A DNA stretch of 64,000 nt from contig NZ_AMGO01000021.1 in the NCBI RefSeq assembly GCF_000299575.1, forward strand, positions 62,001 to 126,000. Reading direction: 5' to 3'. This document shows positions 1-64,000 of the stretch, piece by piece; positions within the stretch are counted from its first letter, which is position 1; each line of letters begins with the position of its first letter. The position numbers were made by a program, and so were the translations under genes. Under the pieces are notes generated by a model that had not been told where the DNA came from, did not search any database, and saw nothing but the letters and a program-made list of their open reading frames with translations. The DNA is from Oceaniovalibus guishaninsula JLT2003. GTDB lineage: Bacteria; Pseudomonadota; Alphaproteobacteria; Rhodobacterales; Rhodobacteraceae.

Positions 1-358
1 AACCGCCGGCCTCGTAGGGCGCGACGTTATAGGTGGCCTGCCCCGCCACAGGCTTGTCGGTGGGGTTATAGGCTTCGTAGAAGGCCAGCCCCGTCTCGCC
101 TATGCGCAGCGTCATCTCGCGCTCGACCGGCTTGAACTGCCACGGCATCGACCGGTCCAGCGATCCGTCGAAGCGCACGGTAATGGTCTGGTCGAGAACC
201 TCGTCGCTGGCCACCGTCGATACGCCGGTCGTTCCGCCAAAACCGGTAACGGCGCAGAACCAACTGTAAAAGGGCACCGACGCCCAGGCCAGCGCGCCCA
301 TCGTAACGACGACCCCGGCCGTCATCGCCACCGTCCTGATCTTCGGGTCCGTGGTCAT
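1..358 (-). CDS. ctaG: Cytochrome c oxidase assembly protein CtaG/Cox11 (partial)
   Basis: Cox11-family protein that delivers copper to the CuB site of cytochrome c oxidase subunit I. Only the first 119 codons are present; the C-terminus runs off the window edge, so the usual Cys-Phe-Cys copper motif cannot be checked. Seen here: a short cytoplasmic start, one membrane segment at about residues 10-28, then the conserved FYSWFCAVTGFGG stretch with Cys35, which is typical of the family, and the start of the periplasmic domain. The ATG overlaps the stop of the preceding small membrane protein gene (ATGA), so it is the last visible gene of the ctaC-ctaB-orf-ctaG operon. Family assignment is firm. 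Confidence 0.93.
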   Translation of the reverse strand, partial: MTTDPKIRTVAMTAGVVVTMGALAWASVPFYSWFCAVTGFGGTTGVSTVASDEVLDQTITVRFDGSLDRSMPWQFKPVEREMTLRIGETGLAFYEAYNPTDKPVAGQATYNVAPYEAGG

Positions 359-555
359 TTCAGCGGATCCTCCTCGCCGGGCAGCAGGACGCCGCCGCGG
401 ATCTGATCGAAGCTGTCGGTCTCGCCCAAGGACTCGACCTTGACGACGGTCAGGCCGAAGATGATCGCGATGAAGCCGACCAGCACAAGCCCCACGCCGA
501 CATTGCGCGACCGGCGGCTGCGATGCAGCGCGTGTTCGGTGCGGATGGCCATCAC
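355..555 (-). CDS. Small single-span membrane protein of the cta operon (CoxF-like)
   Basis: A 66-residue protein with a basic N-terminus rich in Arg/His, one membrane segment at about residues 18-38, and an acidic tail. The position between ctaB and ctaG is the one occupied in related alphaproteobacteria by a short cytochrome oxidase accessory protein, so a role in aa3 oxidase biogenesis is inferred from context only. Translation can start at a GTG (555) that overlaps the ctaB stop, or at the ATG directly after it (552). Its own stop overlaps the ctaG start. No catalytic or metal-binding motif is visible. Confidence 0.75.
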   Translation of the reverse strand: MMAIRTEHALHRSRRSRNVGVGLVLVGFIAIIFGLTVVKVESLGETDSFDQIRGGVLLPGEEDPLK

Positions 556-1475
556 ACGATCCCCGCCGCCCGCAGCGCGGCATCGCCCAGAAGCGCGCCG
601 AAATGCAGGAAAAGATAAAGAAGCGAAAATCGGAAGAACGCCCTTTCGACGGCGAAATTATCGGCTTCGGCCATATCCTCGTCACGCCGGAAGATCGTCC
701 AGGCGCCCTTGAGGAACCACAGGTTCATTGCCACGGCCACCGCCAGATAGACCGGTCCCGCAACGGATGTCGTCGCCAGACCCAGCGCGAAAACCGCCAG
801 AACCGCCGTATAGGCCAGGATATGCCGCCGCGTCGTCCGGCGGCCATGCGTGACCGTCAGCATCGGCACGCCGGCATCGTCGTAATCGGACCGCATGAAC
901 AGCGCCAGCGCCCAGAAATGCGGTGGCGTCCACAGGAAGATCAGCGCGAACATCAGGACCGATTCGATCCCGATGGATCCGGTGGCCGCCGCCCAGCCGA
1001 TCATCGGGGGGAAGGCCCCCGCCGCGCCGCCGATGACGATGTTCTGCGGCGTCGACCGCTTCAGCCACATCGAATAGACGACGGCATAGAAGAAGATGGT
1101 GAATGCCAGCAGCCCCGCCGCCAGCCAGTTGGTCGCAAGCCCCAGCATGACGACCGCAAAGCCCGACAGCGCGATTCCGATGGCCAGCGCCTCGTCGCCC
1201 GCGACCCGCCCCGAAGGCACCGGACGGCGGCGCGTGCGGCGCATCACGGCGTCGATATCGGCATCCCACCACATGTTCAGCGCGCCGGAGGCCCCGCCGC
1301 CGACCGCGATGAACAGGATCGCGCAGAAGCCCACGAAGGGATGCAGATCGACGGGCGCGACCAGCAGGCCGACCAGCGCCGTGAAGACGACCAGCGACAT
1401 GACGCGCGGCTTGAGCAGGGCGAAGTAATCGCCGAACTGCGCCTCGTATGGCCGGTCTGCGCTGATATCCGTCAT
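552..1475 (-). CDS. ctaB: Protoheme IX farnesyltransferase (heme O synthase)
   Basis: Converts heme B to heme O by adding a farnesyl group, which is needed for the heme A of aa3 oxidase. The 307-residue length is normal. The polytopic membrane protein carries the UbiA-family polyprenyl diphosphate site NMWWDADIDAVMRRT near residue 80 and the second loop SDYDDAGVPML. It lies 21 bases downstream of ctaC and overlaps the next small gene by four bases, so the group is one operon. The N-terminal ADRPYEAQFGDYFALLKPRV stretch is standard for alphaproteobacterial CtaB. Confidence 0.96.
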   Translation of the reverse strand: MTDISADRPYEAQFGDYFALLKPRVMSLVVFTALVGLLVAPVDLHPFVGFCAILFIAVGGGASGALNMWWDADIDAVMRRTRRRPVPSGRVAGDEALAIGIALSGFAVVMLGLATNWLAAGLLAFTIFFYAVVYSMWLKRSTPQNIVIGGAAGAFPPMIGWAAATGSIGIESVLMFALIFLWTPPHFWALALFMRSDYDDAGVPMLTVTHGRRTTRRHILAYTAVLAVFALGLATTSVAGPVYLAVAVAMNLWFLKGAWTIFRRDEDMAEADNFAVERAFFRFSLLYLFLHFGALLGDAALRAAGIV

Positions 1476-1496
1476 GGCGTGTTCCTCAGACCCGAA

Positions 1497-2405
1497 TCAT
1501 TCGACAAGGGCGGCTGTCTGCGCCTCGGGGCGGGTGCCGCCGTATTCTTCGATCGCGCGGTCCAGCCAGGCTTCGTACTCCGCCTCGCTGACGACCTTGA
1601 CGGTGATCGGCATGAAGGCGTGGGCGATTCCGCACAGCTCGGAACATTGGCCGAAATAGATGCCTTCCTCCTCGGCGTTGAACCAAAGCTCGGCCAGGCG
1701 ACCCGGCACGCCGTCCTGCTTCACGCCGAAGGCGGGGATCGTCCACGAATGGATCACGTCCGCGCCCGTCACCTGAACGACGATGTTCTTGCCCACGGGA
1801 ACGACCATCGCGGTGTCGGTCGCCAGCCTGAATTCGTCCTCTGTATAGCCGGCCTGCTGAAGTTGCAGGACCACCTCGGGCGTCAGACGGTAATCGCCGC
1901 CGGTCGCGGGCGATCCGATCATGTAGCTGTCGAAGTTGAACTCGTAATCGGGGTATTCGTAGTTCCAGTACCACTGGAAACCCGTGGTCTTGATGGTGAT
2001 GTCGCCCTCGGGGATCGTCTGTTCCTCGAACAGGACGGGAAGCGAGAAGGCCCCGATAAAGATCAGGATCACGATCGGCCCGATCGTCCAGGTGATTTCC
2101 ACCGGTGTGTTGTGCGTGAAGGTCCGGGGCGTCGGGTTGCGACGGTGGTTGTAGCGTACCAGCACAACGCCCAGCAGGCCGATCACCAGCAGCGTGATGG
2201 CCGTGATGATGATCAGCACCATCCCGTCCAGCCATTGCAGATCATGCGCGATATCGCTCGATGCCGGCTGAAAGTCGATGCCGGCGGGCTTGGGCGCGCC
2301 GATGATCGGCAGATCGCCGCGAATGTTGTCGGTATCCTGCGCATGGGCGGCAATGGCTGCGAAAAACCATGCGGCGGCTGCGACGGGAAGACGGGAAAGG
2401 CGCAT
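1497..2405 (-). CDS. ctaC: Cytochrome c oxidase subunit II
   Basis: Subunit II of aa3 cytochrome c oxidase, which takes electrons from cytochrome c through CuA. I chose ATG at 2405 rather than an upstream in-frame start because AGGAC stands at the right distance and it opens directly into a signal peptide (MRLSRLP, hydrophobic core, AHA-QD). Two membrane helices follow ([19 protein letters not shown] and the segment around [15 protein letters not shown]), then the [10 protein letters not shown] aromatic loop and the CuA site [13 protein letters not shown] with both cysteines, the histidine and the methionine. It is the first gene of the cta operon and diverges from tldD. Confidence 0.97.
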
Positions 2406-2474
2406 CGGCTTGTCCTGTTCGGCTGTAACGGGCGGCACGCAAGCCTGATGGGGCCGACATTGTGCTCGCGCAAC

Positions 2475-2489
2475 TTAAAACCATATTAA
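2475..2489. promoter_or_regulatory. Exact TTAA-N7-TTAA CtrA-type site between ctaC and tldD
   Basis: TTAA at 2475-2478 and TTAA at 2486-2489 with exactly seven bases between match the full palindromic CtrA recognition sequence of alphaproteobacteria. The site is almost equidistant from the two divergent starts (69 bases to ctaC, 70 to tldD), so the sequence does not show which gene it serves. Function is inferred. AT-rich intergenic DNA makes a chance match more likely than in coding DNA. Confidence 0.5.
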
Positions 2490-2559
2490 ACGCAACGGGA
2501 CAAGCGGCCCCATCGCGGCATCTGGCCGCGAGCCTGTCCGCCCATGCAGGAGATTCCCC

Positions 2560-3984
2560 ATGACCGACAGTGCCTTTCGTCCGTTCGAGACGGCCTTCGA
2601 TGCAGACGCTGCGCTGCGGCAGTTGCGAACCGCTCTGGCCGGCGCCGAGGATGGAGAGATCTTTTGCGAACGCCGCCGCGCCGAAGGCCTGACCTATGAT
2701 GACGGTCGGCTTCGATCCGCGTCCTATGACGCGTCCGAGGGATTCGGCCTGCGCGCCGTCAAGGGCGAGACGACCGGATATGCCCATTCCACCGAAATGA
2801 CCGAAGCGGCGCTCGGCCGCGCCGTCGAGACGGCGCGCCTGGCGGTGGGCGATGGCGGCGGCACGCTGGCGGTCGGGCCGAAGGCGACGAACCGGCGTCT
2901 TTATACCGACAGCGATCCGGTCGCGGGCGCGCCCTTCGCGGTCAAGCTGGACATGCTGAAAGAGATCGACGCCTTCGCCCGCGCCCTCGACCCGCGGGTG
3001 GTGCAGGTTTCCGCGACGCTGGCGGCATCGCTGCAAGAGGTCGAAATCCTGCGTCCCGATGGGCGCATCCTGCGCGACGTCCGGCCGATGACTCGCCTCA
3101 ATATCGGCATCATCGTCGAGGAGAACGGGCGTCGCGAATCGGGCGGCATGGGCGGCGGCGGGCGTGCGGGGCTGGCCGCGCTGATGGAACGGTCGCACTG
3201 GGAAGCCGTCGCGCGCGAGGCGCTACGCATCGCGCTGGTCAACCTGCGCGCCGAACCCGCCCCGGCCGGGGTGATGGATGTCGTGCTGGGCGCCGGCTGG
3301 CCCGGCATCCTGCTGCACGAGGCGGTGGGGCACGGGCTGGAAGGCGACTTAAACCGCAAGCGGTCCAGCGCGTTCGCCGGACTGATGGGACAGCGGGTCG
3401 CGGCACCGGGGGTCACGGTTCTGGACGACGGCACCATCCCCGACCGGCGCGGATCTCTCAGCATCGACGACGAGGGCACCCCTTCGGCCCGCAACGTGCT
3501 GATCGAGGACGGCATCCTTGTCGGCTTCATGCAGGATCGCCAGAATGCCCGGCTGATGGGGGTCGAGCCGACGGGGAACGGCAGGCGGCAGTCCCATGCC
3601 CACGCGCCGATGCCGCGGATGACGAACACCTACATGCTGGGCGGCGATGCCGACCCCGAAGTGATCGTCGCGGACCTGAAGGACGGTATCTATGCGGTGG
3701 GGTTCGGCGGCGGTCAGGTGGACATCACCAGCGGAAAGTTCGTCTTTTCCTGCACCGAGGCGTATCGCGTCCGAAACGGCAGGATCGGCGCGCCGGTCAA
3801 GGGCGCCACGCTGATCGGCGACGGGGCCACCGCGTTGCAGAAGATCAGGGCCATCGGCAACGACATGACGCTCGACCCTGGCATCGGAAACTGCGGCAAG
3901 GCGGGGCAATGGGTGCCGGTCGGGGTCGGACAGCCGACGCTAATGATCGGCGGGCTGACGGTCGGCGGCGCGGCGACGGGGTGA
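2560..3984 (+). CDS. tldD: Metalloprotease TldD
   Basis: TldD-type subunit of the TldD/TldE zinc protease, known elsewhere for processing small peptides such as microcin precursors and CcdA. At 474 residues it has normal length. The HExxxH zinc site is intact (HEAVGHGLEGD, His253-Glu254-His258), and a C-terminal SCTEAYRVRNG segment provides the conserved cysteine. No tldE partner lies in the window. It diverges from the cta operon across a 154-base spacer holding a CtrA-type site, and an AGGAGA Shine-Dalgarno precedes the ATG. Confidence 0.95.
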   Translation: MTDSAFRPFETAFDADAALRQLRTALAGAEDGEIFCERRRAEGLTYDDGRLRSASYDASEGFGLRAVKGETTGYAHSTEMTEAALGRAVETARLAVGDGGGTLAVGPKATNRRLYTDSDPVAGAPFAVKLDMLKEIDAFARALDPRVVQVSATLAASLQEVEILRPDGRILRDVRPMTRLNIGIIVEENGRRESGGMGGGGRAGLAALMERSHWEAVAREALRIALVNLRAEPAPAGVMDVVLGAGWPGILLHEAVGHGLEGDLNRKRSSAFAGLMGQRVAAPGVTVLDDGTIPDRRGSLSIDDEGTPSARNVLIEDGILVGFMQDRQNARLMGVEPTGNGRRQSHAHAPMPRMTNTYMLGGDADPEVIVADLKDGIYAVGFGGGQVDITSGKFVFSCTEAYRVRNGRIGAPVKGATLIGDGATALQKIRAIGNDMTLDPGIGNCGKAGQWVPVGVGQPTLMIGGLTVGGAATG

Positions 3985-4018
3985 CGCAGGCTGCGGGCAG
4001 GAAAATGAAGATTTCGCG

Positions 4019-4033
4019 TTAAACCCTTCTTAA
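4019..4033. promoter_or_regulatory. Exact TTAA-N7-TTAA CtrA-type site upstream of dprA
   Basis: TTAA at 4019-4022, seven bases, TTAA at 4030-4033: a full match to the CtrA box, in a 94-base gap between tldD and the preferred dprA start (4079). The spacing suits a box covering the -35 region of a dprA promoter. In Rhodobacter capsulatus, DNA-uptake genes including dprA are under CtrA control, which supports the reading. The site itself is seen; binding is inferred. Confidence 0.65.
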
Positions 4034-4078
4034 CCACTCGCCATGCAGGCTGTCCGGGCAAGAGATGGAGACCGGACG

Positions 4079-5254
4079 TTGGACCTATTCCCTTCCTCCC
4101 CCGCCCTCACACCCCCCATGTCGGCGGAAGGTCGGCTCGAATGGATCCGTCTCTTGCGCTCGCGCCGGGTTGGCGTCGCGACCTTCTTCCGTCTCTTGCG
4201 CGACCACGGCAGCGCCGCCGCGTCGCTGGAAGCGCTGCCCGAGGTCGCGCGCGCGGCGGGCGTCAGCGATTATCGTGCCTGCCCCCCCGAAGTGGCCGAG
4301 GCGGAACTGCGCGCGGCGCGGCTGGCCGGCGCCACGATGGTTTGCTGGGGCGAACCGACCTATCCGTCGCAGCTTTCCGACATCCCCGATCCGCCCCCGT
4401 TCCTGTGGGCGATGGGCGACATGGCGCTGCTGGAACGCCCCGCAATCGCGCTTGTGGGGGCGCGCAACGCGTCGTCGCTGGGCCTGCGGATGGCCCGCAC
4501 GCTGGCACGCGGCATCGGCGAGGCGCAGGCCGTGACCGTTTCGGGTCTGGCGCGCGGCATCGACGCCGCCGCGCACGAGGCCGCCCTGCCGACGGGCACA
4601 ATCGCGGTCATGGCCGGCGGCGTCGATGTCGTCTATCCGTCGGAAAACGCCGTGCTTGCCCAGGAAATCGCAGAACAGGGGCTGCGCCTGTCCGAACGGC
4701 CGATGGGTCTGCAACCGCAGGCGCGCGACTTTCCCCGGCGCAATCGCATCGTGTCGGGCCTGTCGCGGGCCGTCGTCGTCGTCGAGGCGGCCGCCAAGTC
4801 GGGCAGCCTGATCACCGCGCGCGACGCGCTGGATCAGGGGCGCGAGGTGATGGCCGTGCCCGGCCACCCGTTCGACGCGCGCGCCGCCGGGTGCAACATG
4901 CTGATTCGGGACGGCGCGACGCTGGTGCGCGGAACGCAGGATCTGGCCGAGGTTCTGGGCGGCATGCGGCCCCAGGACCGCGACGCGCCGGCCCCGTCGC
5001 ATGAGCAGGTGGCGCAGATGCCCCGGCCGGAACCTGCGCCGAAACCCGCGCGCAACCTGCGCGAGACCCACGCGCTGCACCGCCGCATCCTCGACCGCCT
5101 GGGGCCGGTCCCGACGCTGGAGGATCAGTTGATCCGCGATCTGGGCGCGCCCGCCGCGCAGGTCACGGCGCAGATCGTCCATCTGGAGGTCGAGGGCCGG
5201 CTAAGCCGTCATGCTGGCGGAATGCTGTCCCGCGCCGCCCCGCCGGCCGAGTGA
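4079..5254 (+). CDS. dprA: DNA processing protein DprA
   Basis: DprA (Smf) binds incoming single-stranded DNA and loads RecA during transformation; in Rhodobacterales it also serves recipients of gene-transfer-agent DNA. The Rossmann-like core is complete: LVGARNASSLG, SGLARGIDAAAHE, GGVDVVYPSEN, FPRRNRIVSGLS and KSGSLITA, with a C-terminal winged-helix domain (about the last 65 residues). I prefer the TTG at 4079 because AGATGGAG stands eight bases before it; the in-frame ATG at 4043 has no Shine-Dalgarno and sits only ten bases after a CtrA box. The ATG would add twelve residues (403 instead of 391). Confidence 0.94.
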   Translation: MDLFPSSPALTPPMSAEGRLEWIRLLRSRRVGVATFFRLLRDHGSAAASLEALPEVARAAGVSDYRACPPEVAEAELRAARLAGATMVCWGEPTYPSQLSDIPDPPPFLWAMGDMALLERPAIALVGARNASSLGLRMARTLARGIGEAQAVTVSGLARGIDAAAHEAALPTGTIAVMAGGVDVVYPSENAVLAQEIAEQGLRLSERPMGLQPQARDFPRRNRIVSGLSRAVVVVEAAAKSGSLITARDALDQGREVMAVPGHPFDARAAGCNMLIRDGATLVRGTQDLAEVLGGMRPQDRDAPAPSHEQVAQMPRPEPAPKPARNLRETHALHRRILDRLGPVPTLEDQLIRDLGAPAAQVTAQIVHLEVEGRLSRHAGGMLSRAAPPAE

Positions 5255-5278
5255 CACGCCCCCGTCACGACCGCCACA

Positions 5279-5307
5279 TTGACATCCCCCGGCCCCTTCC
5301 CACATCA
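5279..5307 (+). promoter_or_regulatory. Candidate sigma-70 promoter for topA
   Basis: A perfect TTGACA -35 hexamer at 5279-5284 lies in the dprA-topA gap. A weak -10 candidate (ACATCA at 5302-5307) follows at 17 bases, and an AAGGAAG Shine-Dalgarno precedes the topA ATG. The poor -10 keeps confidence moderate. Confidence 0.4.
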
Positions 5308-5345
5308 AGCGGCGCCGCAATGCGCGCCCACCCGAAGGAAGCCGA

Positions 5346-8060
5346 ATGCCAGTCGTCGTCGTCGAATCGCCTGCCAAGGCCAAGAAGATAAACGAATATC
5401 TGGGCAAGGATTTTACGGTCCTGGCGTCTTACGGCCATGTGCGCGACCTGCCGCCCAAGGACGGATCCGTCGATACCGAGAACGGCTTCGACATGACGTG
5501 GGAGGTGGCGAGCGACAGCAAGAAGCACGTCAAGGCCATCGCCGATGCGCTGAAGGACGACCCGGTCCTGATCCTCGCCACCGACCCCGACCGCGAGGGC
5601 GAGGCGATCAGCTGGCATCTGGAACAGACCCTTCGACAGCGCAAGGCGCTGAAGAAGGACACGCCGGTCAGCCGCGTCGTGTTCAACGCGATCACCAAAT
5701 CCGCCGTCACCCAGGCGATGGAAAAGCCGCGGCAGGTCGATGCCCCGCTGGTCGAGGCGTATCTGGCCCGCCGCGCGCTGGATTATCTCGTCGGCTTCAA
5801 TCTGTCGCCGGTCCTGTGGCGCAAGCTGCCAGGCTCGAAATCCGCGGGGCGGGTGCAGTCGGTCTGCCTGCGCCTCATCGTCGAGCGCGAGATGGAGATC
5901 GAGGCTTTCCGCCCGCGCGAATACTGGTCGGTCCGCGCGATGCTGACGACGCCGCGCAACCAGACCTTCGAGGCGCGGCTGACGACGCTGGCCGGTAAGA
6001 AGCTGGACCGTTTCGACCTGGCCGATGCGACTCAGGCCGAAATGGCGGTGCAGGCCGTCAGTTCGCGCGCGCTGCATGTGGCCAGCGTCGAGGCCAAGCC
6101 CGGCACCCGCAACCCCGCGCCCCCGTTCATGACATCGACCCTTCAGCAGGAGGCGAGCCGCAAGTTCGGCATGGGCGCCAAGGCCACGATGAGCGCGGCG
6201 CAGCGTCTCTATGAGGCGGGGCTGATCACCTATATGCGGACCGACGGGATCGACATGGCCCCCGAGGCCGTCACGGATGCGCGTCGTGTGATCGGCGCGA
6301 CCTATGGCGACGGCTATGTCCCCAAAAGCCCGCGGATGTACAAGAACAAGGCCAAGAATGCGCAGGAAGCCCACGAGTGCATCCGCCCGACCGCGATGGC
6401 CACCCGGCCCGAGAAGGCCGGTCTGACCGACAGCGACCAGCGGCGGCTTTACGATCTGATCTGGAAGCGCACCATCGCCAGCCAGATGGAATCGGCGCGG
6501 CTGGAACGCACTACGGTCGAGATCGAAAGCGAGGATGGCCAGGTGGGCCTGCGCGCGACCGGGCAGGTCGTGACCTTCGACGGCTTTCTCAAGGTCTATG
6601 AGGAAGGCCGCGACGACAGCGAAAGCGAGGAAAACCGCCGCCTGCCGCAAATCGCGCGGGGCGACGCGACGCCCTTTGCTTCGGGTTCCTACACCCGAGG
6701 CGAGGACGATGCTTCCTATCTGTCCAAGGATGCCGCAACGCTTGCGACCCAGCACCACACCCAGCCGCCGCCGCGTTACACCGAGGCCACGCTGGTCAAG
6801 CGGATGGAGGAACTGGGGATCGGCCGCCCCTCGACCTATGCCAGCATCGTCACGACGATTCAGGATCGCGGATATGTCCGCAAGGAACAGAATCGCCTGT
6901 TTCCCGAGGACAAGGGCCGTCTGGTGACGGCGTTTCTGTCGAACTATTTCCGCCGCTACGTCGAATACGACTTCACTGCCGATCTCGAGGACCAGCTCGA
7001 CCATGTCAGTGCAGGCGATGCCGACTGGAAGGAACTGCTGGCGCGCTTCTGGCGCGACTTTTCCGCCGCCATCGCCGAGACGGCCGATCTGCGCATCGGT
7101 GAGGTGCTGGAAAAGATCAACGAGGTGCTGGAGCCGCATCTTTTCCCGCCGCGCCCCGATGGCGGCGACCCACGGCTTTGCCCCAACTGCGAAAAGGGGC
7201 GGCTGTCGATGCGCACCGCCCGGTCCGGCGGCGCGTTCATCGGATGCTCGAACTATCCCGAATGCCGCTTCACCAGGCCTTTCGGCCCGCCTGTGGAAAG
7301 CGACGAGGCGCCGGTCGTCCCGCCCGAGGGCAAGCTGCTGGGCGAGGATCAGGGCGACGCGATCTGGCTGCATGACGGCCGCTTCGGCCCCTATGTCCAA
7401 AGGGGCGAGGTCACGGAAGACGTGAAGAAGCCGCCGCGCCAGTCCGTCCCCCGCGACTGGCCGCTGGAAAGCGTCGATCTGGCGCGCGCGCTGATGCTTC
7501 TGAACCTGCCCCGCGAAATCGGCACGCATCCCGAGGACGGTGTAAAGATCTGGGCGACGATCGGGCGCTATGGCCCCTATCTCAAGCATGCGGACGATCC
7601 GGCGGCCAAGGGCGGCAAGACCGCGCCGCTGCCCGAACTGGCGGATGTGTTCGAGATCGGCATGAACCGCGCGGTGGAAATTCTGGCGCAGAAGGCTGCC
7701 AGCCGCCCCGGTCGCGGCGCCGCCGCGCAGCCGATCAAGGAACTGGGCGACCATCCCGATGGCGGGCCGGTCGCGGTGATGCCGGGGCGGTTCGGGCCTT
7801 ACGTCAAGTGGGGCAAGATCAACGCCACGATCCCCAAGGGCACCGAGCCCGAAGCGGTGACGATGGAAGCCGCGTTGGAATGGATCGCCGCCAAGGCAGC
7901 CAAATCGCCGGCCAAGCGCAAGGCCGCCCCGAAAAAGGCGGCGGCAAAGAAGCCAGCCGCGAAGAAGACAGGCACCGCGAAAAAGCCCGCGGCGAAGAAG
8001 ACAGGCACGGCCGCGGCGGCGAAGAAGGCGACCGTTCCTTCCGACGATGTCGTCGAATAG
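5346..8060 (+). CDS. topA: DNA topoisomerase I
   Basis: Type IA topoisomerase that relaxes negative supercoils. The TOPRIM domain is at the N-terminus (VVVESPAKAKKINEYLG, then ATDPDREGEAISWH), the catalytic tyrosine is Tyr296 in LITYMRTDG, and one C-terminal zinc-binding unit (LCPNCEKGRL ... GCSNYPECRF) is followed by topoisomerase C-terminal repeats with recurring GRFGPYV/GRYGPYL motifs. The last 50 or so residues form a Lys/Ala/Pro-rich histone-like tail built from AAKKPAAKKTGTA-type repeats, probably for non-specific DNA contact. Total length is 904 residues, normal for alphaproteobacteria. It follows dprA, an arrangement frequent in this group. Confidence 0.97.
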   Translation: MPVVVVESPAKAKKINEYLGKDFTVLASYGHVRDLPPKDGSVDTENGFDMTWEVASDSKKHVKAIADALKDDPVLILATDPDREGEAISWHLEQTLRQRKALKKDTPVSRVVFNAITKSAVTQAMEKPRQVDAPLVEAYLARRALDYLVGFNLSPVLWRKLPGSKSAGRVQSVCLRLIVEREMEIEAFRPREYWSVRAMLTTPRNQTFEARLTTLAGKKLDRFDLADATQAEMAVQAVSSRALHVASVEAKPGTRNPAPPFMTSTLQQEASRKFGMGAKATMSAAQRLYEAGLITYMRTDGIDMAPEAVTDARRVIGATYGDGYVPKSPRMYKNKAKNAQEAHECIRPTAMATRPEKAGLTDSDQRRLYDLIWKRTIASQMESARLERTTVEIESEDGQVGLRATGQVVTFDGFLKVYEEGRDDSESEENRRLPQIARGDATPFASGSYTRGEDDASYLSKDAATLATQHHTQPPPRYTEATLVKRMEELGIGRPSTYASIVTTIQDRGYVRKEQNRLFPEDKGRLVTAFLSNYFRRYVEYDFTADLEDQLDHVSAGDADWKELLARFWRDFSAAIAETADLRIGEVLEKINEVLEPHLFPPRPDGGDPRLCPNCEKGRLSMRTARSGGAFIGCSNYPECRFTRPFGPPVESDEAPVVPPEGKLLGEDQGDAIWLHDGRFGPYVQRGEVTEDVKKPPRQSVPRDWPLESVDLARALMLLNLPREIGTHPEDGVKIWATIGRYGPYLKHADDPAAKGGKTAPLPELADVFEIGMNRAVEILAQKAASRPGRGAAAQPIKELGDHPDGGPVAVMPGRFGPYVKWGKINATIPKGTEPEAVTMEAALEWIAAKAAKSPAKRKAAPKKAAAKKPAAKKTGTAKKPAAKKTGTAAAAKKATVPSDDVVE

Positions 8061-8075
8061 CCGCGGCGGCGCGCG

Positions 8076-8104
8076 TTGACACATTCCCGGCGGCGGGCGA
8101 TGAA
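8076..8104 (+). promoter_or_regulatory. Candidate promoter for scoAB
   Basis: TTGACA at 8076-8081 is a perfect -35; GATGAA at 8099-8104 is a weak -10 at 17 bases. A transcript would begin near 8111, inside the loop of the inverted repeat 8087-8127, so that repeat may act as an operator in DNA rather than as an RNA hairpin if this promoter is used. Confidence 0.35.
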
Positions 8105-8127
8105 CGCCTGACCTGTCCCGCCGCCGG
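8087..8127. repeat. 11-bp perfect inverted repeat covering the scoA promoter and RBS
   Basis: CCGGCGGCGGG at 8087-8097 and its exact complement CCCGCCGCCGG at 8117-8127, with a 19-base loop. The right arm includes the first bases of the GGAGA Shine-Dalgarno (8126-8130) of scoA. In a read-through transcript from topA the hairpin would hide this ribosome binding site or act as a weak terminator; no T-run follows. From a local promoter it would instead be a DNA palindrome over the -10 region. Confidence 0.6.
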
Positions 8128-8136
8128 AGAATGCCA

Positions 8137-8841
8137 ATGCAGAAAATCTATGACAGTCCCGCCGCCGCCCTCGACGGCGTCCTGCACGATGGGATGCTGA
8201 TCGCGGCCGGGGGGTTCGGCCTTTGCGGGATCCCAGAATTGCTGTTGCAGGCGATCAAGGAGGCAGGGACGAAAGACCTGACCTTCGCCAGCAACAATGC
8301 CGGCGTGGACGATTTCGGCATCGGCATCCTGCTGCATACGCGGCAGGTGAAGAAAATGATCAGCTCGTATGTCGGCGAGAATGCCGAGTTCATGCGCCAG
8401 TATCTGTCGGGCGAGCTTGAGCTGGAGTTCAATCCCCAAGGCACGCTGGCCGAACGGATGCGCGCCGGCGGTTGCGGCATCCCCGGCTTCTACACCAAGA
8501 CCGGCGTCGGCACGGTGATCGCCGAAGGCAAGGACCACAAGGATTTCGACGGCGAAACCTATATCCTGGAACGCGGGATCGTGGCGGATCTGTCGATCGT
8601 CAAGGCGTGGAAGGCCGACGATACCGGCAACCTCGTCTTCCGCAAGACGGCGCGCAACTTCAACCCGCCCGCCGCGATGTGCGGCCGCATCTGCATCGCC
8701 GAGGTCGAGGAGATCGTGCCGCGCGGCAGCCTCGATCCCGATTGCATCCATCTGCCCGGCATCTATGTGCACCGCATCGTGCAGGGTACCCACGAAAAGC
8801 GCATCGAACAGCGGACCGTGCGCAAGAAGGAGACGGCGTGA
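8137..8841 (+). CDS. scoA: 3-oxoacid CoA-transferase subunit A
   Basis: Alpha subunit of a succinyl-CoA:3-oxoacid (acetoacetate) CoA transferase, used in ketone body and polyhydroxybutyrate breakdown. The 234-residue protein has the family signature near the N-terminus ([14 protein letters not shown]), the [11 protein letters not shown] segment and [17 protein letters not shown] place the start at the second ATG (8137) because GGAGA ends at 8130; the ATG at 8131 would leave no spacing. The stop overlaps the scoB start (TGATG), so the subunits are translationally coupled. Substrate preference between acetoacetate and other 3-oxoacids cannot be read from sequence. Confidence 0.92.
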
Positions 8842-9464
8842 TGGGTTGGACACGGGACCAGATGGCGGCGCGGGCCGCCGAGGAACTGGAAGACGGGATG
8901 TATGTGAATCTCGGCATCGGCATCCCGACGCTGGTGGCGAACTATACCGGCGACAAGGACATTACCCTGCAATCCGAGAACGGGATGCTGGGCATGGGCC
9001 CCTTCCCGCTTGAAGGAGAGGAAGATCCCGACCTGATCAACGCGGGCAAGCAGACGATCACCGAACTGCCCCGCACATCCTATTTCGACAGCGCGACCAG
9101 CTTCGGCATGATCCGCGGCGGCAAGATCGCTGCGGCGATCCTGGGCGCGATGGAGGTGGCCGAGAACGGCGATCTGGCCAACTGGATGATCCCCGGCAAG
9201 CTGGTCAAGGGCATGGGCGGCGCGATGGATCTGGTCGCCGGCGTCGGCCGCGTGATCGTGGTGATGGACCATCAGAACAAGGCGGGCGAATCCAAGGTGC
9301 TGCGCGAATGCACCCTGCCGCTGACCGGCAAGGGCGTGGTGGACCGCATCATCACCAATCTGGGCGTGCTGGATGTGGTCGAAGGCGGTCTGCGCATCGT
9401 CGAGACGGCCGACGGCGTGTCCGAGGACGAACTGCGTGCCGCGACGCAAGCGACCATCGTGTGA
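8841..9464 (+). CDS. scoB: 3-oxoacid CoA-transferase subunit B
   Basis: Beta subunit of the CoA transferase. The catalytic glutamate that forms the glutamyl-CoA thioester is Glu46 in [11 protein letters not shown]. The N-terminal [15 protein letters not shown] segment and C-terminal [16 protein letters not shown] are standard. The 207-residue length is normal. Start ATG 8841 shares its A with the scoA stop. A longer open frame extends upstream inside scoA but has no support. The gene ends six bases before the convergent lytic transglycosylase gene. Confidence 0.93.
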
Positions 9465-9470
9465 CCGCCC

Positions 9471-10307
9471 TCACCCGTTGAACGCGGTCCTTTGCACGAA
9501 GACGCAGCCGTCGCTGACCAGCATCGGTTGCGTCAGGCACAGGCCGCGGGCGACGCCGAAAGCGGCCATCACCTTGGGCACGTAATCGCGCGTTTCTGCA
9601 TAGGGCGGAACGCCGCCATGCCGCCGCACCGTACCCTCGCCGGCATTATAGGCCGCAAGGACAAGGACGGGATCGCCCGCGAACTCGTCCATCAACCAAT
9701 CCAGATAGGCCACTCCGCCCCGGATGTTCTGGGCCGCGGCAAAGCTGTCCGTCACCCCGAAGCGGGCGGCGGTCGCGGGCATCAACTGCATCAGGCCCTG
9801 CGCCCCCGCGCTGCTGACCGCACCGGCCTGGCCCGCCGATTCGACCGACAGCACCGCCAGCGCCAGCGCCGGTGAAACCCGCGTGCCGATTGTCGCCGCC
9901 AGGATGTCGCGCCCGTGCCGGTCGGCCAGACCGGCCAGCGTTTCCAGCCGGGGGGCGCGCACGGTGGCGTCGGCGCGCAAGGCGGCCAGCGCCAGATCCA
10001 GCCCCCCCGCCCCGCTTCCCGATACCGGCACGTTGTCCCAGAACTGTCCGCCCGCGGCAACGGCGCCTGCGGCAGGATGTTCCGTCGGCGCCGGTGCGGC
10101 GGGCAGCGCGGGCGGCGCTTCGATCTGCACGGTGATTCGCCGCGCGCCGGGCACCGGCGGCTTGACCCGCTTGAAGGTGAAATCCCCGAAGGGCTGCGCG
10201 TCGCCGGCTAGAACGGGCATCGGCAGCAGGCATAGCCACGCCAGCGCGCAGACGGCGTAAAGGATCGCCCGTCTGCGGCGCGATTGGGGGATTCTGGGCA
10301 TGGTCAT
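9471..10307 (-). CDS. Secreted lytic transglycosylase (SLT domain)
   Basis: Peptidoglycan-cleaving lytic transglycosylase of the SLT family. A signal peptide (RRRRAILYAVCALAWLCLL, cleavage near VLAGDA) is followed by a Pro/Ala-rich linker and the C-terminal catalytic domain with the catalytic Glu in LSVESAGQ, then SSAGAQGLMQLMPATA and LAAYNAGEG. About 278 residues from ATG 10307. It stands divergent from the Tad pilus genes; a wall-opening enzyme next to an envelope-spanning pilus is suggestive, but the shared location is the only evidence. Confidence 0.88.
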   Translation of the reverse strand: MTMPRIPQSRRRRAILYAVCALAWLCLLPMPVLAGDAQPFGDFTFKRVKPPVPGARRITVQIEAPPALPAAPAPTEHPAAGAVAAGGQFWDNVPVSGSGAGGLDLALAALRADATVRAPRLETLAGLADRHGRDILAATIGTRVSPALALAVLSVESAGQAGAVSSAGAQGLMQLMPATAARFGVTDSFAAAQNIRGGVAYLDWLMDEFAGDPVLVLAAYNAGEGTVRRHGGVPPYAETRDYVPKVMAAFGVARGLCLTQPMLVSDGCVFVQRTAFNG

Positions 10308-10605
10308 CGCCGCCAGTTTGCCCGCGGGCGGGCGGATGCCAAGCCCGCGCTGGCGCAGGCGCCTTGAAAAACAACGATACGTCACCGGAATGCGTCAGCC
10401 TTTCGCTGTTAGAATGCCCTTGGCGATAGGCGGCGGGTGATAACGAACCGTTAAAATGCGAAGGATCATCTGCGCCGGGCGCGATCCTGCCCGGATGGCG
10501 TCGCAATTCGGCCGCAATGCGATGGGACAGTCAGCCATGCCGAAACGGAGCGTGGTGTTCTGGTTCGGTGACATCGGACCGGAACACAGGACAGGAGAAC
10601 ACGAG
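10308..10605. other. Divergent intergenic region before the Tad operon
   Basis: 298 bases without a supported gene, between the lytic transglycosylase and the pilin. It holds a 7-of-8 match to the CtrA box (10440-10454) and a good Shine-Dalgarno AGGAG (10593-10597) for the pilin. An in-frame extension of the pilin upstream to 10456 is open but lacks pilin character. Confidence 0.5.
10440..10454. promoter_or_regulatory. Near-consensus CtrA-type site (ATAA-N7-TTAA)
   Basis: ATAA at 10440-10443, seven bases, TTAA at 10451-10454: seven of eight CtrA box positions match. It lies 151 bases before the Flp-like pilin ATG. CtrA directly activates the Flp pilin gene of Caulobacter, so the location is meaningful, but the match is imperfect. 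Confidence 0.35.
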
Positions 10606-10833
10606 ATGAAATTCTTCAAAATCGCGAAAGACTTCCGCAAGGACGAAAGCGGCGCCGTCACCGTCGACTGGGTCGTGCTGACCGCGGCGATCGTCGCGCT
10701 GGCCATCGGCCTACTTGGGACGATCAGGAGCAACACCGAGACTGTCGCGGACGGGATTGCAGATAACATACTCAAAGCTCCGAACGGAACATCAGCTTCG
10801 TCGTCCGGGTCGTCGGGAAGCGGTACCCCATGA
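10606..10833 (+). CDS. Flp-like type IVb pilin with Asp at position +5
   Basis: A 75-residue prepilin-like protein. The short basic leader ends at Gly16 (KDESG), followed by AVTVDWVVLTAAIVALAIG, which is the hydrophobic helix of type IVb pilins. After cleavage behind Gly16 the fifth residue would be Asp instead of the usual Glu. The tail is short and Ser/Gly-rich. ATG 10606 is chosen because AGGAG precedes it by eight bases. It is first in the Tad cluster, and the cpaA peptidase at the far end of the cluster is the likely processing enzyme. It may be the major Flp subunit or a minor pseudopilin. Confidence 0.75.
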   Translation: MKFFKIAKDFRKDESGAVTVDWVVLTAAIVALAIGLLGTIRSNTETVADGIADNILKAPNGTSASSSGSSGSGTP

Positions 10834-10912
10834 CGTGTCCGTCCAGTTTCCTTCACAACTAGTCGGCAGGAACAGACTGATCGTCCTGTCGGCGATCCGA
10901 GAGGACCATCCC

Positions 10913-11737
10913 ATGCGCATCGTCTTCGCCCTCGTCCTGCTGGTCGGCCTCGGCCTGTCAGGCTTCGCCGTCTACATGGCGCGGGACTACATCACGGCGG
11001 TCGAGGCGCAGCAGGTTCAGGTCGTATCCGTGCCGACGCGCGACATCTATGTCGTCAACCGCGCCACCCGTTACGGCGACAGGTTGACGGCAGACGATGT
11101 GCGGCTTGTCTCATTCCCCGAAGCGGCCCTGCCCGAGGGCGCGTTCCATACCGCCGACGCGCTGTTCCCCAAAGGCCCCGACGTGACCCGCGCCGTGTTG
11201 CGCGCAATGGAACCGAACGAGGCTGTGCTCGCCTCCAAGGTGACGGCACCGGGCGAAGATGCGGGCGTCTCCGCCCGGTTGGGCGAGGGCATGCGCGCCT
11301 TCGCCATCAATGTCGATGTGTCGTCCGGCGTGTCGGGTTTCCTGCGCCCCGGCGACCGCGTCGATGTCTACTGGAGCGGGACGATGCCCGATGACCGCAA
11401 TGTCACCAAGCTGATCGACACGAACGTCCGTCTGGTCGCCATCGACCAATCCGCCGACGAGGACCGCAACGAAGCCGTCGTCGCCCGCACCGTCACGGTT
11501 GAGGCGACGCCCCGCGATGTCGCGGCCCTTGCGCAGGCCCAGAATACCGGGCGCCTGTCGCTCAGCCTGGTCGGCGCCAACGATCTGTCGGTGGCGCAGG
11601 GCATCGAAGTCGATCAGCGCGACCTGCTGGGGATCGTCGACGAGGTTCAGGTTGCCGTCGAAGCGCCCAGGGTCTGCACGATCCGCACCCGCCGCGGTGC
11701 CGATGTCGTCGAAATTCCGGTTCCCTGCACGAATTGA
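10913..11737 (+). CDS. cpaB: Flp pilus assembly protein CpaB (RcpC)
   Basis: Periplasmic component of the Tad secretion channel, thought to stabilise the CpaC secretin. A single N-terminal membrane anchor (RIVFALVLLVGLGLSGFAVY) precedes a SAF domain that begins at VPTRDIYVVNRATRYGDRL (about residue 43), then the RcpC region with GFLRPGDRVDVYWSG. 274 residues from ATG 10913, preceded by GAGGA; the frame is open further upstream into the pilin but without family similarity. A cysteine pair near the C-terminus (VCTIRTRRGA ... IPVPCTN) may form a disulfide. Confidence 0.9.
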   Translation: MRIVFALVLLVGLGLSGFAVYMARDYITAVEAQQVQVVSVPTRDIYVVNRATRYGDRLTADDVRLVSFPEAALPEGAFHTADALFPKGPDVTRAVLRAMEPNEAVLASKVTAPGEDAGVSARLGEGMRAFAINVDVSSGVSGFLRPGDRVDVYWSGTMPDDRNVTKLIDTNVRLVAIDQSADEDRNEAVVARTVTVEATPRDVAALAQAQNTGRLSLSLVGANDLSVAQGIEVDQRDLLGIVDEVQVAVEAPRVCTIRTRRGADVVEIPVPCTN

Positions 11738-11872
11738 GCGGTGTTGCTGCCTGCCCACACCGGGCACCGGATTCTGCCCCGACAGCTTTCGACACGACAT
11801 GGAAATCTTCCGCTGCTAACAACCCTAGGGTGAAACGGCAGGATTGACGCGGCCGTAGGGCAGGATGGCGGC

Positions 11873-13288
11873 ATGGCACATATGAAGCTGAAGGCGGCCC
11901 TGGTCGCACTGGTCTGCATCATCGGCGGCATTCTTCCGGCATCTGCGCAGGGTCTGCGGATTCTCAGCGAAACGGCATCGGGCGATCTTCAGGTGCCGAT
12001 GAACCGCGCGGTCGTGGTCGAAAGCGATACGCCGTTCGCCGAACTCAGCATTGCGAACCCGGCGATCGCCGATATCTCGACCCTGTCGGATCGCACGATC
12101 TATGTGCTGGGCAAGGCGCCCGGCCGCACGACGCTGACGCTTCTGGCCGCCGATGGCCGCCTAATCACCAATGTCGAGGTTCAGGTCACGCCCGAAATCA
12201 GCGAATTCAAGGAACGCCTGCGCCAGATCCTGCCCGACGAACGCATCGAGGTGCGCACCGCCAATGACGGCATCGTCCTGTCGGGCATCGTCAGCAGTGC
12301 CTCGGCGCTGGACCGCGCGCTGGACCTTGCGAACCGCTATGCGCCCGACCGCGTATCGAACCTGATGAGCGTCGGGGGCACGCAACAGGTGATGCTGAAG
12401 GTGCGGTTCGCCGAAATGTCGCGGTCGGTCCGCAAGAACCTGTCATCCTCGGTATCGCTGTTCGGTCTGTCGGGCGACAGCAGCGTGACCGGCGGAACCA
12501 GCACCTTCATCACGGCGCCGAACGGCGTCGGTCCGGCCGGCGACGGAATCGGGCTGGGCAACGTGACGGTAGGGCCGAGCGAGGGGGTTCTGGGGCTGGA
12601 TTTCGGATCCGGCAGCCTGCAATTTCAGGTTCTGCTGGAAGCCCTGGAAACCAAGGGCCTTGTGCGGACGCTGGCCGAACCGAACCTGTCCGCGCTGTCG
12701 GGCCAGGAGGCAAGCTTTCTGGCGGGCGGCGAGTATCCCATCCCGGTGGTCAGCGATGACGGCGGCGTCGGGATCGAATACAAGCCCTTTGGCGTGCAGC
12801 TTAACTTCACCCCGCGCGTGGTCGACAAGGGGGTCGTCAACCTTCAGCTGAACGCCGCCGTGTCCGGCATCGACAGCACGCAGACGCTTCAGGCGAACGG
12901 TTTCAATGTCGCGTCCTTTACCCGGCGCGAAACCTCGACCGTGGTCGAACTGCGCGACGGCGAAAGCTTCGCCATTGCTGGCCTGTTGCAGGACACGTTC
13001 ACCGATCTGAAGGGGCAGGTGCCGTGGCTGGGCGATATTCCCATCCTGGGGGCGCTTTTCCGCAGCGCCGAATACAACCGGAACCAGTCCGAGCTGGTCA
13101 TCATCATCACGGCGCATCTGGTGTCGCCAGTCCGCGGCGAGGCGCTGGTGCTGCCGACCGATCGCATCGCCATTCCGTCCGAACGCGACCTGTTCCTGTT
13201 CGGCCGCACCGAAGGCCGCGTCAAGGGTGCGGCCGGCGAAGTCGCGCGACAGGATTTCGTCGGGTCTTACGGGTATGTGATGGAATGA
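11873..13288 (+). CDS. cpaC: Tad pilus secretin CpaC (RcpA)
   Basis: Outer membrane secretin of the Tad apparatus, 471 residues. A signal peptide ends near ASAQGL. The pilus-secretin N-domain follows (RAVVVESDTPFAELSIANPA ... IYVLGKAPGRTTLTLL), then a BON-like region around residues 100-165 and the C-terminal secretin domain with VPWLGDIPILGALFRS and SELVIIITAHLVSP. AGGA stands seven bases before ATG 11873. A 135-base gap from cpaB could hold an internal promoter. Its stop overlaps the start of the OmpA lipoprotein gene (ATGATG). Confidence 0.94.
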   Translation: MAHMKLKAALVALVCIIGGILPASAQGLRILSETASGDLQVPMNRAVVVESDTPFAELSIANPAIADISTLSDRTIYVLGKAPGRTTLTLLAADGRLITNVEVQVTPEISEFKERLRQILPDERIEVRTANDGIVLSGIVSSASALDRALDLANRYAPDRVSNLMSVGGTQQVMLKVRFAEMSRSVRKNLSSSVSLFGLSGDSSVTGGTSTFITAPNGVGPAGDGIGLGNVTVGPSEGVLGLDFGSGSLQFQVLLEALETKGLVRTLAEPNLSALSGQEASFLAGGEYPIPVVSDDGGVGIEYKPFGVQLNFTPRVVDKGVVNLQLNAAVSGIDSTQTLQANGFNVASFTRRETSTVVELRDGESFAIAGLLQDTFTDLKGQVPWLGDIPILGALFRSAEYNRNQSELVIIITAHLVSPVRGEALVLPTDRIAIPSERDLFLFGRTEGRVKGAAGEVARQDFVGSYGYVME

Positions 13289-13926
13289 TGCCGATGCCGA
13301 AAACCGCCGCGCTTGCCCTGCTTGCCCTTCTCGCCGGATGCGGGCCAGACTGGACGCGCCCTGCCGGGGGCGATCTGGACGAAGGCCGCTTCGGCAATCC
13401 GACGATGACCAACATGCTTGTCCAATCGGGACGGCTTGGGCAGGTCGAGGGGTTGAACAACCGCTTTTCGCGCGAAGTGGACAGCGTCGTCACGTTCGAC
13501 TTCAACTCGGCCGTGCTGACGCCCATCGCGCGCGCGACCGTCGCGCAGCAGGCGCAATGGATCCGGCAGTTTCCCGAAGTACGCTTCCGCGTTTACGGCC
13601 ATACGGATCTGGTCGGAAGCGCGACCTACAACAAACGGCTGGGGTTGCAACGCGCGCGCGCCGTGGTGGCGGCGCTTGTCGCCCAGGGTGTCGATCCGGC
13701 CCGGCTCGAAGCGCTGGTGTCTTTCGGCGAGACCCAGCCGCTGATCGTGACGCAGGGACGCGAACGCGCGAATCGCCGCACCGTGACCGAGGTTTCCGGC
13801 TTTGTCGGACGCAACGACCAGCTTTTGAACGGGAAATATGCCGAACTGGTGTTCCGCGAATACGTCGCCAGCGCGACCGAACTGTCCCCGACGGCGCAGG
13901 CAACGCTGGGAACGCTGGCGGAATAG
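13285..13926 (+). CDS. OmpA-family lipoprotein of the Tad locus
   Basis: A 213-residue outer membrane lipoprotein with lipobox LLAGC (Cys19) and a C-terminal OmpA peptidoglycan-binding domain (TFDFNSAVLTP, VYGHTDLVGS, NKRLGLQRARAVV, GRERANRRTVTEV). It starts at ATG 13285 overlapping cpaC, with alternatives at 13288 and 13294. The position between cpaC and cpaE points to a role in anchoring the secretin to the cell wall, as proposed for OmpA-like proteins in other Tad loci. About 35 residues after the domain have no recognisable motif. Confidence 0.88.
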   Translation: MMPMPKTAALALLALLAGCGPDWTRPAGGDLDEGRFGNPTMTNMLVQSGRLGQVEGLNNRFSREVDSVVTFDFNSAVLTPIARATVAQQAQWIRQFPEVRFRVYGHTDLVGSATYNKRLGLQRARAVVAALVAQGVDPARLEALVSFGETQPLIVTQGRERANRRTVTEVSGFVGRNDQLLNGKYAELVFREYVASATELSPTAQATLGTLAE

Positions 13927-14055
13927 GGACCGGGTGCCAAAATGCGGGATGTCGCCCTGCATGGCATAATCTGGCGGCATCGGCCCTAATGTTGCCGCGT
14001 TCTTCGGTCATCCACAGACGTGACGGCGAATCCGTTACGCGAGGGGCGATCAGGA

Positions 14056-15309
14056 ATGAACAGCAGCGCAGCGCCATCGGCTGAACCGGCACCCATTCTT
14101 GCGATCAGCGTCAGCCGCGACGTGCAGAACTTCGATCTTCTCATCGAGGATATGGAGGCCGTTCTGGGTGACGGATGGGGCGATCTGACGTTTACGGATG
14201 CCCTGGCCTTCCTGACCCAAACGGATGCGCGCCATCTAGAATTCGTCGCGCTGGCCATCGACGAGAATGACGAGGAGCATTTTGCCGCGATCGCCAGCAT
14301 CATTCGCGCGGCAATCGAGGCCGATATCGCCGTCATCGTCGTCGCCGAAGAGGTCAGCCCGGTCATCCTTCACCAGATCCTGAAGTTGGGGGCGCGCGAA
14401 TTCGTGCCCTATCCCCTGCCCGATGGCGCCCTGGCCGAAGCTGTGGACCGGATCCGCGCGCCTGCCCCGGCCATGGCGGCGATGGCCGGTGCGGATGTCA
14501 CGCGGCTGACGGCACGCCCCACGCAGGACCGTCATGGCGTTCTGATGCCGGTGCAGGGCCTTGCCGGCGGAACAGGGGCCAGCACCTTTGCCGTGAACCT
14601 GGCGTGGGAACTTGCGACCGTAACGAAAACCGACGCGCCCCGCGTCTGCCTCGTGGACCTCGACCTGCAGACCGGCGCGATCAGCACCTATCTGGATCTG
14701 CCGCAGCGCGAGGCGGTCTTCGAATTGCTGACCAATACCGAAACGATGGACAGCGAAAGCTTTCTTCAGGCGCTGCTTCCCTATCGCGAGAAGTTACATG
14801 TCCTGACCGCGCCTGCGGAAATGCTGCCGCTGGACCTTGTCCTGCCGACGGATATCGAACGGATACTTGAATGCGCCATGGCCAATTTCGATTATGTCGT
14901 CGTCGATATGCCGAAAACCGTCGTCCAGTGGACAGAGACGGTTCTGAACGCGGCGCATGTCCATTTTGCCATGCTGGAACTGGACATGCGGTCGGCGCAG
15001 AATGCCGCGCGGCTGATACGGGCCTTGAAGGCCGAAGCGCTGCCATTCGAAAAGCTGCGCTTCCTGCTCAACCGCGCGCCGGGCGCTTTCGACCTGAATG
15101 GCAAGTCTCGCGTCAGGCGTCTGGCCGAAACGCTGGACATCGCCATCGAGGTGCAACTGCCCGATGGCGGACGATCCGTGACCGATGCGAACGATCGCGG
15201 CGCCCCCTTGGCCGAGGTCGCGCGGAAGAACGCGCTGCGCAAGGAAATCCGCAAGATCGCCGCCTCGATCCACGAATTGAACAAGTCCGCCGCGACCCTT
15301 GAGGGATAG
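14056..15309 (+). CDS. cpaE: Tad pilus localisation ATPase-like protein CpaE (TadZ)
   Basis: MinD/ParA-fold protein that places the Tad machine in the cell. The N-terminal ~130 residues resemble an atypical receiver domain, followed by the MinD-like domain. Its P-loop reads LAGGTGASTFAVN: both the signature lysine and the Walker A lysine of active ParA proteins are replaced by alanine, a deviation known in CpaE/TadZ. LVDLDLQTGAIS and VVVDMPKT supply the other motifs. ATG 14056 is chosen (417 residues), with GAGGGG nine bases upstream; an ATG at 14020 is also in frame. It lies five bases before the cpaF ATG, and the 129-base gap behind the OmpA gene is unexplained. Confidence 0.9.
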   Translation: MNSSAAPSAEPAPILAISVSRDVQNFDLLIEDMEAVLGDGWGDLTFTDALAFLTQTDARHLEFVALAIDENDEEHFAAIASIIRAAIEADIAVIVVAEEVSPVILHQILKLGAREFVPYPLPDGALAEAVDRIRAPAPAMAAMAGADVTRLTARPTQDRHGVLMPVQGLAGGTGASTFAVNLAWELATVTKTDAPRVCLVDLDLQTGAISTYLDLPQREAVFELLTNTETMDSESFLQALLPYREKLHVLTAPAEMLPLDLVLPTDIERILECAMANFDYVVVDMPKTVVQWTETVLNAAHVHFAMLELDMRSAQNAARLIRALKAEALPFEKLRFLLNRAPGAFDLNGKSRVRRLAETLDIAIEVQLPDGGRSVTDANDRGAPLAEVARKNALRKEIRKIAASIHELNKSAATLEG

Positions 15310-15313
15310 CCCG

Positions 15314-16762
15314 ATGTTTTCACGCTACCGCAAGCCCGACGATCCCGCATCCGCCCTGTCAAGGACCGCCGTTCCCGCCCCCGCGGGACGCGACGCACCC
15401 GCTGTTGCGCTGCCCCCTGCGACAAGCCAGGCGACGGCTTCCGCAGGCAGGGTGCAGGCGCAGGTCGAACCGGCCGGCAAGGATCGCCGGCGTCGGGAAA
15501 AACTGGGGGAAATCAAGGTCCGCATCCATCAAGAACTGCTGGAAAACCTTAATCTGGCAGCCTTGGAACAGGCCAGCGAGGCCGATCTCAAGGCCGAAAT
15601 CACCGCCATCGCCGGGGAAACGCTGGGCGATCTGGGCGCGGTGCTGAACCGTGACGAACGGCAGGGCTTGATCCAGGATCTCTACGACGAGGTGAAGGGC
15701 CTGGGCCCGCTGGAAACCCTGCTCAAGGACGATACGGTCAACGACATTCTGGTGAATGGCCCGCAGCAAATCTTTGTCGAGCGCGATGGTCGCCTGACGC
15801 TGACCGACGTGACGTTCAAGGACGAACGCCACCTTCTGCGGATCATCGACAAGATCGTTTCGGCCGTGGGGCGGCGCGTGGACGAATCGAACCCCTATGT
15901 CGATGCAAGGCTGGCCGATGGCAGCCGATTCAATGCGATGGTGCCGCCCATTGCCGTCGATGGCAGCCTGGTGTCGATCCGCAAGTTCAAGAAGGAAAAG
16001 CTGGGGATCGACGATCTTGTGCGGTTTGGCGCCTTTTCGGACGATATGGCGCGCTATCTCGAAGCGGCGGTCAGCACGCGGCTGAACATCATCGTTTCGG
16101 GCGGAACGGGATCGGGCAAGACGACCACGCTGAATGCGCTGTCGTCCTTCATCGACAATTCCGAACGCATCCTGACGATCGAGGATACGGCAGAACTGCA
16201 ATTACAGCAGACGCATGTCGGACGAATGGAAAGCCGACCGCCCAATGTCGAGGGCCGCGGTGCGGTCAGCCAGCGCGATTGTCTGAAAAATGCCCTGCGA
16301 ATGCGGCCGGACCGGATCATCGTCGGCGAAACCCGCGGGGAAGAGGTGATCGACATGCTTCAGGCGATGAATACCGGCCATGACGGGTCGATGACGACGA
16401 TCCACGCCAATTCGGCCCGCGACGGGATCAGCCGGCTGGAAAACATGATCGCCATGGCGGGGATCGAGATGCCGCTGAAGGCCGTGCGCAGTCAGATCGC
16501 TTCGGCGGTCAACCTGATCGTGCAGGCCAGCCGGCTTCAGGACGGCAGCAGGCGCATGACGTCGATCACCGAAATAACCGGCATGGAAGGCGACGTGATC
16601 TCGATGCAGGAGATCTATCGCTTCCAGCGCACCGGGCTGACCCCCGAAAACAGGATTCTCGGCCATTTCACCGCGACCGGCGTGCGCTCGCACTTTTCTG
16701 AACGGTTCAGAATGTGGGGCTTTAATCTGCCTCCTGAAATGTTCGAGCCGGCGAAAGGATAG
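15314..16762 (+). CDS. cpaF: Tad pilus assembly ATPase CpaF (TadA)
   Basis: Secretion ATPase that powers Flp pilus assembly, 482 residues. Walker A is [11 protein letters not shown] at about residues 262-272; other landmarks are the Asp-box [30 protein letters not shown] and the His-box [12 protein letters not shown]. The first ~90 residues are low-complexity and variable. ATG 15314 follows GAGGGA at seven bases; an ATG at 15299 lies inside cpaE. It is coupled closely to tadB (five bases apart). Confidence 0.96.
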
Positions 16763-16767
16763 AGGCC

Positions 16768-17736
16768 ATGACGTTCAGCGCCCAACCCGTCATCTATATC
16801 GTCATCTTCCTCGCCGTCCTGTTTCTGGTCGAAGGCATCTATCTGACCGTTTTCGGCCGGTCGATCAGCCTGAACAGCCGCGTCAACCGGCGGCTGGAAA
16901 TGCTGGAGAAGGGAAAGGCGCGCGATCAGGTTCTGGAACAGCTTCGCAAGGAGATGGGCCAGCATCTGAAGGGCCGGCAGATTCCGCTTTACTCCCTTCT
17001 GGCAACGAAAGCGCAAAAAGCCAATATCGCCTTCACGCCGCAGCAATTGATTCTGCTGATGGGGGGACTTGGCGCGGTGGCGTTTGCCGGGCTGACTTTC
17101 GGCACCAGTGCGGCCGCACCGGTGCGAATTGTCTGCGCATTGGCGATGGGTATCGGTGGCGTCTATGTCTGGATCGACCGCAAGGCCAAGAAGCGCCTTG
17201 CCCTGATCGAGGAACAGCTGCCCGACGCGGTCGATCTGATGGTGCGGTCGCTGCGCGTCGGCCATCCGTTCAGCAGCGCCATCGGCATCGTCGCCCGCGA
17301 AGTGCCCGATCCCCTGGGGACCGAGATGGGCGTCATTGCCGACGAATCCGCCTATGGCCGCGATGTCGGCGAAGCGCTGAAGTCCATGGCCGAACGCCTG
17401 GATATGCAGGATCTGCGGTTTCTTGCCGTCGCGGTGACGATTCAGCAGCAATCTGGCGGCAATCTGGCCGAGGTGCTTCAGGGCCTCAGCAAGGTGATCC
17501 GTGCCCGGTTCAAACTGTTCCGCAGGGTCAAGGCCATCACTGCCGAGGCCAAGTGGTCCGGCGTGTTCCTGTCGGGCTTTCCCATCGTTGCGCTGGTGAT
17601 GATCAATGTCATTCAGCCGAACTACTACGACGACGTGAAGACGACCGCCTACTTCATCCCCGCCTGCCTGATCGTGGCGGCGTTCCTGATTGCGAACGTG
17701 TTCGTCATGCGCGCGCTGGTCAATATCAAGGTGTGA
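16768..17736 (+). CDS. tadB: Tad pilus inner membrane platform protein TadB
   Basis: One of two GspF/T2SF-like integral membrane proteins that form the pilus assembly platform. 322 residues: an N-terminal membrane segment (IYIVIFLAVLFLVEGIYL), two further segments around residues 90-135, the cytoplasmic T2SF helical domain (EEQLPDAVDLMVRSLRVGHP ... QQQSGGNLAEVLQGLSKVI) and a final hydrophobic pair near the C-terminus. It lies between cpaF and tadC with only a few bases of spacing. Confidence 0.93.
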   Translation: MTFSAQPVIYIVIFLAVLFLVEGIYLTVFGRSISLNSRVNRRLEMLEKGKARDQVLEQLRKEMGQHLKGRQIPLYSLLATKAQKANIAFTPQQLILLMGGLGAVAFAGLTFGTSAAAPVRIVCALAMGIGGVYVWIDRKAKKRLALIEEQLPDAVDLMVRSLRVGHPFSSAIGIVAREVPDPLGTEMGVIADESAYGRDVGEALKSMAERLDMQDLRFLAVAVTIQQQSGGNLAEVLQGLSKVIRARFKLFRRVKAITAEAKWSGVFLSGFPIVALVMINVIQPNYYDDVKTTAYFIPACLIVAAFLIANVFVMRALVNIKV

Positions 17737-17740
17737 CCCG

Positions 17741-18715
17741 ATGACAGGAATCACGACGCTGCTGACATCCCTTGGCGGGCCGCTGGGCCCGCTGATCGCC
17801 ACCGGTCTTCTGGGGGTGCTGCTGATCCTGGCGGCGCTGCCTTTCCTGCTGCAACGTCGGACCGATCCCCTAGACCGCCTGCGCGCCCGAAAGTCGCAGC
17901 CGGAAACGGCCGAGCCGACATCGGCCGCGCTTCGGGTCGGCGGCAGGAACGACAAGCTGGCGCGGTTTTCGACCTTTCTGGAACCGCAGGACGCGACCGA
18001 ATATTCGGCCGCGCGACTGAAACTGTTGCAGGCGGGGTATCGCGGCAAGAACGCCGTGCGGGTCTTCCACTTCGCGCAGTTCGCGCTGGGGATCGCGCTG
18101 CTGATCCTCGGCTTGCTCTATGCGCTGACGACATCCGCCGGTGCGGAGCCGAGCATGCAATCCATGATCCTTTACACCCTGGGGCCGGGGGCGCTCGGCT
18201 ATCTTGCGCCGCGCTATTGGGTGACGCGCCGACAGCAGGAGCGCAAGGACGAGATCGTCAGGGGCTTTCCTGATTCGCTGGACATGATGCTTGTCTGCGT
18301 GGAGGCGGGGCAGTCGCTGGACCAGTCCATCACGCGCGTCGCGAAAGAAATCCGCGCAGGCTTCCCGGCCCTCGCCGACGAATATGATATGGTGGCGCAC
18401 GAAACCAAGGCCGGCAAGGACAAGAGCATCGTCTTGCGCGACATGTCCGAACGCGCGGGCGTGACCGACATTTCCAGTTTCGTGACCGTCCTGATACAAT
18501 CGGCGACGTTCGGCACATCCATTGCGGATGCGTTGCGGGTCTTTTCCGACGAAATGCGCGACAAGCGGGTCATGCGCGCCGAGGAGAAAGCCAACACTCT
18601 GCCGACGAAGATGACGCTTGCCACCATGATGCTGACCGTGCCACCGCTGCTGATCATCCTGCTCGGCCCATCCGTCAACATGATCATCGAGACTTTTTCA
18701 CAGCTTGGCGTCTAG
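17741..18715 (+). CDS. tadC: Tad pilus inner membrane platform protein TadC
   Basis: Second platform protein, partner of TadB; 324 residues with the same T2SF organisation (GFPDSLDMMLVCVEAGQSLD, SATFGTSIADALRVFSDEMR, then TKMTLATMMLTVPPLLIIL). Two hydrophobic segments occur in the first half. The ATG at 17741 lies four bases behind the tadB stop; the frame stays open into tadB but carries no family similarity. Its stop overlaps the likely TTG start of the next lipoprotein gene by 11 bases. Confidence 0.93.
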   Translation: MTGITTLLTSLGGPLGPLIATGLLGVLLILAALPFLLQRRTDPLDRLRARKSQPETAEPTSAALRVGGRNDKLARFSTFLEPQDATEYSAARLKLLQAGYRGKNAVRVFHFAQFALGIALLILGLLYALTTSAGAEPSMQSMILYTLGPGALGYLAPRYWVTRRQQERKDEIVRGFPDSLDMMLVCVEAGQSLDQSITRVAKEIRAGFPALADEYDMVAHETKAGKDKSIVLRDMSERAGVTDISSFVTVLIQSATFGTSIADALRVFSDEMRDKRVMRAEEKANTLPTKMTLATMMLTVPPLLIILLGPSVNMIIETFSQLGV

Positions 18716-19280
18716 AGTATCATTTCCGGCCATGGCGTTGACGGCCTTGGCGGCCTGCGCGTCGCCCGACGGTACGATCGGCCCGTTCGCGCCCTCCGGC
18801 GTCCCCCGCGATAGCGGGGCGATCGACGGCATGGTCGTCGGCAACAGGATGATGGCGGCCGGCGAATACGACCTGGCGCTTCGGGCCTATCTGCGAGCTG
18901 CAGGGGAACAAGGCGCAACTGCCGAGGTGCTGACGGCCATGGGGTCTGCCAACCTGAAATTGGGACGGCTGGGGCAGGCCGAAGGCCTGCTGCGCCGAGC
19001 CGTCAGGACCGATGCGGAATACGTCCCCGGACTCAACAACCTGGGTGTGGTGCTGATGGAGAAGGGCGAAATCCCCGAAGCCGCACGGGTCTTTCGCGCC
19101 GCGGTTGCGGCCGACAGTGGCGAAAGTGACGCAATCCGCGCAAATCTCGCGCTCGCTCTCGCACGCCTTGACCAAACAACGCCCAAGGACAACCTTGAGG
19201 CGAGTTTCACACTGCTGCGCGGCGGCGGGGCGACCTATCGCATCCAGTCAACTGACCGGGATGTCCGACCCCGCGACTGA
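18705..19280 (+). CDS. TPR lipoprotein of the Tad locus (TadD-like)
   Basis: A 191-residue protein with lipobox ALAAC (Cys18) and tetratricopeptide repeats (GEYDLALRAYLRAAGEQG, LGRLGQAEGLLRRAV, KGEIPEAARVFRAAV). TadD-type TPR lipoproteins act as pilotins for the secretin. Only a TTG at 18705 gives a workable signal peptide; the first in-frame ATG leaves just nine residues before the cysteine. The TTG start overlaps tadC by 11 bases, implying coupled translation. It is one of two TPR lipoproteins in tandem here. Confidence 0.8.
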   Translation: MASRVSFPAMALTALAACASPDGTIGPFAPSGVPRDSGAIDGMVVGNRMMAAGEYDLALRAYLRAAGEQGATAEVLTAMGSANLKLGRLGQAEGLLRRAVRTDAEYVPGLNNLGVVLMEKGEIPEAARVFRAAVAADSGESDAIRANLALALARLDQTTPKDNLEASFTLLRGGGATYRIQSTDRDVRPRD

Positions 19281-19293
19281 GAAAGGACCGACG

Positions 19294-20157
19294 ATGACGA
19301 CACGCCGCCCTGCGCTGACGATATGCCTGCTGGCGGGCGCGATGCTGGCGGGGTGCGCGGGCGGAACCGTGGACGTTCAGCGGGCGCTGAAGGACGTCAA
19401 TGTCATCGACGAATCCAACCTCAACGACATCATGGCCAGTGCCGCCGATCCGGGCGAGGCGGTTCTGTATTTCCGCCGCAGCGCCGACGCCGAACCGGAT
19501 CGCATCGCCCTGCAAAGAGGGCTGGGGCGGGCCCTTGTGCGGGATGGGCAGGCGGCCCAGGGTGCGGCTGTCTGGTCGCGGGTGGTTCGGATGCCGGGCG
19601 CAACATCCGAGGATGGCATAGACTATGCCGATGCGCTGATCAGAACGAACGACTGGGCGGGCGCGGCTGCGCAACTCAACACCATTCCACCGACCTATGA
19701 AACCTATCGCCGCTACCGGCTGGAAGCGATGGTTGCCGACAGCAATCGCCAGTGGAACAAGGCCGACAGCTTCTATCAGACGGCAGCGGGGCTGACCAGC
19801 AAGCCCGCCCCGGTTCTGAACAACTGGGGTTATTCCAAGCTGACGCGCGGGGAATATGCCGCCGCAGAACGGCTTTTCGCCGAAGCGGTCGAAAGCGAGC
19901 CGGACCTTTTCACCGCGAAGAACAACCTTGTCATGGCGCGCGGCGCGCAACGCAAATACGATCTGCCCGTCATGTCCATGTCGCAGACCGAGCAGGCGCA
20001 ACTGCTGCACACGCTGGCCCTGACGGCGATCAAGCAGGGCGACGTGTCCATCGGGCGGGGCCTTCTGGAAGAAGCGGTCGCCGCGCATCCGCAGCATTTC
20101 GAATCCGCCGCGCGCGCCTTGGCCGCGCTGGAGGGCAACGCGATCGGCCGTTCGTGA
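19294..20157 (+). CDS. Second TPR lipoprotein of the Tad locus
   Basis: A 287-residue lipoprotein: RRPALTICLLAGAMLAGC is the signal with its lipobox cysteine, followed by TPR-type helices (RIALQRGLGRALVRDGQ, LTRGEYAAAERLFAEAV, GDVSIGRGLLEEAVAAHP). ATG 19294 follows GAAAGGA. Its stop overlaps the GTG start of cpaA. It is probably an assembly or secretin-pilot factor like TadD. Having two different TPR lipoproteins side by side suggests non-identical roles, since sequence similarity between them is low by eye. Confidence 0.82.
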   Translation: MTTRRPALTICLLAGAMLAGCAGGTVDVQRALKDVNVIDESNLNDIMASAADPGEAVLYFRRSADAEPDRIALQRGLGRALVRDGQAAQGAAVWSRVVRMPGATSEDGIDYADALIRTNDWAGAAAQLNTIPPTYETYRRYRLEAMVADSNRQWNKADSFYQTAAGLTSKPAPVLNNWGYSKLTRGEYAAAERLFAEAVESEPDLFTAKNNLVMARGAQRKYDLPVMSMSQTEQAQLLHTLALTAIKQGDVSIGRGLLEEAVAAHPQHFESAARALAALEGNAIGRS

Positions 20158-20645
20158 TCGCGCTGCCGCCTGCGGCCGCCGTCGCCTTTCTGGTTGCGAC
20201 GGCGCCCGTCGCCCTGTGGATCGCGTGGACCGACCTGTCGCAGATGCGGATCCCGAACCGCGCCCCCCTGGCGTTGCTGGCGCTTTTCGCCTCGGTCGGT
20301 CCGTTCGTGCTGCCGCTGAATGTCTGGGCGTGGCAGTGGATCAACCCGGTCGTCGTCATCGGCATCGGTTTCGTTCTCAACCTGCGGGGCGGCGTCGGCG
20401 CGGGGGACGCCAAGTTCGCCGCGGCCGCTTCGGTTTTCGTGCTACCGCCGGACGCGCCCTTTGTCCTGATGCTGTTGGCCGCGGCCGTGCTGGGGGCTGT
20501 CGTCACACATCGCATCGTCGGCCGTTTGCCGACCCTGCGGATGGCGGGCGCCGATTGGCGCAGTTGGTCGTCACCCAGATTTCCCATGGGCTTCGCGCTA
20601 GGCCCGGTCCTGGTCTTCTATCTGGCCATCGCCGCCCTGTCCTGA
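20154..20645 (+). CDS. cpaA: Prepilin peptidase CpaA (TadV)
   Basis: Aspartyl peptidase that cleaves Flp-type prepilins. A polytopic protein of 163 residues with the two catalytic aspartates visible: the first in WTDLSQMRIPNRAPL and the second in the GxGD motif GGVGAGDAKFAAA. It starts at GTG 20154, overlapping the preceding stop (GTGA); the nearest purine-rich stretch (GGAGGG, 20130-20135) is distant, so it probably relies on translational coupling. It is the last recognisable Tad gene, whereas in Caulobacter cpaA stands near the pilin at the start. Confidence 0.88.
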   Translation: MIALPPAAAVAFLVATAPVALWIAWTDLSQMRIPNRAPLALLALFASVGPFVLPLNVWAWQWINPVVVIGIGFVLNLRGGVGAGDAKFAAAASVFVLPPDAPFVLMLLAAAVLGAVVTHRIVGRLPTLRMAGADWRSWSSPRFPMGFALGPVLVFYLAIAALS

Positions 20646-20732
20646 CTTCATTGCCCTATGGACGCAATTTCGCCTTGATCGTCGGGCACGATGTCTTCGA
20701 TCCGGCACCTCGGCCGCGTGGAAAGACAGGTC

Positions 20733-22040
20733 ATGTCCATCGAAACCGGTAACGTCCTTGCCCCGCCCGTCCCCCGCTCGCTGAGCGCGATGCGGCTGCC
20801 GCAGGTGATGATGCGGGACATTTTGCTGAAGACGATCTTTCGCAGCAACGCGGCGCATCTGTCGCAGATCGCGCAGCAGATTTGCCTGCCGGTCCAGGTC
20901 ACGCAGGAACTGATCGACCTCGCGCGCAGCCAAAAGCTGGTCGAGGCCACCGGCACCATGCATGCCACGGCATCGTCCGAAATGGGCTATCAGCTGAGCG
21001 AGGCGGGAAAAGCGCGGGCGCTCGATGCGCTGGCGCAGTCCGAGTATTACGGGCCGATGCCGGTCCCGCTGGACGTCTACCGCGAACAGGTGGCGCGGCA
21101 ATCCATCCGCAACATCGCCCTGACGCGCGAACAGTTGGTTCGCGCGATGGGGCATCTGGTGTTGCCGTCCAGCCTGCTGGACAATCTGGGACCGGCGGTC
21201 GGGTCCGGCCGCTCGATCCTGATGTACGGGCCGCCTGGGAACGGCAAATCGTCGATCTCGAACGGTATCCGGGATGCGCTGGGGGATCGCATCTATGTGC
21301 CCAGGGCGATCGAGTATTCGGGGCAGGTCATCACCGTCTACGATCCCATCGTGCATTCCGCAGCACAGGTGGCGCTTGACGATCCGAACGCCTTGCGCCG
21401 CACGGCGCGGTTCGACACGCGCTATGTGCTTTGCGACAGGCCGACGGTCATCACCGGGGGCGAGCTGACGCTGGGAATGCTGGATCTGGTCTATAATCCT
21501 TCCGCCAGAACCTATCAGGCACCGCTGCAACTGAAGGCGACCGGCGGCGTCTTCATCGTCGACGACCTTGGCCGTCAGGTCGATCCGCCTCAGGCGCTGG
21601 TCAACCGCTGGATCGTTCCGCTTGAAGAATCGCGCGACATCCTCGCCTTGCAATCGGGCGAAAAGTTCGAAGTGCCGTTCGACACGCTGGTCGTCTTTTC
21701 CACGAATTTCCACCCCAACCGCATCTTCGACAAGGCCGCCCTGCGCCGCATCTTCTACAAAATCCGCATCGACGGCCCTTCGCAGGAAGATTTTTTGAAG
21801 ATTTTCGCTATGGTCGCGGAAAAGAAGGGGCTGGCGCTGGACGAAGATGCGCTCGTCCACCTTATCGGAACCAAATATCCGCAGATCGGAAACGTATATG
21901 CCAATTACCAACCGGCTTTCCTGATCGACCAGATCCTGGCGATCTGCGCGTTCGAAGGCATCCCCAACCGAATGTGCCGCGATCTAATCGACCGCGCCTG
22001 GGCCAACATGTTCGTCGAGGAGTCGGAAGTCGCGCATTAG
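20733..22040 (+). CDS. AAA+ ATPase with N-terminal winged-helix-like region, role unknown
   Basis: A 435-residue predicted cytoplasmic ATPase. The first ~90 residues look like a helix-turn-helix module (LKTIFRSNAAHLSQIAQQIC, VTQELIDLARSQKLVEATG, then MGYQLSEAGKARAL). The ATPase core has Walker A GPPGNGKSS near residue 165 and Walker B GGVFIVDDLGRQVDPPQ, and the sensor region reads LVVFSTNFHPNRIFDKAALR. ATG 20733 has GGAAAG upstream; ATG 20691 is an alternative. It follows the Tad cluster on the same strand after 87 bases. I do not recognise a characterised family member; a link to pilus regulation is inference from position. Confidence 0.8.
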   Translation: MSIETGNVLAPPVPRSLSAMRLPQVMMRDILLKTIFRSNAAHLSQIAQQICLPVQVTQELIDLARSQKLVEATGTMHATASSEMGYQLSEAGKARALDALAQSEYYGPMPVPLDVYREQVARQSIRNIALTREQLVRAMGHLVLPSSLLDNLGPAVGSGRSILMYGPPGNGKSSISNGIRDALGDRIYVPRAIEYSGQVITVYDPIVHSAAQVALDDPNALRRTARFDTRYVLCDRPTVITGGELTLGMLDLVYNPSARTYQAPLQLKATGGVFIVDDLGRQVDPPQALVNRWIVPLEESRDILALQSGEKFEVPFDTLVVFSTNFHPNRIFDKAALRRIFYKIRIDGPSQEDFLKIFAMVAEKKGLALDEDALVHLIGTKYPQIGNVYANYQPAFLIDQILAICAFEGIPNRMCRDLIDRAWANMFVEESEVAH

Positions 22041-22091
22041 CGGGCCACGCACCTATGGCAGCAGCGCGACCGACGGACTAGATGACGCCGC

Positions 22092-24566
22092 ATGACCCTG
22101 CCCACCCGCTTTCAACAATGGTTTTCCGAACGCGGCTGGCACATCCACCCGCATCAGCAGGAGATGATCGACCGGGCGGCAGACCCTGCCCTGCTGCTGA
22201 TCGCGCCGACGGGGGGCGGCAAGACGCTGGCGGGGTTCCTGCCCAGCCTGATCGAGCTTGCCGACGGCATGCATGAGGGTCTGCACACGCTCTATATTTC
22301 ACCGCTCAAGGCGCTGGCCGCCGACATCCGGCGCAACCTGACCACGCCAGTCACGGCGATGCAGCTGCCGATCCGGATCGAGGACCGCACCGGCGACACC
22401 AGCGCCACGCGCAAGAAGGCGCAGCGGGCCGATCCGCCGCATATCCTGCTGACGACGCCCGAATCGCTGGCGCTGCTGACCAGCTACGAGGACGCGCCGC
22501 GCCTTTTCTCGACGCTAAGCCGGGTCGTCATCGACGAAATCCACGCCTTGGCCGAAAACAAGCGCGGCGATCAGCTTATGCTCGCCATGTCGCGCGTGCA
22601 GGCGATGGCGCCCGGTCTGCGGCGGGTCGGTCTGTCGGCCACGGTCGAGGATCCGCCGGCGATCGCGCGTTATCTCGCGCGGCATCCCGATCCATGCCGG
22701 ATCGTCATGGCCGATCCCGGTCCCGATCCCGACATCTCCATTCTGCGGGTGGAAGAACCGCCCCCCTGGGCCGGAGCGGGCGGATCGCATGCGATCCCGG
22801 CAGTGCTGGAACAGATCCGGCGGCACAAGACCACGCTGATCTTTCACAATACCCGCGCGCAGGCCGAGATCTTCTTTCACAACCTCTGGCTGGCCAACGA
22901 GGACGACCTGCCCATCGGCATCCATCACGGATCGCTCAGCCGGGAACAGCGTGAACGGGTCGAACGGGCGATGGTGGCCGGCGAATTGCGCGCGATCGTC
23001 TGCACGTCTTCGCTTGACCTCGGGATAGACTGGGGGGATGTCGATCTGGTCATCCAAATCGGGGCGCCCAAGCAGGTCAAGCGGCTGGTCCAGCGCATCG
23101 GTCGCGCGAACCATCGTTATAACGCCCCGTCCAAGGCCCTGCTGGTCCCCGCCAACCGCTTCGAGGTGGTCGAGTGCGAGGCCGCCCTGCAAGCGGTGCG
23201 AGAACGCGACCTGGACGGAGAGCCGCGCGGCCCCGGACCGCTGGATGTGCTCTGCCAGCATATCGCCATCCGCGCCGCCAGCGGGCCGTTCACCGCGACC
23301 GGGCTTTTCGCCGAGGTCAGGACCGTCGGCGCCTATGCCGGGCTGACGCGGGCGGCGTTCGACGATTGCCTCGATTTCGTGGCGACCGGCGGCTATGCGC
23401 TGCGCGCCTATGACCGATGGCAGAGGCTGATCGAGCGGGATGGCGTCTGGTCCTTGCGCGATCCGCGCGCGGCCCGCCGCATCCGCATGAACATCGGCAC
23501 CATCATGGATACCGACATGCTGAAGGTGCGGCTGAAATCGCGCGGCACGGGTCAGCCCCTGGGCGATATCGAGGAAGGATTCGCCACGACGCTGATGCCC
23601 GGCGACACGTTCCTGTTCGGCGGCAAGGTCGTCCGGTTCGAGACGCTCAAGGAAATGACGGTCGAGGTGACGCGCCAAGGCAACAAGGAACCGCGCATCG
23701 CCACCTATATCGGCATGAAGATCGCGACATCCATTCAACTGTCGCAACGCATCCTGCGTATGTTCGCACAGCCGGACTGGCCCTCGCTTCCTGCCCATAC
23801 CCGCGACTGGTTGCACCTGCAGCGCAGCCGCTCGCGCCTGCCCGAAGCGGACCGGATCCTGGTCGAGACGTTCCCCCATGACGGCCGCCATCACACCTGC
23901 ATCTACGGTTTCGCCGGGCGCAACGCGATGCAGACGCTGGGTCTGCTGATCACGCGCCGGATGGAGCTGTCGGGCCTGCACCCCACGGGCTTTGTCGCGT
24001 CCGATTACGCGATCCTCGTCTTTTCGCTGGAACCGGTGACGGATCCCGCGCCGTTGTTCGACAGCGCCGGGTTGCGCGACGGTTTCGACACCTGGCTTGG
24101 CGGCAATGCCGTGATGAAGCGCACGTTCAAGTATTCGGCCACCATCGCGGGGCTGATCGACCGCAACGTCGCCGGTCCGCGCCGCACCGGCCGTCAGGCG
24201 ACGTTCAGCGCCGACATCCTTTACGACACGCTGATGAAATACGACCCCGACCACCTGCTGCTGCGGATCACCCGGCAGGAAGCGCAGCGCGGTCTGGTCG
24301 ATTTTCAGCGGATCGAGGGGATGCTGGAAAGGACGGCAGGCCGGATCGACCATGTGACGCTGGACCGCGTCACGCCGCTTGCCGCGCCGATGTTTCTGGA
24401 ACGGGGCTATGTGCCCGTCGAAGGGGCGGCGACCGAACGCCTGCTGGCCGATGCGGCGCAACGGCTGATGGATGCGGCCGGTCTTGACCTCGACCCGGCG
24501 ACCGAAGGGCGGTTGTTTCGGATGGCTGGACCGGACGCGACCGGCGCGGTAAGGAACGCACCATGA
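22092..24566 (+). CDS. Ligase-associated DEXH-box DNA helicase (Lhr family)
   Basis: Large Lhr-type superfamily 2 helicase, 824 residues. The helicase core is N-terminal: Q-like HPHQQEMIDRAADPA, Walker A IAPTGGGKTLAG, DEIH box VIDEIHALAENKRG, motif III GLSATVEDP and motif VI QRIGRANHR. The long C-terminal half carries the Lhr-specific winged-helix and core domains. Homologues usually sit in a DNA-damage cassette with an ATP-dependent ligase, an exonuclease and PdeM. Here only pdeM follows, overlapping by four bases (ATGA); ligase and exonuclease genes are absent from the window. Confidence 0.92.
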   Translation: MTLPTRFQQWFSERGWHIHPHQQEMIDRAADPALLLIAPTGGGKTLAGFLPSLIELADGMHEGLHTLYISPLKALAADIRRNLTTPVTAMQLPIRIEDRTGDTSATRKKAQRADPPHILLTTPESLALLTSYEDAPRLFSTLSRVVIDEIHALAENKRGDQLMLAMSRVQAMAPGLRRVGLSATVEDPPAIARYLARHPDPCRIVMADPGPDPDISILRVEEPPPWAGAGGSHAIPAVLEQIRRHKTTLIFHNTRAQAEIFFHNLWLANEDDLPIGIHHGSLSREQRERVERAMVAGELRAIVCTSSLDLGIDWGDVDLVIQIGAPKQVKRLVQRIGRANHRYNAPSKALLVPANRFEVVECEAALQAVRERDLDGEPRGPGPLDVLCQHIAIRAASGPFTATGLFAEVRTVGAYAGLTRAAFDDCLDFVATGGYALRAYDRWQRLIERDGVWSLRDPRAARRIRMNIGTIMDTDMLKVRLKSRGTGQPLGDIEEGFATTLMPGDTFLFGGKVVRFETLKEMTVEVTRQGNKEPRIATYIGMKIATSIQLSQRILRMFAQPDWPSLPAHTRDWLHLQRSRSRLPEADRILVETFPHDGRHHTCIYGFAGRNAMQTLGLLITRRMELSGLHPTGFVASDYAILVFSLEPVTDPAPLFDSAGLRDGFDTWLGGNAVMKRTFKYSATIAGLIDRNVAGPRRTGRQATFSADILYDTLMKYDPDHLLLRITRQEAQRGLVDFQRIEGMLERTAGRIDHVTLDRVTPLAAPMFLERGYVPVEGAATERLLADAAQRLMDAAGLDLDPATEGRLFRMAGPDATGAVRNAP

Positions 24567-25249
24567 ACCCCGGCTTCCTTTTTCAGGGCGAACGCCTTTT
24601 CCTGCTGCCGTCGGGTGCCTTGTGGTGGCCCGGCGCCGCAACGCTGATCTTTGCCGACCTGCATCTGGGCAAGGCCGAACGCATGGCGCGCAGGGGCGGG
24701 GCCGTTCTGCCCCCCTACGAAGTGCACGATACCTTGCGGCGGATGGAGGCGGATATCGCACTCACTGCCCCCCGCCTGGTGATCTGCCTGGGCGATTCGC
24801 TGGACGACGACGCCGCGATTGCCGGACTTTCGCCGTCCGAAGCCCAAAGACTGCGCGACCTGACCCTTCGGATCGACTGGATCTGGATCGCGGGCAACCA
24901 CGACCCTGCCCCGTCGGGTCTGGGCGGGCGTTCCGCAGACGCGGCAAGCATCGGCCCGCTGACCTTCCGCCACATCGCGACACCCGATGCTTCGGGCGAG
25001 GTGAGCGGCCATTATCACCCCAAGGCGCGGCTGGCGCTGCGGGGCCGGTCGGTCAGCCGCCCCTGTCTGCTGCATGACCGCGATCGGGTCATCCTGCCTG
25101 CCTATGGAACGTATACCGGCGGGCTGGACTGGACGGCCCCGGTGCTGGCAGGGCTGTTTCCGACAGGCGGCTGCGCGATCCTAACCGGCCCGACGCCCCA
25201 TGCGGTTCCCATCCCATGCACGTCCCGGTCGCGGCGGGCATCGGCATGA
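24563..25249 (+). CDS. pdeM: Ligase-associated phosphoesterase/endonuclease PdeM
   Basis: Calcineurin-like metallophosphoesterase of the ligase-associated DNA repair cassette, 228 residues. Metal-binding motifs are in order: DLHLGKAE near residue 33, CLGDSLDDD, WIAGNHDPAP and GHYHPKARL. It overlaps the Lhr-type helicase by four bases and the thioesterase by four bases, so the three form one transcription unit. Function in DNA repair is inferred from the cassette; the activity is known only as a phosphoesterase/nuclease fold. The last 15 residues are basic and not conserved by eye. Confidence 0.9.
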   Translation: MNPGFLFQGERLFLLPSGALWWPGAATLIFADLHLGKAERMARRGGAVLPPYEVHDTLRRMEADIALTAPRLVICLGDSLDDDAAIAGLSPSEAQRLRDLTLRIDWIWIAGNHDPAPSGLGGRSADAASIGPLTFRHIATPDASGEVSGHYHPKARLALRGRSVSRPCLLHDRDRVILPAYGTYTGGLDWTAPVLAGLFPTGGCAILTGPTPHAVPIPCTSRSRRASA

Positions 25250-25659
25250 CGCCCGAAAAGCGGGCACAGATCCGGGACAGCTTCGCGCGTCAGGGATTGA
25301 TGGCGACGCTGGGCGCGACCTTGGACGACCTCGAACCGGGACAGGCCACGATCGCGGCCCCCATCACGGACCGATCCAGCCAGCAGCACGGGTTCGCCCA
25401 TGCCGGTCTGGTCTTCGCCATCGGCGATTCGGCAGCGGGCTATGCGGCGATGACGCTGACCGGCCCCGCAGCCGAGGTTCTGACTGCCGAGATGAAGATC
25501 AACCTTCTACGCCCCTCGCAGGGGGAATCGTTGATCGCGTTCGGCCGGGTGCTGAAACCCGGTCGCAGGCTGATCGTCGTGGTGTCCGAAGTATGGGCGC
25601 TGACCGGCGGCGACAGGGTGCATGTCGCGCAGTTGCAGGGCACCATCGTTCCGGTCTGA
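25246..25659 (+). CDS. PaaI-type hotdog-fold thioesterase
   Basis: Predicted acyl-CoA thioesterase of 137 residues. The hotdog core is seen in QHGFAHAGLVFAIGDSAAGYAAM (the HxG segment and the helix with Asp) and LTAEMKINLLRPSQGE followed by GRVLKPGRRLIVVVSEVWAL. ATG 25246 overlaps the pdeM stop (ATGA) and is preferred over ATG 25216. It is the last gene of the unit. Substrate unknown; there is no functional link to DNA repair beyond co-transcription. Confidence 0.85.
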   Translation: MTPEKRAQIRDSFARQGLMATLGATLDDLEPGQATIAAPITDRSSQQHGFAHAGLVFAIGDSAAGYAAMTLTGPAAEVLTAEMKINLLRPSQGESLIAFGRVLKPGRRLIVVVSEVWALTGGDRVHVAQLQGTIVPV

Positions 25660-25667
25660 AAACAAGA

Positions 25668-25699
25668 ACGCCGCGTCCGGGGAAAGTCGGACGCGGCGT
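25668..25699 (-). terminator. Strong Rho-independent terminator, T-run on the minus strand
   Basis: A 12-bp perfect stem, ACGCCGCGTCCG (25668-25679) pairing with CGGACGCGGCGT (25688-25699), loop of 8. On the minus strand the stem is followed by TTCTTGTTTT, so it ends transcription from the micro-ORF at 25722-25796. It lies nine bases behind the thioesterase stop and may also stop the plus-strand unit, though the plus side lacks a T-run. Confidence 0.85.
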
Positions 25700-25721
25700 C
25701 GATGTGGTCTGGCAGGCAGCG

Positions 25722-25796
25722 CTAGATGAGGGCCAGCGCCGCAAGTCCCAGACCGGTAAGCAATCCGGCGTGAATGGCGAGGGTCACGTTCAGCAT
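25722..25796 (-). CDS. 24-residue hydrophobic micro-protein
   Basis: A small open frame of 25 codons with the full outfit of a gene: AGGTGGAGAG Shine-Dalgarno ending four bases before ATG, TAG stop, then 22 bases to a 12-bp-stem terminator with a T-run on the same strand. The product begins MLNVTLAIHAGLLTG and continues as an uninterrupted hydrophobic helix with no charged residue except a possible His, so a single membrane span. A TTGACC -35-like hexamer (25872-25877, minus) lies upstream. I do not recognise a family. It could be a membrane micro-protein, a type I toxin-like peptide, or a leader of an RNA; nothing in the sequence chooses between these. Confidence 0.6.
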   Translation of the reverse strand: MLNVTLAIHAGLLTGLGLAALALI

Positions 25797-25922
25797 CGTT
25801 CTCTCCACCTGTTGTTGTCGGGCCAACACGGCATCGTCCCAATTCGTTCCATCACGGTCGGTTGAGGCTGCGGTCAAACCCGTTTAGCTGGTCGGCGCAT
25901 GGCGTTCGGAAAAAACGGTGAC

Positions 25923-27599
25923 ATGACCTACAGATCGGACATCGAGATTGCCCGCGCCGCGATCCCCCTGCCGATCGGGCAGATCGGAACCCGGTTGGGA
26001 ATCGATCCCGACGACTTGATCCCCTATGGCCGCGACAAGGCCAAGATCTCCCGCTCGTTCATCGACACCTTGTCCGGGCGCCCCGATGGCAAGCTGGTCC
26101 TGGTCACGGCGATCAGCCCGACGCCGGCCGGCGAGGGCAAGACCACCACGACGGTCGGCCTCGGCGACGGCCTGAACGCTATCGGCCGGCGCGCCGCCAT
26201 CTGCATCCGCGAAGCGTCGCTCGGCCCCTGCTTCGGATCGAAGGGCGGCGCGGCCGGCGGCGGGATGGCGCAGGTGATCCCGATGGAGGATATGAACCTT
26301 CACTTCACCGGCGATTTCCACGCGATCACCAGCGCGCACAACTTGCTGTCGGCGATGATCGACAATCACGTCTATTGGGGCAATCGGCTGGATATCGACC
26401 TGCGCCGCACGACATGGCGGCGGGCGATGGACATGAACGACCGCGCCTTGCGCCAGGTCACGGCGGGTCTGGGCGGCGTTCCGAACGGTTTTCCGGCACA
26501 GACCGGCTTCGACATCACCGTCGCGTCCGAGGTGATGGCCTGTCTCTGTCTGGCCGATTCGCTCGGCGATCTGCGCCAGCGGCTTGGGCGCATCATCGTC
26601 GGCTATTCCCGCGACCGTCGGGCGATCACCGCCGCCGACCTGAAGGCCAGCGGCGCGATGACCGTCCTGCTGCGCGACGCGATGCAGCCCAATCTTGTGC
26701 AGACCATCGAACACAGCCCGGCCTTCGTGCATGGCGGCCCGTTCGCCAACATCGCGCATGGCTGCAATTCGGTCATCGCCACCCGCACGGCGCTGAAACT
26801 GGCCGATTATGTCGTGACCGAAGCGGGGTTCGGCGCGGATCTGGGCGCCGAGAAGTTCATGGACATCAAGTGCCGCAAGGCCGGGCTTGCCCCGTCCTGC
26901 ATCGTTCTGGTGGCCACGATCCGCGCGTTGAAGATGGGGGGCGGCGTTTCCCGTTCGGAACTGGGCAGGGAAGACGCCGCCGCCGTGCAACGCGGCTGCG
27001 CCAACCTTGTGCGCCATGTCGAGAATCTGCGCGCCTTCGGACCGCCGGTCATCGTGGCGATCAACCATTTCGCCGGCGATACCGACGCCGAGATCGCCGT
27101 CGTGCAGGACGAAGCCGCCGCCTTGGAATGCGAGGCGATCCTTTGCCGCCATTGGGCCGAGGGCAGCGCCGGCATAGCCGATCTGGCCAGGCGGGTCGTG
27201 GCGCTGTCCGAAGGCGATCCGCCTGCGCTGCGGCTTCTCTATCCCGACGATCTGCCGCTTGCCGCCAAGATCGAAACCATCGCCACCCAGGTTTATCGCG
27301 CGGGCGAGGTCACGTTCGCCCCCGGCCTGCGCGAACAACTGGCACGCTGGGAGGAGGCGGGTTTCGGCCACCTGCCGATCTGCATGGCGAAAACCCAGTA
27401 TTCCTTTTCGACCGATCCCGACCTGCGCGGCGCACCGCAGGGCCACACCGTCCCGGTGCGCGAGGTGCGGCTGGCGGCGGGCGCGGGCTTCGTCGTCGCC
27501 ATCTGTGGCGACATCATGACAATGCCCGGCCTGCCCCGGATCCCCGCCGCCGAGACGATCGGACTGGACGCCGCGGGCCGGATCGAAGGTCTGTTCTGA
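25923..27599 (+). CDS. fhs: Formate--tetrahydrofolate ligase
   Basis: ATP-dependent formation of 10-formyltetrahydrofolate from formate. 558 residues, the normal family length, from ATG 25923 ([12 protein letters not shown] is the usual N-terminus); ATG 25899 would add eight residues. The P-loop reads [20 protein letters not shown] near residue 65, followed by [19 protein letters not shown] and later [17 protein letters not shown]. It is followed after 11 bases by folD, so the one-carbon pair is one operon. Neither candidate start has a strong Shine-Dalgarno. Confidence 0.97.
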
Positions 27600-27610
27600 A
27601 AGAGGATCCG

Positions 27611-28492
27611 ATGGCTGCAATTCTCCTCGACGGTCGCGCCCATGCGTCGCGCCTGCGCGACCGCATCGCGCGGCAGGTGACGGCGTTGGCGGATGGGCAC
27701 GGCATCGCGCCGGGGCTGGCCGTGGTGCTGGTGGGCGAGGACCCCGCCAGCCAGGTCTATGTCCACTCCAAGGGGCGCCTGACGCGAGAGGTCGGGATGC
27801 GCTCGTTCCAGCATCGCCTGCCCGCCGATACCGACAGCCATACCCTGCTGAACCTGATCGCATCCCTGAACGCCGACCCGGACGTTCACGGCATCCTTGT
27901 GCAACTGCCGCTGCCGTCGCATCTGGATGCGGCGGCGATCATCGACGCCATCGACCCGGCAAAGGACGTGGACGGGTTTCATGTGCAGAATGCCGGGCGG
28001 CTTGCTGTCGGATTGGACGCGATGGTGCCCTGCACGCCGCTGGGCTGCATGATGATCCTGCGCGATCACCTGGGATCGTTGGCAGGGGCGAACGCCGTGG
28101 TGCTGGGACGGTCGAACATCGTCGGCAAACCGATGGCCCAACTTCTGTTGGCGGCCGATTGCACTGTGACAACGGCCCATTCGCGGACCCGCGACATTGC
28201 CGATATCGCACGGCAGGCCGATATCCTGGTCGCCGCCATCGGCCGGCCGGGCATCGTCACGGCGGACTGGATCAAGCCGGGCGCAACGGTGATCGACGTC
28301 GGCATCAACCGGATCTCGGACGACGAAGGAAAGACGGTCCTGGTCGGGGATTGCGCGCCCGAATGCGCATCGGTCGCGGGCGCGATCACGCCCGTTCCGG
28401 GCGGCGTCGGCCCGATGACCATCGCCTGTCTGCTGCAAAACACGGTCACGGCCTGTTGCCGGATCGCCGGCATCCCGGTTCCCGCAGTCTAA
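27611..28492 (+). CDS. folD: Bifunctional methylenetetrahydrofolate dehydrogenase/cyclohydrolase
   Basis: Interconverts 5,10-methylene- and 10-formyl-tetrahydrofolate using NADP. 293 residues from ATG 27611 with AGAGGA upstream. Catalytic-site segment [18 protein letters not shown] with its lysine, [24 protein letters not shown], the nucleotide-binding [16 protein letters not shown] and [16 protein letters not shown] are all present. It is second in the fhs-folD operon and shares four bases (CTAA) with the stop of the convergent MOSC gene. Confidence 0.97.
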
Positions 28493-29097
28493 AGCGGGGC
28501 TTGCCGCTTGGCGGGGATGCCCTGCCAAGCCCGCTGATCGGGAACGTGCAACCGCAGATCGTCGCCGATCGCAATGGTGCCCGGACGCTCGACCCAGGCC
28601 GTCACGCCCCGCCGCCCCTTGGCCGCTGCCTGAAACAGCTTTCCGGCCTCACCGACGGCTTCCACAATCGTAAGTGCGGGCAGATGACAGGGCCGGTTCT
28701 GCATGTCGACCACCAGCGTCACGCCATCCGGCCCCTGAAGGCGCGAAGACGGCGGCAGATGCGAAAAATCCGGCAGACCCTCGACGACGACCGAGGCGCC
28801 CAGCCACGCCGGGTCCAGATCGGACAGGCCCATCGCTTCGGCGATTTCCGCCAACTCCTCGGCCGAGAGGATCGAGATTTGCCGCACATTGGCAATCTCG
28901 GTTCCCTTGGGATGCTGCGCGACGACCCGACTGCACGACGGCCGCGTGCGCCCGCCATGCACCTCGCCCTCCATCCCGCCGAAACCCAGCGGCATCATCT
29001 GCACGGCCAGGCCATCGACGGCCTTGCGATCCCGATGCGGAACGCGTCCCAGCCACGTGACCTTGCCCACCAGGTCGGTTGGTTCGAGTGCCGCCAT
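28489..29097 (-). CDS. MOSC domain protein
   Basis: A 202-residue protein with a MOSC (MoCo sulfurase C-terminal) domain, the fold that handles sulfur carried to molybdenum cofactor. The conserved cysteine is in MQNRPCHLP near residue 137. [20 protein letters not shown] and [18 protein letters not shown] fit the family core. It converges on folD with overlapping stops. The minus-strand terminator of ftsH lies between its start and ftsH, so it is probably transcribed alone. Substrate is unknown. Confidence 0.85.
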
Positions 29098-29117
29098 GAA
29101 ATCCCCGACCTTGCATG

Positions 29118-29147
29118 AAAAACCCGCCGGAAGGTTATTCCGGCGGG
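29118..29147 (-). terminator. Rho-independent terminator behind ftsH
   Basis: Perfect 10-bp stem CCCGCCGGAA (29123-29132) with TTCCGGCGGG (29138-29147), five-base loop, followed on the minus strand by TTTTTC. It ends the long tol-pal-tilS-ftsH transcription string. Confidence 0.9.
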
Positions 29148-29169
29148 CGCTGTGGGGTCGAGGGCAATC

Positions 29170-31086
29170 TCAGGCCGACGGTTCGGGTTCCAGCCCCGGC
29201 TCGTCGGTCTTGGCCTTCGGCCGCAGCTTGGGGATCGACGCAATGGACGGCGTGCCCTTGTCGGACCGGTCGTCGTGATCGTCCCCACGGCTCAGCGGCT
29301 CGCCCGCGATGACCTTCTGGATCTCGTTTCCTGTCAGCGTTTCGTATTCCAGCAGACCCTGCGCCAACCGCTCCAGATCGTCGCGCTTTTCCGTCAGGAT
29401 GCGTTTGGCCGTGTTATAGCCCTCGTCAATGATCTGCCGCACCTTGTCGTCGATCAGCTTCTGCGTCGCCGCCGAATGGCTGGAGCCGCCGCCATAGCTT
29501 CCCAGATAACTCTGCTGCTCGTTGGCATAATCGACATAGCCCAGTTCCTCGGCAAAGCCGAATTGCGTCACCATGGCACGGGCGATCTTCGAAACCTGCT
29601 GGATGTCGGACGCGGCCCCCGAGGTCACGTTCGGCTTGCCGAAGACCAGTTCCTCGGCCACGCGGCCACCCATCGCCATCGCGATCTTCGACGTATACTT
29701 GGTCAGGCTGACCGAAAGCTGGTCGCGTTCCGGCAGCGACAGGACCAGACCCAGCGCCCGACCGCGCGGAATGATCGTCGCCTTGTGGATCGGATCGTGC
29801 TGCGGCACGTTCAGGCCGACGATGGCATGCCCGGCCTCGTGATAGGCGGTCAGCTTCTTTTCGTCCTCGGACATGACCATGGACCGCCGTTCGGACCCCA
29901 TCATCACCTTGTCCTTGGCGTTCTCGAAATCCTCCATCACGACGTAGCGCCGTCCGACCCGCGCGGCCATCAACGCGGCCTCGTTCACCAGGTTCGCCAG
30001 ATCGGCACCCGAAAAGCCGGGACAGCCGCGGGCGATGATGCGCAGGTCCACATCCGGGCCAAGCGGCACCTTGCGGGCATGGACGCCCAGGATTTTCTCG
30101 CGCCCCTTGATGTCGGGGTTCGGCACCTGCACTTGCCGGTCGAAGCGGCCGGGACGCAACAGCGCCGGATCCAGCACATCGGGCCGGTTGGTGGCGGCGA
30201 CGATGATGATCCCCTCGTTCGCCTCGAACCCGTCCATTTCGACCAGAAGCTGGTTCAGCGTCTGCTCGCGTTCGTCGTTGCCGCCGCCATAGCCGACGCC
30301 GCGCGACCGGCCGACAGCGTCGATTTCGTCGATGAACACGATGCATGGCGCGTTCTTCTTGGCCTGTTCGAACATGTCGCGCACACGCGACGCGCCGACA
30401 CCGACGAACATCTCGACAAAGTCCGAACCCGAAATGGTGAAGAACGGCACCCCCGCCTCGCCGGCGATCGCACGGGCCAGCAGGGTCTTACCCGTGCCCG
30501 GCGGTCCGACCAGAAGCGCGCCTTTCGGGATCTTGCCGCCGAGGCGGCTGAACTTCTGCGGGTTGCGCAGAAACTCGACGATCTCCTCAAGCTCTTCCTT
30601 GGCTTCGTCGATGCCGGCCACATCGTCGAAGGTGACGCGGCCATGCTTTTCGGTCAGCAGCTTGGCGCGGGACTTCCCGAAACCCATCGCGCCGCCTTTG
30701 CCGCCACCCTGCATCCGGTTCATAAAGTAGATCCAGACACCGATCAGCAGCAGGAACGGCAGGAACGACAGCAGCACCGTGGTGAAGCCCGATTGCTCTT
30801 GCGGCTTAGCGTTGACCTGCACATCGTTGGCGATCAGGCGGTCCGTCAGGTCGGCACCGTCGGGCCGGATGGTGACGTAATCGTTACCGTCGTTGCCCCG
30901 GAACAGCACCCGCTCGCCGTCCAGCGTCACGGCCGACACCTCGCCGTCATCGACCGACTGGATGAATTCCGAATAGCTGATCGAGCGCGAGGACATCGAC
31001 GACTGGCCGCCCGAAAACAGGTTGAAGAGCGCCAGCACCAGGAAGAAAAGAACGACCCAGAAGGCGATGTTGCGCGCGTTGCCCAA
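29170..31086 (-). CDS. ftsH: Membrane-bound ATP-dependent zinc metalloprotease FtsH
   Basis: Hexameric AAA+ protease of the inner membrane for quality control and regulated proteolysis. 638 residues: first membrane helix at about 7-25, periplasmic domain, second helix [20 protein letters not shown], Walker [14 protein letters not shown], Walker [13 protein letters not shown], the second region of homology [13 protein letters not shown], and zinc site [10 protein letters not shown]. The start codon is TTG ([12 protein letters not shown] is the usual N-terminus in this group), with AGGAG eight bases upstream. It lies downstream of tilS, the standard order in alphaproteobacteria. Confidence 0.97.
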
Positions 31087-31159
31087 GGACAGGCTCCTAT
31101 TACAGCGTTTGCCCGGCCGATACCGGACACTTCGTCAAATAGGTATCAGGTTCGCCCGT

Positions 31160-32374
31160 TCAATGCGAGCGAAGCCAGCGGTGAAAATCGTCGCGGCCAT
31201 CCGCCAGACGGGCCGACCAGAGACCACCGGGTTCCTGAAGCGGCGCCGCGACTAGCGTTTCGCCCCGCCAGATCGCAGGGCTGGCGGCCAGGGTGCCGAC
31301 CGGCCATCGCCCGCCCGCATAGGCCCGATCCGCCAACGAACGCACGGTCAGGGCCGCATCGTGCGGACCGGAAAGGCACCACCGCCCGTCCCAGGCGTCG
31401 TCGGTCCGCGACACCGTATCGCGCACGGCCCGCGGTTCCCGCATCAGACGGACGCTGCCACGCTGACGTCGCAACAGAACGCCGTGCAGCGTGCCATTGT
31501 CCAGCGTGTCCACCATCCCCTGTAGGGCGGCGAATCGGGGGCGATAGGGATTGCCGGAAATCCATCGCAGCCCGGCCGCCAGCAGCCGCATCCGGGTTTC
31601 GGGCCGGGCGGCCAGCAATGCCGCGCGATCCAGCACAAGATCGGGACCGTCCTGCCGCACGGCCTGTCCGGCCAGGTCGCGCATCGCATCGTTCAGAACG
31701 TCGCGCGCCCGCGCCATGTGCGCCGACAGAAGCTCCAGCCGTGCTGCGGACAGGCCGAGGTCGGCCAGCGTTCCCGCCATCCGCCGCGCCCGCACGCGGT
31801 CGAACGCGCTGTTTTCGTTGCCCGGATCCTCGGCCCAGTCCAGCCCGCGCTTCGTCAGCCAGTCGCGCAGTTCCGCCCGGCCCCGCGTCAGCAGCGGACG
31901 CAGCCATGCAATCCCCTGCGCCCGGCCGACCTCGGCCATTCCTGCCAGCCCGTCCACGCCCGATCCGCGCGCCATCCGCATCAGCACGGTTTCCGCCTGA
32001 TCGTCGCGCGTATGTCCCAGCAGGACCGCATCGACCCCAAGGCGGGCGGCCCAGGCGGCGATCAGCCCTCGGCGGGCGGATCGGGCCGCGTCCTGAAGGT
32101 TGCCCATCGTTTCGCGGCGCCAGACCAGCGTGTCATGCGTCAGCCCGAGGGCGGCGGCCTGCCGCCTGACCATGACGGCTTCGTCCGCCGATCCGTCCCG
32201 CAATCCGTGATCCACGGTCACGACATGCAGTTTGCGCCGCGAAGGGCCGGCCCATTCGGCGGCAAGATGCAGCAGCGCCATGCTGTCGCCGCCGCCAGAC
32301 ACCGCCAAACCCAGCGGCCAGAAGCCCCCGGCGATCCTGTCCATCGTCGCCGCGAATGTCGGGGCGAGCGTCAA
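31160..32374 (-). CDS. tilS: tRNA(Ile)-lysidine synthetase
   Basis: Modifies C34 of the CAU-anticodon isoleucine tRNA to lysidine, so that it reads AUA. N-type PP-loop ATPase: AVSGGGDSMALL near residues 23-34, HVVTVDHGLRDGSADEAV, LGHTRDDQAETVLMRMARGS and WLRPLL(T)RGRAELRDWL. 404 residues, a common length in this order. It is placed between cpoB and ftsH, ten bases behind cpoB. Confidence 0.94.
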   Translation of the reverse strand: MTLAPTFAATMDRIAGGFWPLGLAVSGGGDSMALLHLAAEWAGPSRRKLHVVTVDHGLRDGSADEAVMVRRQAAALGLTHDTLVWRRETMGNLQDAARSARRGLIAAWAARLGVDAVLLGHTRDDQAETVLMRMARGSGVDGLAGMAEVGRAQGIAWLRPLLTRGRAELRDWLTKRGLDWAEDPGNENSAFDRVRARRMAGTLADLGLSAARLELLSAHMARARDVLNDAMRDLAGQAVRQDGPDLVLDRAALLAARPETRMRLLAAGLRWISGNPYRPRFAALQGMVDTLDNGTLHGVLLRRQRGSVRLMREPRAVRDTVSRTDDAWDGRWCLSGPHDAALTVRSLADRAYAGGRWPVGTLAASPAIWRGETLVAAPLQEPGGLWSARLADGRDDFHRWLRSH

Positions 32375-32384
32375 TTGACGTGGC

Positions 32385-33206
32385 TCAGGGGCAGGTCAAC
32401 GCAGCGCGGGCGGTCGTGGCTTCGCCCGCGGCGGACGATGACGGATACCGGGTCGGAACCTCTCCCAGCGTCAGGCAGGCGTCACCGCGCTGACCCAGCG
32501 CCTCCAGCCCCAGACCCAGTTGCAACAGCGCATCCGCCGCCCGGACCCCATCCGGCGCGCTGGAAAACGCGTCGAGATACGCGCGCGTCGCGCCTTCCGT
32601 ATCCTCCAGCGCGGCCAACGCCTGACCGCGATAGAAATGCGCCTCGCCGGTCAGCGGACCGCCTGTATAGGTCTCGGTGAAGGTCTGAAAGAGGTCAGCG
32701 GCGCTGCGAAAGCTACCGGAGTCGAGGGCCTCCTTCGCCCGATCGAAGTCCTGTTGCTCTCCAACCGCCAACTCGGCCCCGCCCGTGGCCGGCGCGGGGG
32801 CGGCAGGCGCGGGGGCGGCACCCGTCTCGCCGCCCAGCGGCGGGGTGCTGCCCAGCGCGCCGATGTCGCAGCCGGGTTCCAGTTCGCAAAGGCGGAATTG
32901 CAGATCGCCGATGCGGTTGGTGCCGTCCGTCACCACGCGGTTGACGCGAAACTCGATCTCCTCGGCGCGGCTGGTCAGGCGGCGCAGTTCCGCCTCCATC
33001 GCGTCGATCCGCTCCAGCGCGCCGGTGCCTTGAAGGTTCGGCTGCGCGGTCCCGGTCGTCGAAAGCTCGCGTCGCAGGCCCTGCACCTCGCCCAGCAGCA
33101 GGGACAGTTCCTGCTGGATGTCGGCCAGCGTCTCGCCGTCCTGCGCGACGGCGGCGGCCGGGCCCAGTGTCACGGCCAGCGCCAGGGCGGCAATCGTGCG
33201 GATCAT
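32385..33206 (-). CDS. cpoB: Tol-Pal system coordinator CpoB (YbgF)
   Basis: Periplasmic protein that links Tol-Pal constriction with peptidoglycan synthesis. 273 residues: signal peptide (IRTIAALALAVTLGPAAAVA), an N-terminal coiled-coil region (ADIQQELSLLLGEVQGLRRE, DAMEAELRRLTSRAEEIEFR), an Ala/Pro linker, then C-terminal TPRs (FDRAKEALDSGSFRSAADLF, GEAHFYRGQALAALEDTEGA, RAADALLQLGLGLEALGQRG). It is immediately downstream of pal. Confidence 0.93.
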   Translation of the reverse strand: MIRTIAALALAVTLGPAAAVAQDGETLADIQQELSLLLGEVQGLRRELSTTGTAQPNLQGTGALERIDAMEAELRRLTSRAEEIEFRVNRVVTDGTNRIGDLQFRLCELEPGCDIGALGSTPPLGGETGAAPAPAAPAPATGGAELAVGEQQDFDRAKEALDSGSFRSAADLFQTFTETYTGGPLTGEAHFYRGQALAALEDTEGATRAYLDAFSSAPDGVRAADALLQLGLGLEALGQRGDACLTLGEVPTRYPSSSAAGEATTARAALTCP

Positions 33207-33222
33207 GCGCCTTCGCCCCCGG

Positions 33223-33747
33223 TCAGCTTGTCAGACCCGACGCGATCACCGTCACCGCCCGGCGGTTCTGCGCGTAGCAGGCTTCGGTCGAGCAGACTTC
33301 GATCGGACGTTCCTTGCCGTATGTCACCGTGCGCAGACGTGCCGAGGATACCCCCTGGCTGACCAGGAAATCGCGCGCCGCGTTGGCGCGGCGTTCACCC
33401 AGGGCGAGGTTGTATTCGCGCGTGCCCTTTTCGTCGGCATGGCCTTCGATGATGGCGGTATAGGCGGGATTCGTATTAAGCCAGCGCGCCTGACCGGCCA
33501 GCGTGGACCGCGCGGCATCGGACAGCGTCGACTGGTCGTTGGCGAACAGCACCCGGTCGCCGACCGTCTGGTTGAAGTAGGCGGGCGAGGACGGGTCGAG
33601 CGCGCCAGCGGTCACGCCGCCCGCGCCGGCCATCGCGCCCGGCCCGCCCAGCCCGTTCGCCCCGCCCGCGCCGAACCGGTCCGCGTTGTTGCAGGCCGCA
33701 AGGGCCAGAAGCGCCGCGACGGTCGCGGCCTTGGAAAGGAAATTCAT
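33223..33747 (-). CDS. pal: Peptidoglycan-associated lipoprotein Pal
   Basis: Outer membrane lipoprotein that binds peptidoglycan and TolB. 174 residues from ATG 33747 (AAGGAAA upstream), lipobox LLALAAC, a Gly/Ala-rich linker, then the OmpA-like domain with AIIEGHADEKGTREYNLALG, ERRANAARDFLVSQGV and QNRRAVTVIA. An upstream in-frame ATG would destroy the signal peptide. Between tolB and pal is an 84-base spacer with a short GC-rich hairpin and no T-run. Confidence 0.95.
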   Translation of the reverse strand: MNFLSKAATVAALLALAACNNADRFGAGGANGLGGPGAMAGAGGVTAGALDPSSPAYFNQTVGDRVLFANDQSTLSDAARSTLAGQARWLNTNPAYTAIIEGHADEKGTREYNLALGERRANAARDFLVSQGVSSARLRTVTYGKERPIEVCSTEACYAQNRRAVTVIASGLTS

Positions 33748-33831
33748 CTGCTCGTCCTCAACAGCATGGGGGTCGGATCGCCCCCGTTTCGGGCGCACCC
33801 TAGCATCACACACGGCGCTGGGGAACATCCC

Positions 33832-35160
33832 TTAGGGCAGCAGCGGCGACCAGGCCGGATCGGACGCCGATTGCGGCGTCGGCACCTTCCTGAGGTTGCG
33901 TCCCGATATATCCACGGAATAGAGCGCCGGTTGCCCCTCGGCCCCCGCACTTTCGCGGGTGAACATCAGCACCCGGCCGTTGGGGGCCCAGGTCGGCCCT
34001 TCGTCCAGGAACGATGCCGTCAGCAGGCGTTCCTCGGACCCGTCGGTGCGCATCACGCCGATATGGAACCGCCCCTCGTTCTGTTTGGTGAACGCGATCA
34101 GATCGCCGCGCGGCGACCAGACCGGCGTGCCATAGCGGCCCTGGCCGAAGCTGATGCGCCGCGGCTCGCCTCCGTTGGCGTCCATGATGTAAAGCTGCGG
34201 GGTGCCGGAACGATCGCTTTCGAAGACGATCTGGCTGCCATCGGGGCTGTAGCTGGGCGCGGTTTCGATGCTGGGCGCGTTGGTCAGCTTTTCCGGCCCG
34301 CCGCCGGGGCGCAGGCGGAAGATGTCGGTATTGCCGCCCATCGCCGCCGAGAAGATCACCGTCTGCCCGTCGGGCGCATAGCGCGGCGCGAATGTCATCG
34401 ATTCGGCCGGCACCGGCAGGGAAACCCGGCTGACATTGCCGACATCGAGTTGATAGATCTGCGGGAACCCGGTCTCGTAGCTTGTATAGAGGATCCGGTC
34501 GCCGGTGGGCGAAAAGCGCGGCGCCAGCACGATGGACGCGGCATCGGTCAGATACTGGACGTTCGCGCCGTCGTAATCCATCACCGCCAGCCGCTTTTCG
34601 CGCTGGTTCTTCGGACCCGCCTCGCTGACGAAGACGACGCGGCTGTCGAAATAGCCCGTCTCGCCGGTGATGCGGCTATAGACGGCATCCGCGACCTTGT
34701 GCGCCATGCGCCGCCAGCTTTGCGTCGTGCCGCCGAATTGCAGCCCCTCGCCCAGCGGGGCCTCGGAAAAGACATCGAACAGTCGGAACTTGACGTTCAA
34801 CTGGTCGCCATCGACGCTGATGGCGCCGGTGATCAGCGCCTGCGCGTTGATCGCCTTCCAGTTCGCATAGGTGATGGACGGCGTGAATTCGGTGATTTGG
34901 GCGACGAAAGCGTCGTTCGGGATGCGACGGAAAAGGCCTGTGCCGACAAGATCGTCGGCGATGACCTGCGTGACCCTCTCGGCCCATTCCTGCGCGGCGG
35001 GATTTTCCGCCACCAGTGTCGGCAGCGCGAAGGGCAGCGGTTCGATCACGCCTTCGGTGATTTCGATCCGCAGGGGTTCCTGCGCGATCGCGGACAGCGG
35101 GGCAGCGCCGACCAGCAGGGCGGCGCAGGCGATCTTCAAAAGGCTCAGCTTGGTCATCAT
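33832..35160 (-). CDS. tolB: Tol-Pal system beta-propeller protein TolB
   Basis: Periplasmic protein connecting TolA and Pal. 442 residues with a signal peptide ([20 protein letters not shown]), an N-terminal alpha/beta domain, and a six-bladed WD40-like propeller with repeated [26 protein letters not shown] and [15 protein letters not shown] strands. It lies 32 bases downstream of tolA. Confidence 0.95.
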
Positions 35161-35192
35161 CGCTCCAATACCCTGAATTGGGGGTTGTTCCT

Positions 35193-36353
35193 TCAGCGCA
35201 GCCGCATGTTGCCGGGGTTGAACACGATCTCGACATTGCGCCAGTGCTCGTACTTGTCGACGGGCAGGTCATAGCCGTCGTCCTGACAGCGCAGGATCGC
35301 GCGGCGCGCCGCCTCATACGCCGTCTTGGCCGCCGCCCCTGCCCCGTCATTGTCCAGCTCGCGCAGGGACGATCCCACCACGCGGCCGTCCGGCGTCATC
35401 TCGAACCCGACCGTCACGGTCACGCCCGCCGCCTCGGACCCCACATCGACCACCCAGCACCGCTGGACCGCCACGCGCATCGCGTCCTTTTCCCCGGCCG
35501 ACAGCGGGGGGCCGGCGGCGGGGCCGATTGTCGGCGCGGCCTCCTCCAGCCCGGCCAGCGCGTCCTGCACGGCATCGCGGACGTTTTCGGACGCCGCTTC
35601 GGTGGTCTGCGCGGGCGTCACGGGCGCCTCGGGCGTCTCGGGCTGGACCGCAGCCTGGCGGACGGGCGGCGCGGGCTTGGGACGCGGCCGCTGCGAGACG
35701 ACGGGCGCCCTCGGGCCGTCCTCGGCGCGGGCGGGCTCTTCGGCCTCGGTCACGATCTCGGTCGTCGTCTCCTCGGGGGCGGCGGGCGTGTCCGCGACCG
35801 CTTCGGGGGCCGCGGCGTCGGGCTCGGGCGCCGTCGTCTCGACGATGTCGGGGGCGGTCTCGGCCTCGGGCGGCGCGGGCGGGGTCGGTTCGCTCGACAC
35901 CCTGTCGGCGGGACGCGGGATGGCGACCGGCGCCACCGGCAGATCCTCGGCGGTGTCGGGATTGGCCATCGGCTCGGGCGTCTCGGGAAGCTCGGTTTCG
36001 GCCGGCAGCGGATCGGGCGGCGTCGGCACGTCCTGCGGCGGCTCGGCCTCGGCCTCGGGGCGGGGCGGTGGCGCCTGCTCGACCGGGGGGGCCTGCTCGG
36101 CGGGCGGCTCGGGGGTGTCGGGCATCTCGACGGGCGGCACGGGCGCGACGGGATCGGTCATCGGCGGCGTCTGCTCGCCCTCGACGGGGCGGGTCAGCGC
36201 GGCGAATTCCGTCTCGCTCAGGATCGTCACCTGCGCCACCTGCGGCGGCGGCATGGAGGCGCGCGTGAACAGCCCGCCGAACAGCACGAAGGCGATCAGC
36301 AGCAGATGTCCCAGCCCCGATATGACCGTGCCCGGATTCATCCCGCGGCCCAT
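35193..36353 (-). CDS. tolA: TolA-like energy transducer with Pro/Glu-rich middle domain
   Basis: Inner membrane protein that spans the periplasm and pulls on TolB/Pal. 386 residues: N-terminal anchor ([20 protein letters not shown]), a ~190-residue middle region rich in Pro, Glu and Ala (for example PPEQAP-type runs) instead of the Ala/Lys helix of E. coli TolA, and a C-terminal TonB/TolA-like domain ([20 protein letters not shown] ... [19 protein letters not shown]). A start at the second Met (36341) is also possible. Identity rests on C-terminal domain and operon position. Confidence 0.9.
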
Positions 36354-36362
36354 CCTTCGCGC

Positions 36363-36848
<486 letters not shown>

Positions 36849-36849
36849 T

Positions 36850-37545
36850 TCAGGAATCCAGCTGGCGGCTGAGGATGGTGGCGAATTCGTCCGCGAAGGA
36901 TTCGTAGCCGCCGACGATGCGGCCGCTATCGGCGCTCAGCTTGTTGTAGAAGATCACCGCCGGAATGGCGGCCAGCAGGCCCAGCCCGGTGGCCAGCAGC
37001 GCCTCGGCGATGCCGGGGGCGACCACGGCCAAGTTGGTGTTCTGCTGCTGCGCGATCTCGATGAAGGCGTGCATGATGCCCCAGACGGTGCCGAACAACC
37101 CCACGAAGGGCGCGACCGATCCGACCGTCGCCAGCAGGCTCAGCCCCCGATCCAGCGTTTCGGCCTCGCGGGCGATGGCGACATCCATGCTGCGGTCGAT
37201 ACGGGCTTGCGCGCCCGGTATCAGCGCGCCGTCGTCGCGGTGGCTGCGCTGCCATTCGGTCATGCCCGCGGCAAAGACGCTGGCCGCGGGGCCGTCCGGT
37301 TCGGGGCCCATCTTGCGGTAAAGCTCGTCCAGCGGCTCGCCCGACCAGAAATCGGATTCGAAGCGCCGCGCCTCGTCGCGGGCGCTGCGGAACAACAGGC
37401 ATTTCTGGATGATCGTGGCCCACGACCAGAACGACGCGACGATCAGAAGGATCATCACCAGCTTGACCGTGATCGTCGCACGGGCGAAAAGCGCCCACAT
37501 CGAAAAGTCGATATCCGCCGCCGCGGCGAGGGTTTCGGTTTCCAT
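36850..37545 (-). CDS. tolQ: Tol-Pal proton channel subunit TolQ
   Basis: ExbB/TolQ family subunit of 231 residues with three membrane helices: ITVKLVMILLIVASFWSW near the N-terminus, LLATVGSVAPFVGLFGTVWG and IAEALLATGLGLLAAIPAVI. It heads the tolQRAB-pal-cpoB string and lies about 110 bases downstream of ybgC. Confidence 0.96.
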   Translation of the reverse strand: METETLAAAADIDFSMWALFARATITVKLVMILLIVASFWSWATIIQKCLLFRSARDEARRFESDFWSGEPLDELYRKMGPEPDGPAASVFAAGMTEWQRSHRDDGALIPGAQARIDRSMDVAIAREAETLDRGLSLLATVGSVAPFVGLFGTVWGIMHAFIEIAQQQNTNLAVVAPGIAEALLATGLGLLAAIPAVIFYNKLSADSGRIVGGYESFADEFATILSRQLDS

Positions 37546-37655
37546 CTGCCTGCTCTACCTCTGTCGGGCCGCTTGCGGGCCGCGTTGCGCGTGTATGTAT
37601 CGCAGCGCGGGATGGAAAGCCAACAGAACCGCATGACCGGCCCGTCACGCAAATG

Positions 37656-38048
37656 TCAGCCGACGGGGGCCCGCAGCGCCGGCGGCAACCTGCGCGGACG
37701 CCCGCTGGCCATGTCGAACGCGGCCAGCGTCACCACCGCATCGAAAAGGACCGATCCCTTCAGCGACACGGTCTGCGCCAGCACCATCCGCGCGCCGCTG
37801 CCCGAGACGGTCCGCGTGAGGACGGTCAGCCGGTCGTCCAGCCGCGCGGGCCGCAGGAAATCCGCCTCGATCCGGGCCACGGCAAAGGCCATTCCGGCGG
37901 CGCGTAGGGCGTTCTGGTCGATGCCGAGGGTCGCCACCCAGTCCGACCGCGCCCGCTCGATGAACTTGAGGTAATTGGCGTGATAGACGATGCCGCCCAT
38001 ATCCGTATCCTCATAGTGGACACGGACATCGAAGACGTGATCCGTCAC
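37656..38048 (-). CDS. ybgC: Tol-Pal associated acyl-CoA thioesterase YbgC
   Basis: 4-hydroxybenzoyl-CoA thioesterase family hotdog enzyme of 130 residues. The catalytic Asp is in VHYEDTDMGGIVYHANYLKF and is followed by ERARSDW. It starts at GTG 38048, which overlaps the stop of the preceding gene (GTGA). A longer upstream open frame lies inside the preceding gene and has no family similarity. It stands in the normal place ahead of tolQ. Confidence 0.93.
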   Translation of the reverse strand: MTDHVFDVRVHYEDTDMGGIVYHANYLKFIERARSDWVATLGIDQNALRAAGMAFAVARIEADFLRPARLDDRLTVLTRTVSGSGARMVLAQTVSLKGSVLFDAVVTLAAFDMASGRPRRLPPALRAPVG

Positions 38049-38671
38049 TGGACGGTCCCCAGACGGGCGGCAAGCCGCAGGGCGTGCGAAGGATCGTCGG
38101 CATGCAGGGGCATCACCGGGTCGTAGGCCGCGCGGATCAGCGCGCCGATCTCGGGCCCCAGCACAGCGTCGCCATCGGGCGTCAGCGCCAGAGGCGAGCG
38201 GTCGGCAAAGGCCCGGTCGGACCACAGCAGGATGGTCTGCACCGCCTGCGACAACGCCAGCGTCGCCGCCGGCACCGCGACCAGATGGGCGTCCATGCGC
38301 AGAAAGACGAAGGCCGCCCGGATGCCGCCTTGCGCGTCGAAGCGGAAGATACGGTATTGATTGGCCTCGGCCCGTTCCAGCCGGCCCAGCAGCGGATGCA
38401 GGTCTGGGATCATCCGGTCGAGGTCGGGAACGTGCCGCAATTCGTCCCAGTCGCGCAGGAAGAACATCATCAGGTTCGATCCCAGTTCGGGATCGGTTTC
38501 GACCGTGCCGTTGCCCGCCAGCGTCGCCAAAGCCTCCAGCGCGCCCTTGAAGATGCCGATGGACGGCTCCTCGATGCCAAAGGCGACGGGGGCCAGCGGC
38601 CGGCCCCAGCGCGCGAAAGCATAGGTTCCGTCGGCGCGGGTGAACAGCGCCTGAATATCGTCATGGGTCAT
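38045..38671 (-). CDS. Conserved hypothetical protein upstream of ybgC
   Basis: A 208-residue protein with no signal peptide and no membrane segment. Recognisable stretches are THDDIQALFTRADGTYAFAR near the N-terminus, DPELGSNLMMFFLRDWDELR in the middle, and a C-terminal YDPVMPLHADDPSHALRLAA. I do not recognise a characterised family. ATG 38671 is chosen as the first Met with sensible sequence; the frame is open further up but reads as non-coding. Its stop overlaps ybgC, so it is co-transcribed with the Tol-Pal genes and may have an envelope-related role. Confidence 0.75.
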   Translation of the reverse strand: MTHDDIQALFTRADGTYAFARWGRPLAPVAFGIEEPSIGIFKGALEALATLAGNGTVETDPELGSNLMMFFLRDWDELRHVPDLDRMIPDLHPLLGRLERAEANQYRIFRFDAQGGIRAAFVFLRMDAHLVAVPAATLALSQAVQTILLWSDRAFADRSPLALTPDGDAVLGPEIGALIRAAYDPVMPLHADDPSHALRLAARLGTVQ

Positions 38672-38762
38672 GGAGCATCGGGGTAAAGCGGCTTGGAAGG
38701 GCGCGCAACATGCGGCAGCACGCCGCAATGGGACGGGTGGATCCCGACCATATCTGTCGGGC

Positions 38763-39014
38763 ATGAGCATCCTGACCCCCATCCCGCCCCGCACCCCGCT
38801 GCATCTTCGCATCCTGCTGCACGTTCCCGTCCTCGGCTGGATGGCGCGCGATGTGTTGTTCGGGGATCGCAACAACCTGTGGTTCGCGCTGATCGCCATC
38901 GTATCGGTCTGGATCATGGCGATCGCCGCCTGGGGGATCGTCGCCGTCTATCTGCCGGTGGTGTTTCTGGTTCCGGCGGTGTTCGTGCTGCTTTTCCTGG
39001 TCACGAACGGCTAG
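38763..39014 (+). CDS. Small membrane protein convergent with ruvB
   Basis: An 83-residue protein: a short soluble start ([37 protein letters not shown]) and then two close hydrophobic segments covering most of the second half ([20 protein letters not shown] and [17 protein letters not shown]). It is the only plus-strand gene in the 28-41 kb stretch and shares a CTAG with the ruvB stop. No family recognised. The FGDRNNLWF segment looks conserved-type rather than random. Confidence 0.7.
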
Positions 39015-40042
39015 CCCGGATCGAACAGGTCGCGCGTATCGGACAGACGCGGCGGGACCAGCCCCAGATGCGTCCAGCCGCCCTGCGCCAGCATCCGCCC
39101 GCGCGGTGTGCGCTGGATCAGCCCCTGTTGCAGCAGGTAGGGCTCGATCACCTCTTCCAGCGAATCGCGCGACTCGGACAGGGCGGCCGACAGCGTCTCG
39201 ATCCCCACCGGACCGCCCTGATAATGCTCGGCAATCAGGCGCAGATAGCGCCTGTCCGCCCCGTCCAGTCCCAGCGCATCGACCCCCAGCCGGGTCAGCG
39301 CCGCATCGGCCAGCGGACGGTCAAGGCGGCCGTCGCCCTCGACCAGCGCGAAGTCCACGACGCGGCGCAGAAGGCGGCCGGCGATGCGGGGGGTGCCCCT
39401 GGCGCGGCGGGCGATTTCGCGGATGCCGTCCCGGTCGGCCTGCACGCCCAGAAGGCGGGCGCCGCGGGCGACGATCTGTTCCAGTTCGTCCACGGTATAA
39501 AATTGCAACCGCACGGGGATCCCGAAGCGGTCGCGCAGCGGGGTGGTCAGAAGCCCCATCCGGGTGGTCGCGCCGACCAGGGTGAAGGGCTGCAATTCGA
39601 TGCGGACGGTGCGGGCGGCGGGGCCTTCGCCGATGACCAGATCCAGTTCGAAATCCTCGAGCGCAGGATAGAGAACCTCCTCGACCACAGGATTGAGGCG
39701 GTGAATTTCGTCAATGAAAAGAACGTCCCGCCGGTCCAGATTGGTCAGGATTGCGGCCAGGTCGCCGGGCCGGGCGAGGACGGGGCCGCTGGTCATGCGG
39801 AAGTTCACGCCCAGTTCGCGGGCCATGATCTGCGCCAGCGTCGTCTTGCCCAGGCCGGGGGGGCCGTGGAACAGGACATGGTCCATCGCGCGTTCGCGCA
39901 TCCGCGCGCTTTCGATGAAAACCCGCAGATTCGCGCGTGCCTCGGCCTGGCCCACAAAGGCGTCTAGCGTCTGGGGACGCAGCGCCGGACCGTCGTCGCC
40001 GGGCTGTTCGTGGGGGCGCATCAGGGGATCAGGCGTCGCCAT
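39011..40042 (-). CDS. ruvB: Holliday junction ATP-dependent helicase RuvB
   Basis: Branch-migration motor of RuvAB. 343 residues with [20 protein letters not shown], Walker [18 protein letters not shown], Walker [18 protein letters not shown], sensor [18 protein letters not shown] and a C-terminal winged helix ending [17 protein letters not shown]. The start is ATG 40042, preceded by a run of G. It is last in the ruvCAB operon, 88 bases behind ruvA; that spacer contains a 12-bp direct repeat. Confidence 0.97.
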
Positions 40043-40060
40043 CCGGCCCCCCGCGGCGAT

Positions 40061-40102
40061 GCGAAACGTACAACTTGTACAGTTCAGGGCGCGAAACGTA
40101 CA
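40061..40102. repeat. 12-bp direct repeats in the ruvA-ruvB spacer
   Basis: GCGAAACGTACA occurs at 40061-40072 and again, identical, at 40091-40102, a 30-base period. Between them lies the odd palindrome GTACAACTTGTAC (40068-40080). On the minus strand this stretch also forms a 24-codon open frame (40103 to 40029) that overlaps the ruvB start but has no Shine-Dalgarno. Confidence 0.7.
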
Positions 40103-40130
40103 TGTCGGCGGTGAGGCGGTCGCGCAAGGC

Positions 40131-40757
40131 TCAACCCTCCTTCGGGGCCAGCAGGCGGAGTGCGGCGCGGATCAGACCGGCGGTCGTATCGGCCCCTTCG
40201 CCGGCCGCCCGCGCCACCGCGCCCGCCGCTTCCTGCGGACCGTAGCCGAGATTGGCGAGCGCCGACAGCGCCTCGGCCTCGGCGCCCGGAGCGACGGACG
40301 GGGCAGGCCCGCCGCCGGGGGGCGGCGCGACCGGCCCCGCGCCCATCGCCATCACGGCCGGGGCCTTGCCCTTCAGCTCGATCGCGACACGCTGGGCGAT
40401 CTTGGGGCCGATGCCGGGGGCGGCGCGGATCGAGGCCAGATCGCCCAATGCCACCGCGCGGCCGATGCCGTCGGCGCCCAGCGCGCCCAGTATCGCCATC
40501 GCCGCCCTGGCCCCCACGCCCTGCACCGTGCAGAGCAGGCGGTGCCATTCCTTTTCCTGCAAGGTGGCGAACCCGAACAACTGCAACAGATCCTCACGCA
40601 CCAAAAGGTCGGTCCAGAGCATCGCGGCCTCGCCCACCGGGGGCAGGCCCGCCAGCGTGCGGTCCGAGACGTGCACGACATAGCCGACGCCGCCCGCGTC
40701 GATGATGACGTGATCGGTCCCGCGATGGACGATACGGCCGGCCAGACGCCCGATCAT
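40131..40757 (-). CDS. ruvA: Holliday junction DNA-binding protein RuvA
   Basis: Tetrameric junction-binding partner of RuvB, 208 residues. N-terminal OB domain ([20 protein letters not shown]), two helix-hairpin-helix motifs ([20 protein letters not shown] and [20 protein letters not shown]), a Pro/Gly-rich linker and the C-terminal RuvB-binding domain ([19 protein letters not shown]). ATG 40757 overlaps the ruvC stop. Confidence 0.96.
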
Positions 40758-41251
40758 GGTCGCGCGGCCTGCGTCAGACGGCCAGCGGTGCGGCGGTGAA
40801 ACGCGTGGCAAAGCGCAATGGCCAGCGCGTCGGCGGCGTCGGGGCTGGCGGGATCGGCGCCGGGCAGTTGTAAACGCACCATGTGGGCCACCTGCCCCTT
40901 GTCGGCATGGCCGACGCCGACCACTGCCTTCTTGACGGCGTTGGGGGCATATTCGCCGATGGGCAGACCGGCCTGCGCGGGCACCAACAGGGCGATCCCG
41001 CGCGCCTGGCCGAGCTTTAGCGTGCCCGCGCCGTCGCGGTTCACGAAGGTCTGTTCGACGGCGGCGCAATCGGGGCGGTGCAGCGCCACAACCTGCGTCA
41101 GTGCGGCATGCAGGGACAGAAGGCGCGCGGCCAGATCGCCCGCGCCCGACCGGCACGTGCCGCTGGCGACGTGCCGCAACCGGCCCTCCGCCAGGTCGAT
41201 CACGCCCCATCCGGTGTTCCGCAATCCGGGGTCGATCCCGATTATCCGCAT
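40754..41251 (-). CDS. ruvC: Holliday junction resolvase RuvC
   Basis: Endonuclease that cuts Holliday junctions. 165 residues from ATG 41251 ([16 protein letters not shown] with Asp7). Other catalytic acids are in [20 protein letters not shown] and [17 protein letters not shown]. An in-frame ATG at 41314 would add 21 atypical residues. It is first gene of ruvCAB; a LexA-like element lies 30 bases upstream of the start. Confidence 0.96.
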
Positions 41252-41280
41252 CCGCCGCCCCGCCTTGTCGCCCCTGACTA

Positions 41281-41295
41281 GCACGAAGCACGAAC
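41281..41295 (-). promoter_or_regulatory. LexA-like box upstream of ruvC
   Basis: Read on the minus strand: GTTC, seven bases, GTGC. This differs by one base from the alphaproteobacterial SOS box GTTC-N7-GTTC. It lies between a TTGG-type -35 and the ruvC start, a normal place for repression. ruvCAB is an SOS operon in many bacteria; binding here is inferred. Confidence 0.4.
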
Positions 41296-41356
41296 ATCCG
41301 CCAAGACCCCGCAACGCCCCCCTGTCACCGCGTCATGCACCAACTGCATAAAAGAC

Positions 41357-41386
41357 TTGACATTTCGGCCATTGCCTTCGGCATCC
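41357..41386 (+). promoter_or_regulatory. Candidate promoter for the DUF1127 gene
   Basis: TTGACA at 41357-41362 with a weak -10 region near 41380-41386. It lies about 95 bases before the DUF1127 start. CTTGAC with a downstream CATCC could equally suit a heat-shock (RpoH-type) promoter, as is known for DUF1127 genes in Rhodobacter. Confidence 0.35.
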
Positions 41387-41453
41387 GGCCTGGCTAGGGC
41401 CGGGCGATCCGCAACCGGGGCCGTGTCGGTCCCCTTCGACAGAGGACTTCGCG

Positions 41454-41657
41454 ATGGCGATCTATGACATGCACCGTTCGACCGCACCCGCCCTATCGAC
41501 CACCATCGCGACGGGAGTCGCGCGCTTCTTCACGTCCTTGTCGGACCGCGCGGCCGAGCGCCGCACCCGCCGGGCGCTGAACCAGCTATCGACGCACGAG
41601 TTGCGCGATATCGGCCTGTCGCGGGACGAGATCGACACGGTGGCGCGCCGCCGCTGA
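41454..41657 (+). CDS. DUF1127 (YjiS-like) small protein
   Basis: A 67-residue Arg-rich protein whose C-terminal half is the DUF1127 motif: RRTRRALNQLSTHELRDIGL then SRDEIDTVARRR. In Rhodobacter and Agrobacterium such proteins affect RNA turnover and small RNA production, and some mRNAs release sRNAs from the 3' end. AGAGGA precedes the ATG. A long stem-loop lies just behind the stop. Confidence 0.9.
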   Translation: MAIYDMHRSTAPALSTTIATGVARFFTSLSDRAAERRTRRALNQLSTHELRDIGLSRDEIDTVARRR

Positions 41658-41670
41658 GGGCGAAGAACGT

Positions 41671-41716
41671 CGTGCCGGGCGGGCGGATCGTCACCGAGAC
41701 GAGCCTGCCCGGCACG
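41671..41716 (+). terminator. Long stem-loop behind the DUF1127 gene
   Basis: 14-bp stem: CGTGCCGGGCGGGC (41671-41684) with GCCTGCCCGGCACG (41703-41716), one G-T pair, 18-base loop. There is no T-run, so it may be a 3' stabilising structure or the body of a processed 3'-UTR RNA rather than a true intrinsic terminator. Confidence 0.55.
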
Positions 41717-41879
41717 GATTCGCGGGGAGTTGCGCTTTTTGCGAGGCGGAACCTGTGATCGGGTAGACTTAAACATCGACGTTTCTTGGATGAACGGCCA
41801 CTATGTGAAACAGAATGGGCGTTCGTTGCATGGACACCGTAAAGCGTCCGACGCCGCTGGACGCTAAGTCGCTTTGTCG

Positions 41880-41891
41880 CTTGCTAGCAAG
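41880..41891. promoter_or_regulatory. 12-bp perfect palindrome before the HEPN gene
   Basis: CTTGCTAGCAAG is a perfect palindrome ending 25 bases before the start of the HEPN-like gene. A second inverted repeat AGCGTCC/GGACGCT (41843-41865) lies just upstream. Both could be operators or part of an acquired segment's border. Otherwise 41717-41916 shows no gene. Confidence 0.4.
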
Positions 41892-41916
41892 TTAATAGGG
41901 CTACAGTGTTCTATCT

Positions 41917-42633
41917 ATGATCGAAATACCTTACCAGATTGAGAACGCTTACGACGTCAGCGAAACGGAGGTCGCATATTGCTTAAACTGTTGGGTAAAG
42001 CTTAACCATTGCAAGCACGATCTCCCGTTTACTGCGTCGGCAACGGACCCCGAACCGCATGGCCGATCCCTTTATAAACGCTTGCGAGCCGGTGAGTTTG
42101 GCAAAATTCACCCGAACGGTAGGTTCGCTTACGATTATTTTACGGTGAACAATCCAAGGGAAGTGAGCCTGACGCCAGAAACGGTTAGTTTCTTGGGTCA
42201 GGGACTTGAAGAAGCCAACCTTGAGAACTCGCGCGGCACACCACGGGGCATTGTTCTCGTCTGGGGTGCACTGTTGGAGATCGCACTTGGTGAAATCATC
42301 CGGTTGAAACTTCCGAATGACATCGTGCATAAGACGCTTGGTGGAAAAATTAACCAACTGGAAAAGGCAGCTGTTTTGTCGGATGCCAATGACTGTGAAG
42401 ACTTGAAGGCCATCAAGAATATAAGGAACCACGCCGCTCACAACCTTCGCTTTTCATCCTTCGAGCATTTGCGAGAGGATAGTATTGTATTCGATGCTTA
42501 TGGCCGTCTCTATTCTGGATACGCCGAGGCGATGTATCACGAAGTTGGCAGTCTACTTTTTGTAACCCGCGAAATTTTCATGAGATCTTGCATTGCGTCA
42601 ATTGAACGGGCATGGCGCTTGAGAAACGGGTAG
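41917..42633 (+). CDS. HEPN/MltR-like protein in an AT-richer patch
   Basis: A 238-residue protein, likely acquired: two 60-base lines I counted (42361 and 42421) are 45% and 50% GC, against a visibly much GC-richer surrounding. Residues 105-180 resemble the helical HEPN fold of MltR: GIVLVWGALLEIALGEIIRL, a Lys-rich loop, then LKAIKNIRNHAAHNLRF. The R-x4-H motif (Arg170, His175) of HEPN ribonucleases is intact. The N-terminal part has a Cys/His cluster (YCLNCWVKLNHCKHD, Cys22, 25, 32). No partner antitoxin gene is next to it. It might be an RNase, a regulator like MltR, or an orphan. 42634-42799 behind it holds only a weak 7-bp hairpin. Confidence 0.65.
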   Translation: MIEIPYQIENAYDVSETEVAYCLNCWVKLNHCKHDLPFTASATDPEPHGRSLYKRLRAGEFGKIHPNGRFAYDYFTVNNPREVSLTPETVSFLGQGLEEANLENSRGTPRGIVLVWGALLEIALGEIIRLKLPNDIVHKTLGGKINQLEKAAVLSDANDCEDLKAIKNIRNHAAHNLRFSSFEHLREDSIVFDAYGRLYSGYAEAMYHEVGSLLFVTREIFMRSCIASIERAWRLRNG

Positions 42634-42799
42634 CCAGTGCTTGCGCTTCTCGTTACGGAAGCCGAAAAGCAGAAGCGAAATGACGGCTAACTGGCGATAA
42701 TGGGCGCGACAACGCCATTCGACGAACGGCATGCGGATGGCAGGGTCTTTTGAATCACCGGTCGCTCGATCATCGCGGCCCTGATCCATGGGCTGCGCG

Positions 42800-43675
42800 C
42801 TAGTCCGCCCGCCTGACCGTCAGCGTCGTCCAGTCGCCGATCTGCCGGCGATGGACGGGGGCGAAGCCGGCCGATCCGTAGATTGCGGAAACCTCGTCGG
42901 CCTGTTCGTTCAGCAGGCCCGACAGGATGGCATGGCCGCCGGGCGCGGTGTGACGAGCCATCGGCGTCGCGAGGTCGATCAGCGGCGCCTTTAGGATGTT
43001 GGCGAAGACCAGATCGAAGGGGGACGCGGCGGCGAGATCGGCGGCGTCGAAGCCAGCGGCCTCGATGCAAGCGACGCGATCCGACAGGGCGTTCAGCGCG
43101 ACGTTGGCGCGGGCCACGTCCACGGCCACGGCGTCGATGTCGGACGCGATCACCGCCGCGTCCGGCCAGGCCCGCGCCGCCGCCATCGCCAGAACGGCGG
43201 TGCCGCAGCCTATATCGGCCACATTGCGGCCGACGATGCCCGCGTCGATCAGTCGGTCGAGCGCCAGAAGGCAGCCCTGCGTCGTGCCGTGATGGCCGGT
43301 TCCGAAGGCCATCGCCGCATCGACCAGCAGGGCGATGCGCCCGTCCGGCACGCGGTCGGCGTCGTGGCTGCCGTATAGGAAGAAGCGCCCCGCCTCGATC
43401 GGGGCGAGTTCGCGGCGGACCTTGGCGACCCAGTCGGTTTCGGGCAGTTCGCTGACCGCGAAGGGACGCGCGCCGAATGCCGCCTGAAGCACGGCCAGAG
43501 CGGTGCGGTCGGGGGCGGCGGTGAAATAACCGCCGACTTCCCAGAGGGACGATCCGTCCTCCATCTCGAACACGCCGACGCCTTCGGGCGCGGGGTCGAG
43601 CCGTTCCAAGGCGTCGCCGAGCGCGATCGCCGACGCCTCGTCCGGCAGGGTGGTCAGGGCGGTCCAGGTGGGCAT
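42800..43675 (-). CDS. prmA: Ribosomal protein L11 methyltransferase
   Basis: SAM-dependent methyltransferase acting on ribosomal protein L11. 291 residues: an N-terminal substrate-recognition domain and a C-terminal Rossmann domain with AFGTGHHGTTQGCLLALDRL, VADIGCGTAVLAMAAARA, SDIDAVAVDVARANVALN and the NPPY-like motif VFANILKAPLIDLA. Lengths and motifs agree with alphaproteobacterial PrmA. Confidence 0.93.
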   Translation of the reverse strand: MPTWTALTTLPDEASAIALGDALERLDPAPEGVGVFEMEDGSSLWEVGGYFTAAPDRTALAVLQAAFGARPFAVSELPETDWVAKVRRELAPIEAGRFFLYGSHDADRVPDGRIALLVDAAMAFGTGHHGTTQGCLLALDRLIDAGIVGRNVADIGCGTAVLAMAAARAWPDAAVIASDIDAVAVDVARANVALNALSDRVACIEAAGFDAADLAAASPFDLVFANILKAPLIDLATPMARHTAPGGHAILSGLLNEQADEVSAIYGSAGFAPVHRRQIGDWTTLTVRRAD

Positions 43676-43747
43676 CGCGGTCCTCGGGGTCGTGTCGGGA
43701 CCGCGATAGGCAAGGCGGCGGGGCGGGTCAATCGCCCCGCGCGCGCG

Positions 43748-44413
43748 TCAGGCGGCGCCGGTCGTGGCGCCGGTGCCGATGGGGCAGGCGACGCCGGTGC
43801 CGCCGATGCCGCAATAGCCGCCGGGATTCTTGGCCAGGTATTGCTGGTGATAATCCTCGGCGAAATAGAAGGGCGGGGCATCGACGATCTCGGTCGTGAT
43901 GTCGCCGTAACCGGCCGCCTTGAGCCTGGGCGCGAAGGCGCGCTTGCTGTCCTCGGCGGCGCGGCGCTGGGCGTCGGTCGTCGCATAGATGCCGCTGCGG
44001 TATTGCGTGCCGCGATCGTTGCCCTGACGCATTCCCTGGGTCGGATCGTGGCCTTCCCAGAAGACGCGCAGCAGGTCGTCGTAGGTGACGACCGACGGGT
44101 CGTAGACGACGCGCACCACCTCGTTATGGCCGGTACGGCCGCTGCATACCTCCTGATAGGTCGGGTTCGGGGTGTGGCCGCCGGCATAGCCCGCCATCGT
44201 CAGCCAGACGCCCGGCAGCTTCCAGAACATCCGCTCGACCCCCCAGAAACAGCCCATGCCGAAGATCGCGACCTCCATCCCCTCGGGCACCTTGTCGGTG
44301 AGGGGACGGTCGAACACGTCATGCGTGCTGGCGGTGGGAATGGGATCGGGGCGGCCGGGCAGCGCATCGCCGGGTGCTACCATCTCGGACTTGGAACGCA
44401 GAAGGTTGAACAT
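43748..44413 (-). CDS. msrA: Peptide methionine-S-sulfoxide reductase MsrA
   Basis: Repairs S-methionine sulfoxide in proteins. 221 residues. Catalytic Cys55 is in [19 protein letters not shown]; also [20 protein letters not shown] and a C-terminal resolving cysteine region ([15 protein letters not shown]). The N-terminal ~45 residues are a non-conserved extension as in other alphaproteobacterial MsrA. The gene is separate from prmA by 72 bases. Confidence 0.96.
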
Positions 44414-44564
44414 GAAAGACTCCGTTCGGGGGGTGATGGCGATATAGGTGCAGGCGCGCGCCGCGCCAGCGCCGGGCGGTCAAAAGGGTGCGAGGGGCGG
44501 CGCGGGGGCTATACAACGGGGGCGGCGGGGACTAAGCGCATCGTTTCCCCTGCCGGAGGCCCCG

Positions 44565-46660
<2,096 letters not shown>

Positions 46661-46664
<4 letters not shown>

Positions 46665-48862
46665 TAAAAGCTTTGCGGGTCGATATCGACGCTGATCCGC
46701 AGATCCCCCTTGGGACGCACCTGCGCCAGCCATTCGGCCAGCGCGGGTTGCAGCGGCGCGGATCGGTCGGCCTTGACCAGCAGCCGGACGCGGTGCCGCC
46801 CCCGGATGCGCGCGATGGGCGCGGGCGCCGGCCCCCAGACCTGCGCGCCGATGCGCCGCAGCGGATCGTCGGCGCGCGCCAGCCGCGTGCCGGTGTCGAA
46901 CGCCGCCTGCAAATCGGTGCCCGACAGCACGATGCCCGCCATCCGGCCGTAGGGGGGCATCCCGGCGGCGCGGCGTTCGGCCGCCTCGGCCCGCCAGAAC
47001 CCGTCCTCGTCGCCCGACAGGATCGCGCGGATGACGTGATGTTCGGGCTGGAAGGTTTGCAGCATCGCCTCGCCCGCGCGGTCGGCGCGGCCGGCGCGGC
47101 CCGCCACCTGCCGCATCAGTTGAAACGTGCGTTCGGCGGCGCGCAGGTCGCTGCCCTGAAGCCCCAGATCGGCGTCGATCACCCCCACCAGCGTCAGCAG
47201 CGGAAAGTTGTGGCCCTTGGCGACAAGCTGCGTTCCGACGACGATGTCGGCGGCGCCCGCCGCGATCGACTCGATCCGCGCCTTGAGATCGCCCGCGGTC
47301 ATGTGCAGGTCGGAACTGAGAACCTCGATCCGGGCATCCGGAAACAGCGCCGCCGCTTCCTCGGCCATGCGTTCGACGCCGGGGCCGATGGCGGCCAGCT
47401 TGCCCTCGACCGTGCAGGACGGGCAGGCATGGGGCACGGGGCGGGTATCGCCGCATTGATGACAGACGAGCTGGCCGCGAAAGCGATGCTCGACCATGCG
47501 GGCGTCGCATTGCGAACAGCCGATCTGCTGGCCGCAGGCGCGGCAGAGCGTGACCGGCGCATAGCCGCGCCGGTTGAGATACAGCAGCGATTGTTCGCCG
47601 GCATCCAGCCGCGCGGCGATGGCCGATTGCAGGCTGGGCGAGATCCAGCGCCCCGGCGGCACGTCCTCGGCCCGCATGTCGATGGCGCGCATTCGCGGCA
47701 GGACGGCGGTGCCGTAGCGCGCGGGCAGGATCAGCGACGCGTATTTGCCGGCCTGGGCGTTGGCCCATGTTTCCAGCGACGGCGTGGCCGAGGCCAGCAC
47801 GACCTGCGCATCCTCGAACGACGCGCGCAGGACGGCCATGTCGCGCGCGGAATAGAGCACGCCGTCCTCCTGCTTGTAGGACGTGTCGTGTTCTTCGTCG
47901 ACGACGATCAGGCCCGGATCGGCGAAGGGCAGGAACAGCGCCGAGCGCGCGCCGACGACCAGTTGCGCGCCCCCTTCGGCCACCATCCGCCAGCAGCGGC
48001 GGCGCTCGGTGGCGGTGACGCCGCTGTGCCACTCGGCGGGACGCGCGCCGAAACGCGCCTCGACCCGGTCGATGAAGCCCGCGGTCAGCGCGATCTCGGG
48101 CAGCAGGACCAGCGCCTGACGCCCCTGCGCCAGACATTCGGCGACCGCTTCCAGATAGACCTCGGTCTTGCCGGAGCCGGTGACGCCGCGCAGCAGGGTG
48201 GTGGCATAGACGCGCCCCCGCACGGATGCGCGCAGGGCGGCGGCCGCTTCGGCCTGATCGTCCGACAGCGCGCGCCCCGGCAGCGCGGGATCGAGGCGGG
48301 GATAGGGCGTGTCGCGGGGGCTTTCGCGTTCCTCGACCGCGCCCTGCGCGACCAGCCCCTTGATCACGCCCGTGCCGGTGCCGGCCATGCGCGCCAGGTC
48401 CTGCAAGGTGAAGGCCAGGCCGCCGTGATCGCGCAGCACCGCCAGAACGCGGGCGCGGGCGTCGGTCATGCGGTCGGGCTGCCCGGCGCCCATCGCATAG
48501 ACCTTGCGCATGCCGGGCGCGTCGCCCAGCCCCGGCGCGCGGGTGGCCAGACGCAGCATCGCGGAAAGCGGCGTCAGCGTGTAGTCGGCCGCGCGGGTCA
48601 GAAAGGCGCGCATCGGCGCGCGCATCGGCGGCACGTCCAGAACGCGACCCACGGCGCGCAGCCTGGATTCGTCCCAGCCGCCCTGCGCCGCGCCCCAGAC
48701 CACACCCGTCACCCGCCGCGGGCCCAGCGGCACCTCGACGAAATCGCCGACGGCGCAGCCGCCTTCGGGCGCGCGGTAATCCAGCAGCCGGTCGAGCGGC
48801 TGGGTCGTCAGGACCGCGACCGGCGCGGCCCCGTCGAACCGCGTGTCATCATCTTTCTTCAA
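46661..48862 (-). CDS. priA: Primosomal replication restart helicase PriA
   Basis: Restarts stalled replication forks. 733 residues: N-terminal 3'-DNA-end-binding domain ([19 protein letters not shown]), helicase Walker [23 protein letters not shown] box [16 protein letters not shown], the Zn-binding cysteines ([20 protein letters not shown] ... [17 protein letters not shown]), and [19 protein letters not shown]. The only start that fits is TTG at 48862; the tandem ATGs nearby are out of frame. It diverges from the transaldolase gene. Confidence 0.94.
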
Positions 48863-48956
48863 ATACCCGAATCCCGCCGTTCCGGCCCGCGCTGCGCCCT
48901 TTCGACGGCGCCCCTTCCAGTGTAATGACGGCACGATCCAACCGGAAGGACAGGCC

Positions 48957-49610
48957 ATGAAGTTCTTTGTCGATACCGCCGATACCGACGCCATCCGCGA
49001 GCTTGCCGCGCTGAACATGGTGGACGGCGTGACCACCAACCCGTCGCTGATCATGAAGTCGGGCCGCGACATCAAGGAGGTCACGGCCGAGATCTGCGAG
49101 ATGGTGGACGGCCCCGTCAGCGCCGAGACCGTCGCCGCCGACGCCGACGGCATGATCGCCGAGGGCCGCGAGCTGGCGAAGATCGCCGACAACATCGCCA
49201 TCAAGGTGCCGCTGACCTGGGAAGGGCTGCGCGCGTGCAAGGTGCTGACCGACGAGGGGCGCATGGTGAACGTGACGCTGTGCTTTTCGGCCAACCAGGC
49301 GCTGCTGGCGGCCAAGGCGGGGGCCACGTTCATTTCGCCCTTCGTCGGGCGGCTGGACGATCTGAACATCGACGGGATGGAACTGATCGGCGATATCCGC
49401 ACGATCTATGACAACTACAATTTCGACACGCAGATCCTGGCGGCGTCGATCCGCACGGCGAACCACATGAAGGAGGCCGCGCTGATCGGGGCCGACGTCG
49501 CCACCGCGCCGCCCGCGGTCATCAAGGCGATGGTGTCGCATGCGCTGACCGACAAGGGCGTCGAGGCGTTCCTGAAGGATTGGGCCAGCACCGGACAGAA
49601 GATCCTGTAA
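48957..49610 (+). CDS. Transaldolase / fructose-6-phosphate aldolase-like (TalC type)
   Basis: Short-type transaldolase of 217 residues. The Schiff-base lysine is Lys83 in [44 protein letters not shown] and [19 protein letters not shown] are signature segments. GGAAGGA precedes ATG 48957. Whether it works in the pentose phosphate pathway or as a fructose-6-phosphate aldolase cannot be decided by eye, though alphaproteobacterial members are annotated as transaldolase. Confidence 0.93.
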
Positions 49611-49624
49611 CCCCCCCTAACCGC

Positions 49625-49652
49625 CAAGCTGTGACCGGCAAGCTGTGACCGG
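49625..49652. repeat. 14-bp tandem duplication
   Basis: CAAGCTGTGACCGG occurs twice head to tail (49625-49638, 49639-49652) in the gap behind the transaldolase gene. Probably a replication-slippage duplication; no function suggested. Confidence 0.85.
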
Positions 49653-49751
49653 GGCGCGCCATCGGGGCGGATCGTGCATTGCCCCTTTGCGCCCGCCCCC
49701 GCGCCCCGTGTAGTGTCGTCCGAAACAGAACAACAAAAACGGACGAGGCAT

Positions 49752-50456
49752 ATGGGCGAACCCGCGAGCAACGCGGATCTGCGCGAGCGGATCCTGCGCG
49801 AACCAGACGTGATTCTCGAAGACATGGACGTGATGCGCGCGCTCGTCGCGGCCAGCGACCGGCAGGCGGGCGACAACGTGATCGACCTGCGCGGGCTGGC
49901 CATGCGGCGGCTTGAACAGCGGCTGGACTGTCTGGAGGAAACCCACCGCAGCGTCATCGCCGCGGCCTATGACAACCTGTCGGGCACGCGGACGATCCAC
50001 CGCGCGGTGCTGTCTCTGCTGGATCCGCCCAGCTTTCCGGGCTTTCTGGCGACGCTGGAAGGCCCCGTCAGCGAGGCGCTGCGCGCCGCCGACCTGCGGC
50101 TGATCCTCGAGACGGAAACGGATCTGGATACCGGGGCGCCGGGGCTGTCGGGGCGGATGCTGGTGGCGGTGGCGCCGGGCACCGTCGCGCGGCTGACCGA
50201 CACGCCGCGCGGCGCAGCGCCCCGCCGCGTCACGCTGCGCGACGGGGGATCGGCGTCGGCGCGGATGCCGGGCGGCGCGGGCGGCGGCATCCTGTCCGAA
50301 GCGATCCTGACGCTGGATCTGGGGCCGGGACGCCTGCCCGGCGCGGTGCTGCTGGGATCGCGCGAGGCGCAGCAATTCGCGCCCGGACAGGGGACCGACC
50401 TGCTGGAATTCTTCGCCGGCACGCTGGAACGGGTGCTGCGGCGCTGGCTGGCATGA
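49752..50456 (+). CDS. DUF484 family protein
   Basis: A 234-residue protein of the DUF484 family, a GAF-like fold that commonly stands directly before xerC. Recognisable parts: LRERILREPDVILEDMDVMR, VIDLRGLAMRRLEQRLDCLE, LDLGPGRLPGAVLLGSREAQ, FAPGQGTDLLEFFAGTLERV. The arrangement DUF484-xerC with a four-base ATGA overlap supports a linked but uncharacterised role. ATG 49752 is chosen with GACGAGG upstream. Confidence 0.9.
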   Translation: MGEPASNADLRERILREPDVILEDMDVMRALVAASDRQAGDNVIDLRGLAMRRLEQRLDCLEETHRSVIAAAYDNLSGTRTIHRAVLSLLDPPSFPGFLATLEGPVSEALRAADLRLILETETDLDTGAPGLSGRMLVAVAPGTVARLTDTPRGAAPRRVTLRDGGSASARMPGGAGGGILSEAILTLDLGPGRLPGAVLLGSREAQQFAPGQGTDLLEFFAGTLERVLRRWLA

Positions 50457-51367
50457 TCGCGCCCGCCCTGCGCGACGCGGTCGAGCGCTGGCAGGACGGC
50501 CTGTCGGCGCTGGACGGATCGGCGGGGGCGACGCTGGACGCCTATCGCCGCGACGTGCTGGGGTTTCTGGCGTTCATGCAGGCCCATCTGGGCGGGCTGG
50601 CGACCGCCGGGGGGCTGGCCGCCGTCACCGTGGGCGACATGCGCGCCTGGATGGCGGCCGAGCGGGGACGCGGCATCGCCGCGCGGTCGCTGGCGCGCGA
50701 ATTATCGGCGGTGCGCAATTTCGTCCGCTGGGCGGCGCGGCGCGAAGGGTTCGATCCCAGCGTGATCCTGTCGGCGCGGTCGCCCCGGTTCCGGCGGCGG
50801 CTGCCGCGCCCGCTGGACGTGGATTCGGCCCGCGCCATGCTGGACAGCGTCGATTCGCAGGCGTCGCGCCCCTGGGTCGCGGCACGGGATCTGGCGGTGC
50901 TGACGCTGCTATGGGGCTGCGGGCTGCGGATCTCGGAGGCGCTGTCGCTGACGGGGGCCGACGCCGAATTGCCCCAGACGCTGCGCATCCGCGGCAAGGG
51001 CGGCAAGGACCGGCTGGTGCCGGTGCTGCCCGCCGCCGCGCGGGCGGTGGCGCGCTATGCGGCGATCTGCCCCTATCCGCTGGGCGTGGACGGCCCGCTG
51101 TTCCGGGGCGTGCGGGGCGGCGCGCTGGACCAGCGCATCGTCAGGGGCACGATGGAACGCGCGCGGATGCAGCTTGGCCTGCCCGCGACGGCCACCCCCC
51201 ATGCGCTGCGCCATTCCTTCGCCACGCATCTGCTGGAAGCGGGGGGCGATCTGCGCACGATCCAGGAATTGCTGGGCCACGAATCGCTGTCGACGACGCA
51301 GGCCTATACGTCGGTCAATTCGGCGCGGCTGATGGATGTCTATGCCAAGGCGCATCCGCGCGGCTAG
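50453..51367 (+). CDS. xerC: Site-specific tyrosine recombinase XerC
   Basis: Resolves chromosome dimers at dif with XerD. 304 residues. Catalytic residues are all visible: Arg159 (GCGLRISEAL), Lys182 (IRGKGGKDRLVP), His250-x-x-Arg253 (PHALRHSFATHLLE), His276 (LLGHESLSTTQ) and Tyr285 (AYTSVN). The N-terminal core-binding domain contains SLARELSAVRNFVRWAARRE. A housekeeping Xer protein rather than a phage integrase, from its DUF484 neighbour. Its stop shares CTAG with pheA. Confidence 0.94.
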   Translation: MIAPALRDAVERWQDGLSALDGSAGATLDAYRRDVLGFLAFMQAHLGGLATAGGLAAVTVGDMRAWMAAERGRGIAARSLARELSAVRNFVRWAARREGFDPSVILSARSPRFRRRLPRPLDVDSARAMLDSVDSQASRPWVAARDLAVLTLLWGCGLRISEALSLTGADAELPQTLRIRGKGGKDRLVPVLPAAARAVARYAAICPYPLGVDGPLFRGVRGGALDQRIVRGTMERARMQLGLPATATPHALRHSFATHLLEAGGDLRTIQELLGHESLSTTQAYTSVNSARLMDVYAKAHPRG

Positions 51368-52197
51368 AACCGCCGGCGGTCGGCGGGATAGACGCCCAGA
51401 AGCGTGATCTCGTCGGTGAAATAGTCGAGCTCCTCCAGCGCGCGGGCGAGGGGCGGATCGTCGGGGTGGCCTTCGACATCGGCGTAGAACTGGGTCGCCG
51501 TGAACCGCCCGCCGACCATGTAGCTTTCCAGCTTGGTCATGTTGACGCCGTTGGTGGCGAAACCGCCCATCGCCTTGTAAAGCGCGGCCGGAATGTTGCG
51601 GACGCGGAAGACGAAGCTGGTGATCATGCCGTCGCCGCCGCGCCGGGTCATGTCGGCATCGCGCGACATGACCAGAAAGCGCGTGGTGTTGGTGTCGTGA
51701 TCCTCGATCCGGGCGGCGACGATATCGAGGCCGTAGATTTCGGCCGCGAGATCGGAGGCCAGCGCGGCGCGGGCGGGATCGCGGACCTCGGCCACTTCGC
51801 GGGCGGCGCGGGCATTGTCGCTGCTGGACACCCCCGCGATGCCGTGGGTGCGCAAAAACCCCGCGCATTGCGGCAGGATCACCGGATGGCCATGCGCCTC
51901 GCGGATGCCCTCGAGGCGGGCGCCCGGCACGCCCAGCAGGTTGACATGCACGCGAACGAACGCCTCGGCCACGATATGCAGGCCCGAGCGGGGCAGCAGC
52001 GAATGCACGTCGGCCACGCGGCCATAGGTGCTGTTCTCCACCGCGATCATGCCCAGGTCGGCATCGCCCGCGCGCACGGCGGCGAACACGTCCTCGAACG
52101 TGCGGCAGGGAAGCGGCGCCATGTCGGGGCGGGTTTCGCGGCAGGCCTGGTGCGAATAGGCCCCCAGTTCGCCCTGGAAGGCGATGCGTTGTGTCAT
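51364..52197 (-). CDS. pheA: Prephenate dehydratase
   Basis: Makes phenylpyruvate from prephenate in phenylalanine synthesis. 277 residues, monofunctional (no chorismate mutase domain). Dehydratase signatures are IAFQGELGAYSHQACRE, GMIAVENSTYGRVADVH and the HDTNTTRFLVM motif; the C-terminal ACT domain (SFVFRVRNIPAALYKAMGGF, MTKLESYMVGG) gives feedback control by phenylalanine. Convergent with xerC. Confidence 0.95.
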   Translation of the reverse strand: MTQRIAFQGELGAYSHQACRETRPDMAPLPCRTFEDVFAAVRAGDADLGMIAVENSTYGRVADVHSLLPRSGLHIVAEAFVRVHVNLLGVPGARLEGIREAHGHPVILPQCAGFLRTHGIAGVSSSDNARAAREVAEVRDPARAALASDLAAEIYGLDIVAARIEDHDTNTTRFLVMSRDADMTRRGGDGMITSFVFRVRNIPAALYKAMGGFATNGVNMTKLESYMVGGRFTATQFYADVEGHPDDPPLARALEELDYFTDEITLLGVYPADRRRF

Positions 52198-52242
52198 AGT
52201 GTCCCCTGCCCCGCACCGACGCGGCCTTCGGGCGCATATCGC

Positions 52243-52270
52243 TTGAAAGCGGCGCGGTTAAGCGGATAGA
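52243..52270 (+). promoter_or_regulatory. Candidate promoter of the cytochrome c gene
   Basis: TTGAAA at 52243-52248 and GATAGA at 52265-52270 are 16 bases apart, about 35 bases before the cytochrome c ATG. Moderate matches only. Confidence 0.3.
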
Positions 52271-52303
52271 GAGTGCACGATTTGGGCGCAAGGCGGGTGA
52301 AGC

Positions 52304-52822
52304 ATGTTCGACACTATGACACTGACCAAGATCGTCGGCAGTTTCTGCGGCGCCCTGCTGATCTTTCTGCTGGGAAGCTGGGTCGCCGAAGGGATCTATT
52401 ATTCGGGCGACGGCCACGGCGAGGAGATGCAGGCCTATGTGATCGACACCGGCGAGGACGAAGCCAGCGACGAACCCGTCGAGGAAGGCCCCGATTTCGA
52501 GGTGCTGCTGGCCTCGGCCGATCCCAGCGCGGGCGAGCGGGTGTTCGGCAAGTGCAAGGCCTGCCACAAGCTGGAAGCGGGGGCCAACGCGGTCGGCCCC
52601 TATCTGCACGGCGTGGTCGGCCGCCCCGTCGATGCGGCCGAGGGATTCAACTATTCCGGCGCGCTGGAAAAGGTCGTCGATGTCTGGACGCCCGACCATC
52701 TGAACCACTTTCTGGAAAATCCGCGCGGCTATGCGCCCGGCACCGCGATGAGCTTCAACGGTCTGCCCGATGCCGAAGACCGCGCGAACCTGATCGCCTA
52801 TCTGGAAACGCAGGACGGCTGA
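52304..52822 (+). CDS. Membrane-anchored cytochrome c (CycM/c552 type)
   Basis: Class I c-type cytochrome of 172 residues tethered by an uncleaved N-terminal helix (KIVGSFCGALLIFLLGSWVA). An acidic linker follows, then the heme site CKACH (Cys84, Cys87, His88) and the axial Met149 in YAPGTAMSFNGL. Such anchored cytochromes carry electrons from bc1 to the terminal oxidase in Paracoccus and Rhodobacter, fitting the aa3 assembly genes at the other end of the window. Confidence 0.93.
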   Translation: MFDTMTLTKIVGSFCGALLIFLLGSWVAEGIYYSGDGHGEEMQAYVIDTGEDEASDEPVEEGPDFEVLLASADPSAGERVFGKCKACHKLEAGANAVGPYLHGVVGRPVDAAEGFNYSGALEKVVDVWTPDHLNHFLENPRGYAPGTAMSFNGLPDAEDRANLIAYLETQDG

Positions 52823-52915
52823 TCGCGGCCCCGCACGGGCCGGTCACGCGATTTCAATTTGGACTTGGCGCGGCGCCGCTTTAGCGTCCCTGCTGGACCT
52901 GCAACGGAGATCGCG

Positions 52916-54778
52916 ATGAACGACCGGCCCCGACCGCCCCTGCGCCGCCTGCTGACCGGGCTGGCCGCCGCGCTGGCCCTTGCGGGGCCGGGCGTGGCGC
53001 AGGACGACGCCGCCATCGTCACCGCGCATGCCTATTCCGATCTGGGCGGCATCAAGTATCCGCCCGACTTCGCGCATCTGGACTATGTCAACCCCGACGC
53101 CCCCAAGGGCGGCGAGATGGCCACCTGGGCGCGCGGCACGTTCGACAGCATGAACCCCTATTCGCGCAAGGGCCGGTCGCCGGCGTTCTCGGTCCTGCCC
53201 TACGAGCGGATCATGACGACCACGGACGACGACGCCTATGCGTCCTACTGCCTGCTGTGCGAGACGCTGGAATATCCCGAGACGCTGGATTGGGTGATCT
53301 TCAACCTGCGCGACGACGTGACGTTTTCCGACGGCACCCCGATGACCGCCGAGGACGTGGTGTTCACCTATAACCTGTTCATCGAGCAGGGGTTTTCGTC
53401 CTTCGCCGCCGCGGTCAGCCAGATGTTCGACAAGGTCGAGGCGCTGGGGCCGCACCGGGTGAAGTTCACCTTCAACCCCGATCTGCCGCGCAAGGGGATG
53501 ATAAGCCAGGCCGGCGCATCCATCGTGTTTCAGAAGAAATGGTTCGAGGAGACGGGCGCGCGGCTGGACGAATCGCGCCTGACCCAGCCGCCCGGCACCG
53601 GCCCCTACATGATCACGCAGGTCGAGGTGCCGCGCCGCATCGTCGCCACGCGCAACCCCGATTACTGGGGCGCCGATCTGCCGATCAATCGCGGGCGGTG
53701 GAATTTCGACACGCTGCGGGTGGAGTTCTTTGCCGATACCAATGCCGCGCTGGAGGGGTTCAAGGCGGGCGTCTATACGTTCCGGCAGGAGACAAGCTCG
53801 ATCGCGTGGGCGACGCAATACGACTTTCCGGGGATCGACAGCGGCGCGATCGTCAAGGCGGAATTGCCGGACGGATCGCTGCCGGTGGCCAGCGGTTTCG
53901 TCTTCAACCTGCGCAAGCCCAAGTTGCAGGACGTGCGCGTCCGCCGGGCGCTGGGGCTGATGTATAACGGCACATGGACGAACGACACGCTGCAATACGC
54001 GCTGTTCGAGCAGCGCGAATCGTTCTGGCAGAATTCGGACTTGCAGGCCAAGGGCGTGCCCGAGGGGCGCGAGCTGGAGCTGTTGCAGACGCTGGGCGAC
54101 GGGATCGACGACGCGATCCTGACCGAACCCGCCGTGCTGCCGCACGAAAGCGGCGACCGGCAGCTTGACCGGGGCAACCTGCGCGAAGCCAGCGCCCTGT
54201 TGCAGGACGCGGGCTGGATCGCGGGCGACGACGGGCTGCGCCGCAAGGACGGCGAGGTGCTGACCATCGAGTTCATCGAGAACAATCCCAGCTTCGACCG
54301 GATCATCCTGCCCTATATCGACAACCTGAAGCGGCTGGGCGTCGATGCGCGCTATAACCGGATCGACGACGCGCAATATACGTCCCGCGTGCGCGACCAT
54401 GATTTCGACATGATCTTCGACGGCTATACCAACGGGCTGGAGGAGGCTTTGGGCATCGGCCAGCGCTATGGCTGCGAGGATCGGGACGACGTGTTCAACC
54501 CCGCGGGCTATTGCAACCCGGCGGTGGACGAATTGATCGAGCGGCTGGTCGAGACCGACACGCTGGAGGACATGCAGGCCGCCGTGCGCGGCATCGACCG
54601 GATCATGCGGGCCGATTATTTCATGGTGCCGGTCTGGTACAATCCGCGCTATTGGGTCGCCTATTACGACATCTTCGACTATCCCGAACCGCTGCCGCCC
54701 TATGGCTTGGGCAACCTCGATTTCTGGTGGTACCTGGACGAGAAGGCCGAGGCGCTGAAGGCGTCCGGCGCGCTTTAG
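52916..54778 (+). CDS. yejA: Periplasmic substrate-binding protein of a peptide ABC transporter (YejA-like)
   Basis: Family 5 extracellular solute-binding protein, 620 residues. A signal peptide ([20 protein letters not shown]) is followed by [20 protein letters not shown] and [20 protein letters not shown], and later [23 protein letters not shown] 52916 follows GGAGA. It heads a four-gene unit with both permeases and a double ATPase, matching YejABEF, which takes up peptides including microcin C-like compounds. Confidence 0.92.
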
Positions 54779-54785
54779 CACCCCG

Positions 54786-55865
54786 ATGGGCGCCTATATC
54801 CTACGCCGGCTGCTGCTGATCGTGCCCACGCTGCTGGGAATCATGATCATCAACTTCACGCTGACGCAGTTCGTCCCCGGCGGCCCGATCGAGCAGATCC
54901 TGGCCACGATGGAAGGCGAAGGCGACGTGTTCGCCGGCATTTCGGGGGGCAGCGGCGACGCGGATATCGGCGGCGGGTCCAGCGAATACGTGGGCGCGCG
55001 CGGCCTGCCGCCCGAGTTCATCGAGCAACTGGAACGCGAATTCGGCTTCGACAAGCCGCCGCTGGAACGGTTCTTGGGGATGTTGTGGAATTACGTGCGC
55101 TTCGATTTCGGCGAAAGCTATTTCCGGTCGATCAGCGTGATGGAGCTGGTGCTGGAAAAGATGCCCGTGTCGATCACGCTGGGCCTGTGGTCCACCTTGA
55201 TCGCCTATCTGGTGTCGGTCCCGCTGGGCATCCGCAAGGCGGTGCGCGACGGCAGTTCGTTCGACACATGGACCAGCGCGCTGATCATCGTGGCCTATGC
55301 GATTCCCGGATTCCTGTTCGCGATCCTGCTGCTGGTGCTGTTCGCGGGGGGCAGCTATTTCCAGTGGTTCCCGCTGCGCGGACTGACGTCGGACAACTGG
55401 GCGCAACTGAGCTGGCCCGCGCGGATCGTCGATTATTTCTGGCATATCGCGCTGCCGGTGCTGGCCTCGACGATCAGCGCCTTCGCCACGCTGACGCTGC
55501 TGACCAAGAACAGCTTTCTGGACGAGATCCGCAAGCAATACGTCACGACCGCGCGTGCCAAGGGGCTGTCGGAACGCAAGGTTCTTTACGGGCACGTCTT
55601 TCGCAACGCGATGCTGATCGTGATCGCGGGGTTCCCTTCGGTGTTCATCGGCGTGTTCTTCGGCGGCAGCCTGATCATCGAGACGATCTTCTCGCTCGAC
55701 GGGTTGGGACGGCTGGGATTCGAGGCGGCGGTGGCGCGCGATTATCCGGTGATCTTCGGCACGTTGTTCGTGTTCGGGCTGATCGGGCTGATCGTTGGCA
55801 TCCTGTCGGATCTGATGTATGTGCTGGTCGATCCGCGCATCGACTTCGAACGGCGGGAGGGCTGA
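54786..55865 (+). CDS. yejB: Peptide ABC transporter permease YejB
   Basis: Inner membrane permease, 359 residues with six or so hydrophobic segments beginning [21 protein letters not shown] long periplasmic loop (about residues 40-105) is characteristic of YejB-type proteins. The EAA-like cytoplasmic loop is [23 protein letters not shown] region. It lies seven bases behind yejA. Confidence 0.93.
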
Positions 55866-55866
55866 G

Positions 55867-57087
55867 GTGACGCGCCCCGACCGCATCCCCCACGACCCGG
55901 CCGAGCCGACCGAACCCGGCATCGTGACGCCCCCCATCCAGCCCAGCCCCGGACAGGACGCGCCGCCGCCCGTGGCCCCCGCGTCGCGCCGGCCGTTCCT
56001 GTCGCCGCTGAACCGGCGGCGCTGGCGCAATTTCCGCCGCAACGGGCGGGCGTTCTGGTCGCTGGTGATCTTCACGGCGATCTTCACGTGCTCGCTGTTC
56101 GCCGAGTTCATCGCCAACGACAAACCCATCCTGCTGAGCTTCGACGGCGAATGGCGCATGCCGATCTTCAGCTTCTATCCCGAAACGGCCTTCGGCGGCG
56201 ATTTCAGGACCGAAGCGGTTTACAAGGATATCGAGGTGCAATGCCTGATCCGCAGCGGCGGACTGGAGGATTGCTTCGACGATCCCGAAGGGGTGATCGC
56301 CGAAGGCGCGGTCGCCGAGGGCGCGCAGCCGGGCTGGATGATCTGGCCGCCGATCCCCTATTCCTATGACACGATCAACGATATCGGCCGCGCGGCCCCG
56401 TCGCCGCCCGACGGCGATCACCTGCTGGGCACCGACGACACGGCGCGCGACGTGGCGGCGCGGGTGTTATACGGGTTCCGCCTGTCGATCCTGTTCACGC
56501 TGATCGTGACGGTGCTGTGCACGCTGGTCGGGGTCGCGGCGGGGGCGGTACAGGGCTATTTCGGCGGCTGGACGGATCTGGCGTTCCAGCGGGTGCTGGA
56601 GATCTGGTCGTCCACGCCGTCGCTGTTCGTCATCATCATCCTGTTCGCGATCCTTGATCGAAGTTTCTGGATCCTCGTCTTCATCTCGGTGCTGTTCGGC
56701 TGGCCCGCTTTGGTGGGCGTGGTGCGGGCCGAGTTCCTGCGCGCGCGCAACTTCGAATACGTCCGCGCCGCCCGCGCGCTGGGCGTCGGCAGCGGCACGA
56801 TCATGTTCCGCCACATGCTGCCCAACGCAATGGTCGCCACGGTGACGATGCTGCCCTTCGTCATCACCGGCACGATCTCGACCCTGGCGGGGCTGGATTT
56901 CCTGGGCTTCGGCCTGCCGTCGTCTGCGCCGTCGCTGGGCGAGCTGACGTTGCAGGCCAAGCAGAACCTTCAGGCGCCGTGGCTGGGTTTCACCGCGTTC
57001 TTCACCTTCGCGATCATGCTGTCGCTGCTGGTCTTCATCTTCGAGGGGGTGCGCGACGCCTTCGATCCGCGAAAGACGTTCCAGTGA
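55867..57087 (+). CDS. yejE: Peptide ABC transporter permease YejE
   Basis: Second permease, 406 residues. It starts at GTG 55867, one base behind the yejB stop, with GGGAGG six bases upstream. A Pro-rich cytoplasmic extension of ~55 residues precedes the first helix (FWSLVIFTAIFTCSLFAEFI). A periplasmic insert of about 130 residues contains a cysteine pair (VQCLIRSGGLEDCFDDP). EAA loop: VRAARALGVGSGTIMFRHML. Confidence 0.92.
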   Translation: MTRPDRIPHDPAEPTEPGIVTPPIQPSPGQDAPPPVAPASRRPFLSPLNRRRWRNFRRNGRAFWSLVIFTAIFTCSLFAEFIANDKPILLSFDGEWRMPIFSFYPETAFGGDFRTEAVYKDIEVQCLIRSGGLEDCFDDPEGVIAEGAVAEGAQPGWMIWPPIPYSYDTINDIGRAAPSPPDGDHLLGTDDTARDVAARVLYGFRLSILFTLIVTVLCTLVGVAAGAVQGYFGGWTDLAFQRVLEIWSSTPSLFVIIILFAILDRSFWILVFISVLFGWPALVGVVRAEFLRARNFEYVRAARALGVGSGTIMFRHMLPNAMVATVTMLPFVITGTISTLAGLDFLGFGLPSSAPSLGELTLQAKQNLQAPWLGFTAFFTFAIMLSLLVFIFEGVRDAFDPRKTFQ

Positions 57088-58688
57088 CGCCGGTGCTGTC
57101 CATCCGCGGCCTGGACGTGCGCTTTCGTCAGGACGGGGCCGAAACCCACGCGGTGCGCGACGTGTCCTTCGACATCGCGCGCGGCGAGACGGTGGCGCTG
57201 GTGGGCGAAAGCGGATCGGGCAAGTCGGTGACGGCGCTGGCGGGGCTGGACCTGCTGGCCGGATCGGCGGCGGTGACGGGATCGGTGCGCTACGACGGCG
57301 AGGAACTGGTCGGCGCGCCCGAGCGCACGCTGCGCCGCATCCGGGGCAACGACATCAGCTTCATCTTTCAGGAACCGATGACCTCGCTGAACCCGCTGCA
57401 CACGCTGGAACGGCAGTTGACCGAAAGCCTGGAACTGCATCAGGGCCTGCGCGGCGACAAGGCGCGCGCGCGGGTGCTGGACCTGCTGGACAAGGTGGGG
57501 ATCCATGACGGGGAAAGCCGGCTGGGCGCCTATCCGCACCAATTGTCGGGCGGACAGCGGCAACGGGTGATGATCGCGATGGCACTGGCCAACGGCCCCG
57601 ACCTGCTGATCGCCGACGAACCGACCACGGCGCTGGACGTGACGATTCAGGCGCAGATCCTCGAACTGCTGGCGGATCTGAAGCGGCGCGAGGGGCTGTC
57701 GATGCTGTTCATCACGCACGACCTGACCATCGTGCGCAAATTCGCCGACCGTGTCTGCGTGATGAAGGCGGGCGAGATCGTGGAACGGGGGCCGACCGCG
57801 CGGATCTTCGGCGACCCGCAGCACCCCTATACGCGGATGCTGCTGGCGGCCGAATCGACGGGGCTGCCGGGGCCGGTGGCGCCGGACGCGCCGGTGATCG
57901 TGCGGACCGACGGGCTGCGTGTGTGGTTCCCGATCCAGCGCGGGCTGCTGAAGCGCACGGTCGGGCACGTCAAGGCGGTGAACGACGCCACGCTGTCGGT
58001 GCGCGCGGGCGAGACGCTGGGCATCGTCGGCGAATCGGGGTCGGGCAAGACGACGCTGGCGCTGGCGATCATGCGGCTGATCGCGTCGGAGGGCGACATC
58101 GCCTTCGTCGGGCGGCCGATCCAGGGCCTGCGCTCGCGGCAGTTGCGGCCCCTGCGCGCCGACATGCAGATCGTGTTCCAGGATCCCTATGGTTCACTAT
58201 CGCCGCGCATGACGGTCGAGGAGATCATCGCCGAGGGGCTGGGCATCCACGGGGTCGAGCCGGGGCGCGACAAGCGACAGATGGTGGCCGACATCATGGC
58301 CGAGGTGGGACTGGATCCGGCCACGATGCACCGCTATCCGCACGAATTTTCGGGCGGCCAGCGCCAGCGCATCGCCATCGCGCGGGCGATGATCCTGCGG
58401 CCCAAGCTGGTGGTGCTGGACGAACCCACCAGCGCGCTGGACATGACGGTGCAGGTGCAGATCGTGGAATTGCTGCGCGACCTTCAGGCGCGATACGGGC
58501 TGGCGTATCTGTTCATCAGCCACGACCTGAAGGTGGTGCGCGCGATGGCGCATCAGGTGATGGTCATGCGCCGCGGCGACGTGGTCGAGGCGGGCCCGGC
58601 GGCCGAAGTGTTCGACGCGCCGCGCACCGATTATACCCGCGCGCTGATGGCCGCGGCGTTCGATCTGAAGGCGGAAAACGCGGCCTGA
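57084..58688 (+). CDS. yejF: Double ATPase subunit of the peptide ABC transporter (YejF)
   Basis: Two fused ABC ATPase domains, 534 residues. Domain 1: Walker [15 protein letters not shown], signature [13 protein letters not shown], Walker [13 protein letters not shown]. Domain 2: [40 protein letters not shown]. Each has the oligopeptide-binding C-terminal extension ([26 protein letters not shown]). It starts at GTG 57084 overlapping yejE (GTGA). Last gene of the yej unit. Confidence 0.94.
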
Positions 58689-58753
58689 CGGCGAGGGGCG
58701 GCAACGATCCGGCGGCCATCCGCGTTGGGCGGCACGACCTTGACGGAGCCATC

Positions 58754-59671
58754 ATGCCGGACCAGCCGACCGACCCGACCGACCGCCGTTCGATCTGCGT
58801 GATCGCCAACCGCAAGTCGGGCCGCAATTCGCGCGACCGGGCCGCGATCGAGGACGCGCTGGCGACGTTCGGCGACGGCGCGCGGCTGGTGGAATGGGGC
58901 AAGGATGACGACATCGCTTGCATCGTGGATCGCGCCGTGGGGGACGGCGCCGACCTGATCGTCGCGGCAGGCGGCGACGGCACGGCGATGGCCGTGGCGG
59001 GCGCGATGCTGGGCCGCAACGTGCCGATGGCGGTGCTGCCGCTGGGCACGTTCAACTTCTTCGCGCGCGGTCTGGGGCTGTCGGAAGACCCGAAGGAAGC
59101 CGCGCGCCAGATCTTGGCGGGCGGCGCGCGCGACATCCGCATCGGCACCGCCAATGGCAGACCGTTCCTGAACAATGCCAGCCTCGGCGTCTATCCCGCC
59201 ATCCTGAAGGAACGCGAAACGGTCTATCGCCGCTGGGGGCGTCGCCGGATCGCGGCGCATTGGTCCGTCGCAAAGACCTTCCTGCGGTTCCAGCGCCCGA
59301 TGGACGCGGTGCTGCGGATCGACGGGGGCGCGCGGGAAATCCGCGTGCGGACGGCGCTGATCTTCGTCGCGCGGTCGATCTATCAGCTGGACAGTTTCGG
59401 CCTGAAGGGCGCGGGCGCGATCCACGACGACGCCTTCGCGGTGCTGATCGCCAAGGGCGAGACGCGGGCGCGATTGTTCCGGCTGGCCTGGCGGCTGGCG
59501 ACCGGCCGCGCCGAGGCGGGGCGGGAATACGATTTCGTCCCCGCGCGCGAGATGGAGGTCACGCTGCGCCGCCCCCGCGCGCTCTTGGCCTATGACGGCG
59601 AGAAGACGCGCGCCGTGTCGCCCTTCGTGTTCCGCATGTCGGACCGTCCGCTGCGGATCGTGCTGCCGTGA
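58754..59671 (+). CDS. Diacylglycerol kinase family lipid kinase-like protein
   Basis: A 305-residue protein with the DAGK catalytic fold: VIANRKSGRNSRDRAAI near the N-terminus, the glycine-rich IVAAGGDGTAMAVAGAML, and MAVLPLGTFNFFARGLGL (replacing the usual GTxND by GTFNF). RPFLNNASLGVYPAILKERE follows. It probably phosphorylates a lipid such as diacylglycerol; the substrate is unknown. CGGAG precedes ATG 58754. Its stop overlaps the phosphoesterase start (GTGA). Confidence 0.87.
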   Translation: MPDQPTDPTDRRSICVIANRKSGRNSRDRAAIEDALATFGDGARLVEWGKDDDIACIVDRAVGDGADLIVAAGGDGTAMAVAGAMLGRNVPMAVLPLGTFNFFARGLGLSEDPKEAARQILAGGARDIRIGTANGRPFLNNASLGVYPAILKERETVYRRWGRRRIAAHWSVAKTFLRFQRPMDAVLRIDGGAREIRVRTALIFVARSIYQLDSFGLKGAGAIHDDAFAVLIAKGETRARLFRLAWRLATGRAEAGREYDFVPAREMEVTLRRPRALLAYDGEKTRAVSPFVFRMSDRPLRIVLP

Positions 59672-60459
59672 TCCGGGTGCTGCATCTGTCGGATCTGCAT
59701 TTCGGCCGCGACCGTCCCGAATTGCAGGACCCGCTGCTGGCGCGGATCGACGCGCTGGCGCCCGATGTCGTGGCGATTTCGGGCGACTTCACCCAGCGCG
59801 CCCGGATCGGCCAGTTCGAGCGGGCCAGCGCCTTTGTCGATCGCATCGCCCAGCCGGTGATCAGCGTTCCGGGCAACCACGACACGCCGCTGGACAATAT
59901 CTGGATCCGCATGCTGCGGCCCTGGGCGCGGTATCGAGATGCCATCGACTCCGAGCTTGAGCCGGTGATGGAGACCCCCGCGGCGGTGCTGGCGGGGGTG
60001 AACACCGTCAACCGGTTTTCGTGGCAGCGCGGGCGGATGTCGCGGCGCACGGTGACGCGGGTCTGCGACGCCTTCGCGGATGCGGGCGACCGGGTGCGGA
60101 TCGTGGTGCTGCATCATCCGCTGGAACACGGTCAGGACGTGGACAAGCGGCTGATGCGCGGGGCGGAACCCGCTTTGGCCGCCTTGCAGGAATGCGGGGC
60201 CGACATGGTGCTGTCGGGGCATCTGCACCACACGATCACCGCGCCGTTCGGGCTGGCGCAGGGATTGCTGTTCGTGCAGGCGGGGACCGGCCTGTCGAGC
60301 CGTCATCGCGGCGACCGCAACACCTTCAACCTGATCGAGGCGGATCGCCGGCGGATCGCCGTCCAGACCTGGCAGGACGACGAGGGGGACGATTTCCGCC
60401 CCTTTCTGGACGCGGCCTTCACCCGGCAGGACGGGGTCTGGCGGCGCGCGGACGCCTGA
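59668..60459 (+). CDS. Calcineurin-like metallophosphoesterase
   Basis: A 263-residue cytoplasmic phosphoesterase of the CpdA-like group. Metal motifs: LHLSDLHFGRDR, VAISGDFTQRAR, SVPGNHDTPLDN, VVLHHPLEHGQD, LSGHLHHTIT. It starts at GTG 59668 within the kinase-like stop. CpdA proteins split cyclic AMP, but pairing with a lipid-kinase-like protein suggests a phospholipid or nucleotide substrate. The substrate is undecided. Confidence 0.88.
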   Translation: MIRVLHLSDLHFGRDRPELQDPLLARIDALAPDVVAISGDFTQRARIGQFERASAFVDRIAQPVISVPGNHDTPLDNIWIRMLRPWARYRDAIDSELEPVMETPAAVLAGVNTVNRFSWQRGRMSRRTVTRVCDAFADAGDRVRIVVLHHPLEHGQDVDKRLMRGAEPALAALQECGADMVLSGHLHHTITAPFGLAQGLLFVQAGTGLSSRHRGDRNTFNLIEADRRRIAVQTWQDDEGDDFRPFLDAAFTRQDGVWRRADA

Positions 60460-61782
60460 TCAGCCCGGTCCGAGGGTCGAGCAGGTCATGTTGCGCGCGC
60501 TGAGCCTGCGGCAGGCCAGCGACGCCATTTCCTCGGACATGCCGACGAAATTGGCGTCGTATCCGCCCCCCTGCGGGACGACCTTGCGCAGCGCATCGTC
60601 CAGTGTCCCGATCTCGACCAGGGCGGTCTTGAGCAGGATGCGCTCGGCCTCGCTCTTTGATCCGAAGCGGCCAAGATTGATGCCCCAGTGCCGCCCGCCG
60701 CTGGTCGAGACGCGGGTGACGACCTCGAGCACGTCTTCGGGGCGCGCGACGGGGGCGGCGGCGCTGGCCAGCGCGATCTGCACGCCGCCCGGCATGACGG
60801 GCGCGGCGTTCGCCGCCATCATCGGCGCCGACACGCTGCCAGGCCGGGGCGCGGGCCGCGCGGTGCTGGCGACGGAAACAGGCGCCACGCGCACGGCCGA
60901 CGCAACGAGCGACGGCGCGTCATAGCGCGGCGCGCGATCGAATTGCGGGGCAGCGGCGCAACTGGTGATGCGCGAAAAGCCCAGATCCATCAGTTCGGCC
61001 ACCTTGGCGTTGCGCTGCGCGGTGGACCGGCCGCCGAAGACGGTGGCGATCACCCGCTCGCATCCGCGTTCGGCCGATGCGACAAGGTTGAACCCCGCCG
61101 CCGAAGTATAGCCCGTCTTGATGCCGTCGGCGCCCTTGTAGGCAGCCAGAAGGCGGCGGTTGGTGTTGTTCACCGGCGCGATCCCGGCATCGGTCGAGGT
61201 GCGGCTGAACAGGTTGTAATATTGCGGATAATCCCAGAACAGGCGGCGGCCCAGCAGGGTCATGTCGCGCGCGGTGCTGAGATGGCCTTCGCGCGTCAGG
61301 CCGTTGGCGTTCTTGAAGGTCGTGCGGGTCATGCCCAGCGATTGCGCCGTCGCGGTCATCCGTGCGGCGAAGGCCTGTTCGGAACCCGATATCGCCTCGC
61401 CTATGGCGGTGGCGGCGTCGTTGGCGGATTTCACCGCCGCGGCGCGCACCAGATAGCGCAGCGCGATCTTCTGCCCGGCGCGCAGCCCCAGCTTGGACGG
61501 CGGTTCCTTGGCGGCGTTCGATGACACCGTAACCAGCGTGTCCATCGTGATCTCGCCCCGTTCGACCGCCTGGAAGGCAAGGTAGAGCGTCATCATCTTG
61601 GTCAGAGACGCGGGATGCAGGCGCGCATCGGCGTTCGTTTCATGCAGCACCTGGCCGGATCGCGCGTCGATCACCAGCGCCGCATAGGGTTGCGCATGGC
61701 CTGCATGGGGGGCCAGAACCCCCACCAGGCACAGAAAAACAACCGCCCAGATACGGGCGAACTTCCACCGTCGAATATCCAC
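60460..61782 (-). CDS. D-alanyl-D-alanine carboxypeptidase with C-terminal SPOR domain
   Basis: Low-molecular-weight penicillin-binding protein (peptidase S11), 440 residues. A signal peptide ends at AGHAQP; the catalytic motifs are Ser59-x-x-Lys62 (ASLTKMM), Ser119-Ala-Asn121 and IKTGYT. After an Ala/Pro linker a SPOR domain appears (HWGINLGRFGSKSEAERILL ... LSARNMTCSTLGPG), which should bring the enzyme to denuded septal peptidoglycan. The start codon is GTG 61782. It sits end-to-end with the phosphoesterase (TGA/TCA). Confidence 0.93.
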   Translation of the reverse strand: MDIRRWKFARIWAVVFLCLVGVLAPHAGHAQPYAALVIDARSGQVLHETNADARLHPASLTKMMTLYLAFQAVERGEITMDTLVTVSSNAAKEPPSKLGLRAGQKIALRYLVRAAAVKSANDAATAIGEAISGSEQAFAARMTATAQSLGMTRTTFKNANGLTREGHLSTARDMTLLGRRLFWDYPQYYNLFSRTSTDAGIAPVNNTNRRLLAAYKGADGIKTGYTSAAGFNLVASAERGCERVIATVFGGRSTAQRNAKVAELMDLGFSRITSCAAAPQFDRAPRYDAPSLVASAVRVAPVSVASTARPAPRPGSVSAPMMAANAAPVMPGGVQIALASAAAPVARPEDVLEVVTRVSTSGGRHWGINLGRFGSKSEAERILLKTALVEIGTLDDALRKVVPQGGGYDANFVGMSEEMASLACRRLSARNMTCSTLGPG

Positions 61783-62047
61783 GGGACACTGCCTCTATCT
61801 GCCTCGACGTGCCCGAATCTTTGCCGTCCGGGTCACGGGGGAAACGCTAGCACGCAAATCCGCCCCGGAAAATAGCGATTGTTCAGACAGTTTTAGCGTG
61901 ATCCTCATGCAACGCATGCAGGATGCGGGCCGTCACACGACATCGGGCGATCAAGCGCCCCTGCGTCGTCCCGCTGCCCTTTTCAGCGCGGCAGGCGTCC
62001 TTATATAGTCGGACCTGACCCGAACATGCCCAATGCGAGGCCCGGAC

Positions 62048-62404
62048 GTGATCGACCTGCCCCCGCTGAAAACCGCCGCGCGCCCCGTCAGGCCGTCGCA
62101 GGACGACGACGGCGCCACCGGCGTCGCGCTGGAGGCGAAGCCAAAGACCAAGCGGCCGCCGCTTTACAAGGTGATGCTGCTGAACGACGACTATACCCCG
62201 ATGGAATTCGTGGTGCATGTGCTGGAACGGTTCTTCGGGCTGACCCACCCGCAGGCGTTCGAGATCATGCTGACTGTGCACAAGAAGGGGCTGGCCGTGG
62301 TCGGGGTCTTCAGCTTCGAGGTGGCGGAAACGAAGGTGACGCAGGTGATGGATTTCGCCCGCCGCCATCAGCATCCGCTGCAATGCACGATGGAAAAGGA
62401 ATAG
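62048..62404 (+). CDS. clpS: ATP-dependent Clp protease adaptor ClpS
   Basis: Delivers N-degron substrates to ClpAP. The ClpS core is clear: [58 protein letters not shown] prefer GTG 62048 (118 residues) because GAGG stands seven bases upstream; ATG 62033 (123 residues) has no Shine-Dalgarno. TATATA at 62002-62007 may be its -10. No clpA follows in the window. Confidence 0.92.
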
Positions 62405-62422
62405 GCGCGGCCCGCGCCCGTC

Positions 62423-63412
62423 ATGCTTGCCGCAAGATTGCCCCTTGCCCTGAACGAGGGGCTGCTGGACTTTCCGCTGCTGATCTGGGGCGCGGGGGAC
62501 GGGGATCTGCCCGATGGCGTGCTGGCCGGTCTGCCGGGGCCGGTGACGGTGGTGCAGGCCCGCCAGCCCGATCACGACCGGCTTGCCACGCGCGGTATCG
62601 ACGTGGTGCGCGCGCCGCGGGGCCGCTTTGCCACGGCGCTGGTCGTGCTGCCGCGGTCGGCGGCGCAGGCGCGCGACCGCATCGCGCGGGCGGCCGCATC
62701 GACCGACGGCGCGGTGATCGTGGACGGGCAGAAGACTGACGGCGTTGATTCGATGCTGCGCGCGCTGCGCGGGCGCGGGGCGGTCGGGCCGGTCATCGCC
62801 AAGGCGCATGGCAAGATCTTCGCGGTACGGGACGCGGATGTGACCGACTGGCTGGCACCGCCTTCGCGCAACGCCGAAGGATTCGTCACGCCGCCGGGCA
62901 GCTTTTCGGCCGATGGGGTCGATCCGGCCTCGGCCCTGCTGGCCGCCGCATTGCCCGAGGGGCTGTCGGGCCGCGTCGTCGATGCCGGGGCCGGCTGGGG
63001 ATACCTGTCGGCGCGGGTTCTGGCCCGCCCAGGCGTCACCGCCTGCCATCTGGTCGAGGCGGATGCCGATGCGCTGGACGCCGCGCGCGTCAACGTCGCC
63101 GATCCGCGCGCGGTCTTTCACTGGGCCGACGCCACCGCGTTCCGGCCGCCGCAACCCGCCGATCATGTGGTGATGAACCCGCCCTTTCACCGCGACCGGC
63201 GGGCCGATCCCGATCTGGGGCGCGCCTTCATCGCGGCGGCGGCGCCGATGCTGGCCCCGCGCGGGCAGTTGTGGATGGTCGCCAACCGCCATCTGCCCTA
63301 TGAAGCCGATCTGGGGCGTGCCTTCGGACAGGTGACGGAACTGGCCGGGTCGGCATCGTTCAAACTTTACCATGCCGCCCGGCCCAGGGGGCCCGCGCGG
63401 CGCGTTCGCTGA
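62423..63412 (+). CDS. rsmC: RsmC-like class I SAM methyltransferase
   Basis: Likely 16S rRNA (guanine-N2) methyltransferase. 329 residues with the RsmC two-domain plan: a degenerate N-terminal copy, then a catalytic Rossmann domain with VVDAGAGWGYLSARVLA, HLVEADADALDAARVN and the target-base motif [14 protein letters not shown]. It follows clpS by 18 bases. RsmC and RlmG are related, so the exact target is inferred. Confidence 0.88.
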   Translation: MLAARLPLALNEGLLDFPLLIWGAGDGDLPDGVLAGLPGPVTVVQARQPDHDRLATRGIDVVRAPRGRFATALVVLPRSAAQARDRIARAAASTDGAVIVDGQKTDGVDSMLRALRGRGAVGPVIAKAHGKIFAVRDADVTDWLAPPSRNAEGFVTPPGSFSADGVDPASALLAAALPEGLSGRVVDAGAGWGYLSARVLARPGVTACHLVEADADALDAARVNVADPRAVFHWADATAFRPPQPADHVVMNPPFHRDRRADPDLGRAFIAAAAPMLAPRGQLWMVANRHLPYEADLGRAFGQVTELAGSASFKLYHAARPRGPARRVR

Positions 63413-63422
63413 AAGGCGCATC

Positions 63423-64000
63423 ATGTCCTTTTCCATCGCCGGAAAGACCGCCATCGTGACCGGGGCCGCGAACGGCGTGGGCCTTGCCATAGCGCGGCAT
63501 TTCATCGACCGGGGCGCCAATGTGATGATGGCGGATCTGGACGAGGAGAAGATGCGCGCCGAGATCGGCGAGCTGGACGACGACGGCGGCACGGCGCGCT
63601 ATTTCGCGGGCGACCTGCGCGAGAAGCTGACCATCGCCAACCTGCTGTCGGCCACGGTGGACGCGTTCGACGACATCGACATCCTGGTCAACGCTTCGCG
63701 GCAGATGGAGCGGTCCAATCCGCTGGACCCCGACGACGACGCGGTCGAGGCGCTGTTGCAGCAGAACCTGATGATTTCGCTTCGGCTGTCGCAGCAGGTG
63801 GCCAAGCGGATGATCCGCCAGACCGAGGAATCGGGCCGGACCGAGGGGCCGGCTGGGTCGATCGTGAACCTCAGCTCGATCGCGGCACGGCGCACGCAGC
63901 CCGACCTGCTGGCTTATTCGGTCAGCTCGGCGGCGCTGGACCAGGCGACGCGCTGTCTGGCGGTGGCGCTGGCCCCGCACCGCATCCGCGTCAATTCGGT
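63423..64000 (+). CDS. SDR-family oxidoreductase-like protein, partial, catalytic Lys missing
   Basis: Short-chain dehydrogenase fold, cut by the window end after 192 codons. Nucleotide-binding TGAANGVGLAIARHF is normal (residues ~14-28), and the segment VNLSSIAARR supplies the catalytic serine region. The active-site Tyr165 is followed by Ser-Val-Ser-Ser, so the YxxxK lysine is Ser169, and the NNAG motif reads VNASRQ. It may be a non-canonical SDR or a binding protein without dehydrogenase activity. Starts at ATG 63423, ten bases behind rsmC. Confidence 0.85.
   Translation, partial: MSFSIAGKTAIVTGAANGVGLAIARHFIDRGANVMMADLDEEKMRAEIGELDDDGGTARYFAGDLREKLTIANLLSATVDAFDDIDILVNASRQMERSNPLDPDDDAVEALLQQNLMISLRLSQQVAKRMIRQTEESGRTEGPAGSIVNLSSIAARRTQPDLLAYSVSSAALDQATRCLAVALAPHRIRVNS

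Follow-up and report, generated by a model that had tools for sequence, protein, structure and literature searches.

The window, that is, the whole stretch of 64,000 nucleotides that was analysed, harbors a micro-gene of 24 sense codons on its minus strand, situated between a thioesterase gene and fhs. The features of the locus, in window positions, are as follows.

25722..25796, minus strand: coding sequence of the micro-gene (TAG included), 24 sense codons, peptide MLNVTLAIHAGLLTGLGLAALALI
25801..25810, minus strand: Shine-Dalgarno region AGGTGGAGAG, read from the window sequence
25825..25850, minus strand: predicted EcfG-type promoter GGAAC-N18-GTT, beginning 54 nt 5' of the ATG, from motif search and comparison
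25657..25700, minus strand: intrinsic-terminator-like hairpin with T-rich tail CTTGTTTTCA, read from the window sequence
25216..25659, plus strand: convergent neighbour, hotdog-fold (4HBT) thioesterase gene (PF03061, 6.7e-11)
25923..27599, plus strand: divergent neighbour fhs, formate-tetrahydrofolate ligase (PF01268, 1.9e-258)
from 27611, plus strand: folD (PF02882/PF00763)
28489-29097, minus strand: MOSC gene, which follows folD in the window
plus strand, on the convergent side: ligase-associated helicase gene (TIGR04121)
plus strand, on the convergent side: pdeM (TIGR04123)

The ATG of the micro-gene stands at 25796, the coding part covers 25725-25796 and the TAG 25724-25722, all on the minus strand. 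The peptide is predicted from its sequence to form one uncharged transmembrane (TM) helix with the arrangement G11-x3-G15-x3-A19. On the same strand, the -35 element of the putative promoter is found at 25850-25846 and its -10 GTT at 25827-25825, while the hairpin, with 13 pairs and an 8-nt loop, occupies 25700-25667. A preliminary description of this DNA had reported a Shine-Dalgarno (SD) sequence, ATG, 24 sense codons, TAG, hairpin and T-run, and each of these is present at its site; the orientation it gave, divergent from fhs-folD and convergent with the pdeM unit, also matches that of the neighbours (PF01268, TIGR04123). The unit it delimited, 25668-25810, does span the region from SD to terminator but leaves out the promoter at 25850-25825, and its account of the architecture, sound in the elements it named, overlooked the EcfG-type promoter and the link to general stress. 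The convergent thioesterase gene scores above the cut-off of TIGR00369 and below that of the PaaI model TIGR02286. At some distance, positions 20691-22037 (plus strand) hold an ORF of 449 aa that Pfam does not match at 1e-5 and that NCBIfam models match only below their cut-offs (IteA-like ATPase, 27 bits).

In the window, 29 in-frame codons 5' of the ATG are free of stops, and a longer version from a TTG exists; the ATG is taken as the start because both the SD and the alignment described below support it. The window contains 182 ATG-initiated ORFs of 20-30 aa. Two of them reach a GRAVY of at least 1.5 and two are preceded by a strong SD; the micro-gene alone combines both traits, in keeping with the earlier view that chance was an unlikely source of the arrangement.

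A tblastn search with the window peptide finds matches in the same genus, and eight of the nine loci that were opened, all except L016, contain an SD-preceded ORF whose length is exactly 24 codons. Within the genus, 12 of 14 genomes carry the micro-gene: a seven-member profile recovered nine full-length copies and a weaker one in G004, and two further copies, in G002 and G005, were found purely by position, each as a 23-codon membrane ORF convergent with the thioesterase gene. In G009 the place next to the thioesterase gene is taken by a MOSC gene and no copy is present there; G010 was checked by profile only. The wider distribution is patchy: at least 15 carriers were found in a sample of 394 genomes that represents the window's family by roughly one genome per genus. 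A profile survey of the order gave matches at E 0.01 or better in 27 of 292 genomes, a number that includes seven unopened loci, namely G437, G454, G457 and G522 together with G203, G425 and G440, the last three of which were taken as chance since they are partial matches inside open frames no shorter than 203 aa.

Forty members of 23-28 aa could be aligned, 39 from genomes of the window's family and one from a named MAG (L070). Columns 5-26 of the alignment are free of gaps and hold the core I-[HYN]-x-G-x3-G-x2-L-[AG], whose residues are kept as I in 38 members, H/Y/N in 38, the first G in 37, the second G (column 17) in all 40, L in 35 and A/G in 38. GxxxG occurs in 37 of the 40 and the more general small-xxx-G-xxx-small in 39. 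An almost uncharged membrane helix had been proposed from the window peptide, and the family bears this out: the peptides are hydrophobic (GRAVY 1.5 to 2.2 among the scored ATG ORFs), no member contains D or E, and a single K/R, at positions 2-5, is found in nine. All are shorter than 50 aa and have one hydrophobic helix that is predicted to insert into a membrane. A purine-rich, SD-like 4-mer precedes all 40, under a loose criterion applied without a control. G007 and G013 encode the identical peptide.

A 26-aa hydrophobic ORF in G228 (L166/L313), MKAAAVVFYASFATTMIVAAGLISAL, deserves separate mention. It lies on the minus strand about 254 nt before fhs, has an SD and a GGAAC-N18-GTT at -98, and scores 6 bits with the HMM, being too divergent for the profile. 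It may possibly be a remote member of the family by its sequence, and was kept out of the 40 as unproven although it was among the first 18 promoter regions considered below.

Coding potential was assessed in 12 members of 24 codons, nine from the genus and three from outside. Over their 66 pairs, pN/pS is 0.44 in frame as against 0.96 and 1.68 in the shifted frames, and differing sites amount to 0.39, 0.23 and 0.63 at codon positions 1, 2 and 3; since nearly all members were found by protein similarity, the pN/pS value is biased downward. Among near pairs, G013/G007 has a pS of 0.12 with a pN of 0, and G006/G011 has 0.46 and 0.07. The ORF diverges more slowly than its flanks in five of the seven pairs compared. 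Thus G003/G008 identity is 0.64 in the CDS, 0.20 in the 5' 30 nt and 0.18 in the 3' 60 nt, and for G591/CG17 the corresponding values are 0.85, 0.80 and 0.28, whereas the near-identical pairs G013/G007 and G222/G559 show little contrast between CDS and flanks. An in-frame stop lies 3-5 codons 5' of the ATG in six of the 40 members, which fixes the start in these. In 12 of the 40, more than 60 open codons precede the ATG, and the longest of these upstream frames (G006, G007, G013) are antisense to another gene.

The comparison of members shows the micro-gene to be a conserved reading frame of 23-28 codons under purifying selection. The preliminary description had held it to be a real 24-codon protein gene and proposed tBLASTn with synonymous/non-synonymous analysis as a check; this gave matches in the genus and, among members, mainly third-position and synonymous change, and the conserved frame, the amino-acid motif and the pN/pS value all support that reading. 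It had also reasoned that a hairpin conserved without the frame would point to a small RNA or a terminator only. The reverse is seen, in that frame, length and motif are kept, whereas leader and hairpin sequences diverge outside the nearest pairs.

Upstream of the family, a promoter motif recurs. In regions of 120 nt, GGA[AC]C-N16-18-GTT is found 5' of 26 of the 40 members, at -51 to -93, as against none of 40 on the opposite strand, none of 40 in the 120 nt farther upstream, and a mean of 0.36 (maximum 4) in mononucleotide shuffles. Of the 18 regions first scored, of 110 nt, 12 have the motif, as against an average of 0.34 in dinucleotide shuffles, which never exceeded 2; outside this first scored set the motif recurs in 15 of 23 members. 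Eight of the 12 members in the window's genus have it at -52 to -55. Within the 64-kb window the motif occurs twice, with 2.13 occurrences expected, and is hence no rarer than chance, so that the case for the promoter rests on the comparison among genomes. The second window occurrence, GGAAC-N17-GTT at 10059-10083 (minus strand), may be a chance one.

The form of the motif is that of the general stress sigma factor. In the accessible text on Sphingomonas melonis the EcfG consensus is given as GGAAC-N17-20-GTT (PMC6599016), which the window promoter at -54 fits, and that on Caulobacter describes sigma-T promoters of GGAAC and CGTT form (PMC5869019). GGAAC may also be read by other ECF sigma factors, and the match of G005, at -90, may be due to chance. 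The strict motif is missing from seven of the 33 members whose genomes encode NepR (G012, G001, G002, G257, G244, G180 and G308); the first three, which belong to the window's genus, have near-matches by eye.

The genes for the anti-sigma factor NepR, an EcfG-like sigma factor and PhyR stand together in the window's genome: the NepR gene (PF18557, 2.9e-14) is followed by an EcfG-like ECF sigma gene, whose nearest PDB chain is 5uxx (5.9e-50), and is faced by a PhyR gene (PF22029, PF22233, PF00072). NepR (PF18557) occurs in all 14 genus genomes, and GGAAC-N17/18-GTT precedes nepR in all 14 as well, ten of these promoters being found directly and four with an assumed nepR start placed farther downstream. 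The sequence upstream of nepR (L216-L229) is near-palindromic, with GGAAC..GTT readable both ways in 13 of the 14 and the opposite strand of L224 lacking it. In 57 further genomes NepR was found in 21 of 27 micro-gene carriers and in 16 of 30 other family genomes. Of 39 carriers, 33 have NepR and 26 of these also have the promoter site, as against none of the six that lack NepR (Fisher p 0.0005 by genome); counted by genus the numbers are ten of 14 against none of three, which is borderline (Fisher p 0.05). This association, together with the motif counts, strongly supports transcription of the micro-gene from an EcfG-type promoter, and the micro-gene is predicted to be a member of the EcfG regulon.

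The NepR-negative carriers, four of genus g210 together with G279 and G152, keep the gene without the promoter site, and so provide a natural control. Their retention of the gene implies that the peptide is useful without control through this site, as would be expected if it served a respiratory or transport complex as an accessory single-TM subunit and stress control were secondary. CydX and AcrZ are parallels for such a subunit, and a small-xxx-G-xxx-small face would suit docking on a partner. The patchy presence of the family argues against a part in a core complex, however, the identified neighbours (fhs, folD, MOSC, thioesterase, pdeM) encode no membrane complexes, and no PDB sequence matched the family profile; a subunit role is accordingly rather improbable, if still worth keeping in mind.

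Carriers without an EcfG site (L231, L315, L317, L323, L236 and L070) share another feature, a common block like ATCCGCCAATTC..GTTTCCGAT in the intergenic region between fhs and the micro-gene, about 85-110 nt 5' of the micro-gene start. It is possibly a regulator site of fhs.

The micro-gene is probably monocistronic. Of the 40 members, 21 have a T-tailed hairpin of -8 kcal/mol or better downstream, nine of them among the 12 of the genus, where shuffling repeated five times gave 3-8 of 40; terminators were scored by folding, as a perfect-stem scan overlooks mismatched stems. From the distance between the -10 element and the ATG the leader would be about 20 nt in the genus; the promoter sites of other genera, at -69 to -93, imply a longer one. 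A scan for sigma-70-type promoters, which bears on a cis antisense RNA and is blind to other promoter types, found none on either strand over 25000-26300.

An EcfG-type promoter followed by a terminator would also delimit a compact transcript, of the kind made for a stress-induced small RNA in which the ORF is incidental or secondary. GsrN, a sigma-T-dependent sRNA of Caulobacter, is a parallel. Promoters of the GGAAC/CGTT sigma-T form have been sought in that organism, as the accessible part of the source relates (PMC5869019), and the 231-nt region folds better than its shuffles (z -4.07), in good part by virtue of the terminator. Against this stand the preservation of amino acids and frame while leader and 3' sequences diverge, and negative Rfam searches, run on the window with gathering cut-offs and on the locus with E <= 1. 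A DNA-level search of 60 relatives likewise recovered the complete sequence from no genome but the window's and otherwise gave short matches, the family being visible at the protein level only. A small RNA as the principal product thus seems very unlikely.

In every opened member with an adjoining fhs the micro-gene is divergent from it, as would be expected if it were a functional partner of fhs-folD in one-carbon metabolism. A survey of ORFs in the 500 nt upstream of fhs (90 regions) yielded four clear members of 30 bits or more on the opposite strand, three already in the profile and one, G023, new; the next score was 6 bits, and same-strand ORFs reached 2.1 bits at most. The survey left out three known carriers, G152, G180 and G219, as well as G093, whose fhs is at a contig edge, and counted G023, G228, G238, G258 and G311 twice. 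Among 80 named fhs loci, each with as much upstream DNA as was available, the micro-gene was found only in L070, a Rhodobacteraceae MAG.

Five genus genomes (G003, G005, G006, G008 and G012) nevertheless carry the micro-gene with no fhs match. Three of them, G003, G005 and G008, have a MOSC gene immediately 5' of the micro-gene and oriented alike, the arrangement that excision of fhs-folD from between the two would leave; G001 and G002 show it as well, with fhs located elsewhere. Because the micro-gene outlives fhs, persisting after its loss, an fhs-linked function was rejected, and a partnership with fhs-folD must be regarded as the most improbable of the explanations weighed here. The five genus loci whose MOSC gene and micro-gene have no fhs-folD between them are L009, L013, L049, L174 and L177. 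In L011 (G006), where neither fhs nor the thioesterase gene is matched, the micro-gene is flanked by a pdeM-like gene (522-1193, plus strand, named by eye) and a gene reading away (1879-3072, plus strand). A link to the thioesterase is weakened too, as 29 thioesterase loci outside the genus, searched with a filter for hydrophobicity plus SD, yielded no family member.

Searches of 25 members against Pfam and NCBIfam produced no accepted match. Weak single-member matches to PF24191 (E 0.29) and to DUF5957, DUF543, MtrF and the NCBIfam MtrF (E 0.02-0.09) were rejected as chance. In the literature, the titles and opening parts of abstracts among the matches listed name no such gene. Single-TM small proteins as such are already known, but by its sequence the micro-gene founds a new small-protein family. 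ORFs as short as this are commonly omitted from annotation, and with no Pfam or NCBIfam model to recognize it such a family is easily missed.

Taken together, the sequence evidence makes it likely that the micro-gene is a monocistronic, EcfG-induced gene for a single-TM peptide acting on the inner membrane or on a membrane partner. In general or membrane stress, PhyR would release EcfG from NepR and the micro-gene would be transcribed, so that, given an EcfG-type promoter, the peptide would be made when PhyR frees EcfG. Ordinary SD-driven translation and intrinsic termination would follow. The peptide would insert into the inner membrane in an N-in/C-out orientation, which we infer because the only basic residues of the family are at positions 2-5, and its small-xxx-G-xxx-small face may allow it to self-associate or to pack on a partner helix. 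Under stress it might then adjust the membrane or one membrane protein, by analogy with YohP of E. coli. More tentatively, and as one possibility among several, the glycine-zipper family may be a dedicated general-stress membrane effector, made under EcfG upon envelope stress and directly tuning membrane potential, fluidity, or a single sensor or transporter. In Rhodobacter sphaeroides, PhyR is described in the accessible part of the source as having a role in membrane stress (PMC5830050); by analogy this fits the stress reading and proves nothing here, and a dedicated effector, if it is one, would give a molecular handle on that role. A 24-residue helix driven by a stress promoter and kept at one place would also be a minimal, testable case of a bare helix as a stress effector.

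The same length, hydrophobicity and stress promoter would agree with a type I toxin-like peptide that depolarises the membrane and slows growth under stress. TisB is a parallel for such a peptide, and TimP, from what is accessible of its description, another (PMC7667032). On the partial texts available, YohP lowers membrane potential (PMC12719787) and a glycine-zipper toxin that depolarises membranes exists (PMC12744356). The leader predicted for the genus, however, would be too short to be a structured one. Structured leaders are usual in type I systems. In addition, each matched genome had a single full-length copy in the genus profile search and in the 292-genome order survey, no plasmid was matched by tblastn with either of two member queries, and the micro-gene is kept at one place. 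A toxin is for these reasons an unlikely identity.

The EcfG (PhyR-NepR) regulon of the Alphaproteobacteria, in the accessible account of it (PMC6599016), has promoters of the same form as that of the micro-gene, whose presence goes with that of NepR. Membership of the micro-gene in this regulon is a prediction from sequence. MgtS, KdpF and CydX are short single-TM proteins that act on larger membrane proteins. AcrZ, according to the part of the source available, is likewise a short single TM helix, acting on AcrB (PMC7267776). The micro-gene peptide resembles this class in having one short TM helix and differs in that its family has no accepted match in Pfam, NCBIfam or PDB. TisB and Ibs are short, hydrophobic type I toxin peptides under stress control. 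The peptide is similarly short and hydrophobic with predicted stress control, but its predicted leader is short, the genus peptides are uncharged and each genome has one full-length match. The closest parallel in kind may be YohP of E. coli, a stress-induced protein of 27 aa that, in the accessible text, dimerizes through a glycine motif and lowers membrane potential (PMC12719787). It belongs to another clade, is under other control and is mainly N-out/C-in, as far as that text goes, whereas the micro-gene peptide is predicted to be N-in/C-out; what the two have in common, as a likeness of kind, is a single TM helix, about the same size, and up-regulation under stress, observed in the one and predicted in the other.
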